Positions 1 through 64,000 of a stretch of DNA of 64,000 nucleotides are shown piece after piece. Location of the stretch: contig CANRHB010000002.1 of assembly GCA_947630325.1 (NCBI GenBank), positions 81,002 to 145,001 on the forward strand. Direction: 5' to 3'. A program made the position numbers and the translations under genes. Under the pieces are notes generated by a model. That model saw nothing but the letters and a program-made list of their open reading frames with translations. It was not told the DNA's origin and did no database searches. Each line of letters begins with the position of its first letter. Position 1 is the stretch's first letter. The stretch comes from an uncultured Clostridia bacterium (GTDB lineage: Bacteria; Bacillota; Clostridia; Christensenellales; Borkfalkiaceae).

Positions 1-3000
1 AGATCGGAAATGTGCACTTGCGTGAGTTTGTGGCATAGAGAGAATGCTTTGCTCCCGATCGAGGTCACCCCGCTTCCAATCGTAACCGAAGTCAAACCAC
101 AACCCGAGAACGCACTCTCTCCGATCGTAGTCACGCTGTCGGGAATTACGATTTCTGTTAGTTGAACACAATCGCAAAACAATTTAACGGGAATGATTCC
201 GACATGTTTGCCAAAAGCTACCTGTTTTATATTGTTACAGAGAACGAATGTCCGAGAAGCATGATAAGTCGGGTCAATTTCGGCTGTGCAATTTATCGCA
301 TTCCAAACAACTGTTTCAAGTCTGTTACAGGAGTAAAACGCATCATATCCAATCGAGGTCACGCCTTCTCCGATAGTAACCGAAGTCAACCCGCTACAGT
401 GGGCGAACGCATGATTTCCGATTTCGGTTACGTTGTCGGGAATAGTAACCGAAGTCAACCCGCTACACCCTACGAACGCATTTACGGGTATAATTTTAAC
501 ATTTTGTCCGAAGGTCACTGTTTTTAAGTTCCCGCATCCATCAAAGACATAATTACCATTATTAAATTCAGGCTTTTCTCCGGCCTTAATGCAGTTTTCC
601 GCATTCCAAAAAACTGTTTCAAGATTGTAACAACGCTGGAACGCATAATCTCCAATCTCAGTCACGCCGCTCCCGATCGTGACCGAAATCAAACCGTTAC
701 AAGTACGGAACGCATAACCTCCGATCTCAGTCACACTATCGGGAATATCGATCGACGTCAATCCGCTGCTGTCAAATGCCGACGCTCCGATTGAGGTCAC
801 ACTGTTAGGAATATTGATCGAGGTCAACCCACTACAATACGAGAAGGCTCCCTCGCCGATCGAAGTTACACTGTCGGGAATGATAACAGATGTCAACTCA
901 TCGCACCATGCGAAAACATCCTTTCCGATCGAAGTCACACCGCTTCCGATGATGACCGAGGTCAAACCACTATTGTAAAATGCATCCTCTCCGATCGAGG
1001 TCACACTATTTGGAATGGAAACCGAGGTCAACCCATTGCACCATGCGAAAGTATTCTTGCCAATCGTAGTCACACTGTTTGGAATATCGATTGAGGTCAA
1101 ACCACTACTGCAAAATGCATTATCTCCGATCGAAATAATATTATTAGGAATAACTGCTTCCGTTAAACCGTTGCATCCGTAAAGCAAATTGGTGGGAATA
1201 ATTTTAACATGTGTTCCGAATGTCACCTTCTTTAAGTTTGGACAATATTCAAAAACATAGCAATAAGGAGCAAATTCATCCTTCGGCCCTGTCTTTGTAC
1301 AATTCTCTGCATCCCAAAAAACGCTTTCAAGTCCCTCGCAACTTGAGAATGCCCCACGTATCGAAATCAAACCTTTCCCGATAATGACCGAGCTCAGTTT
1401 GGTGCAATCATGAAACGCATCATCACCTATAGATTCTACACTGTCGGGAATTTTCAATTCTCCCGTCAGCATTGAACAATAGTTGAATGCTCCCTCCCCA
1501 ATCGAGGTCACGCCACTTCCAATGATAACAGATGTCATGTTATCACAATGGCAAAATGCTTCATCTCCGATCGAAATCACACTGTTGGGAATTTTCATTT
1601 CTCCTGTCAACCCGCTACAACCCCAAAAAGCTCTTGTCCCGATCTTAGTCACGCTATTTGGAATAGTGATTTCTGCTAATCCAATGCAATAATTGAATGC
1701 ATTATCCCCAAACTCAGTCAAGCTGTTTGGCATAATGATTGCAGTCAATTCGGTGCGATTTTCAAACGCTCCCTCGCCGATTAAAGTTACTCTGTGTCCC
1801 GCATATGTGTCGGGAATTTCAAGTTCTGTGTGCTTGCAAGAAGAAAGTAGCCCTACGACCGAGTACTCCGTGTCGGAAATTTCCTTGAACCTGAAATGCG
1901 TTGCGGGAAGAGTGGTATCTTCGAGTTCGTCTACCGCAAAGTTATCGTTGCGGGCAAAATCTTTGCCACATCTCGAACAGTGATAATACTCCATGGCGCC
2001 GTTTTCTTCACAGGTCGCTTCTTTCCCCTCATGTTTTTGCAAAGAGTGCCCCGTTGCCGCCAATACCGTGTTTTCGAGCGGGTTTTTGGAGAAGTTGTCG
2101 TTCTCGGCAAAATTTTGGTTGCACTTCGAGCAATGATAATATTCCATATTGCCAACCGTTGTGCATGTCGGCTCCGTTTTATCTACCTTTTGAAGTACAT
2201 GCCCGACCGCGGCGATCGTTAAATCACCAGCCTCTTCGGTTCCGTCTTGGTCGAGATAATTTTTATTACAACTGTTGCAGTGCCAATAGGCTTGTTTGCC
2301 CTCGGCGGTGCAAGTTGCGTTTTGTTGCTTGTGCTCCGTCATATTGTGGCTGAGTTTGGGAATGATTAAACCACCAGCCTCTTCGGTTCCGTTTTGGTCG
2401 AGATAATTTTTATTACAACCGTCGCAATGCCAATAGGCCTTTTTGCCCTCAGAGGTGCAGGTCGCGTCCTGTTGCTCGAATTTCGTCATAGAATGGACAT
2501 GCTCATCCGAGCCGCCATCTTGACCGGAGCCGCCTTCGGAACCGCCGCCCTCTTGGCCGCCCTGTTCGGAACCGCCTTCGCCGCCGCCTTGTTCGCCACC
2601 TTGGCCGCCTTCGGAACCGCCTTGACCGCCCTGTTCGCCACCTTGGCCGCCTTGACCGGAGCCGCCTTCGGAACCACCGCCCTCTTGACCGCCTCCTTCT
2701 TGGCCGCCACCTTGACTGCCTTGACCGCCTTGCTCGGAACCACCTTGACCGCCCTCTTGGCCGCCTTGATCGCCTTGTTCGGAACCGCCTTGGCCGCCTT
2801 GTCCACCTTGACCGCCTTCTTGGCCACCACCTTGGCCGCCTTGCTCGGAACCACCTTGGCCGCCGCCTTGTTCACCCTCGCCGGGATCGCCTTCATCGGG
2901 CTTCTGTTCTCCCTCGTCGGGTTTCTCGTCGTCCGGCGTTTGCGTGCCGCCGCCTTGTTCCCCTTCGTTATCATCGTCCCCGCTCGGGTCCACGACGGGC

Positions 3001-3110
3001 GGGTTCTTGCCCGTTTCATCGGGCTTGTTGTCTTTGCACCCCGCAAGGCCGAATACCATGCAAACTGCCGTCAAAACCGCCAAAAGTATGATCAAAAATT
3101 TACGCTTCAT
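1..3110 (-). CDS. BspA-like leucine-rich-repeat lipoprotein, partial (C-terminus beyond left edge)
   Basis: The frame opens at an ATG at 3110 and stays open to base 1, so at least 1,036 residues are present and the C-terminus is missing. It begins with a lipoprotein signal peptide ending in a LAGC lipobox, so the product should be anchored on the outer face of the membrane. A Gly/Gln/Glu-rich spacer (coded at about 2510-2960) follows. Next come four modules with a CxxC pair (HCDGCNKNY, HCNSCNKNY, HCSKCNQNF, HCSRCGKDF; coded at about 1890-2500), then a long run of LRR_5 units of the LTSVTIPxSVTSIGxxAFxxC type (about 20-23 residues each). Families of this type serve as adhesins or surface binding proteins, but the ligand here is unknown. 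A weak ribosome site (AAAGGGCGG) precedes the start. Confidence 0.9.
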   Translation of the reverse strand, partial: MKRKFLIILLAVLTAVCMVFGLAGCKDNKPDETGKNPPVVDPSGDDDNEGEQGGGTQTPDDEKPDEGEQKPDEGDPGEGEQGGGQGGSEQGGQGGGQEGGQGGQGGQGGSEQGDQGGQEGGQGGSEQGGQGSQGGGQEGGGQEGGGSEGGSGQGGQGGEQGGQGGSEGGQGGEQGGGEGGSEQGGQEGGGSEGGSGQDGGSDEHVHSMTKFEQQDATCTSEGKKAYWHCDGCNKNYLDQNGTEEAGGLIIPKLSHNMTEHKQQNATCTAEGKQAYWHCNSCNKNYLDQDGTEEAGDLTIAAVGHVLQKVDKTEPTCTTVGNMEYYHCSKCNQNFAENDNFSKNPLENTVLAATGHSLQKHEGKEATCEENGAMEYYHCSRCGKDFARNDNFAVDELEDTTLPATHFRFKEISDTEYSVVGLLSSCKHTELEIPDTYAGHRVTLIGEGAFENRTELTAIIMPNSLTEFGDNAFNYCIGLAEITIPNSVTKIGTRAFWGCSGLTGEMKIPNSVISIGDEAFCHCDNMTSVIIGSGVTSIGEGAFNYCSMLTGELKIPDSVESIGDDAFHDCTKLSSVIIGKGLISIRGAFSSCEGLESVFWDAENCTKTGPKDEFAPYCYVFEYCPNLKKVTFGTHVKIIPTNLLYGCNGLTEAVIPNNIISIGDNAFCSSGLTSIDIPNSVTTIGKNTFAWCNGLTSVSIPNSVTSIGEDAFYNSGLTSVIIGSGVTSIGKDVFAWCDELTSVIIPDSVTSIGEGAFSYCSGLTSINIPNSVTSIGASAFDSSGLTSIDIPDSVTEIGGYAFRTCNGLISVTIGSGVTEIGDYAFQRCYNLETVFWNAENCIKAGEKPEFNNGNYVFDGCGNLKTVTFGQNVKIIPVNAFVGCSGLTSVTIPDNVTEIGNHAFAHCSGLTSVTIGEGVTSIGYDAFYSCNRLETVVWNAINCTAEIDPTYHASRTFVLCNNIKQVAFGKHVGIIPVKLFCDCVQLTEIVIPDSVTTIGESAFSGCGLTSVTIGSGVTSIGSKAFSLCHKLTQVHISD

Positions 3111-3384
3111 AAGTTTCCGCCCTTTTTATTGTTTGTATTGCCTTGTTTTGATTGCCCACCCCCTTAATCCCCCTCCAGTGGAGGGGGTTCCGTTGGCGTG
3201 GAGCCGCTTGCCCCTTCGATGGAGTTCCGTTGGGCTTTCGAAACGTGGCATAGAATAATGCAATTTTATTTTATCACAGTTATGGGAAATTTGCAATCGC
3301 TTGCCGAAAATTTCCTTTCGACCGCTTGATAAAACCATTCGATTGGTGTATAATAGCATGGAACAAAAAGGAGAAAACCGTATT
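3111..3384. repeat. Intergenic gap with one dispersed repeat and the gpmI promoter
   Basis: Between the divergent LRR lipoprotein and gpmI lies one copy of the C/G-rich dispersed repeat at about 3154-3240 (CCCACCCCCTTAATCC, then CCTCCAGTGGAGG). The same block recurs near 5367, 28765, 35410 and 53505. No further gene is seen. Confidence 0.6.
3326..3354 (+). promoter_or_regulatory. gpmI promoter
   Basis: TTGATA at 3326-3331 and TATAAT at 3349-3354, with a 17-nt spacer. Predicted transcription start is about 3361, giving a leader of about 25 nt that contains AAGGAG. Confidence 0.85.
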
Positions 3385-4941
3385 ATGAAGAAAATTCCTT
3401 ATGCACTCATCATTATGGACGGCTATGGGCTCAACCCCGAGCACGAAGGCAACGCCATCTTTATGGACGGCAGTAAAAACGTGAACCGCCTCCGCAAAGA
3501 GTACCCCTCCTCCACCTTGGGAGCGAGCGGGCTCTCCGTGGGCCTCCCCGATGGGCAGATGGGCAACTCCGAAGTGGGGCACCTCAACATCGGCGCGGGG
3601 CGCATCGTCTATCAGGACCTCACCAAGATCACAAAGGCCATTGAGGACGGCGACTTTTTCGAAAACCCCGCCCTCATCAAGGCGATGGACAGCGCGAAAA
3701 TCAGCGGCAAACAGCTTCACCTTTGGGGGCTCCTTTCGGACGGCGGCGTGCATTCCCACATCACCCACCTCTTCGCCCTTCTCAAAATGGCCAAAGAGCG
3801 CGGCGTGCCCCACACCTTTGTCCATGGCTTTATGGACGGCAGAGACGTCTCCCCCACCTCGGGCGTGGAATATGTGAAGGAACTCCTCGCCTATATGAAG
3901 GAACTCGGCTATGGGAAACTTGCCTCCCTCTCTGGCAGATACTACTCCATGGACCGCGACAACAACTGGGACCGCGAGGAAAAGAGCTATGATATGCTCA
4001 CCCTCGGCACGGGAATTCATGCGGACGACCCCGTGAAGGCGCTCGAGGAGTCCTATGCTGGCGGCGTGACCGACGAATTTGTGCTCCCCACCAACATCTG
4101 CGAGAACGGCAAACCCGTTGCGCTCGTGCAAGAGGGCGACAGCATCATCTTCTTCAACTTCCGTCCCGACCGCGCAAGGCAGATCACGCGGGCGTTCACG
4201 CAGGACCCGTTCGTCGTTCCCAAGGGCACGGCGTTTGAGAGAAAGACGGGCTTTTTGCACCCCGTTTACGTCTGCTTTACGGTGTATGACGCGGCGTTTG
4301 AGGGGGTGGAAGTCGCCTTCCCCAAGCAGAGCCTCGACAACACCCTCGGCGAATATCTCGCAAAGATGGGCAAGAAACAACTTCGCATTGCGGAGACCGA
4401 AAAATACGCGCACGTTACCTTCTTTTTCAACGGCGGCGTGGAAAAGCCCAACGAGAACGAGGTGCGGGTGCTAATCAACTCGCCCAAGGTGGCGACTTAC
4501 GATTTGCAACCCGAGATGTCCGCGCCCGAAGTCACCGAGCGGGTACTCAAAGAACTTGACACGGGCGAGTACGACGTGATGATCTTGAACTTTGCCAACT
4601 GCGACATGGTGGGTCACACGGGCGTCATTCCCGCCGCAATAAAGGCGGTGCACACGGTGGACGGATGCGTACAGCAGGTGGTGGATAAAATTCTTTCGAT
4701 GGGCGGCTCGGCGCTACTCACCGCCGACCACGGCAATGCGGACAGAATGCTCGACACGGACGGTTCCCCCTTCACGGCGCACACCACCAATCCGGTGCCC
4801 GTTGTGCTGATTTCGGAGAAATTAAAGAGCGTAAAACTGAGAACAGGCGGCATTTTGGCGGACCTCGCGCCCACCCTGCTCGAGATGATGGGGCTCCCCA
4901 TTCCTCCCGAAATGACAGGCAAGAGTTTGATCGAGAAGTAA
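3385..4941 (+). CDS. gpmI: 2,3-bisphosphoglycerate-independent phosphoglycerate mutase
   Basis: Interconverts 3-phosphoglycerate and 2-phosphoglycerate in cytoplasmic glycolysis/gluconeogenesis, using two Mn ions and a phosphoserine. The 518-residue length is normal for the family. Visible landmarks are MDGYGLN near the N-terminus, the active-site serine region MGNSEVGHLNIGAGR, FMDGRDVSP, GRYYSMDRDNNWDR, NFRPDRARQ, NFANCDMVGHTG and the C-terminal metal motif TADHGNADRM. The start at 3385 is chosen because AAGGAG lies 10 nt upstream and because an alternative start 28 codons earlier lies upstream of the promoter. It is a single-gene unit between its own promoter and a terminator. Confidence 0.98.
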   Translation: MKKIPYALIIMDGYGLNPEHEGNAIFMDGSKNVNRLRKEYPSSTLGASGLSVGLPDGQMGNSEVGHLNIGAGRIVYQDLTKITKAIEDGDFFENPALIKAMDSAKISGKQLHLWGLLSDGGVHSHITHLFALLKMAKERGVPHTFVHGFMDGRDVSPTSGVEYVKELLAYMKELGYGKLASLSGRYYSMDRDNNWDREEKSYDMLTLGTGIHADDPVKALEESYAGGVTDEFVLPTNICENGKPVALVQEGDSIIFFNFRPDRARQITRAFTQDPFVVPKGTAFERKTGFLHPVYVCFTVYDAAFEGVEVAFPKQSLDNTLGEYLAKMGKKQLRIAETEKYAHVTFFFNGGVEKPNENEVRVLINSPKVATYDLQPEMSAPEVTERVLKELDTGEYDVMILNFANCDMVGHTGVIPAAIKAVHTVDGCVQQVVDKILSMGGSALLTADHGNADRMLDTDGSPFTAHTTNPVPVVLISEKLKSVKLRTGGILADLAPTLLEMMGLPIPPEMTGKSLIEK

Positions 4942-4960
4942 AACGGTATAGAAAATATTT

Positions 4961-5000
4961 AGCCGCCCGCGGCGCAGATTTTTGCGCCGCGGGCGGCTTT
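4961..5000 (+). terminator. gpmI terminator
   Basis: Perfect 16-bp inverted repeat (4961-4976 with 4983-4998) starting 20 bp after the gpmI stop. Only a short T run follows. Confidence 0.8.
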
Positions 5001-5460
5001 GTGCGTTGTCTCCTGCGCCATACCCATTTGCCATTTCTCCCTGCGCGCAAGCGCGTCATTCCGCCCCGCCCGCACGTTCTATGTTGTCGAAGGGCGGCAC
5101 GAGGAGCCTGCGACGAAGTACCAAGCCGCTTTGCGGTGCGTGAAGAAATCTCGCCTTATTATAATGCTGTAGAGATGTCTCCACTTCGGTCGGCATGACA
5201 TTTGAAAATGGCTCTCGCGCTATTCTCATTACGTCACCCTGAGCGAAGTCGAAGGGTGTCCATATTATGAGGACATGTTAACTTCGCTTCGCTCGTGCCG
5301 CGCTTAGAGAATCAAAACTGCGCGCGGGGCGACCTCGCTCAACATGACGTGATTTTGGAATGTTTGCCCACCCCCTTGATCCCCCTCCGATGGATGGGGT
5401 TCCCCTTGCCCCCTCCGTGGGAGGCGAGTATTTCGTCAAGATAAACTGCTCTTTATTACG
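5001..5460. repeat. Intergenic cluster of dispersed repeats
   Basis: No gene is seen. The stretch is a mosaic: a block containing ACGTTCTATGTTGTC and GCGGCACGAGGAGCC (about 5060-5120), a half copy of the palindromic ATTTCGA-type element (about 5120-5205), the GTCACCCTGAGCGAAGTCG variant ending in CTCAACATGACG (about 5232-5350), and the C-rich CCCACCCCCTTGATCC block (about 5367-5430). Parts can be translated in the minus direction, but the frames carry no protein signature. Confidence 0.7.
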
Positions 5461-5494
5461 ATAACGCCGCCGCGCGAAAGCGCGGCGGCGTTGT
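5461..5494 (-). terminator. rnpB terminator hairpin
   Basis: Strong GC-rich hairpin (AACGCCGCCGCGC paired with GCGCGGCGGCGTT, AAA loop in the plus-strand reading) directly after the 3' end of the RNase P RNA. The T tract is poor. Confidence 0.7.
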
Positions 5495-5497
5495 AAT

Positions 5498-5884
5498 ACG
5501 AGCGGGCCTGTAAGCCGGGTTCTGTCGAGCGCGGTCATTTATCTACGCCTACCGTCGCCGATAGGCTCAAGCGTTATTCACGGCACTCCCTCGGGCGGGC
5601 AACCCACATGAGAGAGGCCCAAACTTGCATCGGACGGGGTTTACATGGCACGGGGCGTTACCGTCCCGTCGGTGAGCTCTTACCTCGCCTTTCCATCCTT
5701 GCTCGCCGCCGCGGGTGTTTCCCGTGGGCGCCCTCTATAAAGAGGGACTCGGCGGGCGGTCTATTTCTGTTGCACTTTCCTTGAAGTCGCCTTCACCTGA
5801 CGTTATCAGGCGTCCTGCCCTGCGATGCCCGGACTTTCCTCACCGCAATTTCTTGCGCCGCGACCGCGTAGTCCGCTCGTATCG
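5498..5884 (-). ncRNA. rnpB: RNase P RNA, bacterial class
   Basis: Catalytic RNA that trims the 5' leader from pre-tRNAs together with the RnpA protein. Read on the minus strand it has the family hallmarks: GAGGAAAGTCCGGGC near the 5' end, a GGATGGAAAGGCGAGGTAAG stretch, AAGAGCTCACCG, a conserved GACAGAACCCGGCTTA near the 3' end, and terminal sequences that pair as P1 (ACGAGCGG with CCGCTCGT). The length of about 385 nt suits a type A RNA; type A rather than B is judged from overall layout only. An extended -10 (TGCTATAAT) lies just upstream and a hairpin just downstream. Ends are approximate to a few bases. Confidence 0.96.
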
Positions 5885-5889
5885 TGGAT

Positions 5890-5895
5890 ATTATA
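5890..5895 (-). promoter_or_regulatory. rnpB extended -10 promoter
   Basis: TGC followed by TATAAT on the minus strand, 6-7 nt before the RNA 5' end. No consensus -35 is seen at 17 nt (GTGTCT), so the TG extension probably compensates. Confidence 0.7.
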
Positions 5896-6426
5896 GCACA
5901 TTTTTGGGGAAAAGACACCCTTTTTTATTGCCGTTTACGAAAAAACTTTGTATGCGGGGCGGAATGAGGTGTTTGAGAAAATGCAGTAGAGATGTCTCCA
6001 CTTCGGTACTTCGTCGCAGGCTCCTCGTGCCGCCCTTCGACAACATAGAACGTGCGGGCGGGGCGACATGACAATTAAGAATGGTGTTACGCATACCCCT
6101 ACTTGCTGTCCCATTTAGGGAAAGTACCCGAGCGGGGCGCGAGGGGGAAAGGGTTTTAACCCCTCAGTCGCGCAAGCGCGACAGCTCCCCTACAAGGGGC
6201 GCCGAGAGTGACCTCCACCTGTCGCCCACCCCCGCTACTATTCTAAATCACGTCACCCTGAGCGAAGTCGAAGGGTGTCCGCAGTATAATAAGGACATGT
6301 TTCGACTCCGCTTCGCTCCGCTCAACATGACGTAATTGGGAATGGCGTTCTGTTTTCTCTTCTCTTCCATGCGTCTGCACGCTCTATGACGCAAAACAAT
6401 TTATTCGAAAAATTTCAAAAAACCCC
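5896..6426. repeat. Intergenic cluster of dispersed repeats
   Basis: No gene is seen. It holds an ATTTCGA/CTATGTTGTC-family block at about 5985-6075, a long element of the CAGTCGCGCAAGCGCGACAG/AAGGGGCGCC family with its companion GGGAAAGTACCCGAGC (about 6106-6215), and a GTCACCCTGAGCGAAGTCG element ending in CTCAACATGACGT (about 6243-6335). Confidence 0.7.
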
Positions 6427-6454
6427 TTGATTTTTGTGTTGATTATGATAAAAT
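6427..6454 (+). promoter_or_regulatory. pyk promoter
   Basis: TTGATT at 6427-6432 and an extended -10 TGATAAAAT (TAAAAT at 6449-6454), with a 16-nt spacer. Confidence 0.7.
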
Positions 6455-6487
6455 AATTCCGAAGTAATCTCGAGGGGGATATTGAGA

Positions 6488-7900
6488 ATGAAAAAAACCA
6501 AGATCGTCTGCACGCTGGGACCCGCTTCCGAAACCGAGGAGATCATCTCCGCCATGGCGGACGCGGGCATGAATGTGGCGCGCATCAACTTTTCGCACGG
6601 CACCCATGAAGATCACGCCAAAAAGATTGCGATCATCAAAAAAGTGCGCGAAACAAAGCATATTCCTTTGCCCATTCTGCTCGACACGAAGGGCCCCGAG
6701 TTCCGCATTAAAACCTTTAAGGACGGGAAGATCTTCCTCAACGAGGGCGACACCTTCACCTTTACCTCCGACGAGATAGAGGGCGACGAGACCCGCGTCT
6801 CCGTCTCCTATAAAAACATCTGCTCCGACATGAAGCCCGGGGATAAAATTCTCCTCAACAACGGGCTCATGGTGTTTGAAGTCACCGAGGTGAAAAAGCC
6901 CAACGTGGTTTGCAAAGTGGTGATCGGCGGCGAACTTTCCAACCGCAAGAGCATGTTCTTCCCCGAAAAACAGCTCGACCTCATCTACCTCTCCGAACAG
7001 GACAAAGCCGACCTTCTCTTCGGCATTGAGCATGAAGTCGATTTTGTGGCATGTTCCTTTGTCTCCAAGGCGCAGGACATTCTCGACGTAAGAAACTTTT
7101 TGAAGGAGCACGGCAGTACCAACATCGACCTCATCGCAAAGATCGAGAACCGCGCTGGCGTGAACAACCTCGACGAAATTCTCAAAGTTTCGGACGGCAT
7201 CATGATCGGGCGCGGCGATATGGGCGTGGAGATCCCCTATGAGGAGCTCCCCGACATTCAAAAGACGATCATCACCGCCTGCCGTAAAGCGGGCAAACGG
7301 TGCATTACGGCGACCGAAATGCTCGAGAGCATGATCCACCAGCCCCGCCCCACCCGTGCCGAAATTTCCGACGTTGCAAACGCCGTGTACGACGGCTCCT
7401 CCGCCATTATGCTTTCGGGGGAGACGGCGGCGGGCGAATACCCCGTGCAGGCGGTTGCGGCGATGGCGCGCATCGCAGAGCAGGCGGAGAACAAGACGGA
7501 ATACATTCAATACGTTGAGGACAAAGATTATCTCATCCGCGGGCTTTCGGACGCGCTGTCCCACTCTGCGTGCCTGCTTGCCCACGACGTGCACGCAAAG
7601 GCGATCGTCGTCTGCACGAGAACGGGCGGCACGGCGAAGATGGTCTCCCGTTTCCGTCCCAACATCGACATCATCGGCATGACGACGGACGAGAAGAGTT
7701 ACAGAAAACTCGCCCTCTCGTGGGGGGTGTTGCCCGTTTTGAGCGAGGAATACTTCTCGGTGGACGTGCTGTTCCATTTTGCGAAGCGCGCGGCGGTAGA
7801 GAGCGGACTTGTAAAGCATGGCGACGTCATCGTCATCACGGGCGGCACGCCCAACGGCAAGAGCGGCAACTCCTCTCTCATCAATCTGGAAACGGTGTAA
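6488..7900 (+). CDS. pyk: Pyruvate kinase
   Basis: Converts phosphoenolpyruvate and ADP to pyruvate and ATP, the last step of glycolysis. Landmarks are KIVCTLGPAS at the N-terminus, NFSHGTHEDH, LDTKGPEFR, the K+/Mg site, the catalytic-loop stretch IAKIENRAGVNNLDEI, IMIGRGDMGVEIP and the signature MLESMIHQPRPTRAEISDVANAV. At 470 residues it has the core A, B and C domains and lacks the extra C-terminal PEP-utilizer-like domain of many Bacillales enzymes. The ATG at 6488 is preferred to a TTG two codons earlier because GAGGGGG (6472-6478) is 9 nt from the ATG but only 3 nt from the TTG. It has its own promoter and terminator. Confidence 0.98.
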   Translation: MKKTKIVCTLGPASETEEIISAMADAGMNVARINFSHGTHEDHAKKIAIIKKVRETKHIPLPILLDTKGPEFRIKTFKDGKIFLNEGDTFTFTSDEIEGDETRVSVSYKNICSDMKPGDKILLNNGLMVFEVTEVKKPNVVCKVVIGGELSNRKSMFFPEKQLDLIYLSEQDKADLLFGIEHEVDFVACSFVSKAQDILDVRNFLKEHGSTNIDLIAKIENRAGVNNLDEILKVSDGIMIGRGDMGVEIPYEELPDIQKTIITACRKAGKRCITATEMLESMIHQPRPTRAEISDVANAVYDGSSAIMLSGETAAGEYPVQAVAAMARIAEQAENKTEYIQYVEDKDYLIRGLSDALSHSACLLAHDVHAKAIVVCTRTGGTAKMVSRFRPNIDIIGMTTDEKSYRKLALSWGVLPVLSEEYFSVDVLFHFAKRAAVESGLVKHGDVIVITGGTPNGKSGNSSLINLETV

Positions 7901-7923
7901 ACGCAATACAGTAAAGAAATTTC

Positions 7924-7957
7924 AAGGCCCGATCGAACCGATCGGGCCTTATTTTGT
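7924..7957 (+). terminator. pyk terminator
   Basis: 12-bp stem AAGGCCCGATCG/CGATCGGGCCTT (7924-7935 with 7939-7950) followed by a T-rich ATTTTGTTTT tract. Confidence 0.92.
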
Positions 7958-8567
7958 TTTGATTTACAATGTTATAATGCGGTAGAAATTTCAACTTCGT
8001 CGCAGGCTCCTCGTGCCGCCCTTAGACAACATAGAACGTGCGGGCGAGGCGACAAGCTCGAAATGACATTTTGGAATGGTGTGTTCTAATCACGTCACCC
8101 TGCCCTTACCCGCTATTCTAAATACGTCACCCTGAGCGAAGTCGAAGGGTGTCCGCATTGGAATAAGGACATGTTAACTTCGCTTCGCTCGTGCCGCCCT
8201 TAGACAACATAGAACGTGCGGGCGAGGCGACAAGCTCGAAATGACATTTGGGAATTTTCTCGGCTGCCCCTTGAGGGGGAGCTGTTGAGGCATCAGCCGA
8301 GACTGAGGGGGTGTTTTGATTTATGACACCCCTTCCGTCGCCTGCGGCGACACCCACCCCCTCAAGGGGTGGGCAAACCCTTGCTGTCCCTTTTAGGGAA
8401 AGTACCCGAGCAACGCGAGGGGGAAAGGGTTTCTACAAGGCTTTCGGAGAACCCCCTCAGTCGCGCGGAGCGCGACAGCTCCCCTATGAGGGGCGCCGAG
8501 TGTTTACTCCCCCCAACTTGTTAGGGGAGGCGAGAAATGACGCAGGCCGCCCTACCGCATTGCAATA
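7958..8567. repeat. Intergenic cluster of dispersed repeats between pyk and the RpiR gene
   Basis: No gene is seen in about 600 bp. It contains two near-identical ACTTCG..GACAACATAGAACGTGCGGGCGAGGCGACAAG blocks (about 7990-8068 and 8175-8248), a GTCACCCTGAGCGAAGTCG element (about 8120-8165), and the large CAGTCGCGCGGAGCGCGACAG family block with its CCCTTTTAGGGAAAGTACC arm (about 8265-8510). Confidence 0.7.
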
Positions 8568-9320
8568 TTACAATTTGTTTCCTGCGATCGAGCAGGCACT
8601 CCGTGCAAGCGCGACTTCGAACCGCGCGGGTTGCGCCCTGTATAGCCCCGCGCAGAGAATATCCACCAAAAAGAGGGGCGCAAGCCGTTCTCCCCTCCCC
8701 TCGCACTCCGCCGCAAGAGAGCAGTCCGCAAACGGGTTCTCCCAACCGACGGACAAGATCTTTACCCCGTGCGCCCGCGCAAGCTGTGCCGCCCGCCCGG
8801 TGTCCTCGCCCAAAACGACGAGCAGGTCCCGCTCCCCGCATGAGGGAATGACCATCGAGCGCAAGAGAGGGTCCTCCTCCTTTGCCGCAAAGATGCCGAG
8901 TTCGAGCAATCTGCTTTTGAGTTCCAGCGCGGCGAGTTCGGCCTCCGCCGAGGAATAACAGCACACCTTTTCGGCCCCGGCGATCAGCCCGACCGCCTCC
9001 TTCACCGCGGCGGGAGAGACCGACCTTCTGCAACTTTCAAAGATCGCAAGATATTCGGTCTGTATCTTCGAAGCGAGGTCCTGCGGTTTCTCTTCGAGGC
9101 ACCCCTTCCCCTCCCGCGCAAGCGTGACGCGGAAGTCCGAATACCCCTTGAACCCGAGACGGCGGCACAGCCTTAAAACGGTGGCCTCGGACACCCCCGC
9201 CGCCTCCGAAAGGTCGGTGACAGACAGTTGCACCAGCTTTTTCGTCTCCGTTTTGTCCAAATACTCCCCGAGCTTGCGCATTGCGGGGGAGAACGTCTCT
9301 TTCCTCTCTGCGCTCTCCAT
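8568..9320 (-). CDS. RpiR/MurR-family transcriptional regulator (HTH + SIS domain)
   Basis: A 250-residue regulator. The N-terminal HTH_6 domain (about residues 1-75) contains LSVTDLSEAAGVSEATVLRLCR and FKGYSDFRVTLA, typical of the RpiR family. A C-terminal SIS-like sugar-phosphate-binding domain (about 110-240) contains VCCYSSAEAELAALELKSRL and RDLLVVLGEDTGRA. Such proteins sense phosphosugars and control amino-sugar or pentose catabolism, but the effector and targets are not evident here because no sugar gene is adjacent. The ATG at 9320 is preferred over an in-frame TTG eight codons upstream because AAGGAG sits 6 nt before it. Its promoter spacer is a perfect palindrome, which suggests autoregulation. 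Confidence 0.92.
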   Translation of the reverse strand: MESAERKETFSPAMRKLGEYLDKTETKKLVQLSVTDLSEAAGVSEATVLRLCRRLGFKGYSDFRVTLAREGKGCLEEKPQDLASKIQTEYLAIFESCRRSVSPAAVKEAVGLIAGAEKVCCYSSAEAELAALELKSRLLELGIFAAKEEDPLLRSMVIPSCGERDLLVVLGEDTGRAAQLARAHGVKILSVGWENPFADCSLAAECEGRGERLAPLFLVDILCAGLYRAQPARFEVALARSACSIAGNKL

Positions 9321-9348
9321 GGCCCTCTCCTTACGTGCTTTCAATATG

Positions 9349-9382
9349 ATTATAGTACGTTATTAACGTACTTGTCAAGTAC
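9349..9382 (-). promoter_or_regulatory. rpiR-type gene promoter with two overlapping palindromic operators
   Basis: On the minus strand TTGACA (9373-9378) and TATAAT (9349-9354) are 18 nt apart. A perfect 19-nt palindrome AGTACGTTATTAACGTACT (9354-9372) fills the spacer. A second perfect palindrome, GTACTTGTCAAGTAC (9368-9382), overlaps the -35. A repressor bound here would block RNA polymerase and could also affect the divergent XRE gene. Confidence 0.85.
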
Positions 9383-9399
9383 TAACTGATTTCTTTGTC

Positions 9400-9405
9400 T
9401 ATAAT
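9400..9405 (+). promoter_or_regulatory. -10 box of a probably leaderless XRE gene
   Basis: TATAAT ends 6 nt before the ATG at 9412, so transcription should start at or within a base of the start codon. No Shine-Dalgarno sequence fits. No consensus -35 is present at 17 nt. Confidence 0.65.
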
Positions 9406-9411
9406 TTTTTT

Positions 9412-9624
9412 ATGGACAACACCACAAAGTTCACGCAAAGGTTCAACGAAGTCCTAAAATACTCAGACATCAAGCAGACGTCGCTTGCGAAGGCGGCAAA
9501 CGTTTCGAAGCAGTGCATTTCAGACTATAAGGCGGGCAAGAGCGTGCCGAGCATCGACACCCTCTATCTCATCTGCAAATACCTCGATATTTCCGCCGAT
9601 TATCTGCTCGGGCTGGAAGATTGA
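9412..9624 (+). CDS. Small XRE/Cro-CI family DNA-binding protein
   Basis: A 70-residue protein that is almost entirely one helix-turn-helix domain: RFNEVLKYSDIKQTSLAKAA (helices 1-2), NVSKQCISDYKAGKSVPSID (recognition helix and turn) and TLYLICKYLDISADYLLGLED (helices 4-5). This is the classic Cro/CI/SinR fold ending in the ADYLLGL motif. It has no effector domain, so it probably acts as a dimeric repressor of unknown targets. It is divergent from the RpiR regulator with a 91-bp shared control region. The mRNA is predicted to be leaderless. Confidence 0.9.
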   Translation: MDNTTKFTQRFNEVLKYSDIKQTSLAKAANVSKQCISDYKAGKSVPSIDTLYLICKYLDISADYLLGLED

Positions 9625-9650
9625 ACGGCTCCCCGCGGCAAACGCGGAAT

Positions 9651-9694
9651 GCGGCTCCGCGCTTTTGCAAATTGAAAGCGCGGAGCCGCTTTTT
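9651..9694 (+). terminator. Terminator of the small XRE gene
   Basis: 15-bp stem GCGGCTCCGCGCTTT (9651-9665) with AAAGCGCGGAGCCGC (9675-9689), then TTTTT. Confidence 0.93.
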
Positions 9695-9778
9695 CCCCTC
9701 TTTTCCCCTCAAATAGGGGCTCTTTTTGAAAAATGTTTGCAAACTTATAAAAAGTTTTCGTGAAATTCTCCCTCCCGC

Positions 9779-9807
9779 TTGCCAAAAATACGGACGTGTG
9801 CTATAAT
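9779..9807 (+). promoter_or_regulatory. Promoter of the radC-kinase-regulator operon
   Basis: TTGCCA at 9779-9784, 17-nt spacer, extended -10 TGCTATAAT (TATAAT at 9802-9807). Confidence 0.82.
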
Positions 9808-9836
9808 TTTTAAGATTTCACAGGAGAGAAGAAGCC

Positions 9837-10547
9837 ATGCACGAGGGACACAGACAGCGCATGATCGCGCGCTTGGAGGACCATGAGGACAGTCTTTTAG
9901 ACCATGAGTTGCTCGAAATGTTGCTTTTCAACGCGATCCCCCGTAAAAACACCAACGAACTTGCCCATGCGCTTCTCGACAAGTTCGGCTCTCTTTCGGC
10001 GCTCTCCCGCGCAAACGTCTCCGCGATCGCCTCGGTAAACGGGATCGGCCCCAATACCGCGGCATACCTCAGATGCATCTTCCTTGCGTTGGAGCGCATC
10101 CAACCCGACCCCGTGGAGGGCTTCCCCTCCGCAAAGAACTATGCCGAATTTTCCAAATTGCTCTCCTCTCGCTTCCGCAACTTGCAAGAGGAGCGCATAG
10201 AACTCTTCGCCACCGACAAGGACGGCAACATTCTCGGCGTGGAGTCCTACACCTCCCGCGAACACAACAGCGCGCGGATCGAGCCCCGCATGCTCTCCAA
10301 ATTCTTTGCGGCGAACGACCCCAAGGCGCTCGTGATCGCCCACAACCACCTGAGCGGATCCGCGAATCCCTCCCATGCCGACGATCTGTTCACAAGGCGG
10401 ATGATGGCGGTGTGCGCCTTTTACGGCATCCCCCTTTACGACCATATCATCGTCTCCCCCACCGAGATGTTCAGCTACCACGCCTGCGCGCGGTTCGACT
10501 ACATCTCCTCCATCCCCCTCGAATCCCTTTTGCAGGACAAACTATGA
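9837..10547 (+). CDS. radC: RadC-like JAB-domain protein
   Basis: A 236-residue RadC-family protein. The N-terminal part (about 1-75) is a helix-hairpin-helix-like region with SVNGIGPNTAAYLRC. The C-terminal JAB/MPN domain has the metal motif HNHLSGSANPSHADD, matching the family HNHPSGxxxPSxxD except for Leu instead of Pro. Despite the name, a role in recombinational repair is not established for RadC; the JAMM motif suggests a metal-dependent hydrolase. AGGAGAG lies upstream of the ATG. Its stop overlaps the start of the histidine kinase by 4 bp (ATGA), so all three genes form one coupled operon, an unusual pairing for radC. Confidence 0.93.
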   Translation: MHEGHRQRMIARLEDHEDSLLDHELLEMLLFNAIPRKNTNELAHALLDKFGSLSALSRANVSAIASVNGIGPNTAAYLRCIFLALERIQPDPVEGFPSAKNYAEFSKLLSSRFRNLQEERIELFATDKDGNILGVESYTSREHNSARIEPRMLSKFFAANDPKALVIAHNHLSGSANPSHADDLFTRRMMAVCAFYGIPLYDHIIVSPTEMFSYHACARFDYISSIPLESLLQDKL

Positions 10548-11785
10548 AACCTTTCCCCGCGGGCAAACAAAATTTAAGCGAGTTCGTGCGCATCGGCAAG
10601 ATCCTCATTTTCTGCATCCTCATCGTGGTGGAGATCGCCGTTGCCGTAAACAACCGCAGTCACTATTCCACGGGGTTCAACGCGCTGTGGGTGATCGTTC
10701 CCGCCGAGGTCTTGCTTGCGGCGGAGAACGCCGTCAAAATGTGGGGGCTCAAAAACTTCAAATATAAGATCGCCTGTTATGTGCTCGACGTGCTCTTGCT
10801 CCTCGTCCTAACCTATTTCACGACGGGCGCGCTCATTTCCACCCTTTACGTCGTCATCCTCACCGAATTTTACGTCAGCCAGGAGAAACTTTCGGGAAGC
10901 ATTGCGATGGGCGTATGCAGTGTGGTGCTCTTCCTCGTGGTGTTTGCCGTCTCCAATGCCTTGAAGGGGCAGGATGTGGACGTCGGCGCACTCGTGGCGG
11001 GGGCGTTCAACGACCTCATCATCCTCGTTCTGCACTTCCTCATCGTCAATTTTACGGTGCAAATTTACCGCAAGAACATCGAGATCGCAAAGACCGTGGA
11101 CGAACTCAATGAGACAAACGAGCGGCTTGTGAAGGCAAATGCGGAACTAAAAACGGTCGCCGTGCTCGAAGAACGCCAACGCATCGCAAAGGACATCCAC
11201 GACACCGCGGGGCACTCCATCACCACCGTCATCATGCAGACGGAGGCGGCGAAACTCGTGATCGACACCGACCCCGAGGACGCCAAGCGCAAACTCGTCG
11301 CCGCCAACTTGCAGGCAAAGCACGCCCTCGAAGAGTTGCGCGACAGCGTGCACCTTCTCTCGGGCGCAACGATAAAACCCACCTTGCGCGAATCGCTCGA
11401 ACGCATCTTGCAGGAATCCTCGGACGGCACCAACATCACCATCCGCAGTGACATCGACGAGATCGGCCTCTGCGACGCCAAGGCCCGCTTTTTGTGCAAC
11501 AGTCTCAAGGAGGGCATCTCCAACGGGCTGAGGCACGGCGGGGCGACCGCCTTCTGGTTCGAACTCAAGCGGAACGGCGATATGGTGAACTTCCTGCTCT
11601 CCGACAACGGCACGGGCGCCGACCTTGCTCTCATGAAGGAGGGCTTCGGGCTCTCGGGGATGCACAGGCGCGCGGAGAGCCTCGGCGGAACGGCGTGGTT
11701 CGAAGCGGAGCGCGGCGAGGGGTTCGAAGTGCACATCACCCTGCCGACAGACGGCAAAAACAGCGATATGGGAGGAACATTATGA
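10544..11785 (+). CDS. Sensor histidine kinase, NarL/DesK-like (HisKA_3)
   Basis: A 413-residue membrane sensor kinase. The first about 170 residues hold five to six hydrophobic segments (ILIFCILIVVEIAVAV, LLLLVLTYFTT, VVLFLVVFAV, LIILVLHFLIVNF) with little extracellular loop, so it may sense a membrane or intramembrane signal. A short coiled coil (residues about 185-210) leads to the HisKA_3 dimerisation box ERQRIAKDIHDTAGHSITT, whose His (in DIHDTAGH) is the phosphoacceptor. The HATPase domain follows, with NSLKEGISNGLRHGGA (N box), SDNGTGAD and GFGLSGMHRRAE (G boxes). ATGA overlaps both upstream with radC and downstream with the response regulator indicate translational coupling and a dedicated two-component pair. 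Confidence 0.94.
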   Translation: MKPFPAGKQNLSEFVRIGKILIFCILIVVEIAVAVNNRSHYSTGFNALWVIVPAEVLLAAENAVKMWGLKNFKYKIACYVLDVLLLLVLTYFTTGALISTLYVVILTEFYVSQEKLSGSIAMGVCSVVLFLVVFAVSNALKGQDVDVGALVAGAFNDLIILVLHFLIVNFTVQIYRKNIEIAKTVDELNETNERLVKANAELKTVAVLEERQRIAKDIHDTAGHSITTVIMQTEAAKLVIDTDPEDAKRKLVAANLQAKHALEELRDSVHLLSGATIKPTLRESLERILQESSDGTNITIRSDIDEIGLCDAKARFLCNSLKEGISNGLRHGGATAFWFELKRNGDMVNFLLSDNGTGADLALMKEGFGLSGMHRRAESLGGTAWFEAERGEGFEVHITLPTDGKNSDMGGTL

Positions 11786-12426
11786 TAAAAGTACTTCTTG
11801 CGGACGACCAATCCATTTTGGCGGACGGGCTCAAAAGCGTGCTCGAAAGCTGTCCCGACATCACGGTCGTGGGCGTTGCCAAGGACGGCTTCGAGGCAGT
11901 GACGCTTGCGGGTGAACTTCAACCCGACGTCGTGCTCATGGACATCCGTATGCCGAATATGAACGGCGTGATCGCCACCCGCGAGATCAAGCGCGACCAC
12001 CCCGACGTCAAAGTTTTGGTGCTTACCACCTTCGACGACAGCGACTATATTTTGAGCGCCATCAACAACGGCGCGAGCGGATACCTCTTGAAGGACACGA
12101 GCGCCGCCGCCCTCATCGACGCCATCAAAAACGCGCACGCGGGGGACACCATTCTGCCCGCAAAGATCGCTCGGCGGATCGCGGACGCCGCCAAGCTCGT
12201 TTCGAGCGACCGCGAGATCAAACTCAAGCGCGCCTTCGGTTTTTCGGACCGCGAGGTGGAGATCGCCCTCATGCTCTGCGAAGGGTTCACCAACAAGCAG
12301 ATCGCCTCCGCGCTCAAACTTACGGACGGCACTTCGCGCAACTATATCTCCGCCATTTACGAAAAGACAAAGAGCGACAGCCGCAACGCCGCCGTGGCGA
12401 AAATGAAAGCCCTCCTCGGCGCATAA
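11782..12426 (+). CDS. Response regulator, NarL/FixJ family (receiver + LuxR HTH)
   Basis: A 214-residue partner of the preceding kinase. The receiver domain (1-120) shows the acidic pair D8/D9, the phosphorylated Asp D54 in VVLMDIRMPNMNG, the switch residue region VLVLTTFDD and the conserved Lys in GYLLKDTSA. The C-terminal LuxR-type HTH (about 150-212) includes LSDREVEIALMLCEG-like sequence (GFSDREVEIALMLCEGFTNK) and a recognition helix around LKLTDGTSRNYISAIYEK. GGAGGA lies 8 nt before the ATG inside the kinase gene, and the stop/start overlap is ATGA. Its regulon cannot be inferred from the window. Confidence 0.95.
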   Translation: MIKVLLADDQSILADGLKSVLESCPDITVVGVAKDGFEAVTLAGELQPDVVLMDIRMPNMNGVIATREIKRDHPDVKVLVLTTFDDSDYILSAINNGASGYLLKDTSAAALIDAIKNAHAGDTILPAKIARRIADAAKLVSSDREIKLKRAFGFSDREVEIALMLCEGFTNKQIASALKLTDGTSRNYISAIYEKTKSDSRNAAVAKMKALLGA

Positions 12427-12448
12427 ACAGGCCGCCCGCCCTTCCCTG

Positions 12449-12487
12449 TCCCGCCCGCAAAGTCTTCTTTGCCGCGGGGCGTTTTCT
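12449..12487 (+). terminator. Possible terminator of the two-component operon
   Basis: Imperfect hairpin centred on GCAAAG/CTTTGC with GC-rich flanks, followed by GTTTTCTTTTTT. It starts about 25 bp after the regulator stop. Confidence 0.55.
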
Positions 12488-12612
12488 TTTTTCCGAAACG
12501 CCCGAAAATACGAAATATTTAATATGCACATTTTAATGAACAATTTTGTTCAAACCGTTTGCATTTTTTTCGCTTTTGCGCTGTTTTTTGCGTTTTCCCT
12601 TTTGGGTAAGCC

Positions 12613-12641
12613 TTGACAATCTCCCTGCCTTATGTTATAAT
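12613..12641 (+). promoter_or_regulatory. Promoter of the PepV-like dipeptidase gene
   Basis: Perfect consensus: TTGACA (12613-12618), 17 nt, TATAAT (12636-12641), also with an extended -10 TGT. A 16-bp perfect palindrome TGAACAATTTTGTTCA lies further upstream at 12537-12552. Confidence 0.93.
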
Positions 12642-12670
12642 AGGAGAGCCCACAAGGAGAGAGAATACCT

Positions 12671-13942
12671 ATGACAAATTATTTCGACGAGGCGGTAAAG
12701 CGCATTTGCGAGAGCGTCCGCTTCGACTCTTCTCTCGCAAAATATTCCTCGAAATTCCCCTTCGGACGGGGAGCGGCGGACTGTCTTTGCCACTTTTTGA
12801 AGCTGGCCGAAACGCTTGGATTCGAGACGGAAAACTATGACAACTACATCGGCGAAGTCATCTTCGGGAGCGGCAAGGAGGAATTTGCCATTCTCTGCCA
12901 TCTCGACGTCGTTCCCGCGGGGGACGGCTGGACGAAAGATCCCTTCGGCGGCACGATAGAGGACGGCAGTATTTGGGGGCGGGGCACCGTGGATGACAAG
13001 GGTCCCGCGATTTGCTGTCTGTATGCCTTAAAATCGTTGAAGGACAAAGGGTTTGTCCCCTCTAAAAAGATCAAACTCATCGTCGGTTGCAACGAGGAGA
13101 GCGGCTGGGGGTGCATCGAGCACTACAACGAGGTCACCAAAATGCCCGAAAAAGGCTTCTCGCCCGACGCGAACTTCCCCGTCATCTATGCCGAAAAGGG
13201 CATTTTGCACCTGAGGTTGCATTTCCCCATGCCCACCGCGCCCTTCCTTCATCTCGAAGGCGGCAAGCAGGGCAATATGGTGTGCGACCGTTGCGAGGCG
13301 ACCCCCCGCTCCCTTACCGTCACCAAGGCGCGGGAACTCGGGCTTACCGTGCAGAACAAGAAGATCATCGCATACGGCAAGAGCGCGCACGGCTCCATGC
13401 CCGAACTCGGCGAAAACGCCATTCTGCCCATTCTCAAATTCTTTGAGAGCAAGAGCGAAGTCGTCGCCCGCATCATCGACTGCGTGTTCAACGACATCTA
13501 TGGTTTGAAAGAACTCTCCGACGAGACGGGCAGGCTTACGATGTCCCCCAACGTCATCAAGTACCGCAAGAAACAGGTCCTCGTGCTGGTGGATATCCGC
13601 TATCCCGCGACCGTGCCCGTACAGGAAGTGCTCAGCCGTGTGGCGAAATTCGGCGTAAAATACGAGACGGTGCATTCCCAGGCGCCCCTCTACCACGAAA
13701 AGGACAGCGAACTCGTCACCTCCCTCCTCTCCACCTTCGAAGAGTGCACGGGCGTGAAAGCCGAACCGATCGCAATCGGCGGCGGGACCTATGCACGGGC
13801 GATCAAGGAGGGCGTCGGCTTCGGACCCGAGATGCCTGGCGATCCCCCCGTCGTGCATATGGCGGACGAACACATCACCCTCGAGCGGGTGAAACTGCTC
13901 CTCGAGATCTATGAAAAGGCGATCGAGCGATTGACAAAATAA
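12671..13942 (+). CDS. M20 family metallopeptidase, PepV-like dipeptidase
   Basis: A 423-residue zinc dipeptidase of the M20 (PepV/ArgE/DapE) family, expected to cleave dipeptides in the cytoplasm. Motifs are the first metal His and catalytic Asp in CHLDVVPAGDGWTKDPFGG, the bridging Asp in GRGTVDDKGP, the general-base Glu pair in GCNEESGWGCIEHY, the metal Asp in FSPDANFPVIYAEKG, and the C-terminal His in PPVVHMADEHITLE. PepV proteins usually run to about 465 residues, so this one is slightly short, mostly in the lid domain. An AAGGAG site and a perfect promoter precede it, and a strong terminator follows. Substrate preference (Xaa-His, beta-Ala or general) cannot be read from sequence. Confidence 0.9.
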   Translation: MTNYFDEAVKRICESVRFDSSLAKYSSKFPFGRGAADCLCHFLKLAETLGFETENYDNYIGEVIFGSGKEEFAILCHLDVVPAGDGWTKDPFGGTIEDGSIWGRGTVDDKGPAICCLYALKSLKDKGFVPSKKIKLIVGCNEESGWGCIEHYNEVTKMPEKGFSPDANFPVIYAEKGILHLRLHFPMPTAPFLHLEGGKQGNMVCDRCEATPRSLTVTKARELGLTVQNKKIIAYGKSAHGSMPELGENAILPILKFFESKSEVVARIIDCVFNDIYGLKELSDETGRLTMSPNVIKYRKKQVLVLVDIRYPATVPVQEVLSRVAKFGVKYETVHSQAPLYHEKDSELVTSLLSTFEECTGVKAEPIAIGGGTYARAIKEGVGFGPEMPGDPPVVHMADEHITLERVKLLLEIYEKAIERLTK

Positions 13943-13958
13943 AATTCAAATAGAATAC

Positions 13959-13994
13959 GCCGCCCCGCGCAAGGTTGCGCGGGGCGGCTTTTTT
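13959..13994 (+). terminator. Terminator between the dipeptidase and the convergent ABC permease
   Basis: 14-bp stem GCCGCCCCGCGCAA/TTGCGCGGGGCGGC with loop GG(T) and TTTTTT. It lies between convergent genes and probably serves mainly the plus strand. Confidence 0.93.
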
Positions 13995-14002
13995 AATGTC
14001 TC

Positions 14003-14896
14003 TTATTTTCTTTTCGTGCACAAAAGGACGTACACCCCCACGAGGAGCAAAATTGCCGCCGAAACCACGAGATAGCACGTCCACTCGGGCACGGCGTTCC
14101 CGAAGAAATACAGATTGCAGTCGAAGCCGTCCCGCAACCCCTTGATGACCTGCGCGGCGGCATTTGAGGGCAGTCCCGCGCCCGCTTCCCCTATGGCGCT
14201 CCCCATGAGGTGGGAATGCAGAAGCCCCGTGCCGTAAGTCCCCGGCAGGAACATGACGGCGTTTTTGAGCCCCGTTGCGAGGCTCCCGATGGGCATGTAC
14301 GCCCCGCATAGGAACCCGTAAGCCGCAGAGACGGTAGCTTGCACTCCCGTCACCGCCCCCTGAGAGCGGAGAAAATGGCACACGACGGAGGAGAGCGCGG
14401 TGCCGAAGAGGGTCAAAAGCAGGGTGTCGGCAAGGGTAAGGAAGATGTCCGCGGCAGTAAGGTGCCAGCCCGCAACGCCGATGTAGATAAATCCCGCCCC
14501 GAGCGCAACAAAGCAGATGGCCGCCGTCACCAAAAAGGTGGAGATAAAGTAGCCGAGCGCGACGAGAGAGCGCGGCACGGGCGAGACGAGGATGTCGTCC
14601 GCCTGCCCCGTCACCCTGTCCTGCACCATGATGGTGTTGGCGGTGAAGGCGATGGTCACCGCGCAGACGGCAAGAAGTGATGAGATGAGCCAGCCCGCCG
14701 CGATGCTCTCGACGAGGGCGTCCGAGAGGACGAACCCCTCCGCCGCCGAGCGGATGGAGTCGCGGTAGACGTTCCCTAAGAAAGCGACGAACAAAAAGAG
14801 CAGAATGAGCGGCGCCATGAGGGAGACGAAAAACACCCCCTTGTCGCGGAAATAAACTTTACAGTTTCTTGCAATGAGATAAGCTAATGTTTTCAT
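14003..14896 (-). CDS. ABC-2 type transporter permease
   Basis: A 297-residue integral membrane subunit of a two-gene ABC exporter. There is one membrane segment near the N-terminus (VFFVSLMAPLILLFLFVAFLG), a long extracytoplasmic loop, then five more in the C-terminal two thirds (LISSLLAVCAVTIAF, FLVTAAICFVALGAGFIYIG, LTLADTLLLTLFGTALS and others). This is the usual ABC-2 layout, and the GAYMPIGSLATGL loop is shared with the paralogous permease at 30311. It starts at MKTLAYLIARNCK, analogous to the paralogue's MKTRYFHIFLQL; an ATG seven codons upstream is also possible because no strong ribosome site decides. It follows the ATPase after a 248-bp repeat-filled gap. The substrate is unknown. 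Confidence 0.9.
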   Translation of the reverse strand: MKTLAYLIARNCKVYFRDKGVFFVSLMAPLILLFLFVAFLGNVYRDSIRSAAEGFVLSDALVESIAAGWLISSLLAVCAVTIAFTANTIMVQDRVTGQADDILVSPVPRSLVALGYFISTFLVTAAICFVALGAGFIYIGVAGWHLTAADIFLTLADTLLLTLFGTALSSVVCHFLRSQGAVTGVQATVSAAYGFLCGAYMPIGSLATGLKNAVMFLPGTYGTGLLHSHLMGSAIGEAGAGLPSNAAAQVIKGLRDGFDCNLYFFGNAVPEWTCYLVVSAAILLLVGVYVLLCTKRK

Positions 14897-15144
14897 AGTA
14901 TGTTGTTTGTAAATCATGGAAAGGATACAAGACCTCTTCTTAGGATAGTTGTCTTTTCTTGCCTCCCCCAACTTTGGGGAGCGAGAATTGCCGTTCTCAA
15001 TCTGTCATTTCGAGCGAAGTCGAGAAATCTCTACCGCATTATAATAATGTGAGATTTCTCCACGCGCCGCATAGCGGCTTGGTCGAAATGACAATTGGGG
15101 AACGGGAAAGTACCCGAGCAACGCGAGGGGGAAAGGGTTTCCTC
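14897..15144. repeat. Palindromic dispersed repeat between ATPase and permease genes
   Basis: A complete copy of the ATTTCGA element spans about 15001-15092. The ends TGTCATTTCGA and TCGAAATGACA are inverted repeats, with inner GAGAAATCTC/GAGATTTCTC arms, so the whole can fold as a long hairpin. A GGGAAAGTACCCGAGC block follows at about 15107-15140. It separates two genes that should be cotranscribed. Confidence 0.8.
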
Positions 15145-16041
15145 CTACTCCGTTCTCTTCCCCGTTACGTTCAAAAACACGTCGTCCATTTTGCCCTTTT
15201 CGATCTCGTAATCGGTGAAAAGTTGCGGGTGCTTCAAGATGAGCTCGGTCGCCGCGGCTGTGTCCGCAACCGCCACGCGAAACGCCTCCCCCACCTTTTT
15301 GTAAGGCAACCCCAATGCCCGCACGTCCTCCTCTTTTGCACCGTAGAAGGTGATAAAGTCCCCCGTATAGCGGTTTTTAAGTTCGAGCGGGGTGGCGTCG
15401 GCGAGAATTTTCCCGCCGTCCAGAATGACGACTCTGTCCGCGTCCGCCGCCTCCTCCATGTAGTGTGTGGTGAGAAAGACGGTGATTCCCCGCACCTTGC
15501 GGATGGCGTTCACGGTCTCCCAAACGTTTTTGCGGGTCTGCGGGTCGAGCCCCGTCGTCGGCTCGTCCAAGATGAGAATTTCGGGGCTGTGGACGAGGGC
15601 ACGGGCGATGTCCGCCCTCCTCCGCTGTCCGCCCGAGAGCTTCCCCACGGGGCGTTTGAGAAGGTCTTTGAGGTCGAACAAGGCGGTAAGTTCTTCGAGT
15701 TTGCGTTCGAATTCTTTTCCCGTGACCCCATAGAGGGCGGCGCGGTACTTCAAATTGTCGCGCACGGAGAGGGACTTATCGAGCGCGCTGTTTTGAAAGA
15801 CGACCCCGAGTTTTTTTCTGATCTCGGCGGGGGCCTCGTCCACGTCCTTGCCGCCGACCTTCACCGAGCCGCCCGTTCGTTTTTGCGCGCCGCAGAGGAT
15901 GGAGATGGTGGTGCTCTTGCCCGCGCCGTTCACGCCGAGAAAGGCAAAAAATTCTCCCTTCTCCACAGTGAAAGAGATGTCGTCCACAGCCTTCACCTCT
16001 CCAAAGTACTTTTTTAAGTTTTGTATTTCGATGATGTTCAT
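15145..16041 (-). CDS. ABC transporter ATP-binding protein (DrrA/CcmA-like)
   Basis: A 298-residue cytoplasmic ATPase that powers the ABC-2 permease. Walker A is FLGVNGAGKSTT, the Q-loop is VVFQNSALD, the signature is LSGGQRRRADIARAL, Walker B is ILILDEPTTGLD, and the H-loop is FLTTHYMEEAADAD. A C-terminal extension of about 80 residues after the NBD is typical of drug or lantibiotic exporter ATPases and ends in KMDDVFLNVTGK, shared with the paralogue at 31282. Together with the TetR gene 570 bp upstream on the same strand it resembles a regulated drug or metabolite exporter cassette. Confidence 0.95.
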   Translation of the reverse strand: MNIIEIQNLKKYFGEVKAVDDISFTVEKGEFFAFLGVNGAGKSTTISILCGAQKRTGGSVKVGGKDVDEAPAEIRKKLGVVFQNSALDKSLSVRDNLKYRAALYGVTGKEFERKLEELTALFDLKDLLKRPVGKLSGGQRRRADIARALVHSPEILILDEPTTGLDPQTRKNVWETVNAIRKVRGITVFLTTHYMEEAADADRVVILDGGKILADATPLELKNRYTGDFITFYGAKEEDVRALGLPYKKVGEAFRVAVADTAAATELILKHPQLFTDYEIEKGKMDDVFLNVTGKRTE

Positions 16042-16613
16042 AGTTTTGATTGATTTGATTGAAATAGCCCTGACGGCCGTTCATTCTTGACGCGTGCTTT
16101 TTTCTTGCCTCCCCCCAACTCGTTGGGGGGAGGGTAGGGAAGGGGGCACCTTATTTTCTTGGCGCCACTTTAGGGGAGCTGTCGCGCCCCGCGCGACTGA
16201 GGGGTTCTCATAAAATTAGACAGAAACCCTTTCCCCCTCGCTTCGCTCGGGTACTTTTCCTAAAAGGGACAGCAAGGGGCGGTAAGCGGAACATTGTTCT
16301 TATATCACGTCATTTCGAGCTTGTCGAGAAATGTCCTTGTTTATAATGCGGACACCCTTCGACTACGCTCAGGGTGACGTATTTTAGAACGCCCCACCTC
16401 CCCTACTCCCTCCCACGGAGGGGGTTTTTCTTGCCTCCCCCCAACTCGTTGGGGGGAGGGTAGGGAAGGGGGCACCTTATTTTCTTGGCGCCCCTTTAGG
16501 GGAGCTGTCGCGCCTGCGCGACTGAGGGGTTCTCATAAAACTGACAGAAACCCTTTCCCCCTCGCTTCGCTCGGGTACTTTCCCTAAAAGGGACAGCAAG
16601 GGGCGGGGTGAAA
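16042..16613. repeat. Intergenic gap with a directly repeated 180-bp cassette
   Basis: Two nearly identical copies (16103-16282 and 16428-16606) start with TTCTTGCCTCCCCCCAACTC and end with GGGACAGCAAGGGGCGG. Each contains the GCGACTGAGGGG/AGGGGAGCTGTCGCG inverted pair. Between them lie a half ATTTCGA element and a GTGACGT block (about 16308-16385). No gene is seen. Confidence 0.85.
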
Positions 16614-17189
16614 TTACTCCCAAAAGCGCTTCCGTTTGGGGAAATAGTAGGCATACAGCGCGTAAAATTCCCGCTTGAAACACTCCGAGATCTCCTCGTC
16701 CGTGGGGGCGTAATTGCCCGTTGTGACGAGCGCCGCCAAACCGTAAGAATAGATTGTCATGTCGCCGTGAAAGGCGCGCGCCTCTTCCTCCGTCATGCGG
16801 TAGAGCGACATCATCTCCGACAAAATGTCCTCCAAAAAGGGGTCGGTCAGCGCCTGCGGCGTTTCGCAGTCGCGCAAGAATAGAAAGCGGAACAGCCCCC
16901 GCTCCTCCTGCGCGAACTTCACATACCCCATGCCGAACGATTCGTATCGGCTCCTGCCGCCGCGCGCAAGGAACCCGTCGATAAAGCGGCGGTAGGCGTT
17001 TTTCGCCTCCTCGAAGAGGGCGTTTTTGAGTTCCTCCATATTGCGGAAGAGGGAATACACGGGCTGGGTGGAACAGCCGAGCGCCCTTGCAAGCGAACGG
17101 GCGTTGAGCGCCCCCTCCCCCTCCGTGCGCACGATCTCCGCCGCCGCGCGGAGCGCCTCTTCCCTTGTAATTTTGCTTGTTCTCGGCAT
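16614..17189 (-). CDS. TetR family transcriptional regulator
   Basis: A 191-residue repressor. The N-terminal HTH (residues about 5-50) reads ITREEALRAAAEIVRTEG, then LNARSLARALGCSTQPVYSL and FRNMEELKNALFEEA, the standard TetR pattern. The C-terminal two thirds is an all-helical ligand-binding domain that cannot be assigned to a ligand. The ATG at 17189 has GAGGGGAG close upstream; an in-frame ATG 18 codons earlier lacks such a site and sits next to the operator. The gene precedes the ABC exporter on the same strand, and a near-perfect 34-bp palindrome covers its promoter, so autorepression with control of the exporter is likely. Confidence 0.93.
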   Translation of the reverse strand: MPRTSKITREEALRAAAEIVRTEGEGALNARSLARALGCSTQPVYSLFRNMEELKNALFEEAKNAYRRFIDGFLARGGRSRYESFGMGYVKFAQEERGLFRFLFLRDCETPQALTDPFLEDILSEMMSLYRMTEEEARAFHGDMTIYSYGLAALVTTGNYAPTDEEISECFKREFYALYAYYFPKRKRFWE

Positions 17190-17254
17190 CTTCTCCCCTC
17201 TCTTCCACCCCATGCGTATAGCGTGGGGACGGGCGCACTTCATTTACTGCGTAA

Positions 17255-17288
17255 AAAATAACAACCGTTATATAACGATTGTTATTTT
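17255..17288 (-). promoter_or_regulatory. Palindromic operator upstream of the TetR gene
   Basis: A 34-bp inverted repeat with a single mismatched pair, centred between 17271 and 17272 (core AACAACCGTTATATAACG, arms continuing outward). It overlaps the likely -10 region on the minus strand (TTATATAAC). Confidence 0.85.
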
Positions 17289-17327
17289 ATCATAACTTTT
17301 CTGCGCTGTCAAGCGGTTTTTAAAAAT

Positions 17328-18569
17328 TTAGTCGTCGTAATCGCGGAAAACTTTGTCGTTTGCGGCGCTGGAGGTGAACTTATATTGATAGGTGCCGTCC
17401 GTATTCTTCAAAATGACGAACTTGCCGCGCGTGCCGCTGATGTTGTATTCCACCTCGATGTACGTCCGCCCGTTGACGTTCACCCGCTCCACTTCGTAAG
17501 TACTGCTCGACGTGCCGCTTTGGAGTTTGATCTCGTACTCCGTCTCCGTCTGTCCGTGTTCGGTGCCCGTTTCGAACTCGACCGCCGTCTGTTCCACGCG
17601 TCGGCCGCCCGAATAGGTGGTGTAGACGTATTCGGCCTCCTCTTCGACCTCCCCCCACTCCTCTTCGGACTCGTTCTCGTGGTGAAGAAGAACATAGTTT
17701 TGGGTATCGTCCGGGATCGCCGAAGCGCGGATGTCGAGCGTTTCGCTCTTCTCCGTTTCGCCGTCCTCCGTCTCCGAGCGCAAGGTGTGGGTGCCCGACA
17801 TGTAGTAGAGGGTCCCCTCCTCCAATTCCACCACACCCTCGAGGTAATAGTTCTCTACCGTTAGGCTCTCGCCGCGGTTGTTATCTTCCACCTTCCGGAT
17901 GAGCGTCTCGCTGTAATAGAGGGTGTGCTTCACGTCCGCGTTTGCGGCGTTTTTGCCCGTGATAACGGCCTTAAAGTCGTACTGCGCAAGGTCGCCCTCT
18001 GCATTGTTTTGGGTGACGACGGTGGTAAGCGCCTGCTTGTTGAGGAAGCTGTCGAGCATGTTGAAGTACTTATTGAAGTCCTCCGCGCCCGCCTGCACCT
18101 TGGTAAGGTCGTTCACGATGCCAGGAAGGTCGAACCCGCTGTTGTCCCCCTCGGCAACGGTATCCGCAAGCGAAGCCGCCTCTCCCGCAAGGGAGAAGGA
18201 GAGCAGTTTTGCCGTGGTCACCGCGCCGACCGCATACACTGATTCGGCGTCTGTAAGCCCCGAATAGGTCCCCACGACTTCGCCCGAGGGCACCTCTTCG
18301 CCCTGCTGGGTACCGCTACCCTGCTGGGAGCCGCCCTGTTGGGTACCGCTACCCTGTTGGGAGCCGCCCTGTTGGGTACCGCTACCCTGCTGGGAGCCGC
18401 CCTGTTGGGTGGTGCCGCCCTGCTGGGAGCCGCCGCCCTGCTGGGTCGTGCCGCTCTGCGAGCCTTGGTTGTGGAGTTCTCTGTCGTCATCATCGTCGCA
18501 TCCTGCGAGTGCGCCGCCGAACGCCAGCGAGAGCGCAAGCACGCCTACAAGCAATAGTTTTTTCTTCAT
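17328..18569 (-). CDS. Lipoprotein of unknown function with QQGGS repeat spacer
   Basis: A 413-residue secreted lipoprotein. Residues 1-24 form a signal peptide ending in ALAGC. DDDDD and a low-complexity Gln/Gly/Ser/Thr spacer (about residues 35-92) follow, built from an 11-residue unit (QQGSGTQQGGS). The rest (about 95-413) is a beta-rich globular region with many paired strands such as HTLYYSETLIRKVED and TYEVERVNVNGRTYIEVEYN, but I recognise no family. It resembles other gut Clostridia lipoproteins in architecture only. It has its own consensus promoter and AAGGAGG site, and lies between rpoC and the TetR gene on the same strand, downstream of the rpoC terminator. Confidence 0.85.
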   Translation of the reverse strand: MKKKLLLVGVLALSLAFGGALAGCDDDDDRELHNQGSQSGTTQQGGGSQQGGTTQQGGSQQGSGTQQGGSQQGSGTQQGGSQQGSGTQQGEEVPSGEVVGTYSGLTDAESVYAVGAVTTAKLLSFSLAGEAASLADTVAEGDNSGFDLPGIVNDLTKVQAGAEDFNKYFNMLDSFLNKQALTTVVTQNNAEGDLAQYDFKAVITGKNAANADVKHTLYYSETLIRKVEDNNRGESLTVENYYLEGVVELEEGTLYYMSGTHTLRSETEDGETEKSETLDIRASAIPDDTQNYVLLHHENESEEEWGEVEEEAEYVYTTYSGGRRVEQTAVEFETGTEHGQTETEYEIKLQSGTSSSTYEVERVNVNGRTYIEVEYNISGTRGKFVILKNTDGTYQYKFTSSAANDKVFRDYDD

Positions 18570-18613
18570 ATACGTTTCCTCCTTGTTGAAATTCCCAAAT
18601 TTTCTACACTTTC

Positions 18614-18642
18614 ATTATACCACATGCCGCAGAGAATTTCAA
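18614..18642 (-). promoter_or_regulatory. Promoter of the QQGGS lipoprotein
   Basis: TTGAAA (18637-18642), 17 nt, TATAAT (18614-18619) with an extended TGG. Confidence 0.85.
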
Positions 18643-18652
18643 CTTTTTTTGC

Positions 18653-18691
18653 AAAAAAACCTGCCCCCGCCGAAAAATTCGGAGAGGCAGG
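18653..18691 (-). terminator. rpoBC operon terminator
   Basis: Hairpin CCTGCCTCTCCGAA/TTCGGCGGGGGCAGG read on the minus strand, followed by a run of seven T. It starts 17 bp after the rpoC stop. Confidence 0.9.
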
Positions 18692-18708
18692 CTTGAAAGA
18701 GCGTTATT

Positions 18709-22902
<4,194 letters not shown>

Positions 22903-22915
22903 ATCTTACCTCCCA

Positions 22916-25900
22916 TTAGTCCTCGTCGTCGAAGAGATCGCCGTCGCTCTTGCTCTTGCTCTCGTCCTCGTCGCCGCCGTCCTCTTCCTCGTCGAAGAGA
23001 TCGCCGAAGGAGAAGTCCTCGCTGACATCGCTCAAATCGTCGTCGTCAAGGTCTTTATCCTTGAAGAGTTCGTCCGAGAGGAAGTCGTCCTCGTCGTCCG
23101 ATTCGTCGAACAGCGCGCCGATCTCCTCGTCCTCATCCTCGTCCTCGTCGTCGAGGCCGAAGTCGAAGTCGGGCTCCTCCGTCTCGGGGATGGTCCTGTC
23201 TTGTTCGCGGGGCTGTTCGTCCTCGTCCTCGAACTCGCGGATGATGAGTTCCTCGTTGTTCTCGGTAAGCACTTTCACATCGAGCGCCAACGACTGCAAT
23301 TCTTTGAGGAGCACCTTGAACGCCTCGGGAATGCCGGGCTCGGAGATGTTGTTCCCCTTCACGATGCTCTCATACGTCTTGACGCGGCCCACGATGTCGT
23401 CCGACTTGACCGTCAAAATTTCCTGCAAGATGTGCGCCGCACCGTAAGCCTCGAGCGCCCAGACTTCCATTTCGCCGAAACGCTGGCCGCCGAACTGCGC
23501 CTTGCCGCCGAGCGGTTGCTGGGTGACGAGGGAGTAAGGACCTATTGAGCGGGCGTGGATCTTGTCGTCCACGAGGTGGATGAGCTTGATCATATACATG
23601 ACGCCGATGGTGACGCGGTTCTCGAAGGGTTCGCCCGTTCTTCCGTCGAACACCTGGAACTTGCCGTCCACCTTGCCGTCGGGGTTGAAGAGGTTGTTCT
23701 CCTCGAAGAGTTTTTCGATGTCCTTCTCGGTCGCGCCGTCAAAGACGGGAGTTGCGATCTTCCAATCGAGCAGGCGGCACACATAGCCGAGGTGCACTTC
23801 GAGCACCTGCCCGATGTTCATACGGGAAGGCACGCCCAAGGGGTTGAGCAAAATTTGAAGAGGAGTGCCGTCGGGGAGGAAGGGCATATCGCTCTGGGGC
23901 AGAACGCGGGAAATGACGCCCTTGTTGCCGTGGCGGCCCGCCATCTTGTCGCCGACCTGGATCTTTCTCTTCTGCGCGATATACACGCGCACGAGTTTGT
24001 TGACGCCGGGGGAGAGTTCGTCCTTGTTCTCGCGGGTGAAGATCTTCACATCCACCACGATGCCGCCCTCGCCGTGCGGAACGCGGAGGGAGGTATCGCG
24101 CACCTCTCTCGACTTCTCGCCGAAGATGGCGCGAAGGAGCCGCTCTTCGGGGGTAAGTTCGGCCTCCCCTTTCGGGGTGACCTTGCCGACGAGGATGTCG
24201 CCGCTTCCCACCTCTGCGCCGATGCGCACGATGCCCTCTTCGTCGAGATCCTTCAAAGCGTCGTCGCCGACGTTGGGAATGTCTCTCGTGATCTCCTCTG
24301 CGCCGAGTTTGGTGTCGCGCGCTTCGGTCTCGTATTCCTCGATGTGGATGGACGTGAACACGTCGTCCTGCACGAGTTTTTCGGAGATGAGGATGGCGTC
24401 CTCATAGTTATAGCCTTCCCACTCCATGAAGCCGACGAGGATGTTCTTGCCGAGGGCAAGTTCGCCGCCGTAAGTGGAGGGACCGTCCGCGATGACGTCT
24501 CCCTTTTCCACACGGTCGCCCGTCGAGATGATGGGACGCTGGTTGAGGCAGGTGCCCTGGTTGGAACGCTCGAACTTTTTGAGGGGATATTCGTCCTCAT
24601 AGCCGAGGTCGTTGCGGATGACGATCTTGTCCGATGCGACGGCGATCGCCGTGCCGCTCTCCTTTGCGCGGACGATGACGCCCGAGTCGCGCGCGATGGC
24701 CGCCTCGATGCCCGTTGCGACGATGGAGGCCTCCGTTTTGAGGAGAGGCACTGCCTGCCGCTGCATGTTGGAGCCCATGAGGGCGCGGTTGGTGTCGTCG
24801 TTTTCGAGGAAGGGAATGAGCGCGGTTGCGACAGAGACGAGCTGCTTGGGGCTTACGTCCATGTAGTCGATGCGCTCGCGGGGCATTTCGGTGATGAGTT
24901 CCTTATAGCGGCAGCCGACGCGGGCGTTGACGAACCTGCCCTCTTCGTCGAGGGGCTCGTTCGCCTGCGCGACGACATAGCGGTCCTCTTCGTCCGCGGT
25001 AAGATAGTCGACGTGATCGGTGACGACCCCCGTCGCCTTATCCACCTTGCGGTAAGGGGACATGATAAAGCCGAATTCGTTGACCTTGGAGAAGGTCGCA
25101 AGCGAGGAGATAAGACCGATGTTCTGGCCTTCGGGGGTCTCGATCGGGCACATGCGCCCATAGTGGGAGTGGTGGACGTCGCGGACTTCGAAGGTCGCTC
25201 TGTCTCTGTTGAGCCCCCCGGGACCGAGCGCCGAGAGCTTTCTCTTGTGGGTAAGTTCGGCGATGGGGTTTGTCTGGTCCATGAACTGCGAGAGCTGGGA
25301 ACTTCCGAAGAACTCGCGGATGACCGCCGAGATGGGACGGACGTTGATGAGCCCCGAGGGAGTGACCTCCATGGGATCCTGCGTCGCCATGCGCTCCTTG
25401 ATGAGACGCTCGAGCCGCGCCATGCCGATGCGAAGCTGGTTTTGGAGCAGTTCGCCCACCGAACGCACACGGCGGTTGCCGAGGTGGTCGATCTCGTCGA
25501 TGGAGCCGATGCCGTACTTCAAATCGAGGTTGGTGGACACCGCCGCAACGATGTCGTCCTCGGTGATGCACTTATAGTTGAGTTTTTCGATGAGGGGCTT
25601 TAATGCCTTCTTCTCTTCGGGAGTGACGCCGTTCACCCGCTTTTCGGCCTCGAGGTCGACGGGTGCGCCGGGGACTGCTTCCTCCGTACTGCGCTTTAGA
25701 ATTTCGGTGAAGAGAACGCACGCGGAGACGAACTTGTTGCGGTTCTCTCTGCGCTTTTCGCGGTTCTTCTTCTCCTCTTTCTTCTCCTTCTCCTCGTCGA
25801 CGTCCCGTGCACCGAGCCCCGATTCGGGAAGTTCGTGATAGAGTTTGTTGATGCGGTCGCAATAGAGGTCGGCGACCTCCTCGACGGACTGCGTCTTGCA

Positions 25901-27067
25901 AGCCTCGGCGATCTCGCGGGCAAACACGAGGTTGGGATAGTAGACGGTGGCAAGGAGCCCGAGCCCCTTTGCAAGCGTCTCCGCCTTCTCCTTGGGAAGG
26001 TCGACCTGCGCCGCAAAGTCCACCGTGTTGTTGCCGATGACAAGGTGCGGGATCTCGCCGAGTTCGGGGTCGGTGACGAGAATGGTGACGCGGTTCACGC
26101 CCGCATTCTGGATGACCTTCGCCTGCTCTTCGGAGACGACCGTCCCCTTTGTTGCGAGCACTTCGCCCGTTGCGGGATCGACGACGTCCTCTCCAAGGCG
26201 GCAGCCGGGCAGACGGTAGGAAATGTTGAGTTTTTTGTTGAACTTATACCGCCCCACCTTGACGACGTCATAGCGGCGGGGGTCGAAGAAGAGGTTGTTG
26301 AGGTGCTGACGCACGGAGTCCTCGGTGGGAACTTCGCCCGGGCGCAGACGGCGGTAGAGTTCGATGAGACCGTCCGATTCGGAGCGGCCCGTGTCCTTTT
26401 CGATGGTCGCCTCGATCATCTTGTCCCCGCCGAAGAGGTCCTCGAGGGCGCGGTTACTGCCATAGCCGATGGCGCGAAGCAAGACGGTCGCGGGGAGTTT
26501 TCTCTTTCTGTCCACGCTCACCCACAGCACGTTCTGGGTGTCCTGCTTGAATTCGAGCCACGCCCCTCTTCCGGGGATGACCGTCGTTTCATACAGCTTT
26601 TTGCCCGTCTTGGTGTCCGCCTCGAAGGAATTGTTCACCCCGGGGGAGCGGACAAGCTGGGAGACGATGACGCGCTCCGCGCCGTTGATGATGAAGGAGC
26701 CGTTCTCCGTCATCTTGGGGAAGTCCCCCATGAACACGTCCTGTTCGATCTGCTCGTTCTTCACCTTGTTGTTGAGGCGAACGCGCACGCGCAGGGGCAG
26801 GGCGTAGGTAGCGTCGCGGTTGCGGCACTCTTTTTCGTCGTACTTGGGCTTTTTTCCGAACTCATAGGAGAGGAAATACAGCTCGAAGTGGTCGGAAAAG
26901 TCGGTAATGGGAGAGAAGTCCTCGAAGATGTCGGCAATGCCCTCTTCTGTAAAGGCGCGGTAACTCTCCTTCTGGATCTCCACGAGGTCGGGAATGTCGA
27001 TGACCTCGTTGATCCGGCCGAACTTTTTGCGTTCGATTTTCCCGTACTTATGGGTGGGTAAGTTCAT
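22916..27067 (-). CDS. rpoB: DNA-directed RNA polymerase subunit beta
   Basis: The 1,383-residue beta subunit. The rifampicin-binding region reads [20 protein letters not shown] then [14 protein letters not shown], with wild-type-like Asp, His and Ser at the usual resistance positions, so no rifampicin-resistance change is evident. Two oddities stand out: a charged insert around [18 protein letters not shown] (before [11 protein letters not shown]), and a C-terminal acidic tail of about 105 residues rich in Asp/Glu with recurring GxLFD(E/D) motifs. AAGGAG lies 12 nt before the ATG, a long spacing. There are no rplJ/rplL genes upstream; rqcP is divergent instead. Confidence 0.98.
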
Positions 27068-27173
27068 CCGTCAATTTAACTCCTTTTTTTGTATTTGTTA
27101 TCATTGACGATCTACCGAGTATATCTTTTCATCGATAAAAATCGAAATGCTTTGAAATTTTTCCTTTCCCCTC

Positions 27174-27202
27174 TTTACAAGCGCGCCGAAAACGGTTATA
27201 AT
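27174..27202 (+). promoter_or_regulatory. rqcP-ispDF promoter
   Basis: TTTACA (27174-27179), 17 nt, TATAAT (27197-27202). It leaves a leader of about 160 nt before rqcP. Confidence 0.75.
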
Positions 27203-27280
27203 AAGGGAAAGTTTGCCTGCCCGTTTTGCGCCGAAATGAGGAAGAGCGCATAGCGACCGAGCATAATGATACAGTATGTA

Positions 27281-27309
27281 ATTATAAACCAACGGCAAAA
27301 AGAAGTCAA
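27281..27309 (-). promoter_or_regulatory. rpoBC promoter
   Basis: Minus-strand TTGACT (27304-27309), 17 nt, TATAAT (27281-27286). Confidence 0.85.
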
Positions 27310-27371
27310 CCCCTTTTGGGCGCGAAAATACATCTTTTTTTATAAAATTTTGTCGAAAAACGGAGAATCGC

Positions 27372-27617
27372 ATGAGAATTGACAAATTTTTGAAAGTCTC
27401 GCGCATCTTGAAGCGGCGCACGGTGGCGCAAGAGGCCGCCGACGCGGGGAAAATTTCGGTGAACGGCAAGGTGGTGAAGCCCTCCTACCGCTTGAAAGTG
27501 GGCGATGTGGTGGAACTCGACTACCTCTCGGGAGCTGTGAAATTCCGCGTTCTCGAACTCAAAGAGACGGTCAAAAAGGAAGAGGCGGCGAGCCTTTACG
27601 AGGTGATCGCGCAATGA
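27372..27617 (+). CDS. rqcP: S4-domain ribosome-associated quality control protein RqcP
   Basis: An 81-residue protein made of one S4 RNA-binding domain: MRIDKFLKVSRILKRRTVAQ, EAADAGKISVNGKVVKPSYR, LKVGDVVELDY. This matches the RqcP/YabO family (Hsp15-like), which binds stalled 50S subunits with RqcH and supports C-terminal alanine tailing of nascent chains. Length and the opening RIDKFLK pattern fit RqcP better than the larger S4 methyltransferases. GGAGA lies 5-6 nt before the ATG. The stop overlaps the ispDF start by 4 bp (ATGA). Confidence 0.93.
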   Translation: MRIDKFLKVSRILKRRTVAQEAADAGKISVNGKVVKPSYRLKVGDVVELDYLSGAVKFRVLELKETVKKEEAASLYEVIAQ

Positions 27618-28750
27618 CGAGCATCATTCTCTGTGCCGCGGGAAGCGGCACAAGGACGGGGTTTCCCGTCAACAAAACGCTCTGCGATCTGGGGGGGATG
27701 CCCGTTTTGTGCCATTCGCTCTCCGTGGTTGCTCCCTTTGCGGACGAACTTCTCGTCGCCTGCAGGAAGGAGGACGAAGGGGCCGTCTCTCCCCTCCTCT
27801 CCCAATACGAAAACGCCCGCACGGTATTAGGCGGAAAAACGCGCACGGAGAGCGTCTACAATGCCTTGAAAGAGGCGAAGGGCGACATCGTGCTCATTCA
27901 CGACGCCGCGCGCCCCTATCTTTCGCCCGAACTTGTAAAGCGGGTGCTCGAAAGCGTGCAAAAAACGGGGAGCGGCGTTGCGGCGGTCGCCGCGACGGAC
28001 ACCGTCGTCTTTACAGGCGAAAACGGCTATGCCCTCCCGCCGCGGGAGAACGTCTATCTTCTCCAGACCCCGCAGGGTTTCGCGCGGGAGCCCCTCCTTG
28101 CCGCCTATGAAAAGGCGATGAGAAGCGGCAAGACGTTCACCGACGACAGCGGAATTTACGCCGCTTATGTGGGGTCCCCCACCCTCGTCCAAGGCGAAAA
28201 GGAGAACAGAAAGCTCACCTTTGCCGAGGACTTTGCGCCCTGCGAACGGGTGGGCTTCGGCGCGGACACCCATGCGTTCGAGCATCAGGAGGAGATCGAC
28301 CGCGGGATCGCGCGGCTCAACCTCAACTATATCACCCTCTGCGGGACGGTCATTCCCTCCAACCGCGCCTTGAAGGCGCACAGCGACGGCGACGTGCCCG
28401 TGCACGCCCTCATGGACGCCCTCCTCTCCGCGGCGGACCTCCGAGACATCGGGTACTACTTCCCCGACAGCGATGAGAAATACAAAGGCGCAAACAGCAT
28501 GGAGTTGCTTGCCGAGGTGATGGAACTCGTGCGCGGACAGGGATTGAAAGTGAAAAACGTTTCGATCTCGATCTTGTGCGAACTTCCCCGTCTCTCCCCC
28601 TACATCGAGAAGATGCGGGAAACTCTGCGCGCCGCCCTCGGTTGCGGACATGTTGCGATCGCGGCGGGCACGAACGAGAAACTCGGCTATATCGGCGAGG
28701 GCCGCGGCATCACCGCCTATGCAATGGTTCTTTTGGCAAAGCAAGGATAA
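27614..28750 (+). CDS. ispDF: Bifunctional IspD-IspF (MEP isoprenoid pathway)
   Basis: A 378-residue fusion. The N-terminal IspD half (about 1-215) is the CTP:2-C-methyl-D-erythritol 4-phosphate cytidylyltransferase, with AAGSGTRTGFPVNKTLCDLGG-type nucleotide loop (AAGSGTR ... NKTLCDLGG), GGKTRTESVYNALK, HDAARPYLSPE and QTPQGFARE. The C-terminal IspF half (about 217-378) is the MECDP synthase, with metal ligands in GFGADTHAF and AHSDGDVPVHALMDALL, and AAGTNEKLGYIGEGRGI. Fusion lets one protein do two non-consecutive steps, with IspE acting between them. The IspD loop has Asn where many enzymes have Pro before the conserved Lys. It is coupled to rqcP by an ATGA overlap. Confidence 0.96.
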   Translation: MTSIILCAAGSGTRTGFPVNKTLCDLGGMPVLCHSLSVVAPFADELLVACRKEDEGAVSPLLSQYENARTVLGGKTRTESVYNALKEAKGDIVLIHDAARPYLSPELVKRVLESVQKTGSGVAAVAATDTVVFTGENGYALPPRENVYLLQTPQGFAREPLLAAYEKAMRSGKTFTDDSGIYAAYVGSPTLVQGEKENRKLTFAEDFAPCERVGFGADTHAFEHQEEIDRGIARLNLNYITLCGTVIPSNRALKAHSDGDVPVHALMDALLSAADLRDIGYYFPDSDEKYKGANSMELLAEVMELVRGQGLKVKNVSISILCELPRLSPYIEKMRETLRAALGCGHVAIAAGTNEKLGYIGEGRGITAYAMVLLAKQG

Positions 28751-28873
28751 TTCAGAACACACCCCACCCCCCTACCCCCCTCCTAAGGAGGGGGCATAAG
28801 CGGAACCCCCTCCATTGGAGGGGGATTAAGGGGGTGGGCAAAAACCTACCGCTCAAATCAAAAAGGAGTACAC
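28751..28873. repeat. C-rich inverted dispersed repeat between ispDF and radA
   Basis: CCCACCCCCCTACCCCCCTC at about 28764 and its inverted counterpart GAGGGGGATTAAGGGGGTGGG at about 28819-28840 flank TAAGGAGGGGGCATAAGC, so the block can form a long hairpin. AAAAAGGAG just before radA is its ribosome site. Confidence 0.7.
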
Positions 28874-30241
28874 ATGACGAAAACGCAATTTGTCTGCAAC
28901 GAATGCGGCTATACGAGCCCCAAGTGGCTGGGGCGGTGCCCCGACTGCGGGAAATTCAACACCCTCGTGGAGGAGGCCGTTGCGCCCGCACCCGCCGCGA
29001 AACGGGCAGGTGCAGGAGCGGGATATAAGTCCGCCCTCGCCGCAAAACCTCTCCCCCTCTCGCAGGTGAAGTTCGAAAAGTACGAGCGCGTTTCCTCGGG
29101 CATCTCCGAACTCGACGTGGTGCTCGGCGGCGGGATCGTGCGCGGCTCCCTCGTGCTCGTGGGCGGCGATCCCGGCGTGGGCAAGAGCACCATTTTGACG
29201 CAGGTCGCGGCGCACCTTGCAAAGGAACACAAAGTCCTCTACCTCTCCGCCGAGGAGAGTTGTTCGCAGGTAAAACTCCGTTGCGAACGCTTGGGGCTCA
29301 ATTCGGACAGCCTTCTCCTCTTGAACGAGACCTGCCTCGAAAACGCCGAGGAAGCGTTTTATGACGCAGAATACGTCGTCGTCGACTCCATACAGGCGGT
29401 GTACACCGAGGTCCTCTCCTCTTCGGCGGGAAGCGTGGGACAGGTGCGGGAGTGCGCCTCCAAACTCATGCGCATTGCAAAGTCGCGGGGGATCACCTTC
29501 TTCCTCATCGGGCACGTCACAAAGGAGGGCACGCTTGCGGGGCCAAAAGTGCTCGAACACATCATGGACGCCGTGCTCTACTTCGAGGGCGAGCGGACGG
29601 AGAACTTCAAAATTCTGCGCTCGGTGAAGAACCGCTTCGGCTCGGTACAGGAGGTGGGCGTGTTCGAGATGACGGGCGAGGGCATTTTCGGCGTCACCGA
29701 CTACTCCTCTCTCTTCCTCTCGGACGCGCGCGGCACGGCGGCGGGCGCGGCGGTCACCCCCAGCGAGACGGGCAACCGCTGCATGATGGTGGAGATCCAG
29801 ACCCTCATGGCAAAGACGGCTTACGGGCTCCCCCGCAGAATGTCGCTCGGAGTGGACCTCAACCGCCTCATCGTGCTCATTGCGGTGCTCGAGAAGCGGT
29901 GCGGGCTCCCCTTGGGCGGGCAGGACATCTACCTCAACGCGATGGGCGGGATCAAATTGAACGAGCCGAGCGCCGATCTCTGCGTCTGCGCCGCCCTTGC
30001 AAGCGCGGAAAGGATGATCCCCATCGACAAGGACACGGCGGTGTTCGGCGAAGTGGGGCTCACCGGCGAGGTGCGCGGCGTGAACTTTGCCGACAAGCGG
30101 GTGAACGAGTGCCAGAAAATGGGCTTCAAGCGGGTGATCCTCCCCGCAAAGAACATGAAGGCGTGCGAAAAATTCAAGGGAAAACTCGAACTTGTGCCCG
30201 TCTCCTATGTGTCGCAGATGATCAAAGCGCTCTTTCAATGA
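28874..30241 (+). CDS. radA: DNA repair protein RadA (Sms)
   Basis: The 455-residue RadA helicase, which extends D-loops during recombinational repair and natural transformation. The zinc finger is CNECGYTSPKWLGRCPDC (residues 8-25). A RecA-like ATPase follows, with Walker A GGDPGVGKSTI, Walker B region YVVVDSIQAV and the RadA-specific KNRFGSVQEVGVFEM motif. The C-terminal Lon-protease-like domain (about 340-455) contains GGIKLNEPSADLCVCAAL and VGLTGEVRGV, without a protease active site. Length is normal. AAAAAGGAG lies 5 nt before the ATG. A perfect 20-bp stem terminates it. Confidence 0.97.
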   Translation: MTKTQFVCNECGYTSPKWLGRCPDCGKFNTLVEEAVAPAPAAKRAGAGAGYKSALAAKPLPLSQVKFEKYERVSSGISELDVVLGGGIVRGSLVLVGGDPGVGKSTILTQVAAHLAKEHKVLYLSAEESCSQVKLRCERLGLNSDSLLLLNETCLENAEEAFYDAEYVVVDSIQAVYTEVLSSSAGSVGQVRECASKLMRIAKSRGITFFLIGHVTKEGTLAGPKVLEHIMDAVLYFEGERTENFKILRSVKNRFGSVQEVGVFEMTGEGIFGVTDYSSLFLSDARGTAAGAAVTPSETGNRCMMVEIQTLMAKTAYGLPRRMSLGVDLNRLIVLIAVLEKRCGLPLGGQDIYLNAMGGIKLNEPSADLCVCAALASAERMIPIDKDTAVFGEVGLTGEVRGVNFADKRVNECQKMGFKRVILPAKNMKACEKFKGKLELVPVSYVSQMIKALFQ

Positions 30242-30258
30242 TGTTTCCTATATAGAAC

Positions 30259-30304
30259 AAGGCGCGCCCGCGCGGCAGAACTGCCGCGCGGGCGCGCCTT
30301 ATTT
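30259..30304. terminator. Bidirectional terminator between radA and the convergent ABC permease
   Basis: Perfect 20-bp stem (30259-30278 with 30281-30300) closed by an AA turn, with ATTTATT after it on the plus strand and A/T-rich sequence before it. Confidence 0.9.
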
Positions 30305-30310
30305 ATTCAA

Positions 30311-31285
30311 TTATTTCTTCTTTTTCTTTTTGCCGATGCCGAGCACTTCGGCGAGTTTCTTTCCGAGGCCGATGTTGAGCGCCAAAAATACCACGCTGTA
30401 AACGGCCAGAGCGAGCGCCTGATACTGCGGAGAAACGGAGACGCCGAAAAACCCAATATCATAGCCGAACGTTCCCGAAAGCTGAGAAAGAAGGCTTTCA
30501 AGCGTCCCCACGGGGAGGCTCAAACCCTGCGCATAGGCGGAGAGTTCTAAAAGGGGCGTTCTCATAAAGGCGTAACGAAGAAGGGAGCAGGCATAGGTTC
30601 CGGGGATGAACCCGCAGATGCCCTGCACCCAATCGGGCATCATGCCGAGGGGCATGTACGCGCCGATCAGAAATCCCACCGCCGTGGAAAAGATCGCCAC
30701 GATGCTCGACATCGTCGCCTCCCGCTTGACGAAGGAGGCGATCAGCACCGTCATGAGCACGGTGGAGACGGTCGCAAACAAGAACACCGCAAGCACGGTA
30801 AGAACGTCCGCCGCAGTCAGCATAAATTCGCCGAGGCAGGCAAGATATACCCCGCAAACGAGCAAAAAGAGGAGCCCGATGACGGACGTCACAAGAAAGT
30901 TAAAGAGGAAATAACTTGCAACGAGCAGTTCTTTGGGCACAGGAGAGGAGGCGAAGTCGCGGTTGACGCCGTTTTGCTTATCCTCGACGAGGACATTGTT
31001 CGTCTGCAAGGAGACGGTGATCACGGAGAGCACCGAAATGCCCGCAAGCATCCACGAATCGACGAGCGTCCTCAGATAGGAATAGAGTTCCCCGGTCATC
31101 GTCACCCCTTCGGGAAGGTTGGCGGCGATCATCGAAAGTTCCATTCTCCTCAGGAAAAAGATATAGACCAAGAAGATGATCACGGGCACCATCAGAGTGT
31201 AAAACATTCTGATCTTGTTTCGGAAAAACACCAGCAGATGCCGCCGCGTTAGTTGGAGAAAGATGTGGAAATAGCGCGTTTTCAT
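30311..31285 (-). CDS. ABC-2 type transporter permease (second exporter)
   Basis: A 324-residue permease, paralogous to the one at 14003. It has an N-terminal membrane segment MFYTLMVPVIIFLVYIFFL, a large external loop, and a C-terminal bundle (LAGISVLSVITVSL, FLVTSVIGLLFLLVCGVYLAC, VLAVFLFATVSTVLMTVLI, FSTAVGFLIGAYMPLGMMPD, ALAVYSVVFLALNIGL). It ends in a run of six Lys (GIGKKKKKK). Its start overlaps the stop of the ATPase gene by 4 bp, so the two are translationally coupled. The GAYMPLG motif links it to the other permease. Confidence 0.93.
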   Translation of the reverse strand: MKTRYFHIFLQLTRRHLLVFFRNKIRMFYTLMVPVIIFLVYIFFLRRMELSMIAANLPEGVTMTGELYSYLRTLVDSWMLAGISVLSVITVSLQTNNVLVEDKQNGVNRDFASSPVPKELLVASYFLFNFLVTSVIGLLFLLVCGVYLACLGEFMLTAADVLTVLAVFLFATVSTVLMTVLIASFVKREATMSSIVAIFSTAVGFLIGAYMPLGMMPDWVQGICGFIPGTYACSLLRYAFMRTPLLELSAYAQGLSLPVGTLESLLSQLSGTFGYDIGFFGVSVSPQYQALALAVYSVVFLALNIGLGKKLAEVLGIGKKKKKK

Positions 31286-32217
31286 TCGTCCTCCGCCATC
31301 ACGATGCTTTTGCCCGTTACATTGAGGAACACGTCGTCCATGTTCCCCTTCAAGATCTCCACGTCGGTGAAATATTCATCATAGCGCAGGAGAAGTTCCT
31401 TTGCCGCCGCCGTGTCCTTGATGACGACGCTGTAAGCTCCCCTCTCCCCGTCGTAAGAAAAAGAGAGGTTTTCGGCACGGAGCAACTTCTCGAACGGTTC
31501 GCTCTTTTCGCGGTAGCAGAGCAGTTTGTCGCTTGAATAGGCGTTTTTGAGTTCGTTGGGGGTGCCGTGGGCGATGATGCTCCCCTTGTTCATGATGACG
31601 ACGTCCGTCGCCTTGTCCGCCTCTTCAAGATAGTGGGTGGTAAGAAAGACGGTCATGCCCGTCTCCGAACGGATGCGGTCGATGAGGGTCCACACCGAGA
31701 GGCGGGTCTTGGGATCGAGCCCCGTCGTCGGCTCGTCCAAAATGAGAAGGCGGGGGCGGTGCACCATGGCGCGGGCGATGTCCACCCGCCTCATCTGCCC
31801 TCCCGAGAGTTGCTTTACGGGGCGATCCAAAATGGGAGAAAGTTCCAAAAGGTCGACGATCTCCCCGATGTTCTTCTTCGCCTCCCCCTTGGAGAGGGAG
31901 TAAAAGGAGGTGCGTATTTCGAGGTTCTGCCTGACGGTAAGCTCTTTGTCGAGCACGCTCGTCTGGAACACCACGCCGAGTTCCCGCTTGATCGCAAAGG
32001 GATCCTCGTCGAGGTCGTACCCGCCCACATAGATCTTGCCGCCGTCCTTTTTGAGAATGGAGCAGATCATGTTGATGGTGGTGCTCTTTCCCGCGCCGTT
32101 TACCCCCAAAAAGGCGAACAGCACCCCCCTTTTCACGCAAAAAGAGATGCCGTTCACCGCACAGAGATCGCCGTATGATTTCGACAGATTTTCGATTTTT
32201 AAGGCAAGTTCGCTCAA
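31282..32217 (-). CDS. ABC transporter ATP-binding protein (second exporter)
   Basis: A 311-residue ATPase: LKIENLSKSYGDLCAVNG, Walker A FLGVNGAGKSTT, Q-loop VVFQTSVLD, signature LSGGQMRRVDIARAM, Walker B LLILDEPTTGLD, H-loop FLTTHYLEEADKA, and the C-terminal NMDDVFLNVTGK shared with the paralogue at 15145. I place the start at a TTG (32217) that overlaps the glycosyltransferase stop as TTGA, because the region upstream is the coding end of that gene and homologous NBDs begin here. An in-frame ATG 25 codons earlier is the alternative. Confidence 0.92.
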   Translation of the reverse strand: MSELALKIENLSKSYGDLCAVNGISFCVKRGVLFAFLGVNGAGKSTTINMICSILKKDGGKIYVGGYDLDEDPFAIKRELGVVFQTSVLDKELTVRQNLEIRTSFYSLSKGEAKKNIGEIVDLLELSPILDRPVKQLSGGQMRRVDIARAMVHRPRLLILDEPTTGLDPKTRLSVWTLIDRIRSETGMTVFLTTHYLEEADKATDVVIMNKGSIIAHGTPNELKNAYSSDKLLCYREKSEPFEKLLRAENLSFSYDGERGAYSVVIKDTAAAKELLLRYDEYFTDVEILKGNMDDVFLNVTGKSIVMAEDE

Positions 32218-33527
32218 TGTCCCGTCCCCGTATTGCGGTTGATCTTGACCCATTTCGGCTTGGAGAACAGCCCGAACGTCATCGTAATGCAATAAACAAC
32301 GGTAAAGGCGGGGAAGAGGAAGGCGCCCGAGAGCAATTCCCTGCGGCGTTTCGCCCCCATCTTTTTATAGTCGAGCAACACGAGCAAAAGCCCTTGGCAG
32401 ATGCCCGCGACCAAGAACAGCGCACCCAGACAGATGCCTACAATGGTAAGCAGTTGCCAGAGCCCGGGGCCCGAGAGCCCGACCGCCGCCGCGTCCGCCG
32501 CCGTAAAGATCCCCATTGCGCCGAGATAACTCACCGCATAGATATAGTATGCGGGAAGCCAGGTGCAAAGAAGAAGGCAGATGAAGATGAACGCATAGGT
32601 AAGGATCTGTTCGATAAAGGAGAAGCGGAGCTGTTTGATGGAATTCCAGCACATGCGCGGGGTAAAGCGGAACAAAAGCCGCGCATTTCCCGCCGCGATG
32701 CGCTTGTTGCGGTTCATCGTATCGCGGAAGGAGGAGGGAAGATCCTCATAGACGACGGCGTCCTCCACGAAATGGCACCTCTCCCCTTCGAGCATACGCT
32801 TGATATTGAATTCGGTGTCCTCCACGATGCTGACCGTATCGTACCCGCCGATTTTGCGGATGATCTCCATGTCCGTCATGGAGCCGGGGCCGTTGACGTG
32901 CGCGTCCATATGTAACCTCTCGCGGACGCGGGAGGAGAAACGGGAATCGAAAGTGTAGTAGAGCCCGCAGGCGCGGGTGAATTGGTTCTGCGTCATGTTG
33001 AGCGCAGACTCATAGGGACGGGCGATCCGCACCCCCGCGCAAAAGGCGTCGTTCATCAGCGAAAAGAAGTCGTCGTTGATGTGGTTGTCGGCGTCGAGGC
33101 GGATGGAAAAATCATACGGGATCCCCGTTGCAAGGATGCTTTCATAGCCGAATTTGAGCGCATAAGACACGATGTGCCGCTTGGGATCGGGGTCGTTGAG
33201 CACGAGCACCTTTGCGCCCGCCTCCTCCGCAAACTGCGCCGTCCTGTCCGTGCAGTTGTGGGCGATCACATAGACGTCGAACAATTCCTTGGGATAATTT
33301 TGCCGCTCGAACAGCCGCCGCACCGTGCCGCCGATGACGTCCTCTTCATTATGGGCGGGAATGACCACGCATATACGCTTTTTCACCTCGCTCTTTTTGA
33401 AGGTTTTCTTCGGCAGCCAAAAGAGGAACATATAGAGGAACTGCAAAATAAACGGGATCCCGATCAAGATCAACAGGACGTTATTGATCGTCGTAAGCAC
33501 ATTATAGAGTGTCACATGCCACGCCAT
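32214..33527 (-). CDS. Membrane glycosyltransferase, GT2 family
   Basis: A 437-residue processive-type glycosyltransferase. There is an N-terminal membrane segment (LLILIGIPFILQFLYMFLF), then a cytoplasmic GT-A domain (about 50-290) with CVVIPAHNEEDVIGGTVRRL, the metal motif DAD in IRLDADNHIND, the acceptor motif SIVEDTEFNIKR and RNKRIAAGNARLL in place of the QxxRW box. Four or so C-terminal membrane segments follow. It heads an operon with an ABC exporter, which suggests synthesis and export of a polysaccharide or glycolipid; the sugar is unknown. The GCGAGG ribosome site is weak, but the promoter is perfect. Confidence 0.92.
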   Translation of the reverse strand: MAWHVTLYNVLTTINNVLLILIGIPFILQFLYMFLFWLPKKTFKKSEVKKRICVVIPAHNEEDVIGGTVRRLFERQNYPKELFDVYVIAHNCTDRTAQFAEEAGAKVLVLNDPDPKRHIVSYALKFGYESILATGIPYDFSIRLDADNHINDDFFSLMNDAFCAGVRIARPYESALNMTQNQFTRACGLYYTFDSRFSSRVRERLHMDAHVNGPGSMTDMEIIRKIGGYDTVSIVEDTEFNIKRMLEGERCHFVEDAVVYEDLPSSFRDTMNRNKRIAAGNARLLFRFTPRMCWNSIKQLRFSFIEQILTYAFIFICLLLCTWLPAYYIYAVSYLGAMGIFTAADAAAVGLSGPGLWQLLTIVGICLGALFLVAGICQGLLLVLLDYKKMGAKRRRELLSGAFLFPAFTVVYCITMTFGLFSKPKWVKINRNTGTGH

Positions 33528-33571
33528 AGAAAAAACCTCGCATGAATGTAAAAAAAAGTATAAACAAGAAG

Positions 33572-33600
33572 ATTATAACAGGGATAGCCCGAGATGTCAA
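33572..33600 (-). promoter_or_regulatory. Promoter of the glycosyltransferase-ABC exporter operon
   Basis: Consensus TTGACA (33595-33600), 17 nt, TATAAT (33572-33577), with an extended TGT. The -35 abuts the stop codon of the upstream dehydrogenase gene. Confidence 0.93.
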
Positions 33601-34698
33601 CTACTTAGTGCGGAGAGAGCGAAGAAAGATACGGGCAAGTTCCCCCTCCGTCGGCTCGTAAGAAGATTTTCGAATGTTCTTTCCCGTGGCCGAACGCGCG
33701 GCAAAGGAGAGAAGGTCGCTTTTTGAAAACGCCTCGCGCTCCCCCAAAAGTTCATCGAGTGTCAAGGCGATCTCCTTGACAGACGCACCGCATGTCAAGG
33801 TAATTTCCTTGACAGCGGGAATGTCTTTCTCTTCGCAGAGGCGGAGCGTCTCGCCGAGGAGCAGTCCGTTCGCCCTGCCGTGGGCGATCCCCGCAAAATA
33901 GGTAAGCTGGTAGCCCATGCCGTGCACCGCCGTCGTGCCCGATTGCGCGATCGCCATTCCCGCAAGCGCGGAGGCGTACAGCAGATTGTCCCGCTCCTCC
34001 TCCGAAAGAGTTTTTACCGTCTTGGGAAGAAGGGGGTATAAAATGCGCAGGCTCTCCTTTGCAAGCGTGCGGGAGAGCGGGGTCGCTCTTTTCGAGAGCA
34101 AACTCTCCGCGGCGTGGGAAAAGGCGTCGAGCGCCGTGTTCACCGTGACGGCGCGGGGAAGGGAAAAGGTGTATTTGCCGTCCAAAAAGGCAAAACGGGG
34201 AAAGAGCGCGGGCGAAAAAATGCTCGTCTTTGTCTGCATTTCGTCGTCGGTAAGAATGGCATAGGGCGTGACCTCGCTCCCCGTGCCCGCCGTGGTGGGA
34301 ATATGCGCCATGGGAAGCGCGGAATTTCCATAGCCGCCCGAAAAGATCTCGCTGTCCGCGCGCTCTTCAACGGCAAGCAGGGCGATCGCCTTCGCCGCGT
34401 CCATGGGCGATCCGCCGCCGAGCCCGATGACAAAGTCCGCGCCGCACGCTTTGAGAAGGGCGATCCCCTCCCGCACGCACGCAACGGTGGGATTGGGCAA
34501 GACGCGGTCGAACAGGGTGGCGCACTGCCCGTTCTTGCCGAGTGCAGAGAGGACGTCCGCGAGGGAGCCGTTTGCTTGGGACGAGCGGCCCGTGACGATG
34601 AGCGCGTGACTGCCGAGCTCTTTGAGACGGCCGCCGTTGGCGGAAACGCAGTCCCTCCCGCAGAAAATTTCGGTGGGCATATAGTAGGAAAAGTTCAT
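33601..34698 (-). CDS. Iron-containing alcohol dehydrogenase
   Basis: A 365-residue group III (Fe-dependent) NAD(P)-linked dehydrogenase. The N-terminal Rossmann-like part has ADFVIGLGGGSPMDAAKAIA (the GGGSPxD nucleotide motif) and HIPTTAGTGSEVTPYAILTD. The C-terminal helical domain supplies the metal ligands in TALDAFSHAAES, TTAVHGMGYQL and AGIAHGRANG. The common HGxxNAxxLP box is altered to HGRANGLLLG. It is the expected length. The start overlaps the trmB stop by 4 bp (ATGA), so it is cotranscribed with trmB, a functionally unrelated gene. Substrate cannot be assigned. Confidence 0.93.
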   Translation of the reverse strand: MNFSYYMPTEIFCGRDCVSANGGRLKELGSHALIVTGRSSQANGSLADVLSALGKNGQCATLFDRVLPNPTVACVREGIALLKACGADFVIGLGGGSPMDAAKAIALLAVEERADSEIFSGGYGNSALPMAHIPTTAGTGSEVTPYAILTDDEMQTKTSIFSPALFPRFAFLDGKYTFSLPRAVTVNTALDAFSHAAESLLSKRATPLSRTLAKESLRILYPLLPKTVKTLSEEERDNLLYASALAGMAIAQSGTTAVHGMGYQLTYFAGIAHGRANGLLLGETLRLCEEKDIPAVKEITLTCGASVKEIALTLDELLGEREAFSKSDLLSFAARSATGKNIRKSSYEPTEGELARIFLRSLRTK

Positions 34699-35378
34699 TT
34701 TTTCTCCTTTCTCGCCACGGCGCGGAAAATGGGCATTCCCTTTTGGGAAAAATTGCGCTCATACTCGGTGACGATGTTTTCCCGTGCATATTCGCTGTGA
34801 TGAAGATCGCGCGTCACCTCCCCCACCGCAAAGCCGTATTCGCGGAATTTGGCAAGGGAGTAGTCGAAGAACTCTTCACTGTCGGTCTTTTGCACGATAC
34901 AGCCGCCCTCTTTCAAAAGAGAATCGTAAATGGGAAGAAATCGGGGAGAAGTAAGACGCTGTTTCTCTCTGCTCGTTTCGGGGAGCGGGGTGGAAAAGTT
35001 GAGGTAAATTTTTTCCACACTGTGCTCGGGCAGATAGCAGGGCAGGATCTCGGCGGGAACGTTGAGAAAGCGCACGTTGGGAATTCCTTCTTTGAGACAG
35101 TTTTCCATTGCCGTAAGAATGACGTTGGAGCAGACTTCCACGGCGAGATAATTTATATTGGAATTGCGGCGGGCAAGTTCGGTAATAAAGCCGCCGTTGC
35201 CGCAACCGATCTCGAGTTCCACAGGGTTCTCGTTGCCGAAAACGGCGGGATAGTCGAAAAGGGCGCGGTAATTTTCCGCCGCCTCCTTGAGATTGAGGCA
35301 GGGCCGCCCGCGGACGAGCAAAATCGTTCCGCAACGTTCCATGCGCGGCTCCAGATGCCGCTTTTTCCGCATACGCAT
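34695..35378 (-). CDS. trmB: tRNA (guanine-N7-)-methyltransferase TrmB, with a divergent catalytic motif
   Basis: A 227-residue Rossmann methyltransferase expected to make m7G46 in tRNA variable loops. SAM-binding motif I is VELEIGCGNGGFITELARR and the following acidic strand is NYLAVEVCSN. The characteristic motif IxxNFxDPWPKxRHxKRRL is recognisable but eroded: residues 127-142 read NFSTPLPETSREKQRL, with Asp to Thr, Trp to Leu and His to Arg. The rest, including TDSEEFFDYS and the C-terminal TEYERNFSQKGMPIF, is canonical. TAGGAG precedes the ATG by 8 nt. Either specificity has shifted or activity is reduced. Confidence 0.9.
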   Translation of the reverse strand: MRMRKKRHLEPRMERCGTILLVRGRPCLNLKEAAENYRALFDYPAVFGNENPVELEIGCGNGGFITELARRNSNINYLAVEVCSNVILTAMENCLKEGIPNVRFLNVPAEILPCYLPEHSVEKIYLNFSTPLPETSREKQRLTSPRFLPIYDSLLKEGGCIVQKTDSEEFFDYSLAKFREYGFAVGEVTRDLHHSEYARENIVTEYERNFSQKGMPIFRAVARKEKK

Positions 35379-35623
35379 ATAAAACTCCTATGACATTTAG
35401 GAATGGTGCCCCACCCCCTTAGTCCCCCTCCATTGGAGGGGGTTCTGTTGGCTCCTTGCTGTCCCTTTTAGAGAAAGTACCCGCGAAGCGGGGGAAAGGG
35501 TTTTTTACATACTCTCGGAAAACCCCTCAGCCGCGCGGGGCGCGACAGCTCCCCTATAAGGGGCGCCAAGTGGCACCCCGCTTCATAACCCCTTAAGAGG
35601 CGCAAGCAATAGTTTTTGTGAAC
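35379..35623. repeat. Intergenic dispersed repeats between dut and trmB
   Basis: Contains the C-rich CCCACCCCCTTAGTCC block (about 35410-35452) followed by the GGGACAGCAAGG...GCGCGACAG/GGGGCGCC family (about 35455-35575). No promoter for trmB is obvious, so it may be read from the dut promoter through these repeats. Confidence 0.7.
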
Positions 35624-36052
35624 CTATCTTCCTGTCGAGCCGAAGCCGCCCGCACCGCGAACGGTTTCGGAGAGCGTCTCCGTTTCGCAAAATTCGCAAA
35701 CGTAATAGGGCGCGACGACGAGCTGGGCGACCCGCTCCCCCTCTCCGATGACGCGGCGCTCCTTTCCGTGGTTGTGGATGGCGACCATGATCTCGCCGCG
35801 GTAGTCGCAGTCGATGACCCCCACCTTGTTGGCGGGCGCGAGGTCCTTTTTGCAGGCGAGCCCGCTCCGCGCATACACGAGCCCCACCGTACCCGCGGGC
35901 AGTTCCACCGCGACGCCCGTATGCACGAACACCGTCTCCCCCGCCTCCACCGCGTACTCCTCGCAGGAATAGAGGTCGGCTCCCGCAGAAAATTCGGAGC
36001 CGTAAGTGGGAAGTTTTGCCTTGCCGTTCAATTTTTTTACATTGACTTTCAT
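35624..36052 (-). CDS. dut: dUTP diphosphatase
   Basis: A 142-residue trimeric dUTPase that hydrolyses dUTP to dUMP and pyrophosphate, keeping uracil out of DNA and feeding dTMP synthesis. The five motifs are present: AGADLYS (I), YARSGLACKKDLAPANKVGV (II-III), IDCDYRGEIMVAIHNHG, RVAQLVVAPYY (IV) and the P-loop-like C-terminal tail RGAGGFGSTGR (V). The ATG at 36052 matches the family N-terminus (MKVNVKKLN). A consensus promoter ends only 6 nt before it, so the mRNA should be leaderless; no Shine-Dalgarno sequence is present. A longer frame upstream begins before the promoter and is rejected. Confidence 0.97.
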   Translation of the reverse strand: MKVNVKKLNGKAKLPTYGSEFSAGADLYSCEEYAVEAGETVFVHTGVAVELPAGTVGLVYARSGLACKKDLAPANKVGVIDCDYRGEIMVAIHNHGKERRVIGEGERVAQLVVAPYYVCEFCETETLSETVRGAGGFGSTGR

Positions 36053-36058
36053 ACATTT

Positions 36059-36087
36059 ATCATAATGTATCGGGAAAAATTTGTCAA
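36059..36087 (-). promoter_or_regulatory. dut promoter, predicting a leaderless mRNA
   Basis: TTGACA (36082-36087), 17 nt, TATGAT (36059-36064). The ATG follows the -10 after 6 nt. Confidence 0.85.
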
Positions 36088-36104
36088 GAAAAAAGCCCCT
36101 CCGC

Positions 36105-36618
36105 ATTTGGGAGAGACCGCGATTTGTTGAAGAGTTGGGTTGATACGTTACCCGCTCTTTTAATTACGTCACCCCGCCCGCACGTTCTATGTTGCCTAAG
36201 GGCGGCACGAGCGCAGGCGAAGTAGCTCTGTCGAAGGATGACTGCATTATAATAAGGACATTCCTCGACTACGCTCGGAATGACGTGATTTAGAATGGTG
36301 TTTCCGATTTGTCATTTCGACCAAGGGAGCGGAGCGACCGCATGGAGAAATCTCGCTTTATAAGAATAAGGGAGAGATGTCTCGACTGCGCTCGACATGA
36401 CATCGGGGAATAGGTTTGCGTATTCCACTTGCTGTCCCTAATTATGTCATTTCGACCAAGGGCGCGGAGCGACCGCGTGGAGAAATCTCGCTTTATTATA
36501 AAATCTCGCTTTATTATAATGCGGTAGAGATTTCTCGACACGCCTCGTTCCTCGGCGGCTCGAAATGACATTTGAGAATCATGTTGCGCATAAGAACCGC
36601 AGGTAGCCTACCCTTTTA
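36105..36618. repeat. Intergenic cluster of dispersed palindromic repeats
   Basis: No gene is seen. Three elements follow one another: GTCACCCCGCCCGCACGTTC to AATGACGTG (about 36168-36288), a complete GTCATTTCGACCAAGG...GACATGACAT element (about 36314-36403), and another at about 36446-36571 that contains an internal duplication of AAATCTCGCTTTATTATAA. Confidence 0.75.
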
Positions 36619-38697
36619 TTATTTTACGCTATATAAGAGATCGGTATAGGTGGGATAGGGCCAATAGTCGGAGGAGCAGAGTTTTTCCATGCCGTCCGAA
36701 AGGGCGCGCACCGCGTCCATATCGGGCACGATGACGTGCGCCATCTTCTGCGAAACGGGGCCCTCCCCTTCGGGCATTTCGGCAAGGTCCTGCTCCAACT
36801 TTTCCACCGCCTCGAAAAAGGCTTCGTTCATGGAAGAGAGTTTCTCCGCAAGCCGTAAATCGGCGCCCGTATTGAGTTTTTCGCTCACGGCGCGCTTGTT
36901 TTCGATGACGGCGCAGAGTTCGGCAATATAGCCGTTGACCGCGGGATAGATGTCCTGTTTCGCCATTTCCACCATGGTAAGCGCTTCGATGTTGATGCTC
37001 TTGATGTAATTTTCGAGCTGGATGTTCGCCCGCGCCACCACTTCGCGCTCGGTGTAGACGCCTTGTTTTACGAACACGTCGATGTTCTCCCGCTTGAAGA
37101 ATTCGGGCACGGCGTCGGCGGTCGTCTTGTTGTTGAGAAGTCCCCTCCGCACCGCCTCGGGCTCCCAATCGGGACCGTAACCGTTGTAGTTAAAGATGAT
37201 ACGGTAGTGCTTTTTGAGCAGATTTTCGGTGTATTCGCGGCAGGCGCGCCCGAAGTCGTTCACCCCCGCAAGGGCGTCCACCGCTTCGGAGAAGAGCTGT
37301 GCCACGATGGTGTTGAGCACGATGTTGGGGTCGGCGACGGAGGCCTGCGAACCGAGCATACGGAATTCGAACTTGTTGCCCGTAAACGCGAAGGGCGAGG
37401 TGCGGTTCCGATCCGTGGTGTCGATGGGGAAAATGGGCGAAGAAGGCACGCCGATGGAGCCGGGGATCGCCTTTTTGGGCACGTACTGCCTGCCGTTGAC
37501 GATGCTGTCGACAAGGGCGCCGAGCTGGTCGCCGAGGTAGACGGACAAAATGGCAGGCGGCGCCTCGTTTGCGCCCAATCTGTGATCGTTTCCCGCGGAG
37601 GCGACGCAGGCGCGCAGAATGCCCTGGTAGCGGTCCACCGCCGCGATGACGCAGGCGAGGACGAGCATGAAGCGGGGGTTGCTCTCGGGCGTTTCCCCGG
37701 GATCGAGCAGGTTGAGCCCCGTATCGGTGGAGAGGGACCAGTTGTTGTGCTTGCCCGAGCCGTTCACCCCCTCGAAGGGCTTTTCGTGCAACAGGCACAC
37801 GAGCCGGTGCCGCTTTGCCACCTTCTTCATGAGTTCCATGGTAAGCTGGTTGCCGTCCACCGCCACGTTGGTGGTGGTGAACACGGGGGCGAGTTCGTGC
37901 TGGGCGGGCGCGACTTCGTTGTGCTTCGTCTTGGCAAAGATGCCGTACTCCCAGAGGGTCTTGTCGAGGTCGCGCATAAAGTCGGAGATGCGCGTTTTGA
38001 GGACGCCGAAATAGTGGTCCTCGAGTTCCTGTCCTCGTGACGGCGGCGCGCCGAAAAGCGTCCTGCCCGTCAGGATGAGGTCCTTGCGCTTTAAGTACTC
38101 CTCCTCGTCGATGAGGAAGTATTCCTGCTCGGGCCCCACCGTGGTGGCGACCTTTTTGCATTCGATGCCGAACATCTTCAAGAGCCGCTTCGCCTGCGTG
38201 TCGAGGGCGGTCATCGACTTCAAAAGAGGGGCCTTTTTGTCGAGCGTCTCCCCCGTGTAGGAGACGAACACGGTGGGAATGTAGAGCGTCCCCTCCTTGA
38301 CGAATGCGGGAGAGGTGGGGTCCCACGCCGTGTAGCCGCGCGCCGCCGAAGTCGCCCGCGAACCGCCCGAGGGGAAGGAAGAGGCGTCGGGTTCGCCCAC
38401 GATGAGGCTCTTGCCCGTAAGCTGCATGATCACTTTGTCGCCGTCGGGTTCGATGAAACTGTCGTGCTTTTCCGCCGTAAGATTGGTAAGGGGCTGGAAC
38501 CAGTGGGTGTAGTGCGTCGCTCCCTTTTTGACCGCCCAATCCTTCATGGCATTGGCGACGGCGCTCGCAATGTTCGAATCGAGAGGTTCGCCCGCGTCGA
38601 TGGTCCTGCGCAGGGACTTATACACTTCTTTGGGCAACGAGTTCTTCATCACTTCGTCGCCGAAAACGTTGCTTCCGAAAAGTTCGGTTACGTCCAT
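36619..38697 (-). CDS. glnN: Glutamine synthetase type III
   Basis: A 692-residue GlnN-type enzyme that makes glutamine from glutamate, ammonia and ATP, the main ammonium assimilation step. Type III enzymes are this long (about 700) and form double-ring dodecamers. Visible are the FGSNVFGD N-terminus, THYTHWFQPLTNLTAEKHDSF region, GPEQEYFLID (metal Glu), NEVAPAQHELAPVF, the ATP/ammonium stretch NGSGKHNNWSLSTDTG, and LGANEAPPAILSVYLG. The ATG at 38697 has AAGGAG 7 nt upstream; an in-frame ATG 22 codons earlier lies before the transcription start. It is a single-gene unit with its own promoter. Confidence 0.97.
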   Translation of the reverse strand: MDVTELFGSNVFGDEVMKNSLPKEVYKSLRRTIDAGEPLDSNIASAVANAMKDWAVKKGATHYTHWFQPLTNLTAEKHDSFIEPDGDKVIMQLTGKSLIVGEPDASSFPSGGSRATSAARGYTAWDPTSPAFVKEGTLYIPTVFVSYTGETLDKKAPLLKSMTALDTQAKRLLKMFGIECKKVATTVGPEQEYFLIDEEEYLKRKDLILTGRTLFGAPPSRGQELEDHYFGVLKTRISDFMRDLDKTLWEYGIFAKTKHNEVAPAQHELAPVFTTTNVAVDGNQLTMELMKKVAKRHRLVCLLHEKPFEGVNGSGKHNNWSLSTDTGLNLLDPGETPESNPRFMLVLACVIAAVDRYQGILRACVASAGNDHRLGANEAPPAILSVYLGDQLGALVDSIVNGRQYVPKKAIPGSIGVPSSPIFPIDTTDRNRTSPFAFTGNKFEFRMLGSQASVADPNIVLNTIVAQLFSEAVDALAGVNDFGRACREYTENLLKKHYRIIFNYNGYGPDWEPEAVRRGLLNNKTTADAVPEFFKRENIDVFVKQGVYTEREVVARANIQLENYIKSINIEALTMVEMAKQDIYPAVNGYIAELCAVIENKRAVSEKLNTGADLRLAEKLSSMNEAFFEAVEKLEQDLAEMPEGEGPVSQKMAHVIVPDMDAVRALSDGMEKLCSSDYWPYPTYTDLLYSVK

Positions 38698-38739
38698 TTG
38701 CTTCTCCTTTGCTTCTATTTTATGCGCTTTATCGATACA

Positions 38740-38768
38740 ATTATAGTGATTCGGAGGGGGCAAGTCAA
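38740..38768 (-). promoter_or_regulatory. glnN promoter
   Basis: TTGACT (38763-38768), 17 nt, TATAAT (38740-38745). The leader of about 36 nt is too short for a glutamine riboswitch. Confidence 0.85.
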
Positions 38769-38840
38769 ATCTTTCGCCCTGTCATTCCTTTATAAGAAAT
38801 ATAAGCACAGCTTATAGCAACTTTGTCTTCCATAAGCCCG

Positions 38841-38871
38841 AAAAAAGGAGCGGATATCCCGCTCCTTTTTT
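38841..38871. terminator. Terminator of the second LRR lipoprotein
   Basis: Hairpin GGAGCGG/CCGCTCC flanked by A6 and T6 on both strands. It lies 8 bp after the minus-strand stop. Confidence 0.88.
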
Positions 38872-38878
38872 GTTCGTT

Positions 38879-39955
38879 TTAGTTTTCGGGCGTCGCTTCC
38901 ACGCCGTTGTGGTCGAGGATACCGTCCGTGCAATAGATATAGAAATTGACGAACTCGCCCGGTGCGAGGTCGGTCAAGAACCAGTCGTTGGCCTTTTTCA
39001 CCGCCTTCCACTCCTCCACCGTGCCGCCGAAACGGATGGATTTGAGGTTCATGCACATGGAAAACGCGGAGGAGCCGATCTCTTTGAGGGCCGCGGAGAC
39101 GGTGACTTCTTCGAGCGCGGTGCAATCGGTAAAGGCGTTCTCGGGGATGGAGACGGAGGCGCCGAGGGAGACTTTTTTAAGGGCATTGCACGCCGCAAAG
39201 ACGCCGTTGCCCAGCTTTTCGGTATAGGGGCCGAAAGAGGCGTTCTCGATCCCCGTGCAACCCGTGAAGGCATACTCGCCCACCGTGCGAAGGCAGGGGA
39301 AAGAGGGCAGGCTCGTAAGAGAGGTGCACCCCGCGAAGGCGTTCTTGCCGACGCTCTCCACGCCGCTTGAGGTGTAGCCGAACGAACTTAAAGCGGTACA
39401 GCCGCTGAATGCGAAGTCCCCTACCGTTTTGAGGCTTGCGCGGGGAAGGCGCACCGTTTTGAGGTTTGTGCAACCGTAAAACGCGCGCGTGCCGATGCTC
39501 CCGAGCCCGTCGGGAAGTTCCACGCTCTCGACTGCGGCGGCGTTGGGACGGAGGTTGCCGTCGGGCGAGAAAAAGCCCTCTTCCCGCACGCCCAAAACGC
39601 GCTTTTGCAAGTTGAAAGCGGGAACGACGATATTCTTTGCCGCCGTGGTGCCGATGGAGACATAGCAACCGTCCTCCGCGTCCTCGTAATCGAGCCCCAC
39701 CGTCATGCGGGAGGCAAGGTCGTCGTCGCAACGGATGCAGACATTGTAATAATTATATTCGTGTCCGAGGGCATAGAGCGTCTCCTCTAAGATGTCGCCG
39801 CAACCGCCGCAACGGCTCTTGCGGTAGCCGTCCTTTACGCAGGTGGGCTCCTCCGTTTCGAGGACGACGTAATCGTGCTTGTGCTTGCAACCGCCCAGCC
39901 CGAACACCATGACCGCGACGAGCGCGGCCGCAAAAATATGCAATCCTTTTTTCAT
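38879..39955 (-). CDS. BspA-like leucine-rich-repeat lipoprotein
   Basis: A 358-residue surface lipoprotein. The signal peptide MKKGLHIFAAALVAVMVFGL ends in a GGC lipobox. One Cys module follows (EPTCVKDGYRKSRCGGCGDI, then NVCIRCDDD), and then about eight LRR_5 units of the type IGTRAFYGCTNLKTVRLP and VGKNAFAGCTSLTSLP. The C-terminus (about 325-358) is a non-repeat cap. It is a shorter relative of the LRR lipoprotein at the left edge, sharing both the Cys module and the repeats. The ligand is unknown. The ATG at 39955 has AAAGGA upstream; an upstream in-frame ATG would put the signal peptide internally. Confidence 0.92.
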   Translation of the reverse strand: MKKGLHIFAAALVAVMVFGLGGCKHKHDYVVLETEEPTCVKDGYRKSRCGGCGDILEETLYALGHEYNYYNVCIRCDDDLASRMTVGLDYEDAEDGCYVSIGTTAAKNIVVPAFNLQKRVLGVREEGFFSPDGNLRPNAAAVESVELPDGLGSIGTRAFYGCTNLKTVRLPRASLKTVGDFAFSGCTALSSFGYTSSGVESVGKNAFAGCTSLTSLPSFPCLRTVGEYAFTGCTGIENASFGPYTEKLGNGVFAACNALKKVSLGASVSIPENAFTDCTALEEVTVSAALKEIGSSAFSMCMNLKSIRFGGTVEEWKAVKKANDWFLTDLAPGEFVNFYIYCTDGILDHNGVEATPEN

Positions 39956-40006
39956 AAGCCGATTTCCTTTCAGCCGCAGAGAGCGCGGCAAGACATTTCA
40001 ACTGTT

Positions 40007-40035
40007 AGTATAGCACTTCCGCAAAAAATTTTCAA
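40007..40035 (-). promoter_or_regulatory. Promoter of the second LRR lipoprotein
   Basis: TTGAAA (40030-40035), 17 nt, TATACT (40007-40012) with an extended TGC. Confidence 0.8.
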
Positions 40036-40088
40036 CCGATTTTCCGCCCGTGAACCTCTTTTCAACAAGAATTTCGGCGGGTTTCGGT

Positions 40089-42047
40089 TTATTTGCGGAA
40101 CACGAGCACGCTGAAACTGCGGGGAGGCAGAGTGCAGCTTCTCGCGGAGGCGGGCGCCTCCTCGTAAGGGGTCACCTTGTCTGGCTCCTCCGCCGTGTTG
40201 TAATCGCCGGGCTCCGCCTGCATACGGATGATGCGGGTGAGCTGACCGAAGTCGTAATCGCCCTTAAATACCGTCTCGAGTTCCTTCTCTCCCGCGTTGA
40301 CGACCTTCACATAGGTGAGCCCCTCCCGCTCGGACGCCGTGACATACACATTTTCCTCGTCCGATTCGGCTTTGAGAATGCAGTTGCCCGTATAGAGGCT
40401 GTAGAGCATCTGCACATAGTAGTTGGCGGAGGGATATGCCCCCTTGCCGTCGAACCAGATCATGTCGGGGCTCCACTGCGTATAGCCCAGCCGCCCGAAA
40501 AGAGGCGCATAGGAGGACATGACGACGACGTCGGAGTTGCGCTCCATGCCCGTCATGAACGCCGCCTCCGCAAGGGCGCCCTCCCAGCAGTTCGCCTGGG
40601 GAGCATTGAAGAGCGCGCACCCCGAACCGGGCACGTGCGCCGCATATTCGCCCGCATACACCTTGCAGTTGCGGGGATATTTGTCGTACACGTTCACATG
40701 GTCGTACAGCCACGCGGGGGAGACATAGAAATGTTCGTCCGAGCAATACACGAAATCGGGATTCTTTTCGAGATTTTTCTTCGTCCATGCCCATGCGCTG
40801 TCATAGCTCGGCGTTTCGAAGGTGGGGCCGACCGTCCCCACGATCTTGAGCGCGGGATACTTCTCGTGCAACCGCTTCTCGAAGAGTTCGAACCGCTTAT
40901 AGAATTCGTTGGGACGCTCCACGCCGTCCTTCTGCTTGGGAGAGGCCTCCCACTGCTCGTTGCCCACGCCGAGATATTCGAGGTTGAAGGGATCGGGATG
41001 GCCGAGTTCGGCGCGCACTCTCCCCCATTCGGTGTCCTCGCCGCCGTTGGCGAATTCGATGAGGTCGAGCGCCTCCTGGATGAACACCTCGAGTTCGGGA
41101 CTGTCCACGGGAACGAATTCGGAGGACATATATTGGCAGGCGATGCCCACGCTCACGACGGGGAGCGGCTTGCACCCGAGATATTCGCAGAGCAGGAAAT
41201 ATTCGTAATAGCCGATGCCGAGCGTCTGCCCATAGTGGGAAAATTCGGAGCGGAAATTGTTGTGCTCGTCGGTGGCGTGCACCGCCCAGCGGTTCCAATT
41301 ATGGCGTCTCCGCTCCACGGGGCCGAGCGTCTCCTTCCAAAGGTATCTGTTTGCGAGGCTGTTCCCCTCCACGACGCAACCGCCGGGGAAGCGCAGAAAG
41401 GCGGGTTTCAAGTCCTTCATGAGTTCCACGAGGTCGCGGCGGAACACCCCCTTGATGGCGTTTTCGGGGATCATCGAGAAGGCGTCGAGATGCACGGTGC
41501 CGCTCCCGCCGAGCAAGAAGCAGAAGTCGGCTTTCTCGGCGTCCGCATTTGCTTTGAAGCGGAAGGAATAGCGGCGCCATCTGCCGTCCGCCTTGATCTT
41601 GATCTTCTTTTCGAGGAGGGCCGTCCCCTTTTGGTAGACCCCCACCGACGCCTTCCCCTTATAATCATAGGAGCGCACCCATAGGGAGACCGAATACTTC
41701 ATCCCCTTTGTAAGGTAGATGCCGTCATACGCCTTGTTCTTGATGCCCGTCCCCGCCGCCGCTTTGAGGCGCAGATAGTGGGGATTTTCGGGAAAGAGCG
41801 GGCGGTCGGACTTGATTTTCATTTCCACCGCCCCGTCTGCGGGATAGGGCGTCCAGCCGTAAGAGCCGTCCTCATCCACGATGTAGCGGTCCCATTCGCC
41901 GTGGACGTCCTTTGCCTCGAAATTGCGGTTCTCGAGCATTTCGGCATAGAGCCCGCCGTCCACGCAGTAGTTGAGGTCCTCCAAGAAGAGCCCCACCGTT
42001 CTCGAATGCAGGTTGAGTTTCCCCTCCTGCGAGATTTGGATTTTCAT
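40089..42047 (-). CDS. Alpha-L-arabinofuranosidase, GH51
   Basis: A 652-residue retaining glycosidase that removes terminal arabinofuranose from arabinan or arabinoxylan oligosaccharides. A carbohydrate-binding, CBM4-like jelly-roll segment lies near residues 60-200 (YLRLKAAAGTG, GIYLTKGMKYSVSLWVRSYD). The catalytic barrel has FLRFPGGCVVEGN, the acid/base Glu in YLGVGNEQWE and the nucleophile Glu in VYAGEYAAHVPG. There is no signal peptide, so it is cytoplasmic and would act on imported oligosaccharides. CAGGAG precedes the ATG at 42047. It lies 36 bp downstream of the phosphate transporter on the same strand and may be read through from it; no arabinose transporter is nearby. Confidence 0.93.
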   Translation of the reverse strand: MKIQISQEGKLNLHSRTVGLFLEDLNYCVDGGLYAEMLENRNFEAKDVHGEWDRYIVDEDGSYGWTPYPADGAVEMKIKSDRPLFPENPHYLRLKAAAGTGIKNKAYDGIYLTKGMKYSVSLWVRSYDYKGKASVGVYQKGTALLEKKIKIKADGRWRRYSFRFKANADAEKADFCFLLGGSGTVHLDAFSMIPENAIKGVFRRDLVELMKDLKPAFLRFPGGCVVEGNSLANRYLWKETLGPVERRRHNWNRWAVHATDEHNNFRSEFSHYGQTLGIGYYEYFLLCEYLGCKPLPVVSVGIACQYMSSEFVPVDSPELEVFIQEALDLIEFANGGEDTEWGRVRAELGHPDPFNLEYLGVGNEQWEASPKQKDGVERPNEFYKRFELFEKRLHEKYPALKIVGTVGPTFETPSYDSAWAWTKKNLEKNPDFVYCSDEHFYVSPAWLYDHVNVYDKYPRNCKVYAGEYAAHVPGSGCALFNAPQANCWEGALAEAAFMTGMERNSDVVVMSSYAPLFGRLGYTQWSPDMIWFDGKGAYPSANYYVQMLYSLYTGNCILKAESDEENVYVTASEREGLTYVKVVNAGEKELETVFKGDYDFGQLTRIIRMQAEPGDYNTAEEPDKVTPYEEAPASARSCTLPPRSFSVLVFRK

Positions 42048-42083
42048 AACAATCTCCTGTTTCTTCACGGAATTTGCATTCCG

Positions 42084-43778
42084 TCATTGATTTTGTTCGA
42101 TCGAGTGCGCGATAAAGGTGATGTGGTCGGCGGCGCGCTCGAGGTTCCCCACCAGATTGATGGAGACGTTGGAATTCTGCGGCTGGCACTTGCCTTCGTT
42201 GAGCCGCGCGATGTGCGACGCCACAAGGTCGCGGCGGTCGCGGTCGATCTCGTCCTCCAAGGCGTCCACTTCGGCGAGTTTGGAAAAATCGCGGAAGAGG
42301 AAGGTCGCAAGGGAGACAACATACAGCTTTTTCAACTTGCCGTACATGCCGTTGAGCATTTCGAGGAAGTCCTCCGAAAAGATGAGGTCGTCCTCCAAAT
42401 AGTGATCGGTGTATTTTGTGATGTTGTCGGCGAGTTCGCCGATACGGATGATGTCGTTGAGCACATAATGGAGGGAGGAGACGGTGCGCTCTTCTTCCAA
42501 AACGAGGGAGGACGAGGACAGTTTCACGAGGTAGGAGACCGCCGTCTTGTTCATCTGCGCAAGTTCGGCGTTTTTATTGTCCACCCGCGCCTTTACCGAG
42601 ACGTCTTTTTTGAGGAAGGCTTCGAACGCCTCGTCGAGGGTGTTCATCGCATAGGTGAATACCTTGCCCGTCTCCTGATAGAGGTGCCCCAACGCGACCG
42701 AGGGAGAGCGCAAAAGGCGTTCGTCCAGATCGGAAAAGAGCGGCAGATCGGCGGGCTCTTCCTGTTTTCTCTCCCTTACGAGATGCTCCGCAAGCCACAC
42801 GAACCCCTTGATGAAGGGCAAAAACAACAGCGTGTTGAGCACGTTGAACAGAGTGTGGAAGGTTGCGATCTGCATGGTGGGTCCCAGCCCCGTCTTACCG
42901 AACACGGTGATGTCCGACGGGAAAATGGCAGCAAGCACAGTGTCTGCAAAGCCCGCCCAAAGGACGAGGACGATCATAAAGATGATCGCGCCGAAGAAGT
43001 TGAAGAGGAAGTGGATGAGGGCGGCGCGCTTTGCATTCGCCGAGGCGCCGAGGGAAGAGATGAGCGCGGTGACGCAGGTCCCGATGTTGGAACCGATGAT
43101 GATGTAGAGGGCGGCGTTCCCTCCCCCGCCGATGGTGATGCCGAGGCTCGCCATGGTGATGATGATGGCGTTTACCGCCGTGGACGACTGCACAAGCGCA
43201 GTGATGGCAATGCCGAGCAAGAGAAGAAGGAAGGGATTTTTGATGACGGAGAGGATCTGCGAGATTGTTTGGAATTCCTCCGAACCCTTATCGAAGGAGA
43301 GCGCCCCCGACATGAGTTTGAGCCCGACAAAGATGAGCCCGAACGCCGCAATGACGTTGCCGAGCGACTTTGTTCTCTCGCTCTTGGAAAACATCGTGAG
43401 AAACACCCCCACCGCGGCAAGCGCAAGGAAGAGAACGGTGATGTCCGACCCCGCCAGCGCAATGACCCAAGCATTCAGCGTGGTGCCGATGTTCGCCCCC
43501 ATGATGATGGCGGTCGCCTGGAAGAGGGTCATGATGCCCGCATTCACGAGACCGACGACCATGACGGTGGTAAAGGCCGAACTCTGCCCGAGGATGGTCA
43601 TTGCCGTTCCGATCCCGACCCCCGCAAAACGGCTCTTTGCCGTTTTATTGAGCATCTTTTGCAGTTTGCCGTGGGCGAGTTTTGTCATATTCTCGGACAG
43701 AATGCGCATTCCCACAAGGAAAGTGCCCACGCCGCCGAGGATCTGCATGATGATTTTAACAATGGCCCATGCACTCAT
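42084..43778 (-). CDS. Na+/phosphate cotransporter family protein (NptA-like) with PhoU-like tail
   Basis: A 564-residue membrane transporter of the PNaS family. Two inverted repeats each carry the QSS signature: MTILGQSSAFTTVMVVG and ALVQSSTAVNAIIITMASLG, with GANIGTTLNAW and GSNIGTCVTAL as their partners. About eight to ten membrane segments fill residues 1-330. The C-terminal cytoplasmic part (about 350-560) is a helical PhoU-like domain (RSPSVALGHLYQETGKVF, NLVGNLERAADHITFI), which usually limits phosphate uptake. It has its own promoter. Substrate could be phosphate or a related anion. Confidence 0.93.
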   Translation of the reverse strand: MSAWAIVKIIMQILGGVGTFLVGMRILSENMTKLAHGKLQKMLNKTAKSRFAGVGIGTAMTILGQSSAFTTVMVVGLVNAGIMTLFQATAIIMGANIGTTLNAWVIALAGSDITVLFLALAAVGVFLTMFSKSERTKSLGNVIAAFGLIFVGLKLMSGALSFDKGSEEFQTISQILSVIKNPFLLLLLGIAITALVQSSTAVNAIIITMASLGITIGGGGNAALYIIIGSNIGTCVTALISSLGASANAKRAALIHFLFNFFGAIIFMIVLVLWAGFADTVLAAIFPSDITVFGKTGLGPTMQIATFHTLFNVLNTLLFLPFIKGFVWLAEHLVRERKQEEPADLPLFSDLDERLLRSPSVALGHLYQETGKVFTYAMNTLDEAFEAFLKKDVSVKARVDNKNAELAQMNKTAVSYLVKLSSSSLVLEEERTVSSLHYVLNDIIRIGELADNITKYTDHYLEDDLIFSEDFLEMLNGMYGKLKKLYVVSLATFLFRDFSKLAEVDALEDEIDRDRRDLVASHIARLNEGKCQPQNSNVSINLVGNLERAADHITFIAHSIEQNQ

Positions 43779-43851
43779 CTGGTCTCTCTGCTCTCCTTTG
43801 AGCGAACCCCCGTCGCCCCTATGTACGGAACCCTAAATTTAACCATGTACT

Positions 43852-43880
43852 ATTATACAGAATGCGCCGCAGATTGTCCA
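43852..43880 (-). promoter_or_regulatory. Promoter of the Na/phosphate cotransporter
   Basis: TGGACA (43875-43880), 17 nt, TATAAT (43852-43857). Confidence 0.75.
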
Positions 43881-44064
43881 TCAAATTCCAATATGTTGAA
43901 ATCAATAAATTGAGGGGCGGGTTTTTTGTGGAAATTTGTCCTTTGCGTGTGTAAAATTTTCCGAAATTGTTATTTCGGGATGTATCGGAACATAATTGTT
44001 GCCAATCCGGGGAGATTCTAAAGGATGTTTTGAGAAGAATTCGGAAAGGGTGCGCAAAAATCGC

Positions 44065-44093
44065 TTGCCAAGCCGCGCACGGTTTGCTATAAT
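44065..44093 (+). promoter_or_regulatory. tRNA-Pro transcription unit promoter
   Basis: TTGCCA (44065-44070), 17 nt, extended -10 TGCTATAAT (TATAAT 44088-44093). Transcription should start near 44100, about 150 nt upstream of the tRNA. Confidence 0.82.
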
Positions 44094-44140
44094 GATGTGG
44101 TAAATTTGTTGTGGCAAAAATAGCGTTTGCCGCAAAACAA

Positions 44141-44246
44141 GGCTCCCTAAAAATATTGCAATGCAAGATTTTTAGGGAAGAGGAGCCGTGGCGGAGCAAA
44201 ATTGCCCTTGCCGCTTGTGGGAAGGGCTCAGAGCGTAGCCCACGGC
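44141..44246 (+). ncRNA. Structured leader of tRNA-Pro, copy 1 of a repeated RNA element
   Basis: Lies between the promoter and tRNA-Pro. Helix I is a 15-bp hairpin (44145-44159 with 44163-44177, one mismatch). Helix II is GCCGTGG (44185-44191) with CCACGGC (44240-44246), enclosing a GCCCTT...AAGGGC hairpin with a CTTG loop. The same layout recurs at 44418-44522, where helix II is GCAACAA with TTGTTGC. Five of seven pairs change on both sides, which is compensatory evidence for an RNA structure. Function unknown. Confidence 0.6.
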
Positions 44247-44251
44247 GACGA

Positions 44252-44328
44252 CGAGGCGTAGCGCAGTTTGGTAGCGCGCTTGGTTCGGGACCAAGAGGTC
44301 GTGGGTTCAAATCCCGTCGCCTCGACCA
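44252..44328 (+). tRNA. tRNA-Pro (anticodon CGG)
   Basis: A 77-nt cloverleaf. The acceptor stem is CGAGGCG/CGCCTCG with discriminator A and encoded CCA. The D arm is around GCGCAGTTTGGTAGCGC. The anticodon stem is CTTGG/CCAAG with loop TTCGGGA, giving anticodon CGG, which reads CCG. The T arm is GTGGGTTCAAATCCC. The 3' half is duplicated at 44525-44566 next to an integrase, so the gene is the likely attachment target of the island to its right. Confidence 0.97.
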
Positions 44329-44363
44329 AGGAATGGCATGGACGTTTGTCCATGCCATTCCTT
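44328..44363 (+). terminator. Hairpin after tRNA-Pro
   Basis: Perfect 16-bp stem AAGGAATGGCATGGAC/GTCCATGCCATTCCTT with a GTTT loop, directly after the CCA end. The T tract is poor (GTATGTTG), so it may act in processing as well as termination. Confidence 0.75.
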
Positions 44364-44378
44364 GTATGTTGTTTGTAT

Positions 44379-44406
44379 CCCACGACCTCTTTCGGCGCGA
44401 ACCAAG
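44379..44406 (-). other. Inverted partial copy of the tRNA-Pro anticodon-to-T-arm segment
   Basis: Read on the minus strand this stretch begins CTTGGTTCG and ends AGAGGTCGTGGG, matching tRNA positions 44279-44305 apart from changes in the middle. It is therefore complementary to the tRNA over most of 27 nt. Confidence 0.6.
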
Positions 44407-44417
44407 AATATTTAAGG

Positions 44418-44522
44418 GCTCCCTAAAAATCTTGCAACGCAAGATTTTTAGGGAAGAGGAGCAACAACGGAGCGCACATGCCCTTTCCGCTTGCGGGAAG
44501 GGCTCAAAGCGGAGTTTGTTGC
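44418..44522 (+). ncRNA. Structured leader element, copy 2
   Basis: Second copy of the element at 44141-44246. Helix I is a perfect 15-bp hairpin (44421-44435 with 44439-44453). Helix II is GCAACAA (44461-44467) with TTGTTGC (44516-44522). The inner hairpin GCCCTTTCCG/CGGGAAGGGC has a CTTG loop. It is followed by a truncated tRNA-Pro instead of an intact one. No separate promoter is seen, so it depends on read-through past 44363 or is silent. Confidence 0.55.
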
Positions 44523-44524
44523 GA

Positions 44525-44566
44525 CGAGGGACCAAGAGGTCGTGGGTCCTGCCGTCGCCTCGACCA
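44525..44566 (+). pseudogene. Truncated tRNA-Pro copy / probable attachment site
   Basis: Keeps CGAGG of the acceptor 5' strand, then jumps to a 20-nt block identical to the tRNA (44528-44547 equals 44287-44306). The T loop is altered, and the last 14 nt through CCA are identical (44553-44566 equals 44315-44328). It lacks the D arm and most of the anticodon arm. It lies 75 bp from the integrase stop, which suits an att site or a decayed second tRNA gene. Confidence 0.75.
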
Positions 44567-44612
44567 AAAACGCCCATTTTTGAGCATTTTTTGCCCAAAA
44601 ATGGGCGTTTTT
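44566..44612. terminator. Bidirectional terminator between tRNA fragment and integrase
   Basis: AAAAACGCCCATTTTT and CAAAAATGGGCGTTTTTT form a strong stem around a GAGCATTTTTTGCC loop, with T runs on both strands. It lies 29 bp after the integrase stop. Confidence 0.85.
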
Positions 44613-44640
44613 TGATGCTTTTTTGTGTAGAAAAACGGTT

Positions 44641-45879
44641 CTATTCGCGGTTTTGGGGCACAATTTGGGGCATAAAACTCCATTTGTCGAGCTTTTTTCC
44701 CTCTTTCAAGAGAAATTCGTCAGAGAGATCGGTATAGGCATTTCCCAATGCGCCGAGCGAATGCCCGACAAACTCCGACCGCGCCGCGTCCGAAACGCCA
44801 AACTCACAGCACCGCGTATAAAAGGTCGTCCGCAAGTCGTAGATCTTGTGTTCGGGCAAGATCAATTTGAATCGTTCGCGCAGTCGGTTCGTGCCGTAAA
44901 ATTTAATTTCTCCCTCTGTTAAAAAGGGTCTCAGCGGCGCAATGATCGGAATTTTCTTGTACTCGGTTTTCCCGTTCTTTCGCTTGCTGTTCACCGACAC
45001 GATGAAATCTCCCTCGACCCTCGCCGTCTCAAATTCGTTCGGACGCATTCCCGTGTAGAGCGCGACGGCGAACATCTTCTGATAGGGCGTTCCCGCCGAC
45101 GCTTCGAGCAAGATCTTCTCCTCCTCTTTCGCGAGTGCTTTGCCGTGCTGCGTCTCATGCTGTTTGTGAATGACAAGTTCCATCGGATTGTGCACGAGAA
45201 TGCTGTGCTTTACTGCGAGGCGAAAGATCATATTTAGGATCGAACACACCTCATCGGCTGTTTTGCCCTTGCCCTGCTCCTTGATGCCGTCGATGAGGGC
45301 TTGACAGTCGGCAGGCATGATCTTTTCGATCGCCGTCTGCCCGAAGATCGGCTCAATGTGATTGTGGTAGCGGTTGAGCGTGTTTTTATACGTCTCCGCC
45401 GTGACCTTGCGTTTGTAATATGTTTCAAAGATGTAGTCCGCGAACTCGCCCAACTTTTTGGACGCCGGTTTTTTCTCGGGCGCCTTTCTGCCCGTTTTTT
45501 CCGCCTCTTTGAGTTTGACGAGAAACTTCATCTTTGCTTCTTCGAGGTTGTTCGCAGAGGCGGTGATGTTGTAGCCGTGTCTGCGATAGCGCACCTCATA
45601 GTTCCAATGGGTCTTCCCGCTCTTGCGCTTGCGGATATGAGCGGTGCAACCCTCCGTCCTGAATTCTTTTCTGAATGCTTTCGGCATTTGCATGATCTCC
45701 TTTTCGCCGAAGATCCGAAAAGACTTCTCAATATCGCTTTTTCTCTGTTCTGCTCCCAAGGCGCGATCTTTTACGATGTTTTCAGCTGTCGCCTGCAACA
45801 ACTGTCGCGCAAGCGCGTTTTCTTCCTCGGGAATGTTTTTGATGGTTACAATAATACTGTTCAGTTCCTGCTCGGTCAA
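44641..45879 (-). CDS. Tyrosine recombinase (integrase)
   Basis: A 412-residue phage/ICE-type integrase. After an N-terminal region and an AP2-like arm-binding part (THWNYEVRYRRHGYNITASA), it has a SAM-like core-binding domain (LGEFADYIFETYYKRKVTAE, KNTLNRYHNHIEPIFGQ). The catalytic domain has the first Arg in VALYTGMRPNEF, the second in IYDLRTTFYTRC, a His in SEFVGHSLGAL and the nucleophile Tyr382 in LGNAYTDL. The usual HxLRH box is Y-D-L-R-T, so both histidines are replaced, which is unusual. The start is a TTG at 45879 with AAGGAG only 2-3 nt away, and an in-frame stop lies just upstream. It faces the tRNA-Pro fragment, consistent with tRNA-targeted integration. Confidence 0.92.
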   Translation of the reverse strand: MTEQELNSIIVTIKNIPEEENALARQLLQATAENIVKDRALGAEQRKSDIEKSFRIFGEKEIMQMPKAFRKEFRTEGCTAHIRKRKSGKTHWNYEVRYRRHGYNITASANNLEEAKMKFLVKLKEAEKTGRKAPEKKPASKKLGEFADYIFETYYKRKVTAETYKNTLNRYHNHIEPIFGQTAIEKIMPADCQALIDGIKEQGKGKTADEVCSILNMIFRLAVKHSILVHNPMELVIHKQHETQHGKALAKEEEKILLEASAGTPYQKMFAVALYTGMRPNEFETARVEGDFIVSVNSKRKNGKTEYKKIPIIAPLRPFLTEGEIKFYGTNRLRERFKLILPEHKIYDLRTTFYTRCCEFGVSDAARSEFVGHSLGALGNAYTDLSDEFLLKEGKKLDKWSFMPQIVPQNRE

Positions 45880-45974
45880 TTCTCCTTATTTTTGTATTTG
45901 TGCAGTTACGATGTTCTCTGGCTGAATGGATACAATGTTCTCTCTCCATATTCACAAAAATCCTCCTTGTAGAT

Positions 45975-46034
45975 TTATTGCGTCTTGTGTTCTTTCATAC
46001 GCTTGCCCTTGACAGACCTCGGTTTCTTTTCCAT
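45975..46034 (-). CDS. Putative 19-residue basic peptide upstream of the integrase
   Basis: ATG at 46034 has a GGAGGT site 6 nt upstream and a consensus promoter about 45 bp upstream, and encodes MEKKPRSVKGKRMKEHKTQ. It is too short to classify. It is the first ORF of the integrase transcript and may be a leader peptide or a small DNA/RNA-binding factor. Confidence 0.4.
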   Translation of the reverse strand: MEKKPRSVKGKRMKEHKTQ

Positions 46035-46079
46035 AACTACCTCCGTAAAATATATCAATCGTATTCATACGACAAATAC

Positions 46080-46108
46080 ATTTTACACGATTTCTTTGGA
46101 ATTGTCAA
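46080..46108 (-). promoter_or_regulatory. Integrase operon promoter
   Basis: TTGACA (46103-46108), 17 nt, TAAAAT (46080-46085). Confidence 0.8.
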
Positions 46109-46146
46109 GCGAAATCGAAAAAAATCTTCACTACATAGCCCCTCTC

Positions 46147-46332
46147 GGAAAGCGGGTTTCCCGCTTGTCCCCGCGTCCGCAGGAAAGCGGCTCGAAAGTG
46201 GGTTTTCCCACTTTCCTTATCCTGCTTTCCTCGCGCCCAATTTTCGGCACTCGCCCGAGGACTTTCTCCTCGGGCTCATACCTTTTATGGGTGCTCGTCT
46301 TTCCCGAAAATCTTTCTTTGAAATCTTTTCGG
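46147..46332 (-). ncRNA. Cluster of consecutive hairpins, possible structured RNA
   Basis: At least four stems lie in 186 bp: CCCGAAAA/TTTTCGGG (about 46303-46332), GCCCGAGGA/TCCTCGGGC (about 46253-46275), AGGAAAGC/GCTTTCCT (46181-46188 with 46224-46231) enclosing GAAAGTGGG/CCCACTTTC (46194-46202 with 46207-46215), and AAGCGGG/CCCGCTT (46150-46166). They lie just upstream of the integrase promoter and downstream of small ORFs. Strand is assumed from the neighbours. No known RNA family is recognised. Confidence 0.4.
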
Positions 46333-46354
46333 GAATTGCTGAGGTTTGCCATTT

Positions 46355-46414
46355 TTAGATTTTTCCTTGCTTTTTGCTTGCCATTTTGCTTACTGTTTTG
46401 CTTCCCTTTTTCAT
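46355..46414 (-). CDS. Putative 19-residue Lys-rich peptide, repeat copy 2
   Basis: ATG-AAA-AAG start directly after AAAAAAGGAG; encodes MKKGSKTVSKMASKKQGKI. It lies within the second 52-bp repeat copy (46369-46420). The ribosome site abuts the start, so translation is uncertain. Confidence 0.25.
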   Translation of the reverse strand: MKKGSKTVSKMASKKQGKI

Positions 46415-46489
46415 CTCCTTTTTTCAGTATTTCCATGCTTTTTTGCTTGCCGTTTTGCTTACTGTTTTGCTTTCCTTTTTCACCTCCTT
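46369..46489. repeat. Two 52-bp direct repeats
   Basis: Copies at 46369-46420 and 46438-46489, 69 bp apart, share TTGCTTACTGTTTTGC and a CTCC-TT end that is an AAGGAG site on the minus strand. Each encodes a 19-codon ORF in the same register. Confidence 0.8.
46424..46483 (-). CDS. Putative 19-residue Lys-rich peptide, repeat copy 1
   Basis: GTG start inside a perfect AAAGGAGGTGA sequence; encodes MKKESKTVSKTASKKAWKY, clearly related to the ORF at 46355-46414. A start within its own ribosome site is unusual, so this may be a DNA repeat rather than a gene. Confidence 0.22.
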   Translation of the reverse strand: MKKESKTVSKTASKKAWKY

Positions 46490-46591
46490 TCAGTTGCTTT
46501 TACTTTCTTTTTCGCGTCCGTTTCCGCGCCTGTACGATTGCCTTTTGTAAAGTGAACTTGCTGTTTGCAGTTCTTTACGATCATTGTTCAT
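46490..46591 (-). CDS. Putative 33-residue basic peptide
   Basis: ATG at 46591; begins MNNDRKELQTASSLYKRQ and ends KESKSN. No ribosome site is seen, but it starts 7 nt after the stop of the preceding small ORF, so coupling is possible. An overlapping frame starting at 46584 (34 codons, starting MIVKNCKQQ) is an equal alternative. Confidence 0.22.
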   Translation of the reverse strand: MNNDRKELQTASSLYKRQSYRRGNGREKESKSN

Positions 46592-46598
46592 GATCGTT

Positions 46599-46685
46599 TT
46601 ACAAAGTCCATTGCGCTGTTCGCGCTCTTTCGGACAAGCGTCCCCTGTTCGGTTTACGGTCGCTTAATTGGTTGCCTTTCTTCAT
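46599..46685 (-). CDS. Putative 28-residue basic peptide
   Basis: ATG at 46685 preceded by GAGGGG; begins MKKGNQLSDRKPNRGRLSER. It is the first of a run of very small Lys/Arg-rich ORFs on the minus strand. No homology can be claimed. Confidence 0.28.
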   Translation of the reverse strand: MKKGNQLSDRKPNRGRLSERARTAQWTL

Positions 46686-46689
46686 ATCC

Positions 46690-46812
46690 CCTCACTTGGT
46701 AGGCAAGTAAGAGGGCTAAAAGTTGCCATATTTCAAGATTTTTTACGGAAAAATTTTCGCGTAATGCCCCCCCCTCACTTGGTAGGCAAATAGGAGGGAC
46801 AAAAGTTAGCCA
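46690..46812. repeat. Pair of 40-bp direct repeats
   Basis: CCTCACTTGGTAGGCAAGTA (from 46690) and CCTCACTTGGTAGGCAAATA (from 46773), each continuing to AAAAGTT(A)GCCAT, 83 bp apart. They could be recombinase or regulator sites. Confidence 0.75.
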
Positions 46813-46861
46813 TTCTTCAAAAAATTTTTGCTTTTTTTGCGGCACTGTTCTCGGTGTATAC

Positions 46862-46893
46862 GGAAAGCCCGCGGCAAATTGCCGCGGGCCTTC
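46862..46893 (-). terminator. Terminator downstream of the Phd gene
   Basis: Stem GCCCGCGGCAA/TTGCCGCGGGC (46867-46877 with 46879-46889) with TTTCC after it on the minus strand. Confidence 0.7.
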
Positions 46894-46970
46894 CCAATGA
46901 AAATTCAGTATTCTATTGCTTGTTCAAAGGTAATTTCGTCAAGTTCATGCGGGTGAGGCGAAACCCGTAC

Positions 46971-47228
46971 TTACTTTGCATATTTCGACCTCAGCTGTGC
47001 CATTGTTGCGGGACCGTCCAAGAGCTCGCCACTGTCTGCCTGCGCCTTGCCCGCCATGATCTTGTTGTACATCTCCGCCTGCGCAAGACGCTGTTCATAC
47101 GTCGCCATGCTCATAACGACCATGTCCCCGTACCCGTTTTTGGTGACGAAGATCGGCTCGTTCGTCGCGTTGCACATCTCGGAAATTTTCGTCGTGTCCC
47201 TCAAATCCCGAATCGGAATGATCTGCAT
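46971..47228 (-). CDS. Phd/YefM-family antitoxin, no toxin partner seen
   Basis: An 85-residue protein: PIRDLRDTTKISEMCNATNE, PIFVTKNGYGDMVVMSMATY, then EQRLAQAEMYNKIMAGKAQ. This is the Phd/YefM fold that binds its own operator and neutralises a RelE/Doc-type toxin. No toxin ORF follows before the terminator at 46890 or precedes it. After the stop the same frame stays open for another 21 codons (RVSPHPHELDEITF...), so a longer ancestral tail may have been cut by a nonsense change. Ten consecutive G lie between the ribosome site and the ATG. Confidence 0.88.
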   Translation of the reverse strand: MQIIPIRDLRDTTKISEMCNATNEPIFVTKNGYGDMVVMSMATYEQRLAQAEMYNKIMAGKAQADSGELLDGPATMAQLRSKYAK

Positions 47229-47230
47229 AA

Positions 47231-47290
47231 CCCCCCCCCCTCCAATCTATACTATACCACGATTATAGCATAATTATGCTTCATTGTCAA
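47231..47290 (-). promoter_or_regulatory. Phd promoter with palindromic operator and poly-G tract
   Basis: TTGACA (47285-47290), 17 nt, TATAAT (47262-47267). The spacer contains the perfect palindrome GCATAATTATGC (47268-47279), a likely Phd operator. A G10 run (47231-47240) sits between GGA and the ATG. Confidence 0.85.
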
Positions 47291-47307
47291 GGGTTTCAAA
47301 CAGAAAA

Positions 47308-49797
47308 TCATGCCGTTTCGTCGTAAATATCCGTGCGGAGGGAGGAAGTGTCGTAGCCGCCGACCTTCATTTCGGAAGCGTGGCGGTTGATGCCCGTATA
47401 GGAGAGCGAACTATCCTCATAGCGTTTGAATTTGAACACGGCGTCGTTCATGAGCGGCGCGTTGAACACGTTCAAGCTGACGAGAAGTTCAAAATCTTTC
47501 ACGTCCAAACCCGTCACGCGCTTAAAAAGCCCCGGCTCCAACTGCGTAATGACTTCTTTTAGCGTCTGTTCGCGGTAGTCGGTGAGGTACATGAACACGG
47601 GAACGCGGGTCGCAAACTTGATGAGTTTTTGTTGAATTTCCTTGCGCTTGCTCTTATATTCCTTTTCGTCCTCGGAGAGTTCCTTTTTCTCCGCTTTGGA
47701 AAGTTCGCGTTCGCTTGCCGTCTCCTTTGCCTTTTTGATTTTTTCGGACTTATTGATGATCGTCTCCAAGTCCTCGTTGAGGGAGCGGAACCCCTCGATA
47801 CGGCGCAAAGCCTCCATTGCCTGCGGGTTGTTCATGAGCCGCTCCAAAGTGGCGTTGTCCACGTTGACGAGGAGCGCCGATTCCCACCGCCGCGCAAGGA
47901 GGGTCGCCGTCGTGCCGCTCGTTGCGATGTCGAGAATGCCCGCCGCATCGATCTGTTTCATGCTGCTTCCGTCGTAGGCGAGAACGGGCAGAAACTTGAT
48001 GAACTCGGCAACTTTCTTTTCGGGATTTACTTCGTCCACGTTGAGGCGGCAAGCGTAGTCGGAAATTTGCCGCAACGCTCGGTCGGGTGCAAAGTCGAAC
48101 ACATAGCATTCGCGTTTCAAAATTTCCTCGGCGTTGGGGTCGAGGCCCGTGGGATTTTTGACCGTCCACGGCGACTGCACGCGGAAAGCGGCTTGGAAGT
48201 AGGTTTCGGGGCTCGTGAGGTTGCGGAGCATAAAGATGCCCGTCCACGGCTTGACCGTGACCCCCGTGGTGAGTTTTCCGCAGGTGAGCGTAATGGACTT
48301 GCTTTCGAGCGGCTCCTCCATGGCGGCCTTTACGGGCGGGAGAGCGGCAAGACCTATCCCCGCGTCCGCGCCCGCACAGACGACGACATGATAGTCATGA
48401 TAGAAAGTGTTGCGCTTTTCTGCGAGCAAATTCCGCATGGCGTGGCAGGCGGCGACGCTCGGCAAGAACCACACGGTGTGCAGAAGAATGTTTTGCAATC
48501 TTCCCGAGGAGAACGGAAGCGGCGGTTTCTTCGCGCCGAGGCGCAAATTGTCGATACTCGTCTCCAAATAGGCGCCGCGAATGAGGTCGAGCCACTTTTG
48601 CACCTCGTCCTCATATTTGAAGCGCGCAAACTCGCCCACGCCCTCGGCGGAGAAAAACACGTTGAGATCAAACTCATCGTATTCGCCCATGGCGGCGATC
48701 TCCTTGATACTGTCGGGCAGTTGATAGGTCATGAGCACCATGCGGGGCAGGGCTTCGTAAGGGTTGCGCCCGCGCGTTTCGTCCCAATTCAGTTTTTCGC
48801 GCTGTTCATCCGAATAGGTCCAGTTGTAAATTTGCTCCTCGATAAACTCTCCCGCCGCGATCGCACGGAAGGGCGTGCCCGATAAATACAGGTACGAGCG
48901 CGTGGAAATGGGCATGTAGTCCTCGTTGAAGTAGTCCATGCCACCGCTCTCGGCGCGTTTTTCCCTGTCGTCCTCGGCCTCGAAGAGTTCCTTCGCCTTC
49001 TCGCGCCATGCGCCGTAGTGATACTCGTCAAAGACGACCATGTCCCACAGCACATTGTGCGCCCAAACGTTGTTGAGTTTAATTCCGCCCGCCGCATTCT
49101 TCCCCAAAAAGTCCTGGAAAGAGGCAAAGCAGACAAACGGTTTGGTTTTATCTGCTTGCTCATAGGTCAGCCCGTCGTGGGAGAGAAACTGCCAGCCCGC
49201 AAAATCGACATGGCTTAAAAGGTCCTCCTGCCACGCGCTCTGCACGGCGGGTTTGAAGGTGAGCACGAGAATTTTGGTGAAGTTCATGCGCTTGGCGAGT
49301 TCATAGGTCGCAAAGGTCTTGCCGAAACGCATTTTGCAGTTCCAGAGGAAATGCGGCGGTTTGCCGCCCTCCATGTATTCGGAAAAATAAGCCGCCGTGC
49401 GGGAGACCGCCTCCTCCTGTTCGGGGCGCATTTTGAAATCGAGATGACGGTTTTCCTGCACTTCCGTGCCGCGTTTGAGGGAGAGAATGGCGGACTCCAC
49501 GTCCTTCACGCCGCATTTGAACCATTCGCCGCCGGGACTTGAAAACCCGCGCGCCCGCAACAGACGGTGCACGTCGTGATCGGTAAACGCCGACCCGTCT
49601 GCCAACATGGCAGAAACTTCCAGTTCGATCTTGTAAGACCGTTCAGGAAGCTCCACGGGATACTGTTCGGCGACGCGCTCTTGTACGCTCCTTGTGGTAT
49701 ATCCGATTTTGAGCATATTCGGAAACCGACTATCGCTGTAAGCGTAAATTTTGGGTTGCGTTGAACGATTTCTTATAGGAAAGAAGTCATCAGACAT
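47308..49797 (-). CDS. GIY-YIG/T5orf172-type domain fused to SF2 helicase (restriction-like)
   Basis: An 829-residue protein. Residues about 16-100 match a GIY-YIG-like T5orf172/MUG113 domain: KIYAYSDSRFPNMLKIGYTT, R41 and the E91-W-F box GGEWFKC. An SF2 helicase follows: motif I NCKMRFGKT (159-161 GKT), motif II DEYH (257-260), motif III YLSGTPFRA, and motif VI QAAFRVQSPW. A Lys/Glu-rich coiled coil (KKAKETASERELSKAEKKEL) precedes the C-terminal region. This suggests an ATP-dependent DNA translocase-nuclease, the restriction-type subunit for the two methylase genes upstream on the same strand. The ATG at 49797 has GGTGG upstream; a GTG four codons earlier is possible. The target is unknown. 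Confidence 0.85.
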   Translation of the reverse strand: MSDDFFPIRNRSTQPKIYAYSDSRFPNMLKIGYTTRSVQERVAEQYPVELPERSYKIELEVSAMLADGSAFTDHDVHRLLRARGFSSPGGEWFKCGVKDVESAILSLKRGTEVQENRHLDFKMRPEQEEAVSRTAAYFSEYMEGGKPPHFLWNCKMRFGKTFATYELAKRMNFTKILVLTFKPAVQSAWQEDLLSHVDFAGWQFLSHDGLTYEQADKTKPFVCFASFQDFLGKNAAGGIKLNNVWAHNVLWDMVVFDEYHYGAWREKAKELFEAEDDREKRAESGGMDYFNEDYMPISTRSYLYLSGTPFRAIAAGEFIEEQIYNWTYSDEQREKLNWDETRGRNPYEALPRMVLMTYQLPDSIKEIAAMGEYDEFDLNVFFSAEGVGEFARFKYEDEVQKWLDLIRGAYLETSIDNLRLGAKKPPLPFSSGRLQNILLHTVWFLPSVAACHAMRNLLAEKRNTFYHDYHVVVCAGADAGIGLAALPPVKAAMEEPLESKSITLTCGKLTTGVTVKPWTGIFMLRNLTSPETYFQAAFRVQSPWTVKNPTGLDPNAEEILKRECYVFDFAPDRALRQISDYACRLNVDEVNPEKKVAEFIKFLPVLAYDGSSMKQIDAAGILDIATSGTTATLLARRWESALLVNVDNATLERLMNNPQAMEALRRIEGFRSLNEDLETIINKSEKIKKAKETASERELSKAEKKELSEDEKEYKSKRKEIQQKLIKFATRVPVFMYLTDYREQTLKEVITQLEPGLFKRVTGLDVKDFELLVSLNVFNAPLMNDAVFKFKRYEDSSLSYTGINRHASEMKVGGYDTSSLRTDIYDETA

Positions 49798-49802
49798 AGA
49801 TT

Positions 49803-49973
49803 TTACCACCGTTGAAAGGCGTTTGCAAAAGTTTGACTTTTATCAATAGCAGAAAGACATTCAACAAAATTGTGCAAATAAGCATTCACATAAGAATACC
49901 TTGGCGTAAGGCAATCAACAATACAAAGTGCACATTGTTTCTTTGTTTCGTCTAATAATAATTGATAGATCAT
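49803..49973 (-). CDS. Small protein of unknown function (56 aa)
   Basis: ATG at 49973 has a strong GGAGG site 6 nt upstream. The product begins MIYQLLLDETKKQCALCIVD and carries four Cys (CALC, DC, EC). It lies 21 bp after the 138-residue gene and ends 5 bp before the helicase start, so it belongs to the same operon. AT content is higher than in the core genome. No family is recognised. Confidence 0.65.
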   Translation of the reverse strand: MIYQLLLDETKKQCALCIVDCLTPRYSYVNAYLHNFVECLSAIDKSQTFANAFQRW

Positions 49974-49994
49974 ACATTTCCTCCTTATTGAAAT

Positions 49995-50411
49995 TTAATA
50001 TCTAGGTTTTTTTAGTAGCTTGACTTTGGGTACTTTTGGGACAGATATTTCAAAGCTCAATTCATTGGATTTTTTGATTTGGTTGTCTTTCCCGATATTG
50101 CCATTATTCTTGAATGTTTTGATGTAAATATTTACAGCTTGCTGACTCGTTGCTTGCGGCTCAGTCTTATTCAAGAGAATACCTTCGAGTGCACCTTTTA
50201 GCATTTTTAAGTGTATGACATAATCACTTTGGGCAGTTCTGGCAAAACATATATTGTCACAAATATGTGGATAAAGTTGCTCATATTTTGCTTTCATGGA
50301 ATAAAAAACAGACTGAGTTTCTTTGGGTATTAACATGTTTCTTTCACAAATTTCAATATCGTTTTTAATTTCGGCTTGTAATTCTGGGGTAAATTTGCTT
50401 TTTTGTTTCAT
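49995..50411 (-). CDS. Hypothetical protein (138 aa) in the methylase-helicase operon
   Basis: ATG at 50411 with AAAGGAG 7 nt upstream; begins MKQKSKFTPELQAEIKNDIE. The first about 95 residues look helical, with several Cys and a KMLKGALEGILLN helix. The C-terminal 40 residues are basic (VPKVPKVKLLKKPRY). It has no enzyme motif. Position between the methylase and helicase suggests a specificity, adaptor or toxin-like role, but this is inference. The region is AT-rich compared with the chromosome. Confidence 0.7.
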   Translation of the reverse strand: MKQKSKFTPELQAEIKNDIEICERNMLIPKETQSVFYSMKAKYEQLYPHICDNICFARTAQSDYVIHLKMLKGALEGILLNKTEPQATSQQAVNIYIKTFKNNGNIGKDNQIKKSNELSFEISVPKVPKVKLLKKPRY

Positions 50412-50529
50412 CAAGAATCTCCTTTGCCACATTAGTCGTAGCGAATCATTATTTTTTTCTATTATTACAATACCCGCTTGCAAAGCGCGCTAAACATCTT
50501 TTATGAAAAAATCTTGTATATTTACAAAA
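50412..50529. other. AT-rich gap inside the methylase-helicase operon
   Basis: 118 bp without a recognisable gene or terminator. Transcription from the methylase genes may continue through it. Confidence 0.4.
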
Positions 50530-52017
50530 TTATTCTGAAACGCGAACCATGCTTTCTACAAAAGCAATTTCTTCATCGGTCAAACCGTATTTTGCATATA
50601 ACTCCTCGTCCGTCCATGACTTGGAAAAGTCTTGCATGGGGACAAAAGAATAAACATTTTTTGCCGCATTTTGCGTATTCTTTTTTTGCAAAACCAAAAA
50701 ACGGAAAAACTTCGTTTTGATATATGTAATGATATTTTCCGCAATTTGTTTGTCTGCTGTTGCGCCAATCATTAAATATGTTTCCGAACAAATAGTATTC
50801 GGCTCTCCTAAAAACGGCTTTCCCAACACCAAATAAGGGAAATCCCCGCGCTCCCCATACGCTTTTGCAATAAAAACCTTATAAAGCGATATGGCTTCTT
50901 TTCCCGTGTAAATATTTATCTTTTCCAAATAGCCGTTTTTGGGATAAGCATAAACATATACCGTGTCGGGATTGCCGTATTTCGACAAAGATATAGACGA
51001 ATCTAAACCAAAAGGCTTTCTTGAACTGACAATTTCATCAAAAGGTTTTTCATGTAACACATTGATTTTTCTGATGATTTCAACTGCTTCATTAAAGCGT
51101 ATAAATGTATTTTCATTTTCTTCAAGTAAATATCTCTCTTTTACTGTTTCGGTATTTGCCCGTGTAGAAACCACTTGACACTTCCCCGCGTGATCTCTAT
51201 CCCATAAAAAATAGCATACTCCGCCCGAAAGGTCCACACCGGGGAAACACAGGGTGGAATCAAAATAATCATGCAAAACCCGAATGTGCGTATCGTGTAA
51301 CATTGTATCACGGAAATCATCAAGCCCTTTTCCTCCCGTAAACCAACGAGACGGAATAATCATCGTAAGATAGCGGGGCTGTAATTTCATAGCCTTTTCC
51401 ACAAATAATTGATAAATAGGCACGGCACTTGAACCCGTCCCGCCGCCGTCGGAGAGTTGATAGGGCGGGTTGCCGATGATCACATCAAACTGCATCTTGA
51501 AAACCTCCTCGCCGTGAATAAACGTGTACGCATGGCTTTCGAGCGCCTCGTCGCGGTCATACTTTGCCCGACTTGCTCCGCAAAATGTACACTGCCCGTC
51601 CTTCCATGTGTGCTTTGTCCGCAAAAATTTGATATTGCCCTCTTCATCTTGGAACTTTGTGCACACCGAATATCTGCCGTTTGCCGTCTTACTGCAATAC
51701 ACGCTCCGCCGCGACAACAGCCCCGTCAGCTCCGTGATCGCAATTCCGAAGAGCTGTTTGGTGAAGATGTGGTCGATGCGCTCCTGCTCGTCGGGGATCT
51801 GTTCCTTCAATCCCGTCATCAGCCGCTTTGCGATCTCCCGCAAAAATACGCCCGATTTTGCGCAAGGGTCCAAAAATCTTGTCTCTTTGCTCTCAAACAG
51901 CGTTTGGGGCAAGAGATCGAGCATCGCGTTTGCCAAGCTCGGCGGCGTGAACACTTCGTCGTTCGAGAGGTTGGCAAGGCAAGAGAGGACGTCGGGGTTA
52001 TGTATGGCTTTTATCAT
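50530..52017 (-). CDS. Eco57I-type N6-adenine DNA methyltransferase
   Basis: A 495-residue methylase. The region around residue 45 resembles motif I in altered form (FLDPCAKSGVFLREIAKRL, where CGTG-type glycines are partly lost). The catalytic motif IV is intact: FDVIIGNPPYQLSDGGG. Further on, TMIIPSRWFTGGKGLDDFR and LSGGVCYFLWDRD are typical of the Eco57I/type ISP methylase class. A CxxC (CTFCGAS) suggests bound zinc. The C-terminal part may be the target-recognition region and is more AT-rich. The ATG at 52017 has TTGGAG upstream and overlaps the end of the preceding methylase gene by 20 nt in another frame, indicating coupled translation. Confidence 0.88.
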   Translation of the reverse strand: MIKAIHNPDVLSCLANLSNDEVFTPPSLANAMLDLLPQTLFESKETRFLDPCAKSGVFLREIAKRLMTGLKEQIPDEQERIDHIFTKQLFGIAITELTGLLSRRSVYCSKTANGRYSVCTKFQDEEGNIKFLRTKHTWKDGQCTFCGASRAKYDRDEALESHAYTFIHGEEVFKMQFDVIIGNPPYQLSDGGGTGSSAVPIYQLFVEKAMKLQPRYLTMIIPSRWFTGGKGLDDFRDTMLHDTHIRVLHDYFDSTLCFPGVDLSGGVCYFLWDRDHAGKCQVVSTRANTETVKERYLLEENENTFIRFNEAVEIIRKINVLHEKPFDEIVSSRKPFGLDSSISLSKYGNPDTVYVYAYPKNGYLEKINIYTGKEAISLYKVFIAKAYGERGDFPYLVLGKPFLGEPNTICSETYLMIGATADKQIAENIITYIKTKFFRFLVLQKKNTQNAAKNVYSFVPMQDFSKSWTDEELYAKYGLTDEEIAFVESMVRVSE

Positions 52018-52681
52018 AGGTTGCGATCTCCAAATAGTGCACGGCGGGGAACCTCCCCACCTCTTTGGGCAATTTTTCTTCGGGCGATAAGTCAAAGAGC
52101 GTATTTTGTTTGCCGCCCCCTCGGCTCTGCTCGGGGTGACAGGATAACAGGCTGTTCATCGTGAAATCCCGCCGCTGGACTTTGCTCCCGCTCACAAAGG
52201 ACCACTCCGAAAAGACGATCGGCTCTCCCGCGCTTGTGAGCAAAGTGAGCGCGTCGCCGCAGATGATGTTCTTCTCCAACAGAAACCGAATGCTTTTGAG
52301 ATAGCGCTCGGACGTCTTTTTGAACTGCGCCCGATAGCGGGAGAGGAAGTAATCAAAGAGCCGTGCGCGGCACTCTGCGGCATTGTCGGGCAAGAGTTCC
52401 ACGCCGTAAATGCTCGAAACGGCGAGAAAGGCGCGCGTCTCCCATTCGTACTGCACCTTGCGGTAGACAGCATCCACAACGTTTAGCTTTCTCTCCAAAA
52501 TTTTGATGAGGAAATTGCCCGTCCCGCAGGCAGGCTCCAAAAAGCGGCTCTCAATGCGTTCGCACTCGTTTTTTACAAGGTCGAGCATGGCGTTCACTTC
52601 CCGTTCGGCAGTGAACACCTCCCCATGCGCCCGCACCCGCTCCTTCGATTTGGTTTGTTTTGGCTGTTCAATACTATGCAT
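51998..52681 (-). CDS. DNA methyltransferase-like subunit with SAM motif but no NPPY
   Basis: A 227-residue protein. The N-terminal HGEVFTAEREVNAMLDLV and motif I FLEPACGTGNFLIKILERKL show a SAM-binding methylase fold, and IYGVELLPDNAAECRARLFD is motif II. ICGDALTL and PIVFSEWSFV follow, but there is no NPPY catalytic tetrapeptide. It is probably the first part of a split methylase completed by the next gene. Around residues 180-190 the sequence CHPEQSRGGG is the translation of a dispersed intergenic repeat, so the C-terminal region has been altered by a repeat insertion that kept the frame open. Its start is close to a -10 box. Confidence 0.82.
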   Translation of the reverse strand: MHSIEQPKQTKSKERVRAHGEVFTAEREVNAMLDLVKNECERIESRFLEPACGTGNFLIKILERKLNVVDAVYRKVQYEWETRAFLAVSSIYGVELLPDNAAECRARLFDYFLSRYRAQFKKTSERYLKSIRFLLEKNIICGDALTLLTSAGEPIVFSEWSFVSGSKVQRRDFTMNSLLSCHPEQSRGGGKQNTLFDLSPEEKLPKEVGRFPAVHYLEIATYDKSHT

Positions 52682-52691
52682 TTACATAGTA
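52678..52691. promoter_or_regulatory. Operator-like site 1 (GCATTTACATAGTA)
   Basis: Covers the start of the methylase gene and lies next to its -10. It matches the site at 52745-52758 in 13 of 14 positions. It is the probable target of the divergent XRE protein. Confidence 0.6.
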
Positions 52692-52720
52692 ATTATATCG
52701 TAATTGCGATGAAAAGTCAA
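52692..52720 (-). promoter_or_regulatory. Promoter of the methylase-helicase operon
   Basis: TTGACT (52715-52720), 17 nt, TATAAT (52692-52697). The first methylase ATG is 10 nt past the -10, so the leader is at most 3-4 nt. Confidence 0.82.
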
Positions 52721-52744
52721 TTCATTTGCTAACTAAAAGCATTC

Positions 52745-52762
52745 GCATTTGCATAGTATAAT
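52745..52762 (+). promoter_or_regulatory. Operator-like site 2 and -10 box of the XRE gene
   Basis: GCATTTGCATAGTA (52745-52758) overlaps TATAAT (52757-52762), so the regulator would repress its own promoter. The ATG follows the -10 after exactly 6 nt. Confidence 0.65.
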
Positions 52763-52768
52763 GTTGAC

Positions 52769-53068
52769 ATGGATATTTTATCTAAAATTCGTGTGTTGCA
52801 AGGTGAGCGGAATTGGACAGACTATAAGCTCGCATTGGAGGCCGATCTTCCGCAAGCGACACTCGCTACAATGTTTCAGCGCGGAACGCCGCCCAAAGTG
52901 GACACCCTGCAATGTATTTGCAATGCATTCGGGCTGACCCTCGCCCAATTTTTTTTGGAAGATGAATCGGTGGAAGTGTTGAGCGAATCCGAAAGGGAAA
53001 TGCTTGCCGCTTTCCGCAAACTTTCCCCTAAGCAACAACAATCGCTCATCGCCGTTTTTAAGGAATAA
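52769..53068 (+). CDS. XRE family control protein, divergent from the methylase operon
   Basis: A 99-residue protein with an N-terminal Cro/CI-type HTH: IRVLQGERNWTDYKLALEAD, LPQATLATMFQRGTPPKVDT, LQCICNAFGLTLAQFFLED. A helical C-terminal tail follows (LSESEREMLAAFRKLSPKQQ), as in many mobile-element regulators. It probably acts like a restriction-modification C-protein or element repressor, binding the two GCATTTRCATAGTA sites in the 87-bp divergent region. It is predicted leaderless: TATAAT ends 6 nt before the ATG and no Shine-Dalgarno sequence is present. Confidence 0.9.
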   Translation: MDILSKIRVLQGERNWTDYKLALEADLPQATLATMFQRGTPPKVDTLQCICNAFGLTLAQFFLEDESVEVLSESEREMLAAFRKLSPKQQQSLIAVFKE

Positions 53069-53078
53069 GAAATTTTAG

Positions 53079-53117
53079 AAAAGCAGCTTTTGCGTTTTAC
53101 GCGAAAGCTGCTTTTAT
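53079..53117 (+). terminator. Terminator of the XRE gene
   Basis: Stem AAAAGCAGCTTT/AAAGCTGCTTTT with a TGCGTTTTACGCG loop region, 11 bp after the stop. Confidence 0.88.
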
Positions 53118-53691
53118 TTAACACCCTGTTAGTGAAGATTATGGATAACAGTCCAAGTCCTATCTTTTTTGTCATTTCGACCCGCTGTTTTCAATATGTC
53201 ATTTCGACCGAAGCCGCAGGCGGAGTGGAGAAATCTCACATTGTTAAATAAGGTAAAGATTTCTCGACTTCGCTCGAAATGACATTTGGGAACTAAGGTA
53301 AAGATTTCTACTTCGTCGCAAGCTCCTCGTGCCGCGCTTAGAGAATCAGAACTGCGCGCGGGGCGACTTCGCTCGAAATGACGTGATTTAGGAACTAAGG
53401 TAAAGATTTCTACTTCGTCGCAAGTTCCTCGTGCCGCGCTTAGAGAATCAGAACTGCGCGCGGGGCGACTTCGCTCGAAATGACATTTTGGGACAGTGCC
53501 CACCCCCTTAGTCCCCCTCCCGAGGAGGGGATTGCGCTCTACCTTGTAGGGAAAATACCCGCAAAGCCGGGGAAAGGGTTCTTTGAAAACCCCTCAGTCG
53601 CGCGAGACGCGACAGCTCCCCTATAAGGGGCGCCAAGATAATAAGGTGCCCCCTTCCCTACCCTTCCCCAACAAGTTGGGGGGGGGCTTTC
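53118..53691. repeat. Intergenic cluster of dispersed repeats with a 102-bp tandem duplication
   Basis: No gene is seen. A complete ATTTCGA palindromic element lies at about 53196-53284. Tandem copies at 53291-53392 and 53393-53484 share AACTAAGGTAAAGATTTC and GCGCGGGGCGACTTCGCTCG. C-rich and GCGACAG/GGGGCGCC blocks follow (about 53500-53640), then a CCTTCCCTACCC block to 53690. It may mark the right-hand limit of the island, but no second tRNA-Pro fragment is visible. Confidence 0.75.
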
Positions 53692-53733
53692 AAAAATTGA
53701 GCCGACGGCTAAATGCCGTCGGCTCAATTTTTG
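53692..53733 (-). terminator. Terminator of the giant repeat protein gene
   Basis: Stem ATTGAGCCGACGG/CCGTCGGCTCAAT with flanking A5/T5, 31 bp after the minus-strand stop. Confidence 0.92.
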
Positions 53734-53764
53734 ATTGTTGATAAGGCCCAAGATTTTCAAAAAC

Positions 53765-56700
53765 TTACGATTGTGAAAAATTTCCCAATCGATTATACGA
53801 GCCGTCTTTTTTCACGACAATCTCATAGAGTGTATTTCCTTTTTCATCGACATATGATACAGTAACTCTCACGCTTGCTTGCGCTTGAAGAGTTAAAAGA
53901 TCGAAATCTTTGTTATACGATGTTCCATCGATTTCAACATATTCGGGGGTTCCTGTAGTACCAATATAGAATTCACGTTTGACACTCCTGTTCACATTTC
54001 CATTTGCAAATGCGCCCACCAGCTGTTCTTTAGTCTCAGTAATAGAAACTGTATATTTATAACCAGAGAGTTTCCAACCATTCCATACACCATCTCTTTG
54101 TCCACTCATTTCTAAGCTATATGCGGACTTCATCCACAGTGCTTCGACGGTGACATTAGAGGCTTCGGAAGCGTTAAGCATGGTGGCACTCTTCCAACCG
54201 CTTTCGTCATTTATGAACCAACCGAGGAAGGTGTAGTTCGTTGCAGTGGGCGTAAGAAGTTTGTAATCGGTATCATAAAAGTCGGTCGTATAACTCCAAC
54301 CTGTGCCGTCCACCGTCACATCGCAATTTCCCATGGTGAATTGCACAACGCTATAATAAGTGACCTGCGAAGGATAGGTCGCCGTAAAGGTTGCACCATT
54401 TTCCGAGATTTTGGGGGTTCCTTGCCATTTGCCCGTTCTTCCGTCTTGCGAAAGAGGTTCAACGGGAATTTCGATTGTCTCTTCACCCTTGTAAATACGC
54501 TCCTGCCCGCCGATATTGATGACGGAATCGTACTTCATGGTGGTTTCGTAATAGAATACTGTGTGGCCTTCTTCTTGCTTTTGTTGCCACCCGCCAAAGT
54601 CTTTTTCCGACTTGAAACACACAGAGTATGTTTTTGCGCTAAACACAGGGTGGATCTCCATCGAGCCCGTAACTTCGGTGTTTTCATCTGCGGACCATTT
54701 ACAGCTGTACCCATCTTTTTCGGGCAGAGGAACGCCTTCGGGGAAGAGATCTTTGAGGGTAGTGCTCTTGATCTTGATTTGACTGTAATCGTAATTTACC
54801 CCACTTACTTCAAGTTTGCCATGGTACGCCGCGCGAATGTCGCCCTTACTTTGTTGGACTTCGCCCGCTTCATTGACATAAGTCACAGTGTAGGTGTCAT
54901 AGGAGACAACATCGCCGCTGTAGAGAGTGAGCGTGGAACTGCCCGCCGTGAATGCCATCTTGAGGAGAAGTCCGCCGTATGCTACTTTTTCGCCGATTAT
55001 ACCACCCAACCAATCGGCAAATGTTCCCGAGTTCATCCCCAGTTTTTCAAAGGTTCCGACGTGGCTCCCATCGGTATAGGTGATCGTCACCTCCTCGCCG
55101 CCGCCCGGAGCATCACTCTTCGAACCATCTTTGTTATACAGCACATAGTAGCCCGTCGTCGTGGGCGTCATCTTGAGCGTCTTATAGATCGCTTCGCTCT
55201 TTATGCCGGAAGGCAAACCGCCCTTCACCGTACCTTTGATATTGTGCTGGTCGCCGCCCATCATATTGCTCGTATAGAAGTCAGTCACGGTTACGTTGAT
55301 TTCCTCGATCCACAGGGCATAGAGTTTGACGGTCGCCTGTTTTGCGTGATCGCTGTTGCGGAACTCTTCGACATCAGTGATGAGGCGCCAACTTGACGTT
55401 TCGGGGTCGTTGTACCACCAGCCGAGGCGCCGGAGACCTTCTTGCGTGGGAGATATCTCTTCGTTCTCGATGTTGTAGTCGTCCTCCATTTTAACGATCG
55501 ATTTGTAATAGCCATCGACATCTTTCCCCTCTCTGCCTTCGAAGTCGAAATCGCTGTAAAGATGCACTTCGACGGAGTTATCGATCCAATTTGCATAGAG
55601 CACGTTCTTGCCCTCGAGCCCTTCGCCCTCTCCGTCGCCGACGTTATACTTGAATACGTCGCGGATGAGATCAATGTCGATTTGGTTGCTCGTGATCTTT
55701 GTGCCCTGCCCGAAGCGCGCGGTGTAGTAGCCGTCGAAATCGTACCCTCTGACGTTCTCGCTCTTTCCGAGGGTAAGCTGGTGCGGTTCATCGCCATAGG
55801 TATAGTAGTACACCTTCTTCCAATACTTGTTGCCTTGTACGCCCTCGCTATCGAACTCGACATTGACCTCGTCGAAGCCGTCGATATATTTGAGCGAGTA
55901 TTCATAGATGACATAAGTAATGGGCGTGTACTTGATGTAGATCTTCTGTGCTCCCGTCACCTTGAAGGTATTGACGTCGATATCCCACGAGGCGGTGTAG
56001 CCATCTTTCCGGTACTTCTTATCGATCGTGGGGAGATCTTTTTCTTGGAGCGTATCGTTCAAGTGCAGATTGCGCAGACCTGCCCGCGTGTTTTCGTCAT
56101 ACATGAACTCGATATCATAGCCGATCTGATCCCAAACGGCGACAAACGTCGTCTCTTCGAGCACGTTGGGAAGAGTTTCGAAGTACATCGTCGCCTCGTC
56201 TCCGACCTTGCGGAACCCCTTGAGCATGACGCCCTGATCATCGAGGCGGACATCCGTCGGCAACGCGTACTCCACGTCATAGGTGAATTGGAGCGTCCAT
56301 GCGAACTTCTCTTCGACTTTTTCGGCGGACTTGTACGCCTCGCCGAATGCCTCTGCGGGGATTTCGTAATCGGAGAGAATTGTCACCTCATAGGTGTTCG
56401 CCTTAAAGACGGCGTTCACCCGCACGGTCTCCTTGCTTGTGAAGGTCTCGGGCGCGTTTTCCCAATTTTGGAAGGTGTAGCCCGTCTTTTGAGGCTTACC
56501 CTCGGGCGTGCCGACGGTTGCGCCGAAGTGACCCGTCTTGGTATCGAACACGGTACCGTCTGCCATGAACTCCACTTTGTACTCGATGTATTCCCAATTC
56601 GCAGTGAAGGTGACGGTCTCATCGGTATAGATGTGGAGCGTGAGGCCGTCACCGGGGACATAATGATGCCCATGCACACACTCAAAGTAGGTGATACGCT

Positions 56701-59700
56701 GCTCGTCATTCTCGCCGAAGGGCAGAGCGATGGCAGTGCCGTATGTCCAATCTTTTGTATAGAGCCACTTGTTCTCCGTCTCGTCAAACTCTTCCTTGTA
56801 ACCGAGAGTATCCGCGCCGTCGATCTTGTTCTCGCTCTTGAACACGAGATGATAGGTGTTGGGGTGATACACGGCGTAAATTTTGAGGTCTGCGGAGACC
56901 TTTCCGCCCTCCGGCTTCTCCCATTCGGGCGTATATCCTTTCTCGTGTTGCATGTATCTGTCGAGAGAAGGATATGCAAGCGACGCGAACGATTCGCCCG
57001 TCTTGGGATTGAAGATGACTTCCTGTTCGCCGATCTTTTCGCCCTCGATCCAATAGGTGATCGTCGTGATCTGTCCTTCAAGATAATCAGTCTCCTGCCA
57101 ATGCACCGACTTGAGTTTGACATCCATCGCGCTTTCGAGTACGTCCGCAATGTCCTCCGTCTTGTCCGAACTCCCTTGATCAAAGACGCTCTCGGGGTTG
57201 CGGAGGGTAAGGTTCGCATCGATCTTTACAACGCTTGCGATGGCAAACGTGGGGATATCGATGGTGCGGAGCACGCCGTTCTTTACGCCGAGTTTGACGG
57301 TGATGTCGTCGAAGGAGGAACTCCCCGTCAAGCCCGCGCCGTTGAGAACGAGGGTGTAGAGCAGGTTGTTGAGCCCGCCCTCGGCATTGGGCGCATAAGT
57401 GCAACTCTTTACATACCGGTTGAAAGTCCCGCCGATGTCGGAGGGTTTCGCCGTTTGCGAACCGCCATTCCCGCTACCGCTGTTGACCATACTCATGATC
57501 TTCTCGACCACTTTTTCATTGAGGTTGAACATGAAACAGATATGGTCCATGTAATCGTTCATAAATTTGTCGAGCGGGAACGCGCGGTAAACGACCTCGG
57601 GCGCGGGAAGCGCCGTATTTTTATCGCCGTCAAAATGGGTGGTCTGCGTGCGTTTGAGGTAGATCATGCCGCCCTCTCCCTCGCGCGGGCTTGCCTTGAT
57701 GGTAAGATCGAGCACGGTGTCGCCGTTGATGATAACAGAACTTCCCAATACCGCCGCCAAACTATTATAAACGCCGTTGTAAGAGAGGCGCGCGTTGAGG
57801 CTGATGTCGCCCTTCTCATCGAAGTTGACGGCAAGGCCTTCCACATTGATCGTGATCGATTCGATTTCAATGCCGATCGCTTTGAGATTGAGATTTAATT
57901 TTCCGTCGATGTAGAACTGATCGTTGCGCACATACTCGCCCTCTTCGACCCCCTTTTGCTCCGCTTCGGCGGCGGTTGCATGGTGGGTCGCCGTCTTTGC
58001 AAGCGCCATCACCAGGCGGTCAAGCCCCTGCACACTAAAATATTTTCCTTCGCCGGGTTTTACCGCGCTTGGATCGTTCCACTTGTTCTCCACTTTCGCC
58101 GTGGAGATCGTCACGTTGAACAATTTCCGCGAACTCTCTGCGCCTTCGGCCGAATTCTTCGGGTTCACGGCGATATCCTCCGCGCTTACCCCGCTCAAAA
58201 CGGACTTTCCGTTCTGTATCGCCTTTTGAAGGGTAATGGAAAGATCGTCCTTCCGCCCGAGATCGGCGCCGCTCAGCACGATGTTGAGGGTCCCCTCGCT
58301 TTCGTTCCGCACGAGAGAGATGGACTTGATATATTCGTGGAGGGACGCTCCTTTCTTGATCTCTTCGACCGTCTGCTTTTGCTCTTCCTTGGGCTCCTCC
58401 TCTTTGGGCGAATTTATTTCGGGAAGTTCGATGTCGATCCCGAATTGGTGGAGAAGGCTCTTGCCGAGCGCTTTGAGCCGCGCGATCAGATCTTCGGTCT
58501 CCACGGGGTCGCTTCCCAAAAGGCTCAGCCAAGGGTTGACGAAGTAGTCGTTGAGCGTCTCGTTTTGGAGACCGAGCATATCCACGAGCCCCGCAAGCAC
58601 CGTCATCAGTTCGTCGCCGGGCACGTAAACATACAACGGTTCGTAACCGCTCGCGTCCGCCGCCTGCCCCGCCGTGGAGAGTTGCGTCGTCTCATGAATG
58701 GTGGAAACGGCGATGTAGAAATCGAGATAATCGTCCGTATTTCCGTTCAGATCGCAATCGAGCGCAATGATGTCGAGATAGAAGCTATCATCTTCCGCGT
58801 TCGCCGCTTCAACATTGAGGTGCACGTTGAGATAGGCCTCGGGCGTGAACCGCAAACTCTTCTCCGTGCGGTTCAACTTGATGGCAAATTCGTCCGTGTG
58901 GACCGCCACAAAACCGTTCACATTGTAGCGCACGCCGTTGAGCGCGGGATCTTCGTTCTTGTATTGTTTTTCTGCCGAACGGATCTCTGCGTTGAACTCC
59001 ACTGTCAAATTTTGTTGGTTCAAAAGATTGACGGCCGCGCCGACATAGTCGAGCACGTCTGCAAAATCAGCTACCTTGAGATAGGTGCAACCCTCGGGCA
59101 TGGACGGGATCTCGCCGCCGACGTCGAAATGCAACTCGGAGTTTACGTAAATATCCTCTGCATTGTAGTAGAGCGCAAGCCCGAGCCACCCGTTTGCATC
59201 GAGCATATTGAAGAGTTCGGCGGAGAAGCCCTTGAAATCGAGCGCGATGAGTCCGTCGCCGCGCTTGGGCGCAACGAACTTCAAAGAGTCCAAAAGATTT
59301 GCGGTATCGACGTTTTCGCCGAGCAAGCCGAACGCCTCGGTGGCGACTTCGCTCCCCTGCAACAGTTTCATGAGACTGTCGAGCATATCCGAAAGCCCGC
59401 TCACCTGAGGCAACGGGTTGCTTCCGCCTGCCGTAATTTCTTCGCCGAGCGCCTTTCCGACGATCTCTCGCACCCGGTTGTAGAGCGCAACAAGCGCATT
59501 TTCGAGGGTAGAAAGTTCGGAATATACGAGTTCGGCTCCCAACCCGCCATAGGCAAAGGTCACTTTCGTCCCCGTCGCCGAGAGAATGATATGATAGCCG
59601 TCCGTCTTGACATAGAGCGTGGCGTCGAGATAGAGTTCGAACCCGTCTTTCCAGCTTACAACGCCTTGGTTGACCGCAAAGACGATCTCCGTCCCCTTGA

Positions 59701-62700
59701 TCTCGATGGGAATATCGCCATAGAATTCGATCGCCTTTTGGGAAACGACATCGGGCACTTTTTTGAGCGCCTTTGTGGCGTCGACGTACCCTTCCGTCTC
59801 GCATTCGAATACACTGCCCTGCTTCACGCTGAGCGTCAACGCATTATTGAGCGCCGAGACGGAAATGCCCGCGTCATCGCCGCTCCCGACGGAGAGGAGA
59901 ATATTGCCGACCTTTTCCGTCGTGATCCCGAACGCGCCCAAAAGTTTGTTCCCCGCAAGGGTAAGGGACAACGTTTTCGCCGCGCCCTCCAAACCTTCGG
60001 ATTCGGCGAGCGTCAATACCTCGCTCAATTTAAGAGAGAGCAGTTTTTCGATCAACTCGGAAATTTTGTCTTTGTTTTCGGTCCCTTGCGTTCCTTCTTG
60101 CTCGGCCTCTTGCGCGTTTTCCGTCCCTTGGGAAGCGGCGGGGATCATGCTCTTGACGATGCTTATCGCCTCGGGGACGTTCACCTTGATCTTCGTCCCT
60201 TGAAGAGTAAGATAGACGAACCCTTCCTTTAAGCCGTCCGCACCCTCTTCGGAGCCGTAAATCACCGAAACTGTGCGCTCGAGATTTTTGTAGCGAATGG
60301 TAAGTTCCGCCTTTACTTGAAGCGGCTTCAACCCGATGGAAACCTTCCCGCTTACCGAAAGTTCGCCCGATTGATAGGAGACGTCCGCGGAAAGATAGCC
60401 GCTCTGGATCATCTCGGCAACTGCGCTTGCGTAATCGACGATGCCGATGTAGCCGTTCGTGTTTGTTTCGAACTTTACGCCCTGCGTGATTTCGATCTTC
60501 GCACCCAACGCTTTGGCGGTAACTGTGCCCTCTTTGCTGAGCGTTACTTCTACATTACCAAGTTCAAAGTTGATACCGAGCGCATTCAACAACTCTGTGC
60601 CCGTGATGGCAAGGGAGAGCGTGTCGTCTTTCTCTGTAAGCGTGAACACGTCCTCAAAGTCGAGCGAGAGCAGTTTCTCGATGAGGTCGGCCTCTTCCTC
60701 ATTGAGCGTCTCTGTTCCGTCGTCTTTTGAAATAAGAGAAGTGACAAGTGCGATCGCCTCTTGGACGCCCGCAGAGATCTTCATGCCGCCGACTTCAAGA
60801 TAGAGAACCTTCTCCCCATAAATGACGCCGATCTTTTGGCTTGCTTTGCCGTAAGTAATAGTGAACTCGCCCTTTGCTTGAAGCGGTTTCAACCCAAGTT
60901 GGAGCGTGCCCTCGACGGAAAGTTTGCCATTCTTTGTTGCATACGAGACATGCGCCGTAAGATAGCCGCTCTGTATCATCTTTGCGACTACATCTGCATA
61001 ATCGATAATGCCAATGTAACCTTCCGTCTTTACGGTGAATTCTTCGCCCTGCGTGATTTTGATATTCGCGCCCAACGCTTTGGCGGTAACTGTGCCCGCC
61101 TTGTCGATCGTAATGTCTACATTACCGAGTTCAAAGTTGATACCGAGCGCATTCAACAACTCCGTGCCCGTGATGGCAAGGGAAAGGGTATCGTCTTGCT
61201 CCGTAAGTGTAAATACTTCCGCAAAGTTGAGCGAAAGCAGTTCCTCGATGAGGTCGGTCTCTTCCTCATTGAGCGTCTCTGCACCTTCGTCTTTTGAAAT
61301 CAGAGAAGTGACAAGCGCAATGGCCTCTTGGACACCCGCGGAAACTTTCATGCCGCCGACTTCGAGATAGAGAACCTTCTCTCCATAAATAACGCCGATC
61401 TTTTGGCTTGCTTTGCCGTAAGTAATGGTGAACTCGCCCTGCACTTTGAGAGGGTCGATTCCAAGTTGGAGCGTACCAACGACTTCTAATTTATCTGCTT
61501 TATACGAAACATCTGCGGAAAGATAGCCGTTCTTTATCATCTCGGCGACTGCGCTTGCGTAATCGACGATTTCAATGTAACCCGTGGTTTCAACGGTAAA
61601 CGGCGAACCTGCCTCTACCGTAATTTCCGCATCCAACGCCTTGGCTGTGACCGTGCCCGCCTTATTGAGCGTAACTTCTACATCGCCAAGCGCAAACTCC
61701 ACGCCGAGCGCATTCAACAACTCTGTGCCTGTGATAGCAAGGGAGAGCGTATCGTCTTTCTCTGTAAGCGTGAATACTTCCTTAAAGTCAAGCGAAAGCA
61801 GTTTCTCGATGAGATCGGTCTCTTCTTCATTGAGCGTCTCTGTCTCGGCGTCTTTTGAAATCAGAGAAGTGACAAGCGCAATGGCTTCACTGACACCCGC
61901 CGAAACTTTCATGCCGCCGAGTTCAAGATAGAGAACCTTCTCCCCATAAATGACCGAAATCTCTTGGTGCGCTTTGCCGTAAGTAATAGTGAACTTGCCC
62001 TGCACTTTGAGCTTGTCGATTCCAAGCGAAAGTTTACCTGCAACTTCCAATTTATCTGCTTTATACGAAACGTCCGCGGAAAGATAGCCGCTCTTTATCA
62101 TCTCGGCGACTGCGCTTGCATAATCGACAATGCCGATGTAACCCGTGGTTTCAACGTTGAACTCTTCGCCCTGTGTGATTTCAATATTCGCCCCCAACGC
62201 TTTAGCGGTAACTGTGCCCGCCTTATTGAGCGTTACTTCTACCTTACCGAGTTCAAAGTTAATACCGAGCACATTTAACAACTCTGTGCCCGTGATGGCA
62301 AGCGAGAGCGTGTTGTTCTCTTCCGTAAGCGTAAATACTTCCTTGAAGTCAAGCGAAAGAAGTTTCTCGATGAGATCGGTCTCTTCCTCATTGAGCGTCT
62401 CTGCGCCTTCGCCTTTTGCTATAAGAGAAGTGACAAGCGCGATCGCCTCTTGGACGCCCGCAGAGATCTTCATTCCGCCGACTTCAAGATAGAGAATATT
62501 ATCGCCGTAAATAACCGAAATCTCTTGGTGCGCTTCCCCATATGTAATGGTGAAATGACCCTGTACTTTGAGCGGGTCGATTCCAAGCAAAAGTTTACCT
62601 GTAACTTCTAATTTATCAGCTTTATAGGAGACGTCTGCCGTAAGATAGCCGCTCTGGATCATCTCGGCAACTGCGCTTGCGTAATCGACGATGCCGATGT

Positions 62701-64000
62701 AGCCGTTCGTGTTTGTTTCGAACTTTACGCCCTGCGTGATTTCGATCTTCGCACCCAACGCTTTGGCGGTAACTGTGCCCTCTTTGCTGAGCGTTACTTC
62801 TACATTACCAAGTTCAAAGTTGATACCGAGCGCATTCAACAACTCTGTGCCCGTGATGGCAAGGGAGAGCGTGTCGTCTTTCTCTGTAAGCGTGAACACG
62901 TCCTCAAAGTCGAGCGAGAGCAGTTTCTCGATGAGATCGGTCTCTTCCTCATTGAGCGCCTCTGTCTCGGTGTCTTTTGCGATAAGAGAAGTGACAAGCG
63001 CGATCGCCTCTTGGACACCCGCGGAAACTTTCATGCCGCCAAGTTCGAGATAGAGAACCTTCCCGCCGTAAATGACAGAAATCTCTTGGTGCGCTTCCCC
63101 GTATGTAATAGTGAAATTGCCCTGCACTTTAAGCGGTTTCAACCCAAGTTGGAGCGTGCCTTCAACGGAAAGTTTGCCTGCTTTATACGAAACGTCCGCG
63201 GAAAGATAGCCGCTCTGGATCATCTTTGCGACTACATCTGCATAATCGATAATGCCGATGTAACCTTCCGTCTTTACGTTGAACTCTTCGCCCTGCGTGA
63301 TTTCGATCTTCGCGCCCAACGCTTTGGCTGTGACCGTGCCCTCTTTGCTGAGCATTACTTCTACATTACCGAGTTCAAAGCTAATACCGAGTGCATTCAA
63401 CAACTTTGTGCCCGTGATGGCAAGGGAAAGGGTATCGTCTTTCTCTGTAAGAGTGAATACTTCCGCAAAGTCAAGCGAAAGCAGTTCCTCGATGAGGTCG
63501 GTCTCTTTTTCATTGAGCGTCTCTGTCTCGGTGTCTTTTGTTATAAGAGAAGTGACAAGTGCGATCGCCTCTTGGACGCCCGCAGAGACTTTCATGCCGC
63601 CGAGTTCGAGATAGAGAACCTTCTCTCCATAAATGACCGAAATCTCTTGGTGCGCTTTGCCATAAGTTAGAGTGAACTCGCCCTTTGCTTGAAGCGGCTT
63701 CAACCCGATGGAAACGTTCCCGCTTACCGAAAGTTCGCCCGATTGATAAGAGACGTCCGCTTTAAGATACCCGCTCTGGATCATTGCAGCGATTGCGCTT
63801 GCGTAATCGACGATGCCGATGTAACCTTCTGTCTCTACGGTGAACTCGTTGCCCTGTGTGATTTTGATATTCGCCCCCAATGCTCTGGCAGTAACTGTGC
63901 CCTCTTTATCGAGCGTAACTTCCACCTTACCGAGTTCAAAGTTAATACCGAGCACATTTAACAACTCTGTGCCCGTGATGGCAAGCGAGAGCGTGTTGTT
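53765..64000 (-). CDS. Giant secreted/surface-type repeat protein, partial (N-terminus beyond right edge)
   Basis: The minus-strand frame is open from the right edge to a stop at 53765, giving more than 3,400 residues without the N-terminus. The visible N-terminal part (from the right edge to about 60,300) has tandem 187-residue units (561 bp; one of 189), with landmarks TGTELLNALGINFELGNVEV, TVTAKALGA, GYIGIVDYAS and VLYLELGGMKVSAGVQEAI; a degenerate unit follows. A long unclassified stretch comes next (about 57,400-60,000). Several InlB-type Listeria-Bacteroides beta-grasp repeats then occupy about 54,000-57,000 (for example TGYTFQNWENAPETFTSKET). The C-terminus has no LPXTG or membrane anchor. 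It probably extends from the cell surface as an adhesin or matrix protein; its function is unknown. Confidence 0.88.
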   Translation of the reverse strand, partial: NNTLSLAITGTELLNVLGINFELGKVEVTLDKEGTVTARALGANIKITQGNEFTVETEGYIGIVDYASAIAAMIQSGYLKADVSYQSGELSVSGNVSIGLKPLQAKGEFTLTYGKAHQEISVIYGEKVLYLELGGMKVSAGVQEAIALVTSLITKDTETETLNEKETDLIEELLSLDFAEVFTLTEKDDTLSLAITGTKLLNALGISFELGNVEVMLSKEGTVTAKALGAKIEITQGEEFNVKTEGYIGIIDYADVVAKMIQSGYLSADVSYKAGKLSVEGTLQLGLKPLKVQGNFTITYGEAHQEISVIYGGKVLYLELGGMKVSAGVQEAIALVTSLIAKDTETEALNEEETDLIEKLLSLDFEDVFTLTEKDDTLSLAITGTELLNALGINFELGNVEVTLSKEGTVTAKALGAKIEITQGVKFETNTNGYIGIVDYASAVAEMIQSGYLTADVSYKADKLEVTGKLLLGIDPLKVQGHFTITYGEAHQEISVIYGDNILYLEVGGMKISAGVQEAIALVTSLIAKGEGAETLNEEETDLIEKLLSLDFKEVFTLTEENNTLSLAITGTELLNVLGINFELGKVEVTLNKAGTVTAKALGANIEITQGEEFNVETTGYIGIVDYASAVAEMIKSGYLSADVSYKADKLEVAGKLSLGIDKLKVQGKFTITYGKAHQEISVIYGEKVLYLELGGMKVSAGVSEAIALVTSLISKDAETETLNEEETDLIEKLLSLDFKEVFTLTEKDDTLSLAITGTELLNALGVEFALGDVEVTLNKAGTVTAKALDAEITVEAGSPFTVETTGYIEIVDYASAVAEMIKNGYLSADVSYKADKLEVVGTLQLGIDPLKVQGEFTITYGKASQKIGVIYGEKVLYLEVGGMKVSAGVQEAIALVTSLISKDEGAETLNEEETDLIEELLSLNFAEVFTLTEQDDTLSLAITGTELLNALGINFELGNVDITIDKAGTVTAKALGANIKITQGEEFTVKTEGYIGIIDYADVVAKMIQSGYLTAHVSYATKNGKLSVEGTLQLGLKPLQAKGEFTITYGKASQKIGVIYGEKVLYLEVGGMKISAGVQEAIALVTSLISKDDGTETLNEEEADLIEKLLSLDFEDVFTLTEKDDTLSLAITGTELLNALGINFELGNVEVTLSKEGTVTAKALGAKIEITQGVKFETNTNGYIGIVDYASAVAEMIQSGYLSADVSYQSGELSVSGKVSIGLKPLQVKAELTIRYKNLERTVSVIYGSEEGADGLKEGFVYLTLQGTKIKVNVPEAISIVKSMIPAASQGTENAQEAEQEGTQGTENKDKISELIEKLLSLKLSEVLTLAESEGLEGAAKTLSLTLAGNKLLGAFGITTEKVGNILLSVGSGDDAGISVSALNNALTLSVKQGSVFECETEGYVDATKALKKVPDVVSQKAIEFYGDIPIEIKGTEIVFAVNQGVVSWKDGFELYLDATLYVKTDGYHIILSATGTKVTFAYGGLGAELVYSELSTLENALVALYNRVREIVGKALGEEITAGGSNPLPQVSGLSDMLDSLMKLLQGSEVATEAFGLLGENVDTANLLDSLKFVAPKRGDGLIALDFKGFSAELFNMLDANGWLGLALYYNAEDIYVNSELHFDVGGEIPSMPEGCTYLKVADFADVLDYVGAAVNLLNQQNLTVEFNAEIRSAEKQYKNEDPALNGVRYNVNGFVAVHTDEFAIKLNRTEKSLRFTPEAYLNVHLNVEAANAEDDSFYLDIIALDCDLNGNTDDYLDFYIAVSTIHETTQLSTAGQAADASGYEPLYVYVPGDELMTVLAGLVDMLGLQNETLNDYFVNPWLSLLGSDPVETEDLIARLKALGKSLLHQFGIDIELPEINSPKEEEPKEEQKQTVEEIKKGASLHEYIKSISLVRNESEGTLNIVLSGADLGRKDDLSITLQKAIQNGKSVLSGVSAEDIAVNPKNSAEGAESSRKLFNVTISTAKVENKWNDPSAVKPGEGKYFSVQGLDRLVMALAKTATHHATAAEAEQKGVEEGEYVRNDQFYIDGKLNLNLKAIGIEIESITINVEGLAVNFDEKGDISLNARLSYNGVYNSLAAVLGSSVIINGDTVLDLTIKASPREGEGGMIYLKRTQTTHFDGDKNTALPAPEVVYRAFPLDKFMNDYMDHICFMFNLNEKVVEKIMSMVNSGSGNGGSQTAKPSDIGGTFNRYVKSCTYAPNAEGGLNNLLYTLVLNGAGLTGSSSFDDITVKLGVKNGVLRTIDIPTFAIASVVKIDANLTLRNPESVFDQGSSDKTEDIADVLESAMDVKLKSVHWQETDYLEGQITTITYWIEGEKIGEQEVIFNPKTGESFASLAYPSLDRYMQHEKGYTPEWEKPEGGKVSADLKIYAVYHPNTYHLVFKSENKIDGADTLGYKEEFDETENKWLYTKDWTYGTAIALPFGENDEQRITYFECVHGHHYVPGDGLTLHIYTDETVTFTANWEYIEYKVEFMADGTVFDTKTGHFGATVGTPEGKPQKTGYTFQNWENAPETFTSKETVRVNAVFKANTYEVTILSDYEIPAEAFGEAYKSAEKVEEKFAWTLQFTYDVEYALPTDVRLDDQGVMLKGFRKVGDEATMYFETLPNVLEETTFVAVWDQIGYDIEFMYDENTRAGLRNLHLNDTLQEKDLPTIDKKYRKDGYTASWDIDVNTFKVTGAQKIYIKYTPITYVIYEYSLKYIDGFDEVNVEFDSEGVQGNKYWKKVYYYTYGDEPHQLTLGKSENVRGYDFDGYYTARFGQGTKITSNQIDIDLIRDVFKYNVGDGEGEGLEGKNVLYANWIDNSVEVHLYSDFDFEGREGKDVDGYYKSIVKMEDDYNIENEEISPTQEGLRRLGWWYNDPETSSWRLITDVEEFRNSDHAKQATVKLYALWIEEINVTVTDFYTSNMMGGDQHNIKGTVKGGLPSGIKSEAIYKTLKMTPTTTGYYVLYNKDGSKSDAPGGGEEVTITYTDGSHVGTFEKLGMNSGTFADWLGGIIGEKVAYGGLLLKMAFTAGSSTLTLYSGDVVSYDTYTVTYVNEAGEVQQSKGDIRAAYHGKLEVSGVNYDYSQIKIKSTTLKDLFPEGVPLPEKDGYSCKWSADENTEVTGSMEIHPVFSAKTYSVCFKSEKDFGGWQQKQEEGHTVFYYETTMKYDSVINIGGQERIYKGEETIEIPVEPLSQDGRTGKWQGTPKISENGATFTATYPSQVTYYSVVQFTMGNCDVTVDGTGWSYTTDFYDTDYKLLTPTATNYTFLGWFINDESGWKSATMLNASEASNVTVEALWMKSAYSLEMSGQRDGVWNGWKLSGYKYTVSITETKEQLVGAFANGNVNRSVKREFYIGTTGTPEYVEIDGTSYNKDFDLLTLQAQASVRVTVSYVDEKGNTLYEIVVKKDGSYNRLGNFSQS

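What the first reader, a model, noticed from the sequence alone, without database searches (positions are those of the whole stretch)
44065..44612. Repeated structured RNA with a covarying stem linked to tRNA-Pro
A promoter at 44065-44093 starts a transcript about 150 nt before tRNA-Pro(CGG). The leader folds into a 15-bp hairpin and a second domain closed by GCCGTGG/CCACGGC around a CTTG-capped hairpin. The same unit recurs at 44418-44522, with the closing stem changed to GCAACAA/TTGTTGC: five of seven pairs change on both sides. Compensatory change indicates selection on RNA structure rather than a simple DNA repeat. Copy 2 precedes a truncated, CCA-ending tRNA-Pro remnant and a strong terminator. 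I know of no described leader of this kind on a bacterial tRNA. Possible roles are tRNA processing or decay control, a tRNA-like decoy, or part of the island's attachment machinery.
Basis: partly seen in the sequence, partly recalled or inferred. Interest (0 to 1): 0.75.

Follow-up and report, generated by a model that had tools for sequence, protein, structure and literature searches.

The report
Mobile double-hairpin element beside tRNA genes
The two repeated structures beside this tRNA gene look like copies of a small mobile DNA element that folds into hairpins, is scattered through a group of uncultured gut bacteria, and often sits exactly at the ends of tRNA genes; the enzyme that would move it was not found.

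Summary
In detail: two ~112-nt double-hairpin units flank tRNA-Pro(CGG), with five of seven closing pairs changed on both sides. The interpretation changes. The unit, here called E, is a dispersed element, matched in 94 of 101 sampled genomes of the genus, 69 of 200 of the order and 2 of 198 others of the phylum. Its fold covaries strongly (other families: 34 of 35 pairs change on both sides). Repeat copies with and without E, and tRNA-Pro loci with and without E between promoter and tRNA, indicate insertion. Of 91 copies in five genomes, 41 have their CGTC head within 4 nt of tRNA or tmRNA sequence, against 89 of 1820 random positions. In the window both copies lie inverted: one between the conserved promoter and tRNA-Pro, one at an anticodon-loop breakpoint of a tRNA-Pro remnant. 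A dedicated tRNA leader is not supported. The nearest known kind is the CGTC-tagged palindromic repeats (PMC3733652), also without a known transposase; E differs in size, architecture, phylum and tRNA preference. Three candidate mobiliser families do not track copy number.

The parts
44065..44093 (+). promoter of tRNA-Pro(CGG), TTGCCA-17-TATAAT
   Evidence: in 18 of 30 tRNA-Pro(CGG) loci of the genus a similar promoter ends 7-12 nt before the tRNA
44140..44251 (-). element copy E1; head (CGTC end) abuts the complement of tRNA nucleotide 1; model R1 match 97.5 bits
44144..44178 (.). P3 hairpin of E1
   Evidence: (I4)
44185..44246 (.). P1/P2 composite hairpin of E1 (closing stem GCCGTGG/CCACGGC)
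   Evidence: covariation
44252..44328 (+). tRNA-Pro(CGG), intact
44327..44364 (+). terminator-like hairpin directly after tRNA-Pro
44379..44406 (-). inverted tRNA-Pro fragment (anticodon arm and part of the T stem)
   Evidence: I8-I10; similar arrangement in L300 and L315
44416..44527 (-). element copy E2; head abuts the tRNA-Pro remnant at about position 35 (anticodon loop); model R1 match 102.4 bits
44528..44566 (+). tRNA-Pro 3' half remnant ending in CCA
   Evidence: D3, D5
44566..44612 (+). terminator; the same sequence directly follows the intact tRNA-Pro in G006 and G076 (L309, L299)
44641..45879 (-). phage-type integrase gene
   Evidence: PF22022 2.9e-10, PF14659 1.5e-9; similar DNA directly after the terminator in L299 and L309

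Best explanation
Shown by comparison: E is a non-coding element of roughly 100-125 nt with conserved ends: an unpaired CGTC-containing head, a two-part hairpin (P1/P2), a linker (GCTCCTYTTCCC in most genus copies), a second hairpin (P3) and a GGGAGCCC-like tail. It is dispersed in many copies across an order of uncultured Clostridia and is present or absent at otherwise similar sites. Its heads are strongly enriched at the mature 3' and 5' ends of tRNAs and tmRNA and at breakpoints of tRNA fragments; other copies lie within hairpin repeats. Inferred: E is moved in trans, as a folded single strand, by an unidentified nuclease that recognises the unpaired CGTC head, as GTAG-tagged REPs are thought to be moved by RAYT transposases. 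It would target C-rich ends of folded DNA, which tRNA ends and hairpins offer. In the window E1 landed between the promoter and tRNA-Pro and lengthened the leader to about 150 nt; E2 landed in the anticodon loop of a tRNA-Pro copy of which only pieces remain, beside an integrated island. Any effect on tRNA expression would be secondary.
For: Distribution. Covariation: A1, aligned by sequence, 90.1% of cells paired against 39-52% slid, score 0.414 against 0.143 shuffled; A2, 132 distinct rows, 93.9%, 31 of 35 pairs changed on both sides; A3, other genera and families, 92.3%, 34 of 35. tRNA contact 41 of 91 against 89 of 1820 random positions in the same loci; 13 of the 20 CCA contacts and 5 of the 6 nucleotide-1 contacts are with genes that ARAGORN calls. 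Presence/absence: hairpin-repeat copies with and without E and an ORF-end copy, G060:C12 against G060:C16 and G000:C24; tRNA-Pro(CGG): promoter 7-12 nt before the tRNA in 18 of 30 loci, but upstream of E, 158-384 nt from the tRNA, in 5 of the 6 loci with E at the 5' end. In L298 and L314 the promoter is followed by a tRNA-Pro 5' half, inverted E, a piece of the anticodon arm and then an intact tRNA-Pro.
Against: No mobilising enzyme was found: Y1 transposase (24 of 101 genomes), IS110 (4 of 101) and reverse transcriptase (23 of 101) do not track copy number; the own genome and E-rich G001, G005, G006, G007 and G019 lack Y1. The clearest with/without pairs are paralogous repeats in one genome, so precise loss of E is not excluded; several pairs differ by some nt, so exact ends and lack of target duplication are not proven. 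No promoter was found upstream of E in L299. 50 of 91 heads touch no recognised tRNA sequence, and tandem copies among the 41 are not independent. Long-term covariation could also mean a cellular role.
Confidence: 0.7

Rival explanations
1. E is a functional tRNA trailer/terminator RNA: placed after CCA it ends tRNA transcripts or controls their 3' ends, and it spreads with tRNA genes and islands.
For: 20 of 91 heads lie at a tRNA or tmRNA 3' end, 13 of them beside intact genes; the same placement in two other families, 2 of 23 copies. The tail is followed by T in 69% of 139 copies and by T-runs in some other-family copies. P3 has more G-U in the trailer strand.
Against: Copies inverted before or inside tRNA sequence, or away from tRNAs, are as frequent or more so; P1/P2 show no trailer-strand bias.
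Confidence: 0.15
2. E is part of the attachment machinery of tRNA-integrating islands, carried in att sites together with the tRNA 3' end.
For: A tRNA 3' end cut at about position 56/57 followed by E recurs after intact tRNA or tmRNA genes (G006 Gly, G005 tmRNA, L268 Ser); an integrase gene lies beside the window copies.
Against: E also lies in hairpin repeats and at an ORF end with no tRNA, and before tRNAs in inverted orientation.
Confidence: 0.08
3. Copies beside inverted tRNA fragments arise by replication template switching at hairpins, not by transposition.
For: 18 of 135 copies have complementary flanks scoring at least 10 against 10 of 402 swapped controls; alternating tRNA 3' end, E, antisense tRNA 3' end, hairpin, tRNA 3' end.
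Against: Explains arrays, not dispersed single copies with a constant head and tail.
Confidence: 0.05
4. One reading: a cis-acting leader RNA controlling tRNA-Pro processing or decay.
For: E1 lies in the predicted 5' leader of tRNA-Pro; 6 of 30 tRNA-Pro(CGG) loci have E there.
Against: 24 of 30 do not; E occurs after and inside tRNA sequence and away from it.
Confidence: 0.02

Closest known systems
CGTC-tagged palindromic repeats (CGTC REPs), Di Nocera et al. 2013, PMC3733652 (parts 1-3 of 8 and found passages read)
   Same: Unpaired CGTC (also TGTC, CCTC) at one end of a palindrome, high copy number, subfamilies with alternative complementary stems, insertions inside genes and inside other palindromes, no dedicated transposase.
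   Different: E is about 112 nt with two hairpins and a conserved linker, not 20-40 bp with one 8-9 bp stem; its first stem pair is mostly G-C, not A-T; it lies in Clostridia, whereas the paper lists CGTC repeats in Proteobacteria, Chlorobi, Bacteroidetes, Spirochaetes and Thermotogae; it prefers tRNA ends, which the parts read do not report.
GTAG REPs mobilised by RAYT (IS200/IS605-like) transposases, as hypothesised in PMC3733652
   Same: Tagged hairpin, miniature mobile DNA without coding capacity.
   Different: Different tag; RAYT-type PF01797 does not track E.
RtT repeats after E. coli tyrT (recalled; two searches found no paper on them)
   Same: Tandem structured repeats after a tRNA, each starting with a copy of the tRNA 3' end.
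   Different: As recalled, RtT is one locus; E is dispersed, beside many tRNAs, tmRNA and non-tRNA sites.
Palindromic candidate structured RNAs of human microbiomes, PMC8040213 (passages read)
   Same: Structures found on both strands, many terminator-like, one beside phage integrase domains.
   Different: Sequences not compared; the passages seen name Bacteroidetes examples and no tRNA-end placement.

Membership tests
CGTC-tagged REP | unpaired CGTC or near variant at one end | tested here: met
   C, G, T, C at 93, 94, 96, 96% of 139 copies, which were found with a model containing them; unpaired in the consensus fold and in nearly all single folds (G174 L259 is an exception)
CGTC-tagged REP | 20-40 bp single palindrome with 8-9 bp stem and 4-5 nt loop | tested here: not met
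   about 112 nt, two hairpins, 35 modelled pairs
CGTC-tagged REP | A-T pairs at first and second stem positions | tested here: not met
   first pair G-C in 123 of 129 lettered rows
CGTC-tagged REP | short unpaired tail, mostly CCA | tested here: not met
   P1 is followed by a CTCCTYT-type linker and a second hairpin
GTAG REP / RAYT system | GTAG tag and associated Y1 transposase | tested here: not met
   CGTC head; PF01797 in 24 of 101 genomes, no relation to copy number, p=0.77
MITE | terminal inverted repeats and target duplication | tested here: inconclusive
   consensus head TCGTCGC and tail GGGAGCCC are not inverted repeats; no target duplication seen in the pairs inspected, but several are diverged
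IS110 with bridge RNA | IS110 recombinase available in the genome | tested here: not met
   PF02371 in 4 of 101 genus genomes, not in the own genome
Any Rfam 15 family | match above gathering score | tested here: not met
   only tRNA in the region; all others below their gathering scores

The most novel reading that the evidence does not exclude
E founds a class of mobile elements whose insertion is directed by nucleic-acid structure: an unknown enzyme joins the CGTC head to the mature ends and loops of folded tRNAs and hairpins. That would be a structure-targeted (possibly tRNA-guided) transposition system without a known transposase, kept across a bacterial order.
Probability: 0.3. Interest if true: 0.8.

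Novelty: new variant of a known kind. Interest (0 to 1): 0.56.

Why it matters
PMC3733652 states that CGTC repeats apparently lack a dedicated transposase. E is a large, conserved element of similar kind with present/absent sites and a sharp target preference, in small genomes, so the question of what moves CGTC repeats could be tested by gene correlation and biochemistry. It also warns that a covarying 'leader' on a tRNA can be mobile DNA.

Tried and rejected
Y1/RAYT, IS110 and reverse transcriptase as mobilisers: presence does not track copy number. Copy counts are capped at 36 scored candidates per genome.

Autonomous version: three P3-only matches in G080 were read for a flanking transposase; they are short A/T-stem hairpins, two of them in another repeat, with ordinary genes around.

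Strand of the fold: minimum free energies favour the antisense strand (P1/P2 in 111 of 124, P3 in 100 of 124 copies), which loop terms confound. G-U against A-C on A2: P1 48/24, P2 19/40, P3 104/52. G-U in both strands' folds. The hairpins disagree, so I draw no conclusion.

A tRNA-Leu with/without pair printed (G005:C3:71713 against L227/L137/L132) was dropped: one search finds no intact tRNA in the first locus and a different isoacceptor in the second, so they are not the same site. The tmRNA pair (G019 with E, G000 without at that junction) is weak, because G000 has an E 56 nt after its tmRNA.

Integron attC was considered from recalled motifs and dropped, because the stem sequence is not conserved. 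Template jumping by reverse transcriptase was considered for CCA junctions and not favoured, since E also lies in repeats and RT does not track it.

Rows dropped: one search used 163 copies (91, 72 of 81 matches) and its printed output was cut. One search kept 139 and one search kept 135 of the 163 (duplicates, under 50 bits, or too little flank). Searches used 124 copies of at least 60 bits. A1 used 21 of the 26 copies listed. One search used 91 of the 108 matches; the 17 left out had E above 1.5e-5. The 30 tRNA-Pro loci are the best-scoring ones (93 genomes matched).

Paper searches on Christensenellales repeats, palindromes at tRNAs, Rickettsia elements, RtT, structured RNAs, REPs and tRNA satellites listed no description of E by title or opening of abstract; that library holds open-licence papers only. 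PMC2864571, PMC12306157 and PMC6006769 were opened for passages only and did not help.

Full report
What is in the window. The promoter at 44065-44093 and tRNA-Pro at 44252-44328 are real too.

It is a family. A search of the own genome with copy 1 gave further copies; of six such loci checked, five hold tRNA or tmRNA genes near the match (L003, L006-L009, not L010). With another copy as query, 18 of 41 genomes, own included, matched by sequence alone. From 21 copies I made alignment A1 and a covariance model R1. R1 matched 94 of 101 genus genomes (1291 matches in all, median 10 per genome, capped per genome), 69 of 200 sampled from the order, in 35 of 102 genera, and 2 of 198 other genomes sampled across the phylum, with weaker scores. 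A pattern scan of named genomes hit 52 stretches, titled Clostridia, Clostridiales, Firmicutes, Candidatus Borkfalkia or Candidatus Coproplasma. The order name Christensenellales is recalled, not from a call.

Structure. In the orientation seen after tRNAs: (N)CGTC head, P1 with one bulge, internal loop, P2, linker GCTCCTYTTCCC, P3, tail GGGAGCCC. Covariation is strong and specific: A1 90.1% of cells paired against 39-52% for slid partners; A2, 132 distinct rows, 93.9%, 31 of 35 pairs changed on both sides; A3 from other genera and families, 36 distinct rows, 92.3% against 41-46% slid, 34 of 35. A2 and A3 were aligned to the model, which favours the structure; A1 was aligned by sequence. Nothing in Rfam matches E.

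Where it sits. I read the flanks of 91 copies in five genomes. The head lies within 4 nt of tRNA or tmRNA sequence in 41: at a sense 3' end in 20 (Arg, Leu, Gly, Phe, Ala, Cys, Met, Val, Ser, tmRNA), at the complement of tRNA nucleotide 1 in 6 (Pro, Arg, Ser, Leu), and at internal positions in 15 (24-27, 31, 35, 36, 46, 52). Random positions in the same tRNA-rich loci gave 89 of 1820. ARAGORN calls the gene in 13 of the 20 and 5 of the 6; the rest are tRNA fragments or genes cut by contig ends. 49 of 91 copies have a called tRNA or tmRNA gene within 300 nt. The 41 include tandem copies that are not independent. The other 50 include hairpin repeats, an ORF end and sites before serine-recombinase operons. 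In other families E directly follows tRNA-Arg in L256 and lies 2 nt after tRNA-Ser in L268 (2 of 23 copies).

It inserts. Repeats with and without E were found by flank comparison, for example CTGCCGC|E|TGTTTGTTTAGG (L159) against CTGCCGC|GTTACTTTTAAGG (L157). An ORF end beside a serine-recombinase operon has E in G060:C12 and not in G060:C16 or G000:C24 (sequences). These are paralogous pairs, so precise loss is not excluded. The tRNA-Pro(CGG) loci give a comparison at one gene: in 18 of 30 the -10 hexamer ends 7-12 nt before the tRNA. In 6 of 30 (L299, L309, L310, L315, L318 which is the window, L319) an inverted E abuts the tRNA 5' end. In 5 of those 6 the promoter lies beyond E, 158-384 nt from the tRNA; none was found in L299. 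In L298 and L314 the promoter is followed by a tRNA-Pro 5' half, inverted E, an anticodon-arm piece and an intact tRNA-Pro. I claim insertion, not its exact chemistry.

The window explained. The terminator that follows the tRNA remnant in the window follows the intact tRNA directly in L299 and L309, so the simplest reading is that the segment with E2, the inverted tRNA fragment and the remnant was added between tRNA-Pro and its terminator. L300 and L315 have a similar segment. An integrase gene lies beyond it.

How it works. Mobility is inferred from comparison. The mechanism rests on analogy with tagged REPs: the unpaired head would be the recognition tag of an unknown nuclease acting on folded single strands. 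Three candidate families do not track copy number. A trailer or terminator role remains a live rival for the CCA-adjacent copies.

Known or new. The CGTC-tagged repeats of PMC3733652 share tag, copy number, alternative complementary stems, insertion in palindromes and lack of a transposase. E fails their size, stem and tail features, so I do not file it as a member; it may work like one. The searches named under Tried and rejected listed no description of E.

Noticed in passing
L303, L301, L294, L308, L313, L316, L133, L200 and others: A second tRNA-linked unit: an antisense copy of tRNA positions ~57-70, then GAGGGTGGAGGCGCGAGCG..., then the hairpin GCGCGCCGCCAAAGGCGC, then a sense copy of tRNA 57-76. 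Its start was found in 11 of 30 tRNA-Pro(CGG) loci, 50-55 nt after the tRNA in 10 and 266 nt in one. The hairpin was found 20 times in the fetched loci, mostly directly before a tRNA or tmRNA fragment starting at about position 57 (the loci are a biased sample).
   Followed up: partly
L148, L133, L268: Arrays after intact tRNA or tmRNA genes in which a tRNA 3' end followed by E recurs; in L148 and L133 antisense tRNA 3' ends and hairpins alternate with them, like products of strand switching.
   Followed up: partly
L201, L227, L203, L148: Upstream of tRNA-Leu(UAA) a sequence complementary to its anticodon arm (TTTTAAGTCCCTTG) recurs with or without E.
   Followed up: no
window 46971-49809: Beyond the integrase: a Phd/YefM-type antitoxin and a large protein with T5orf172 and type III restriction helicase matches, possibly island cargo or defence.
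   Followed up: no
L246, L216, L226 (G000:C24, G060:C12, G060:C16): E lies inverted just before the ribosome-binding site of a short ORF upstream of serine-recombinase-like reading frames; it may travel with these elements (recombinase named from recall of the motif).
   Followed up: partly
window 5495-5879: RNase P RNA gene on the minus strand.
   Followed up: no
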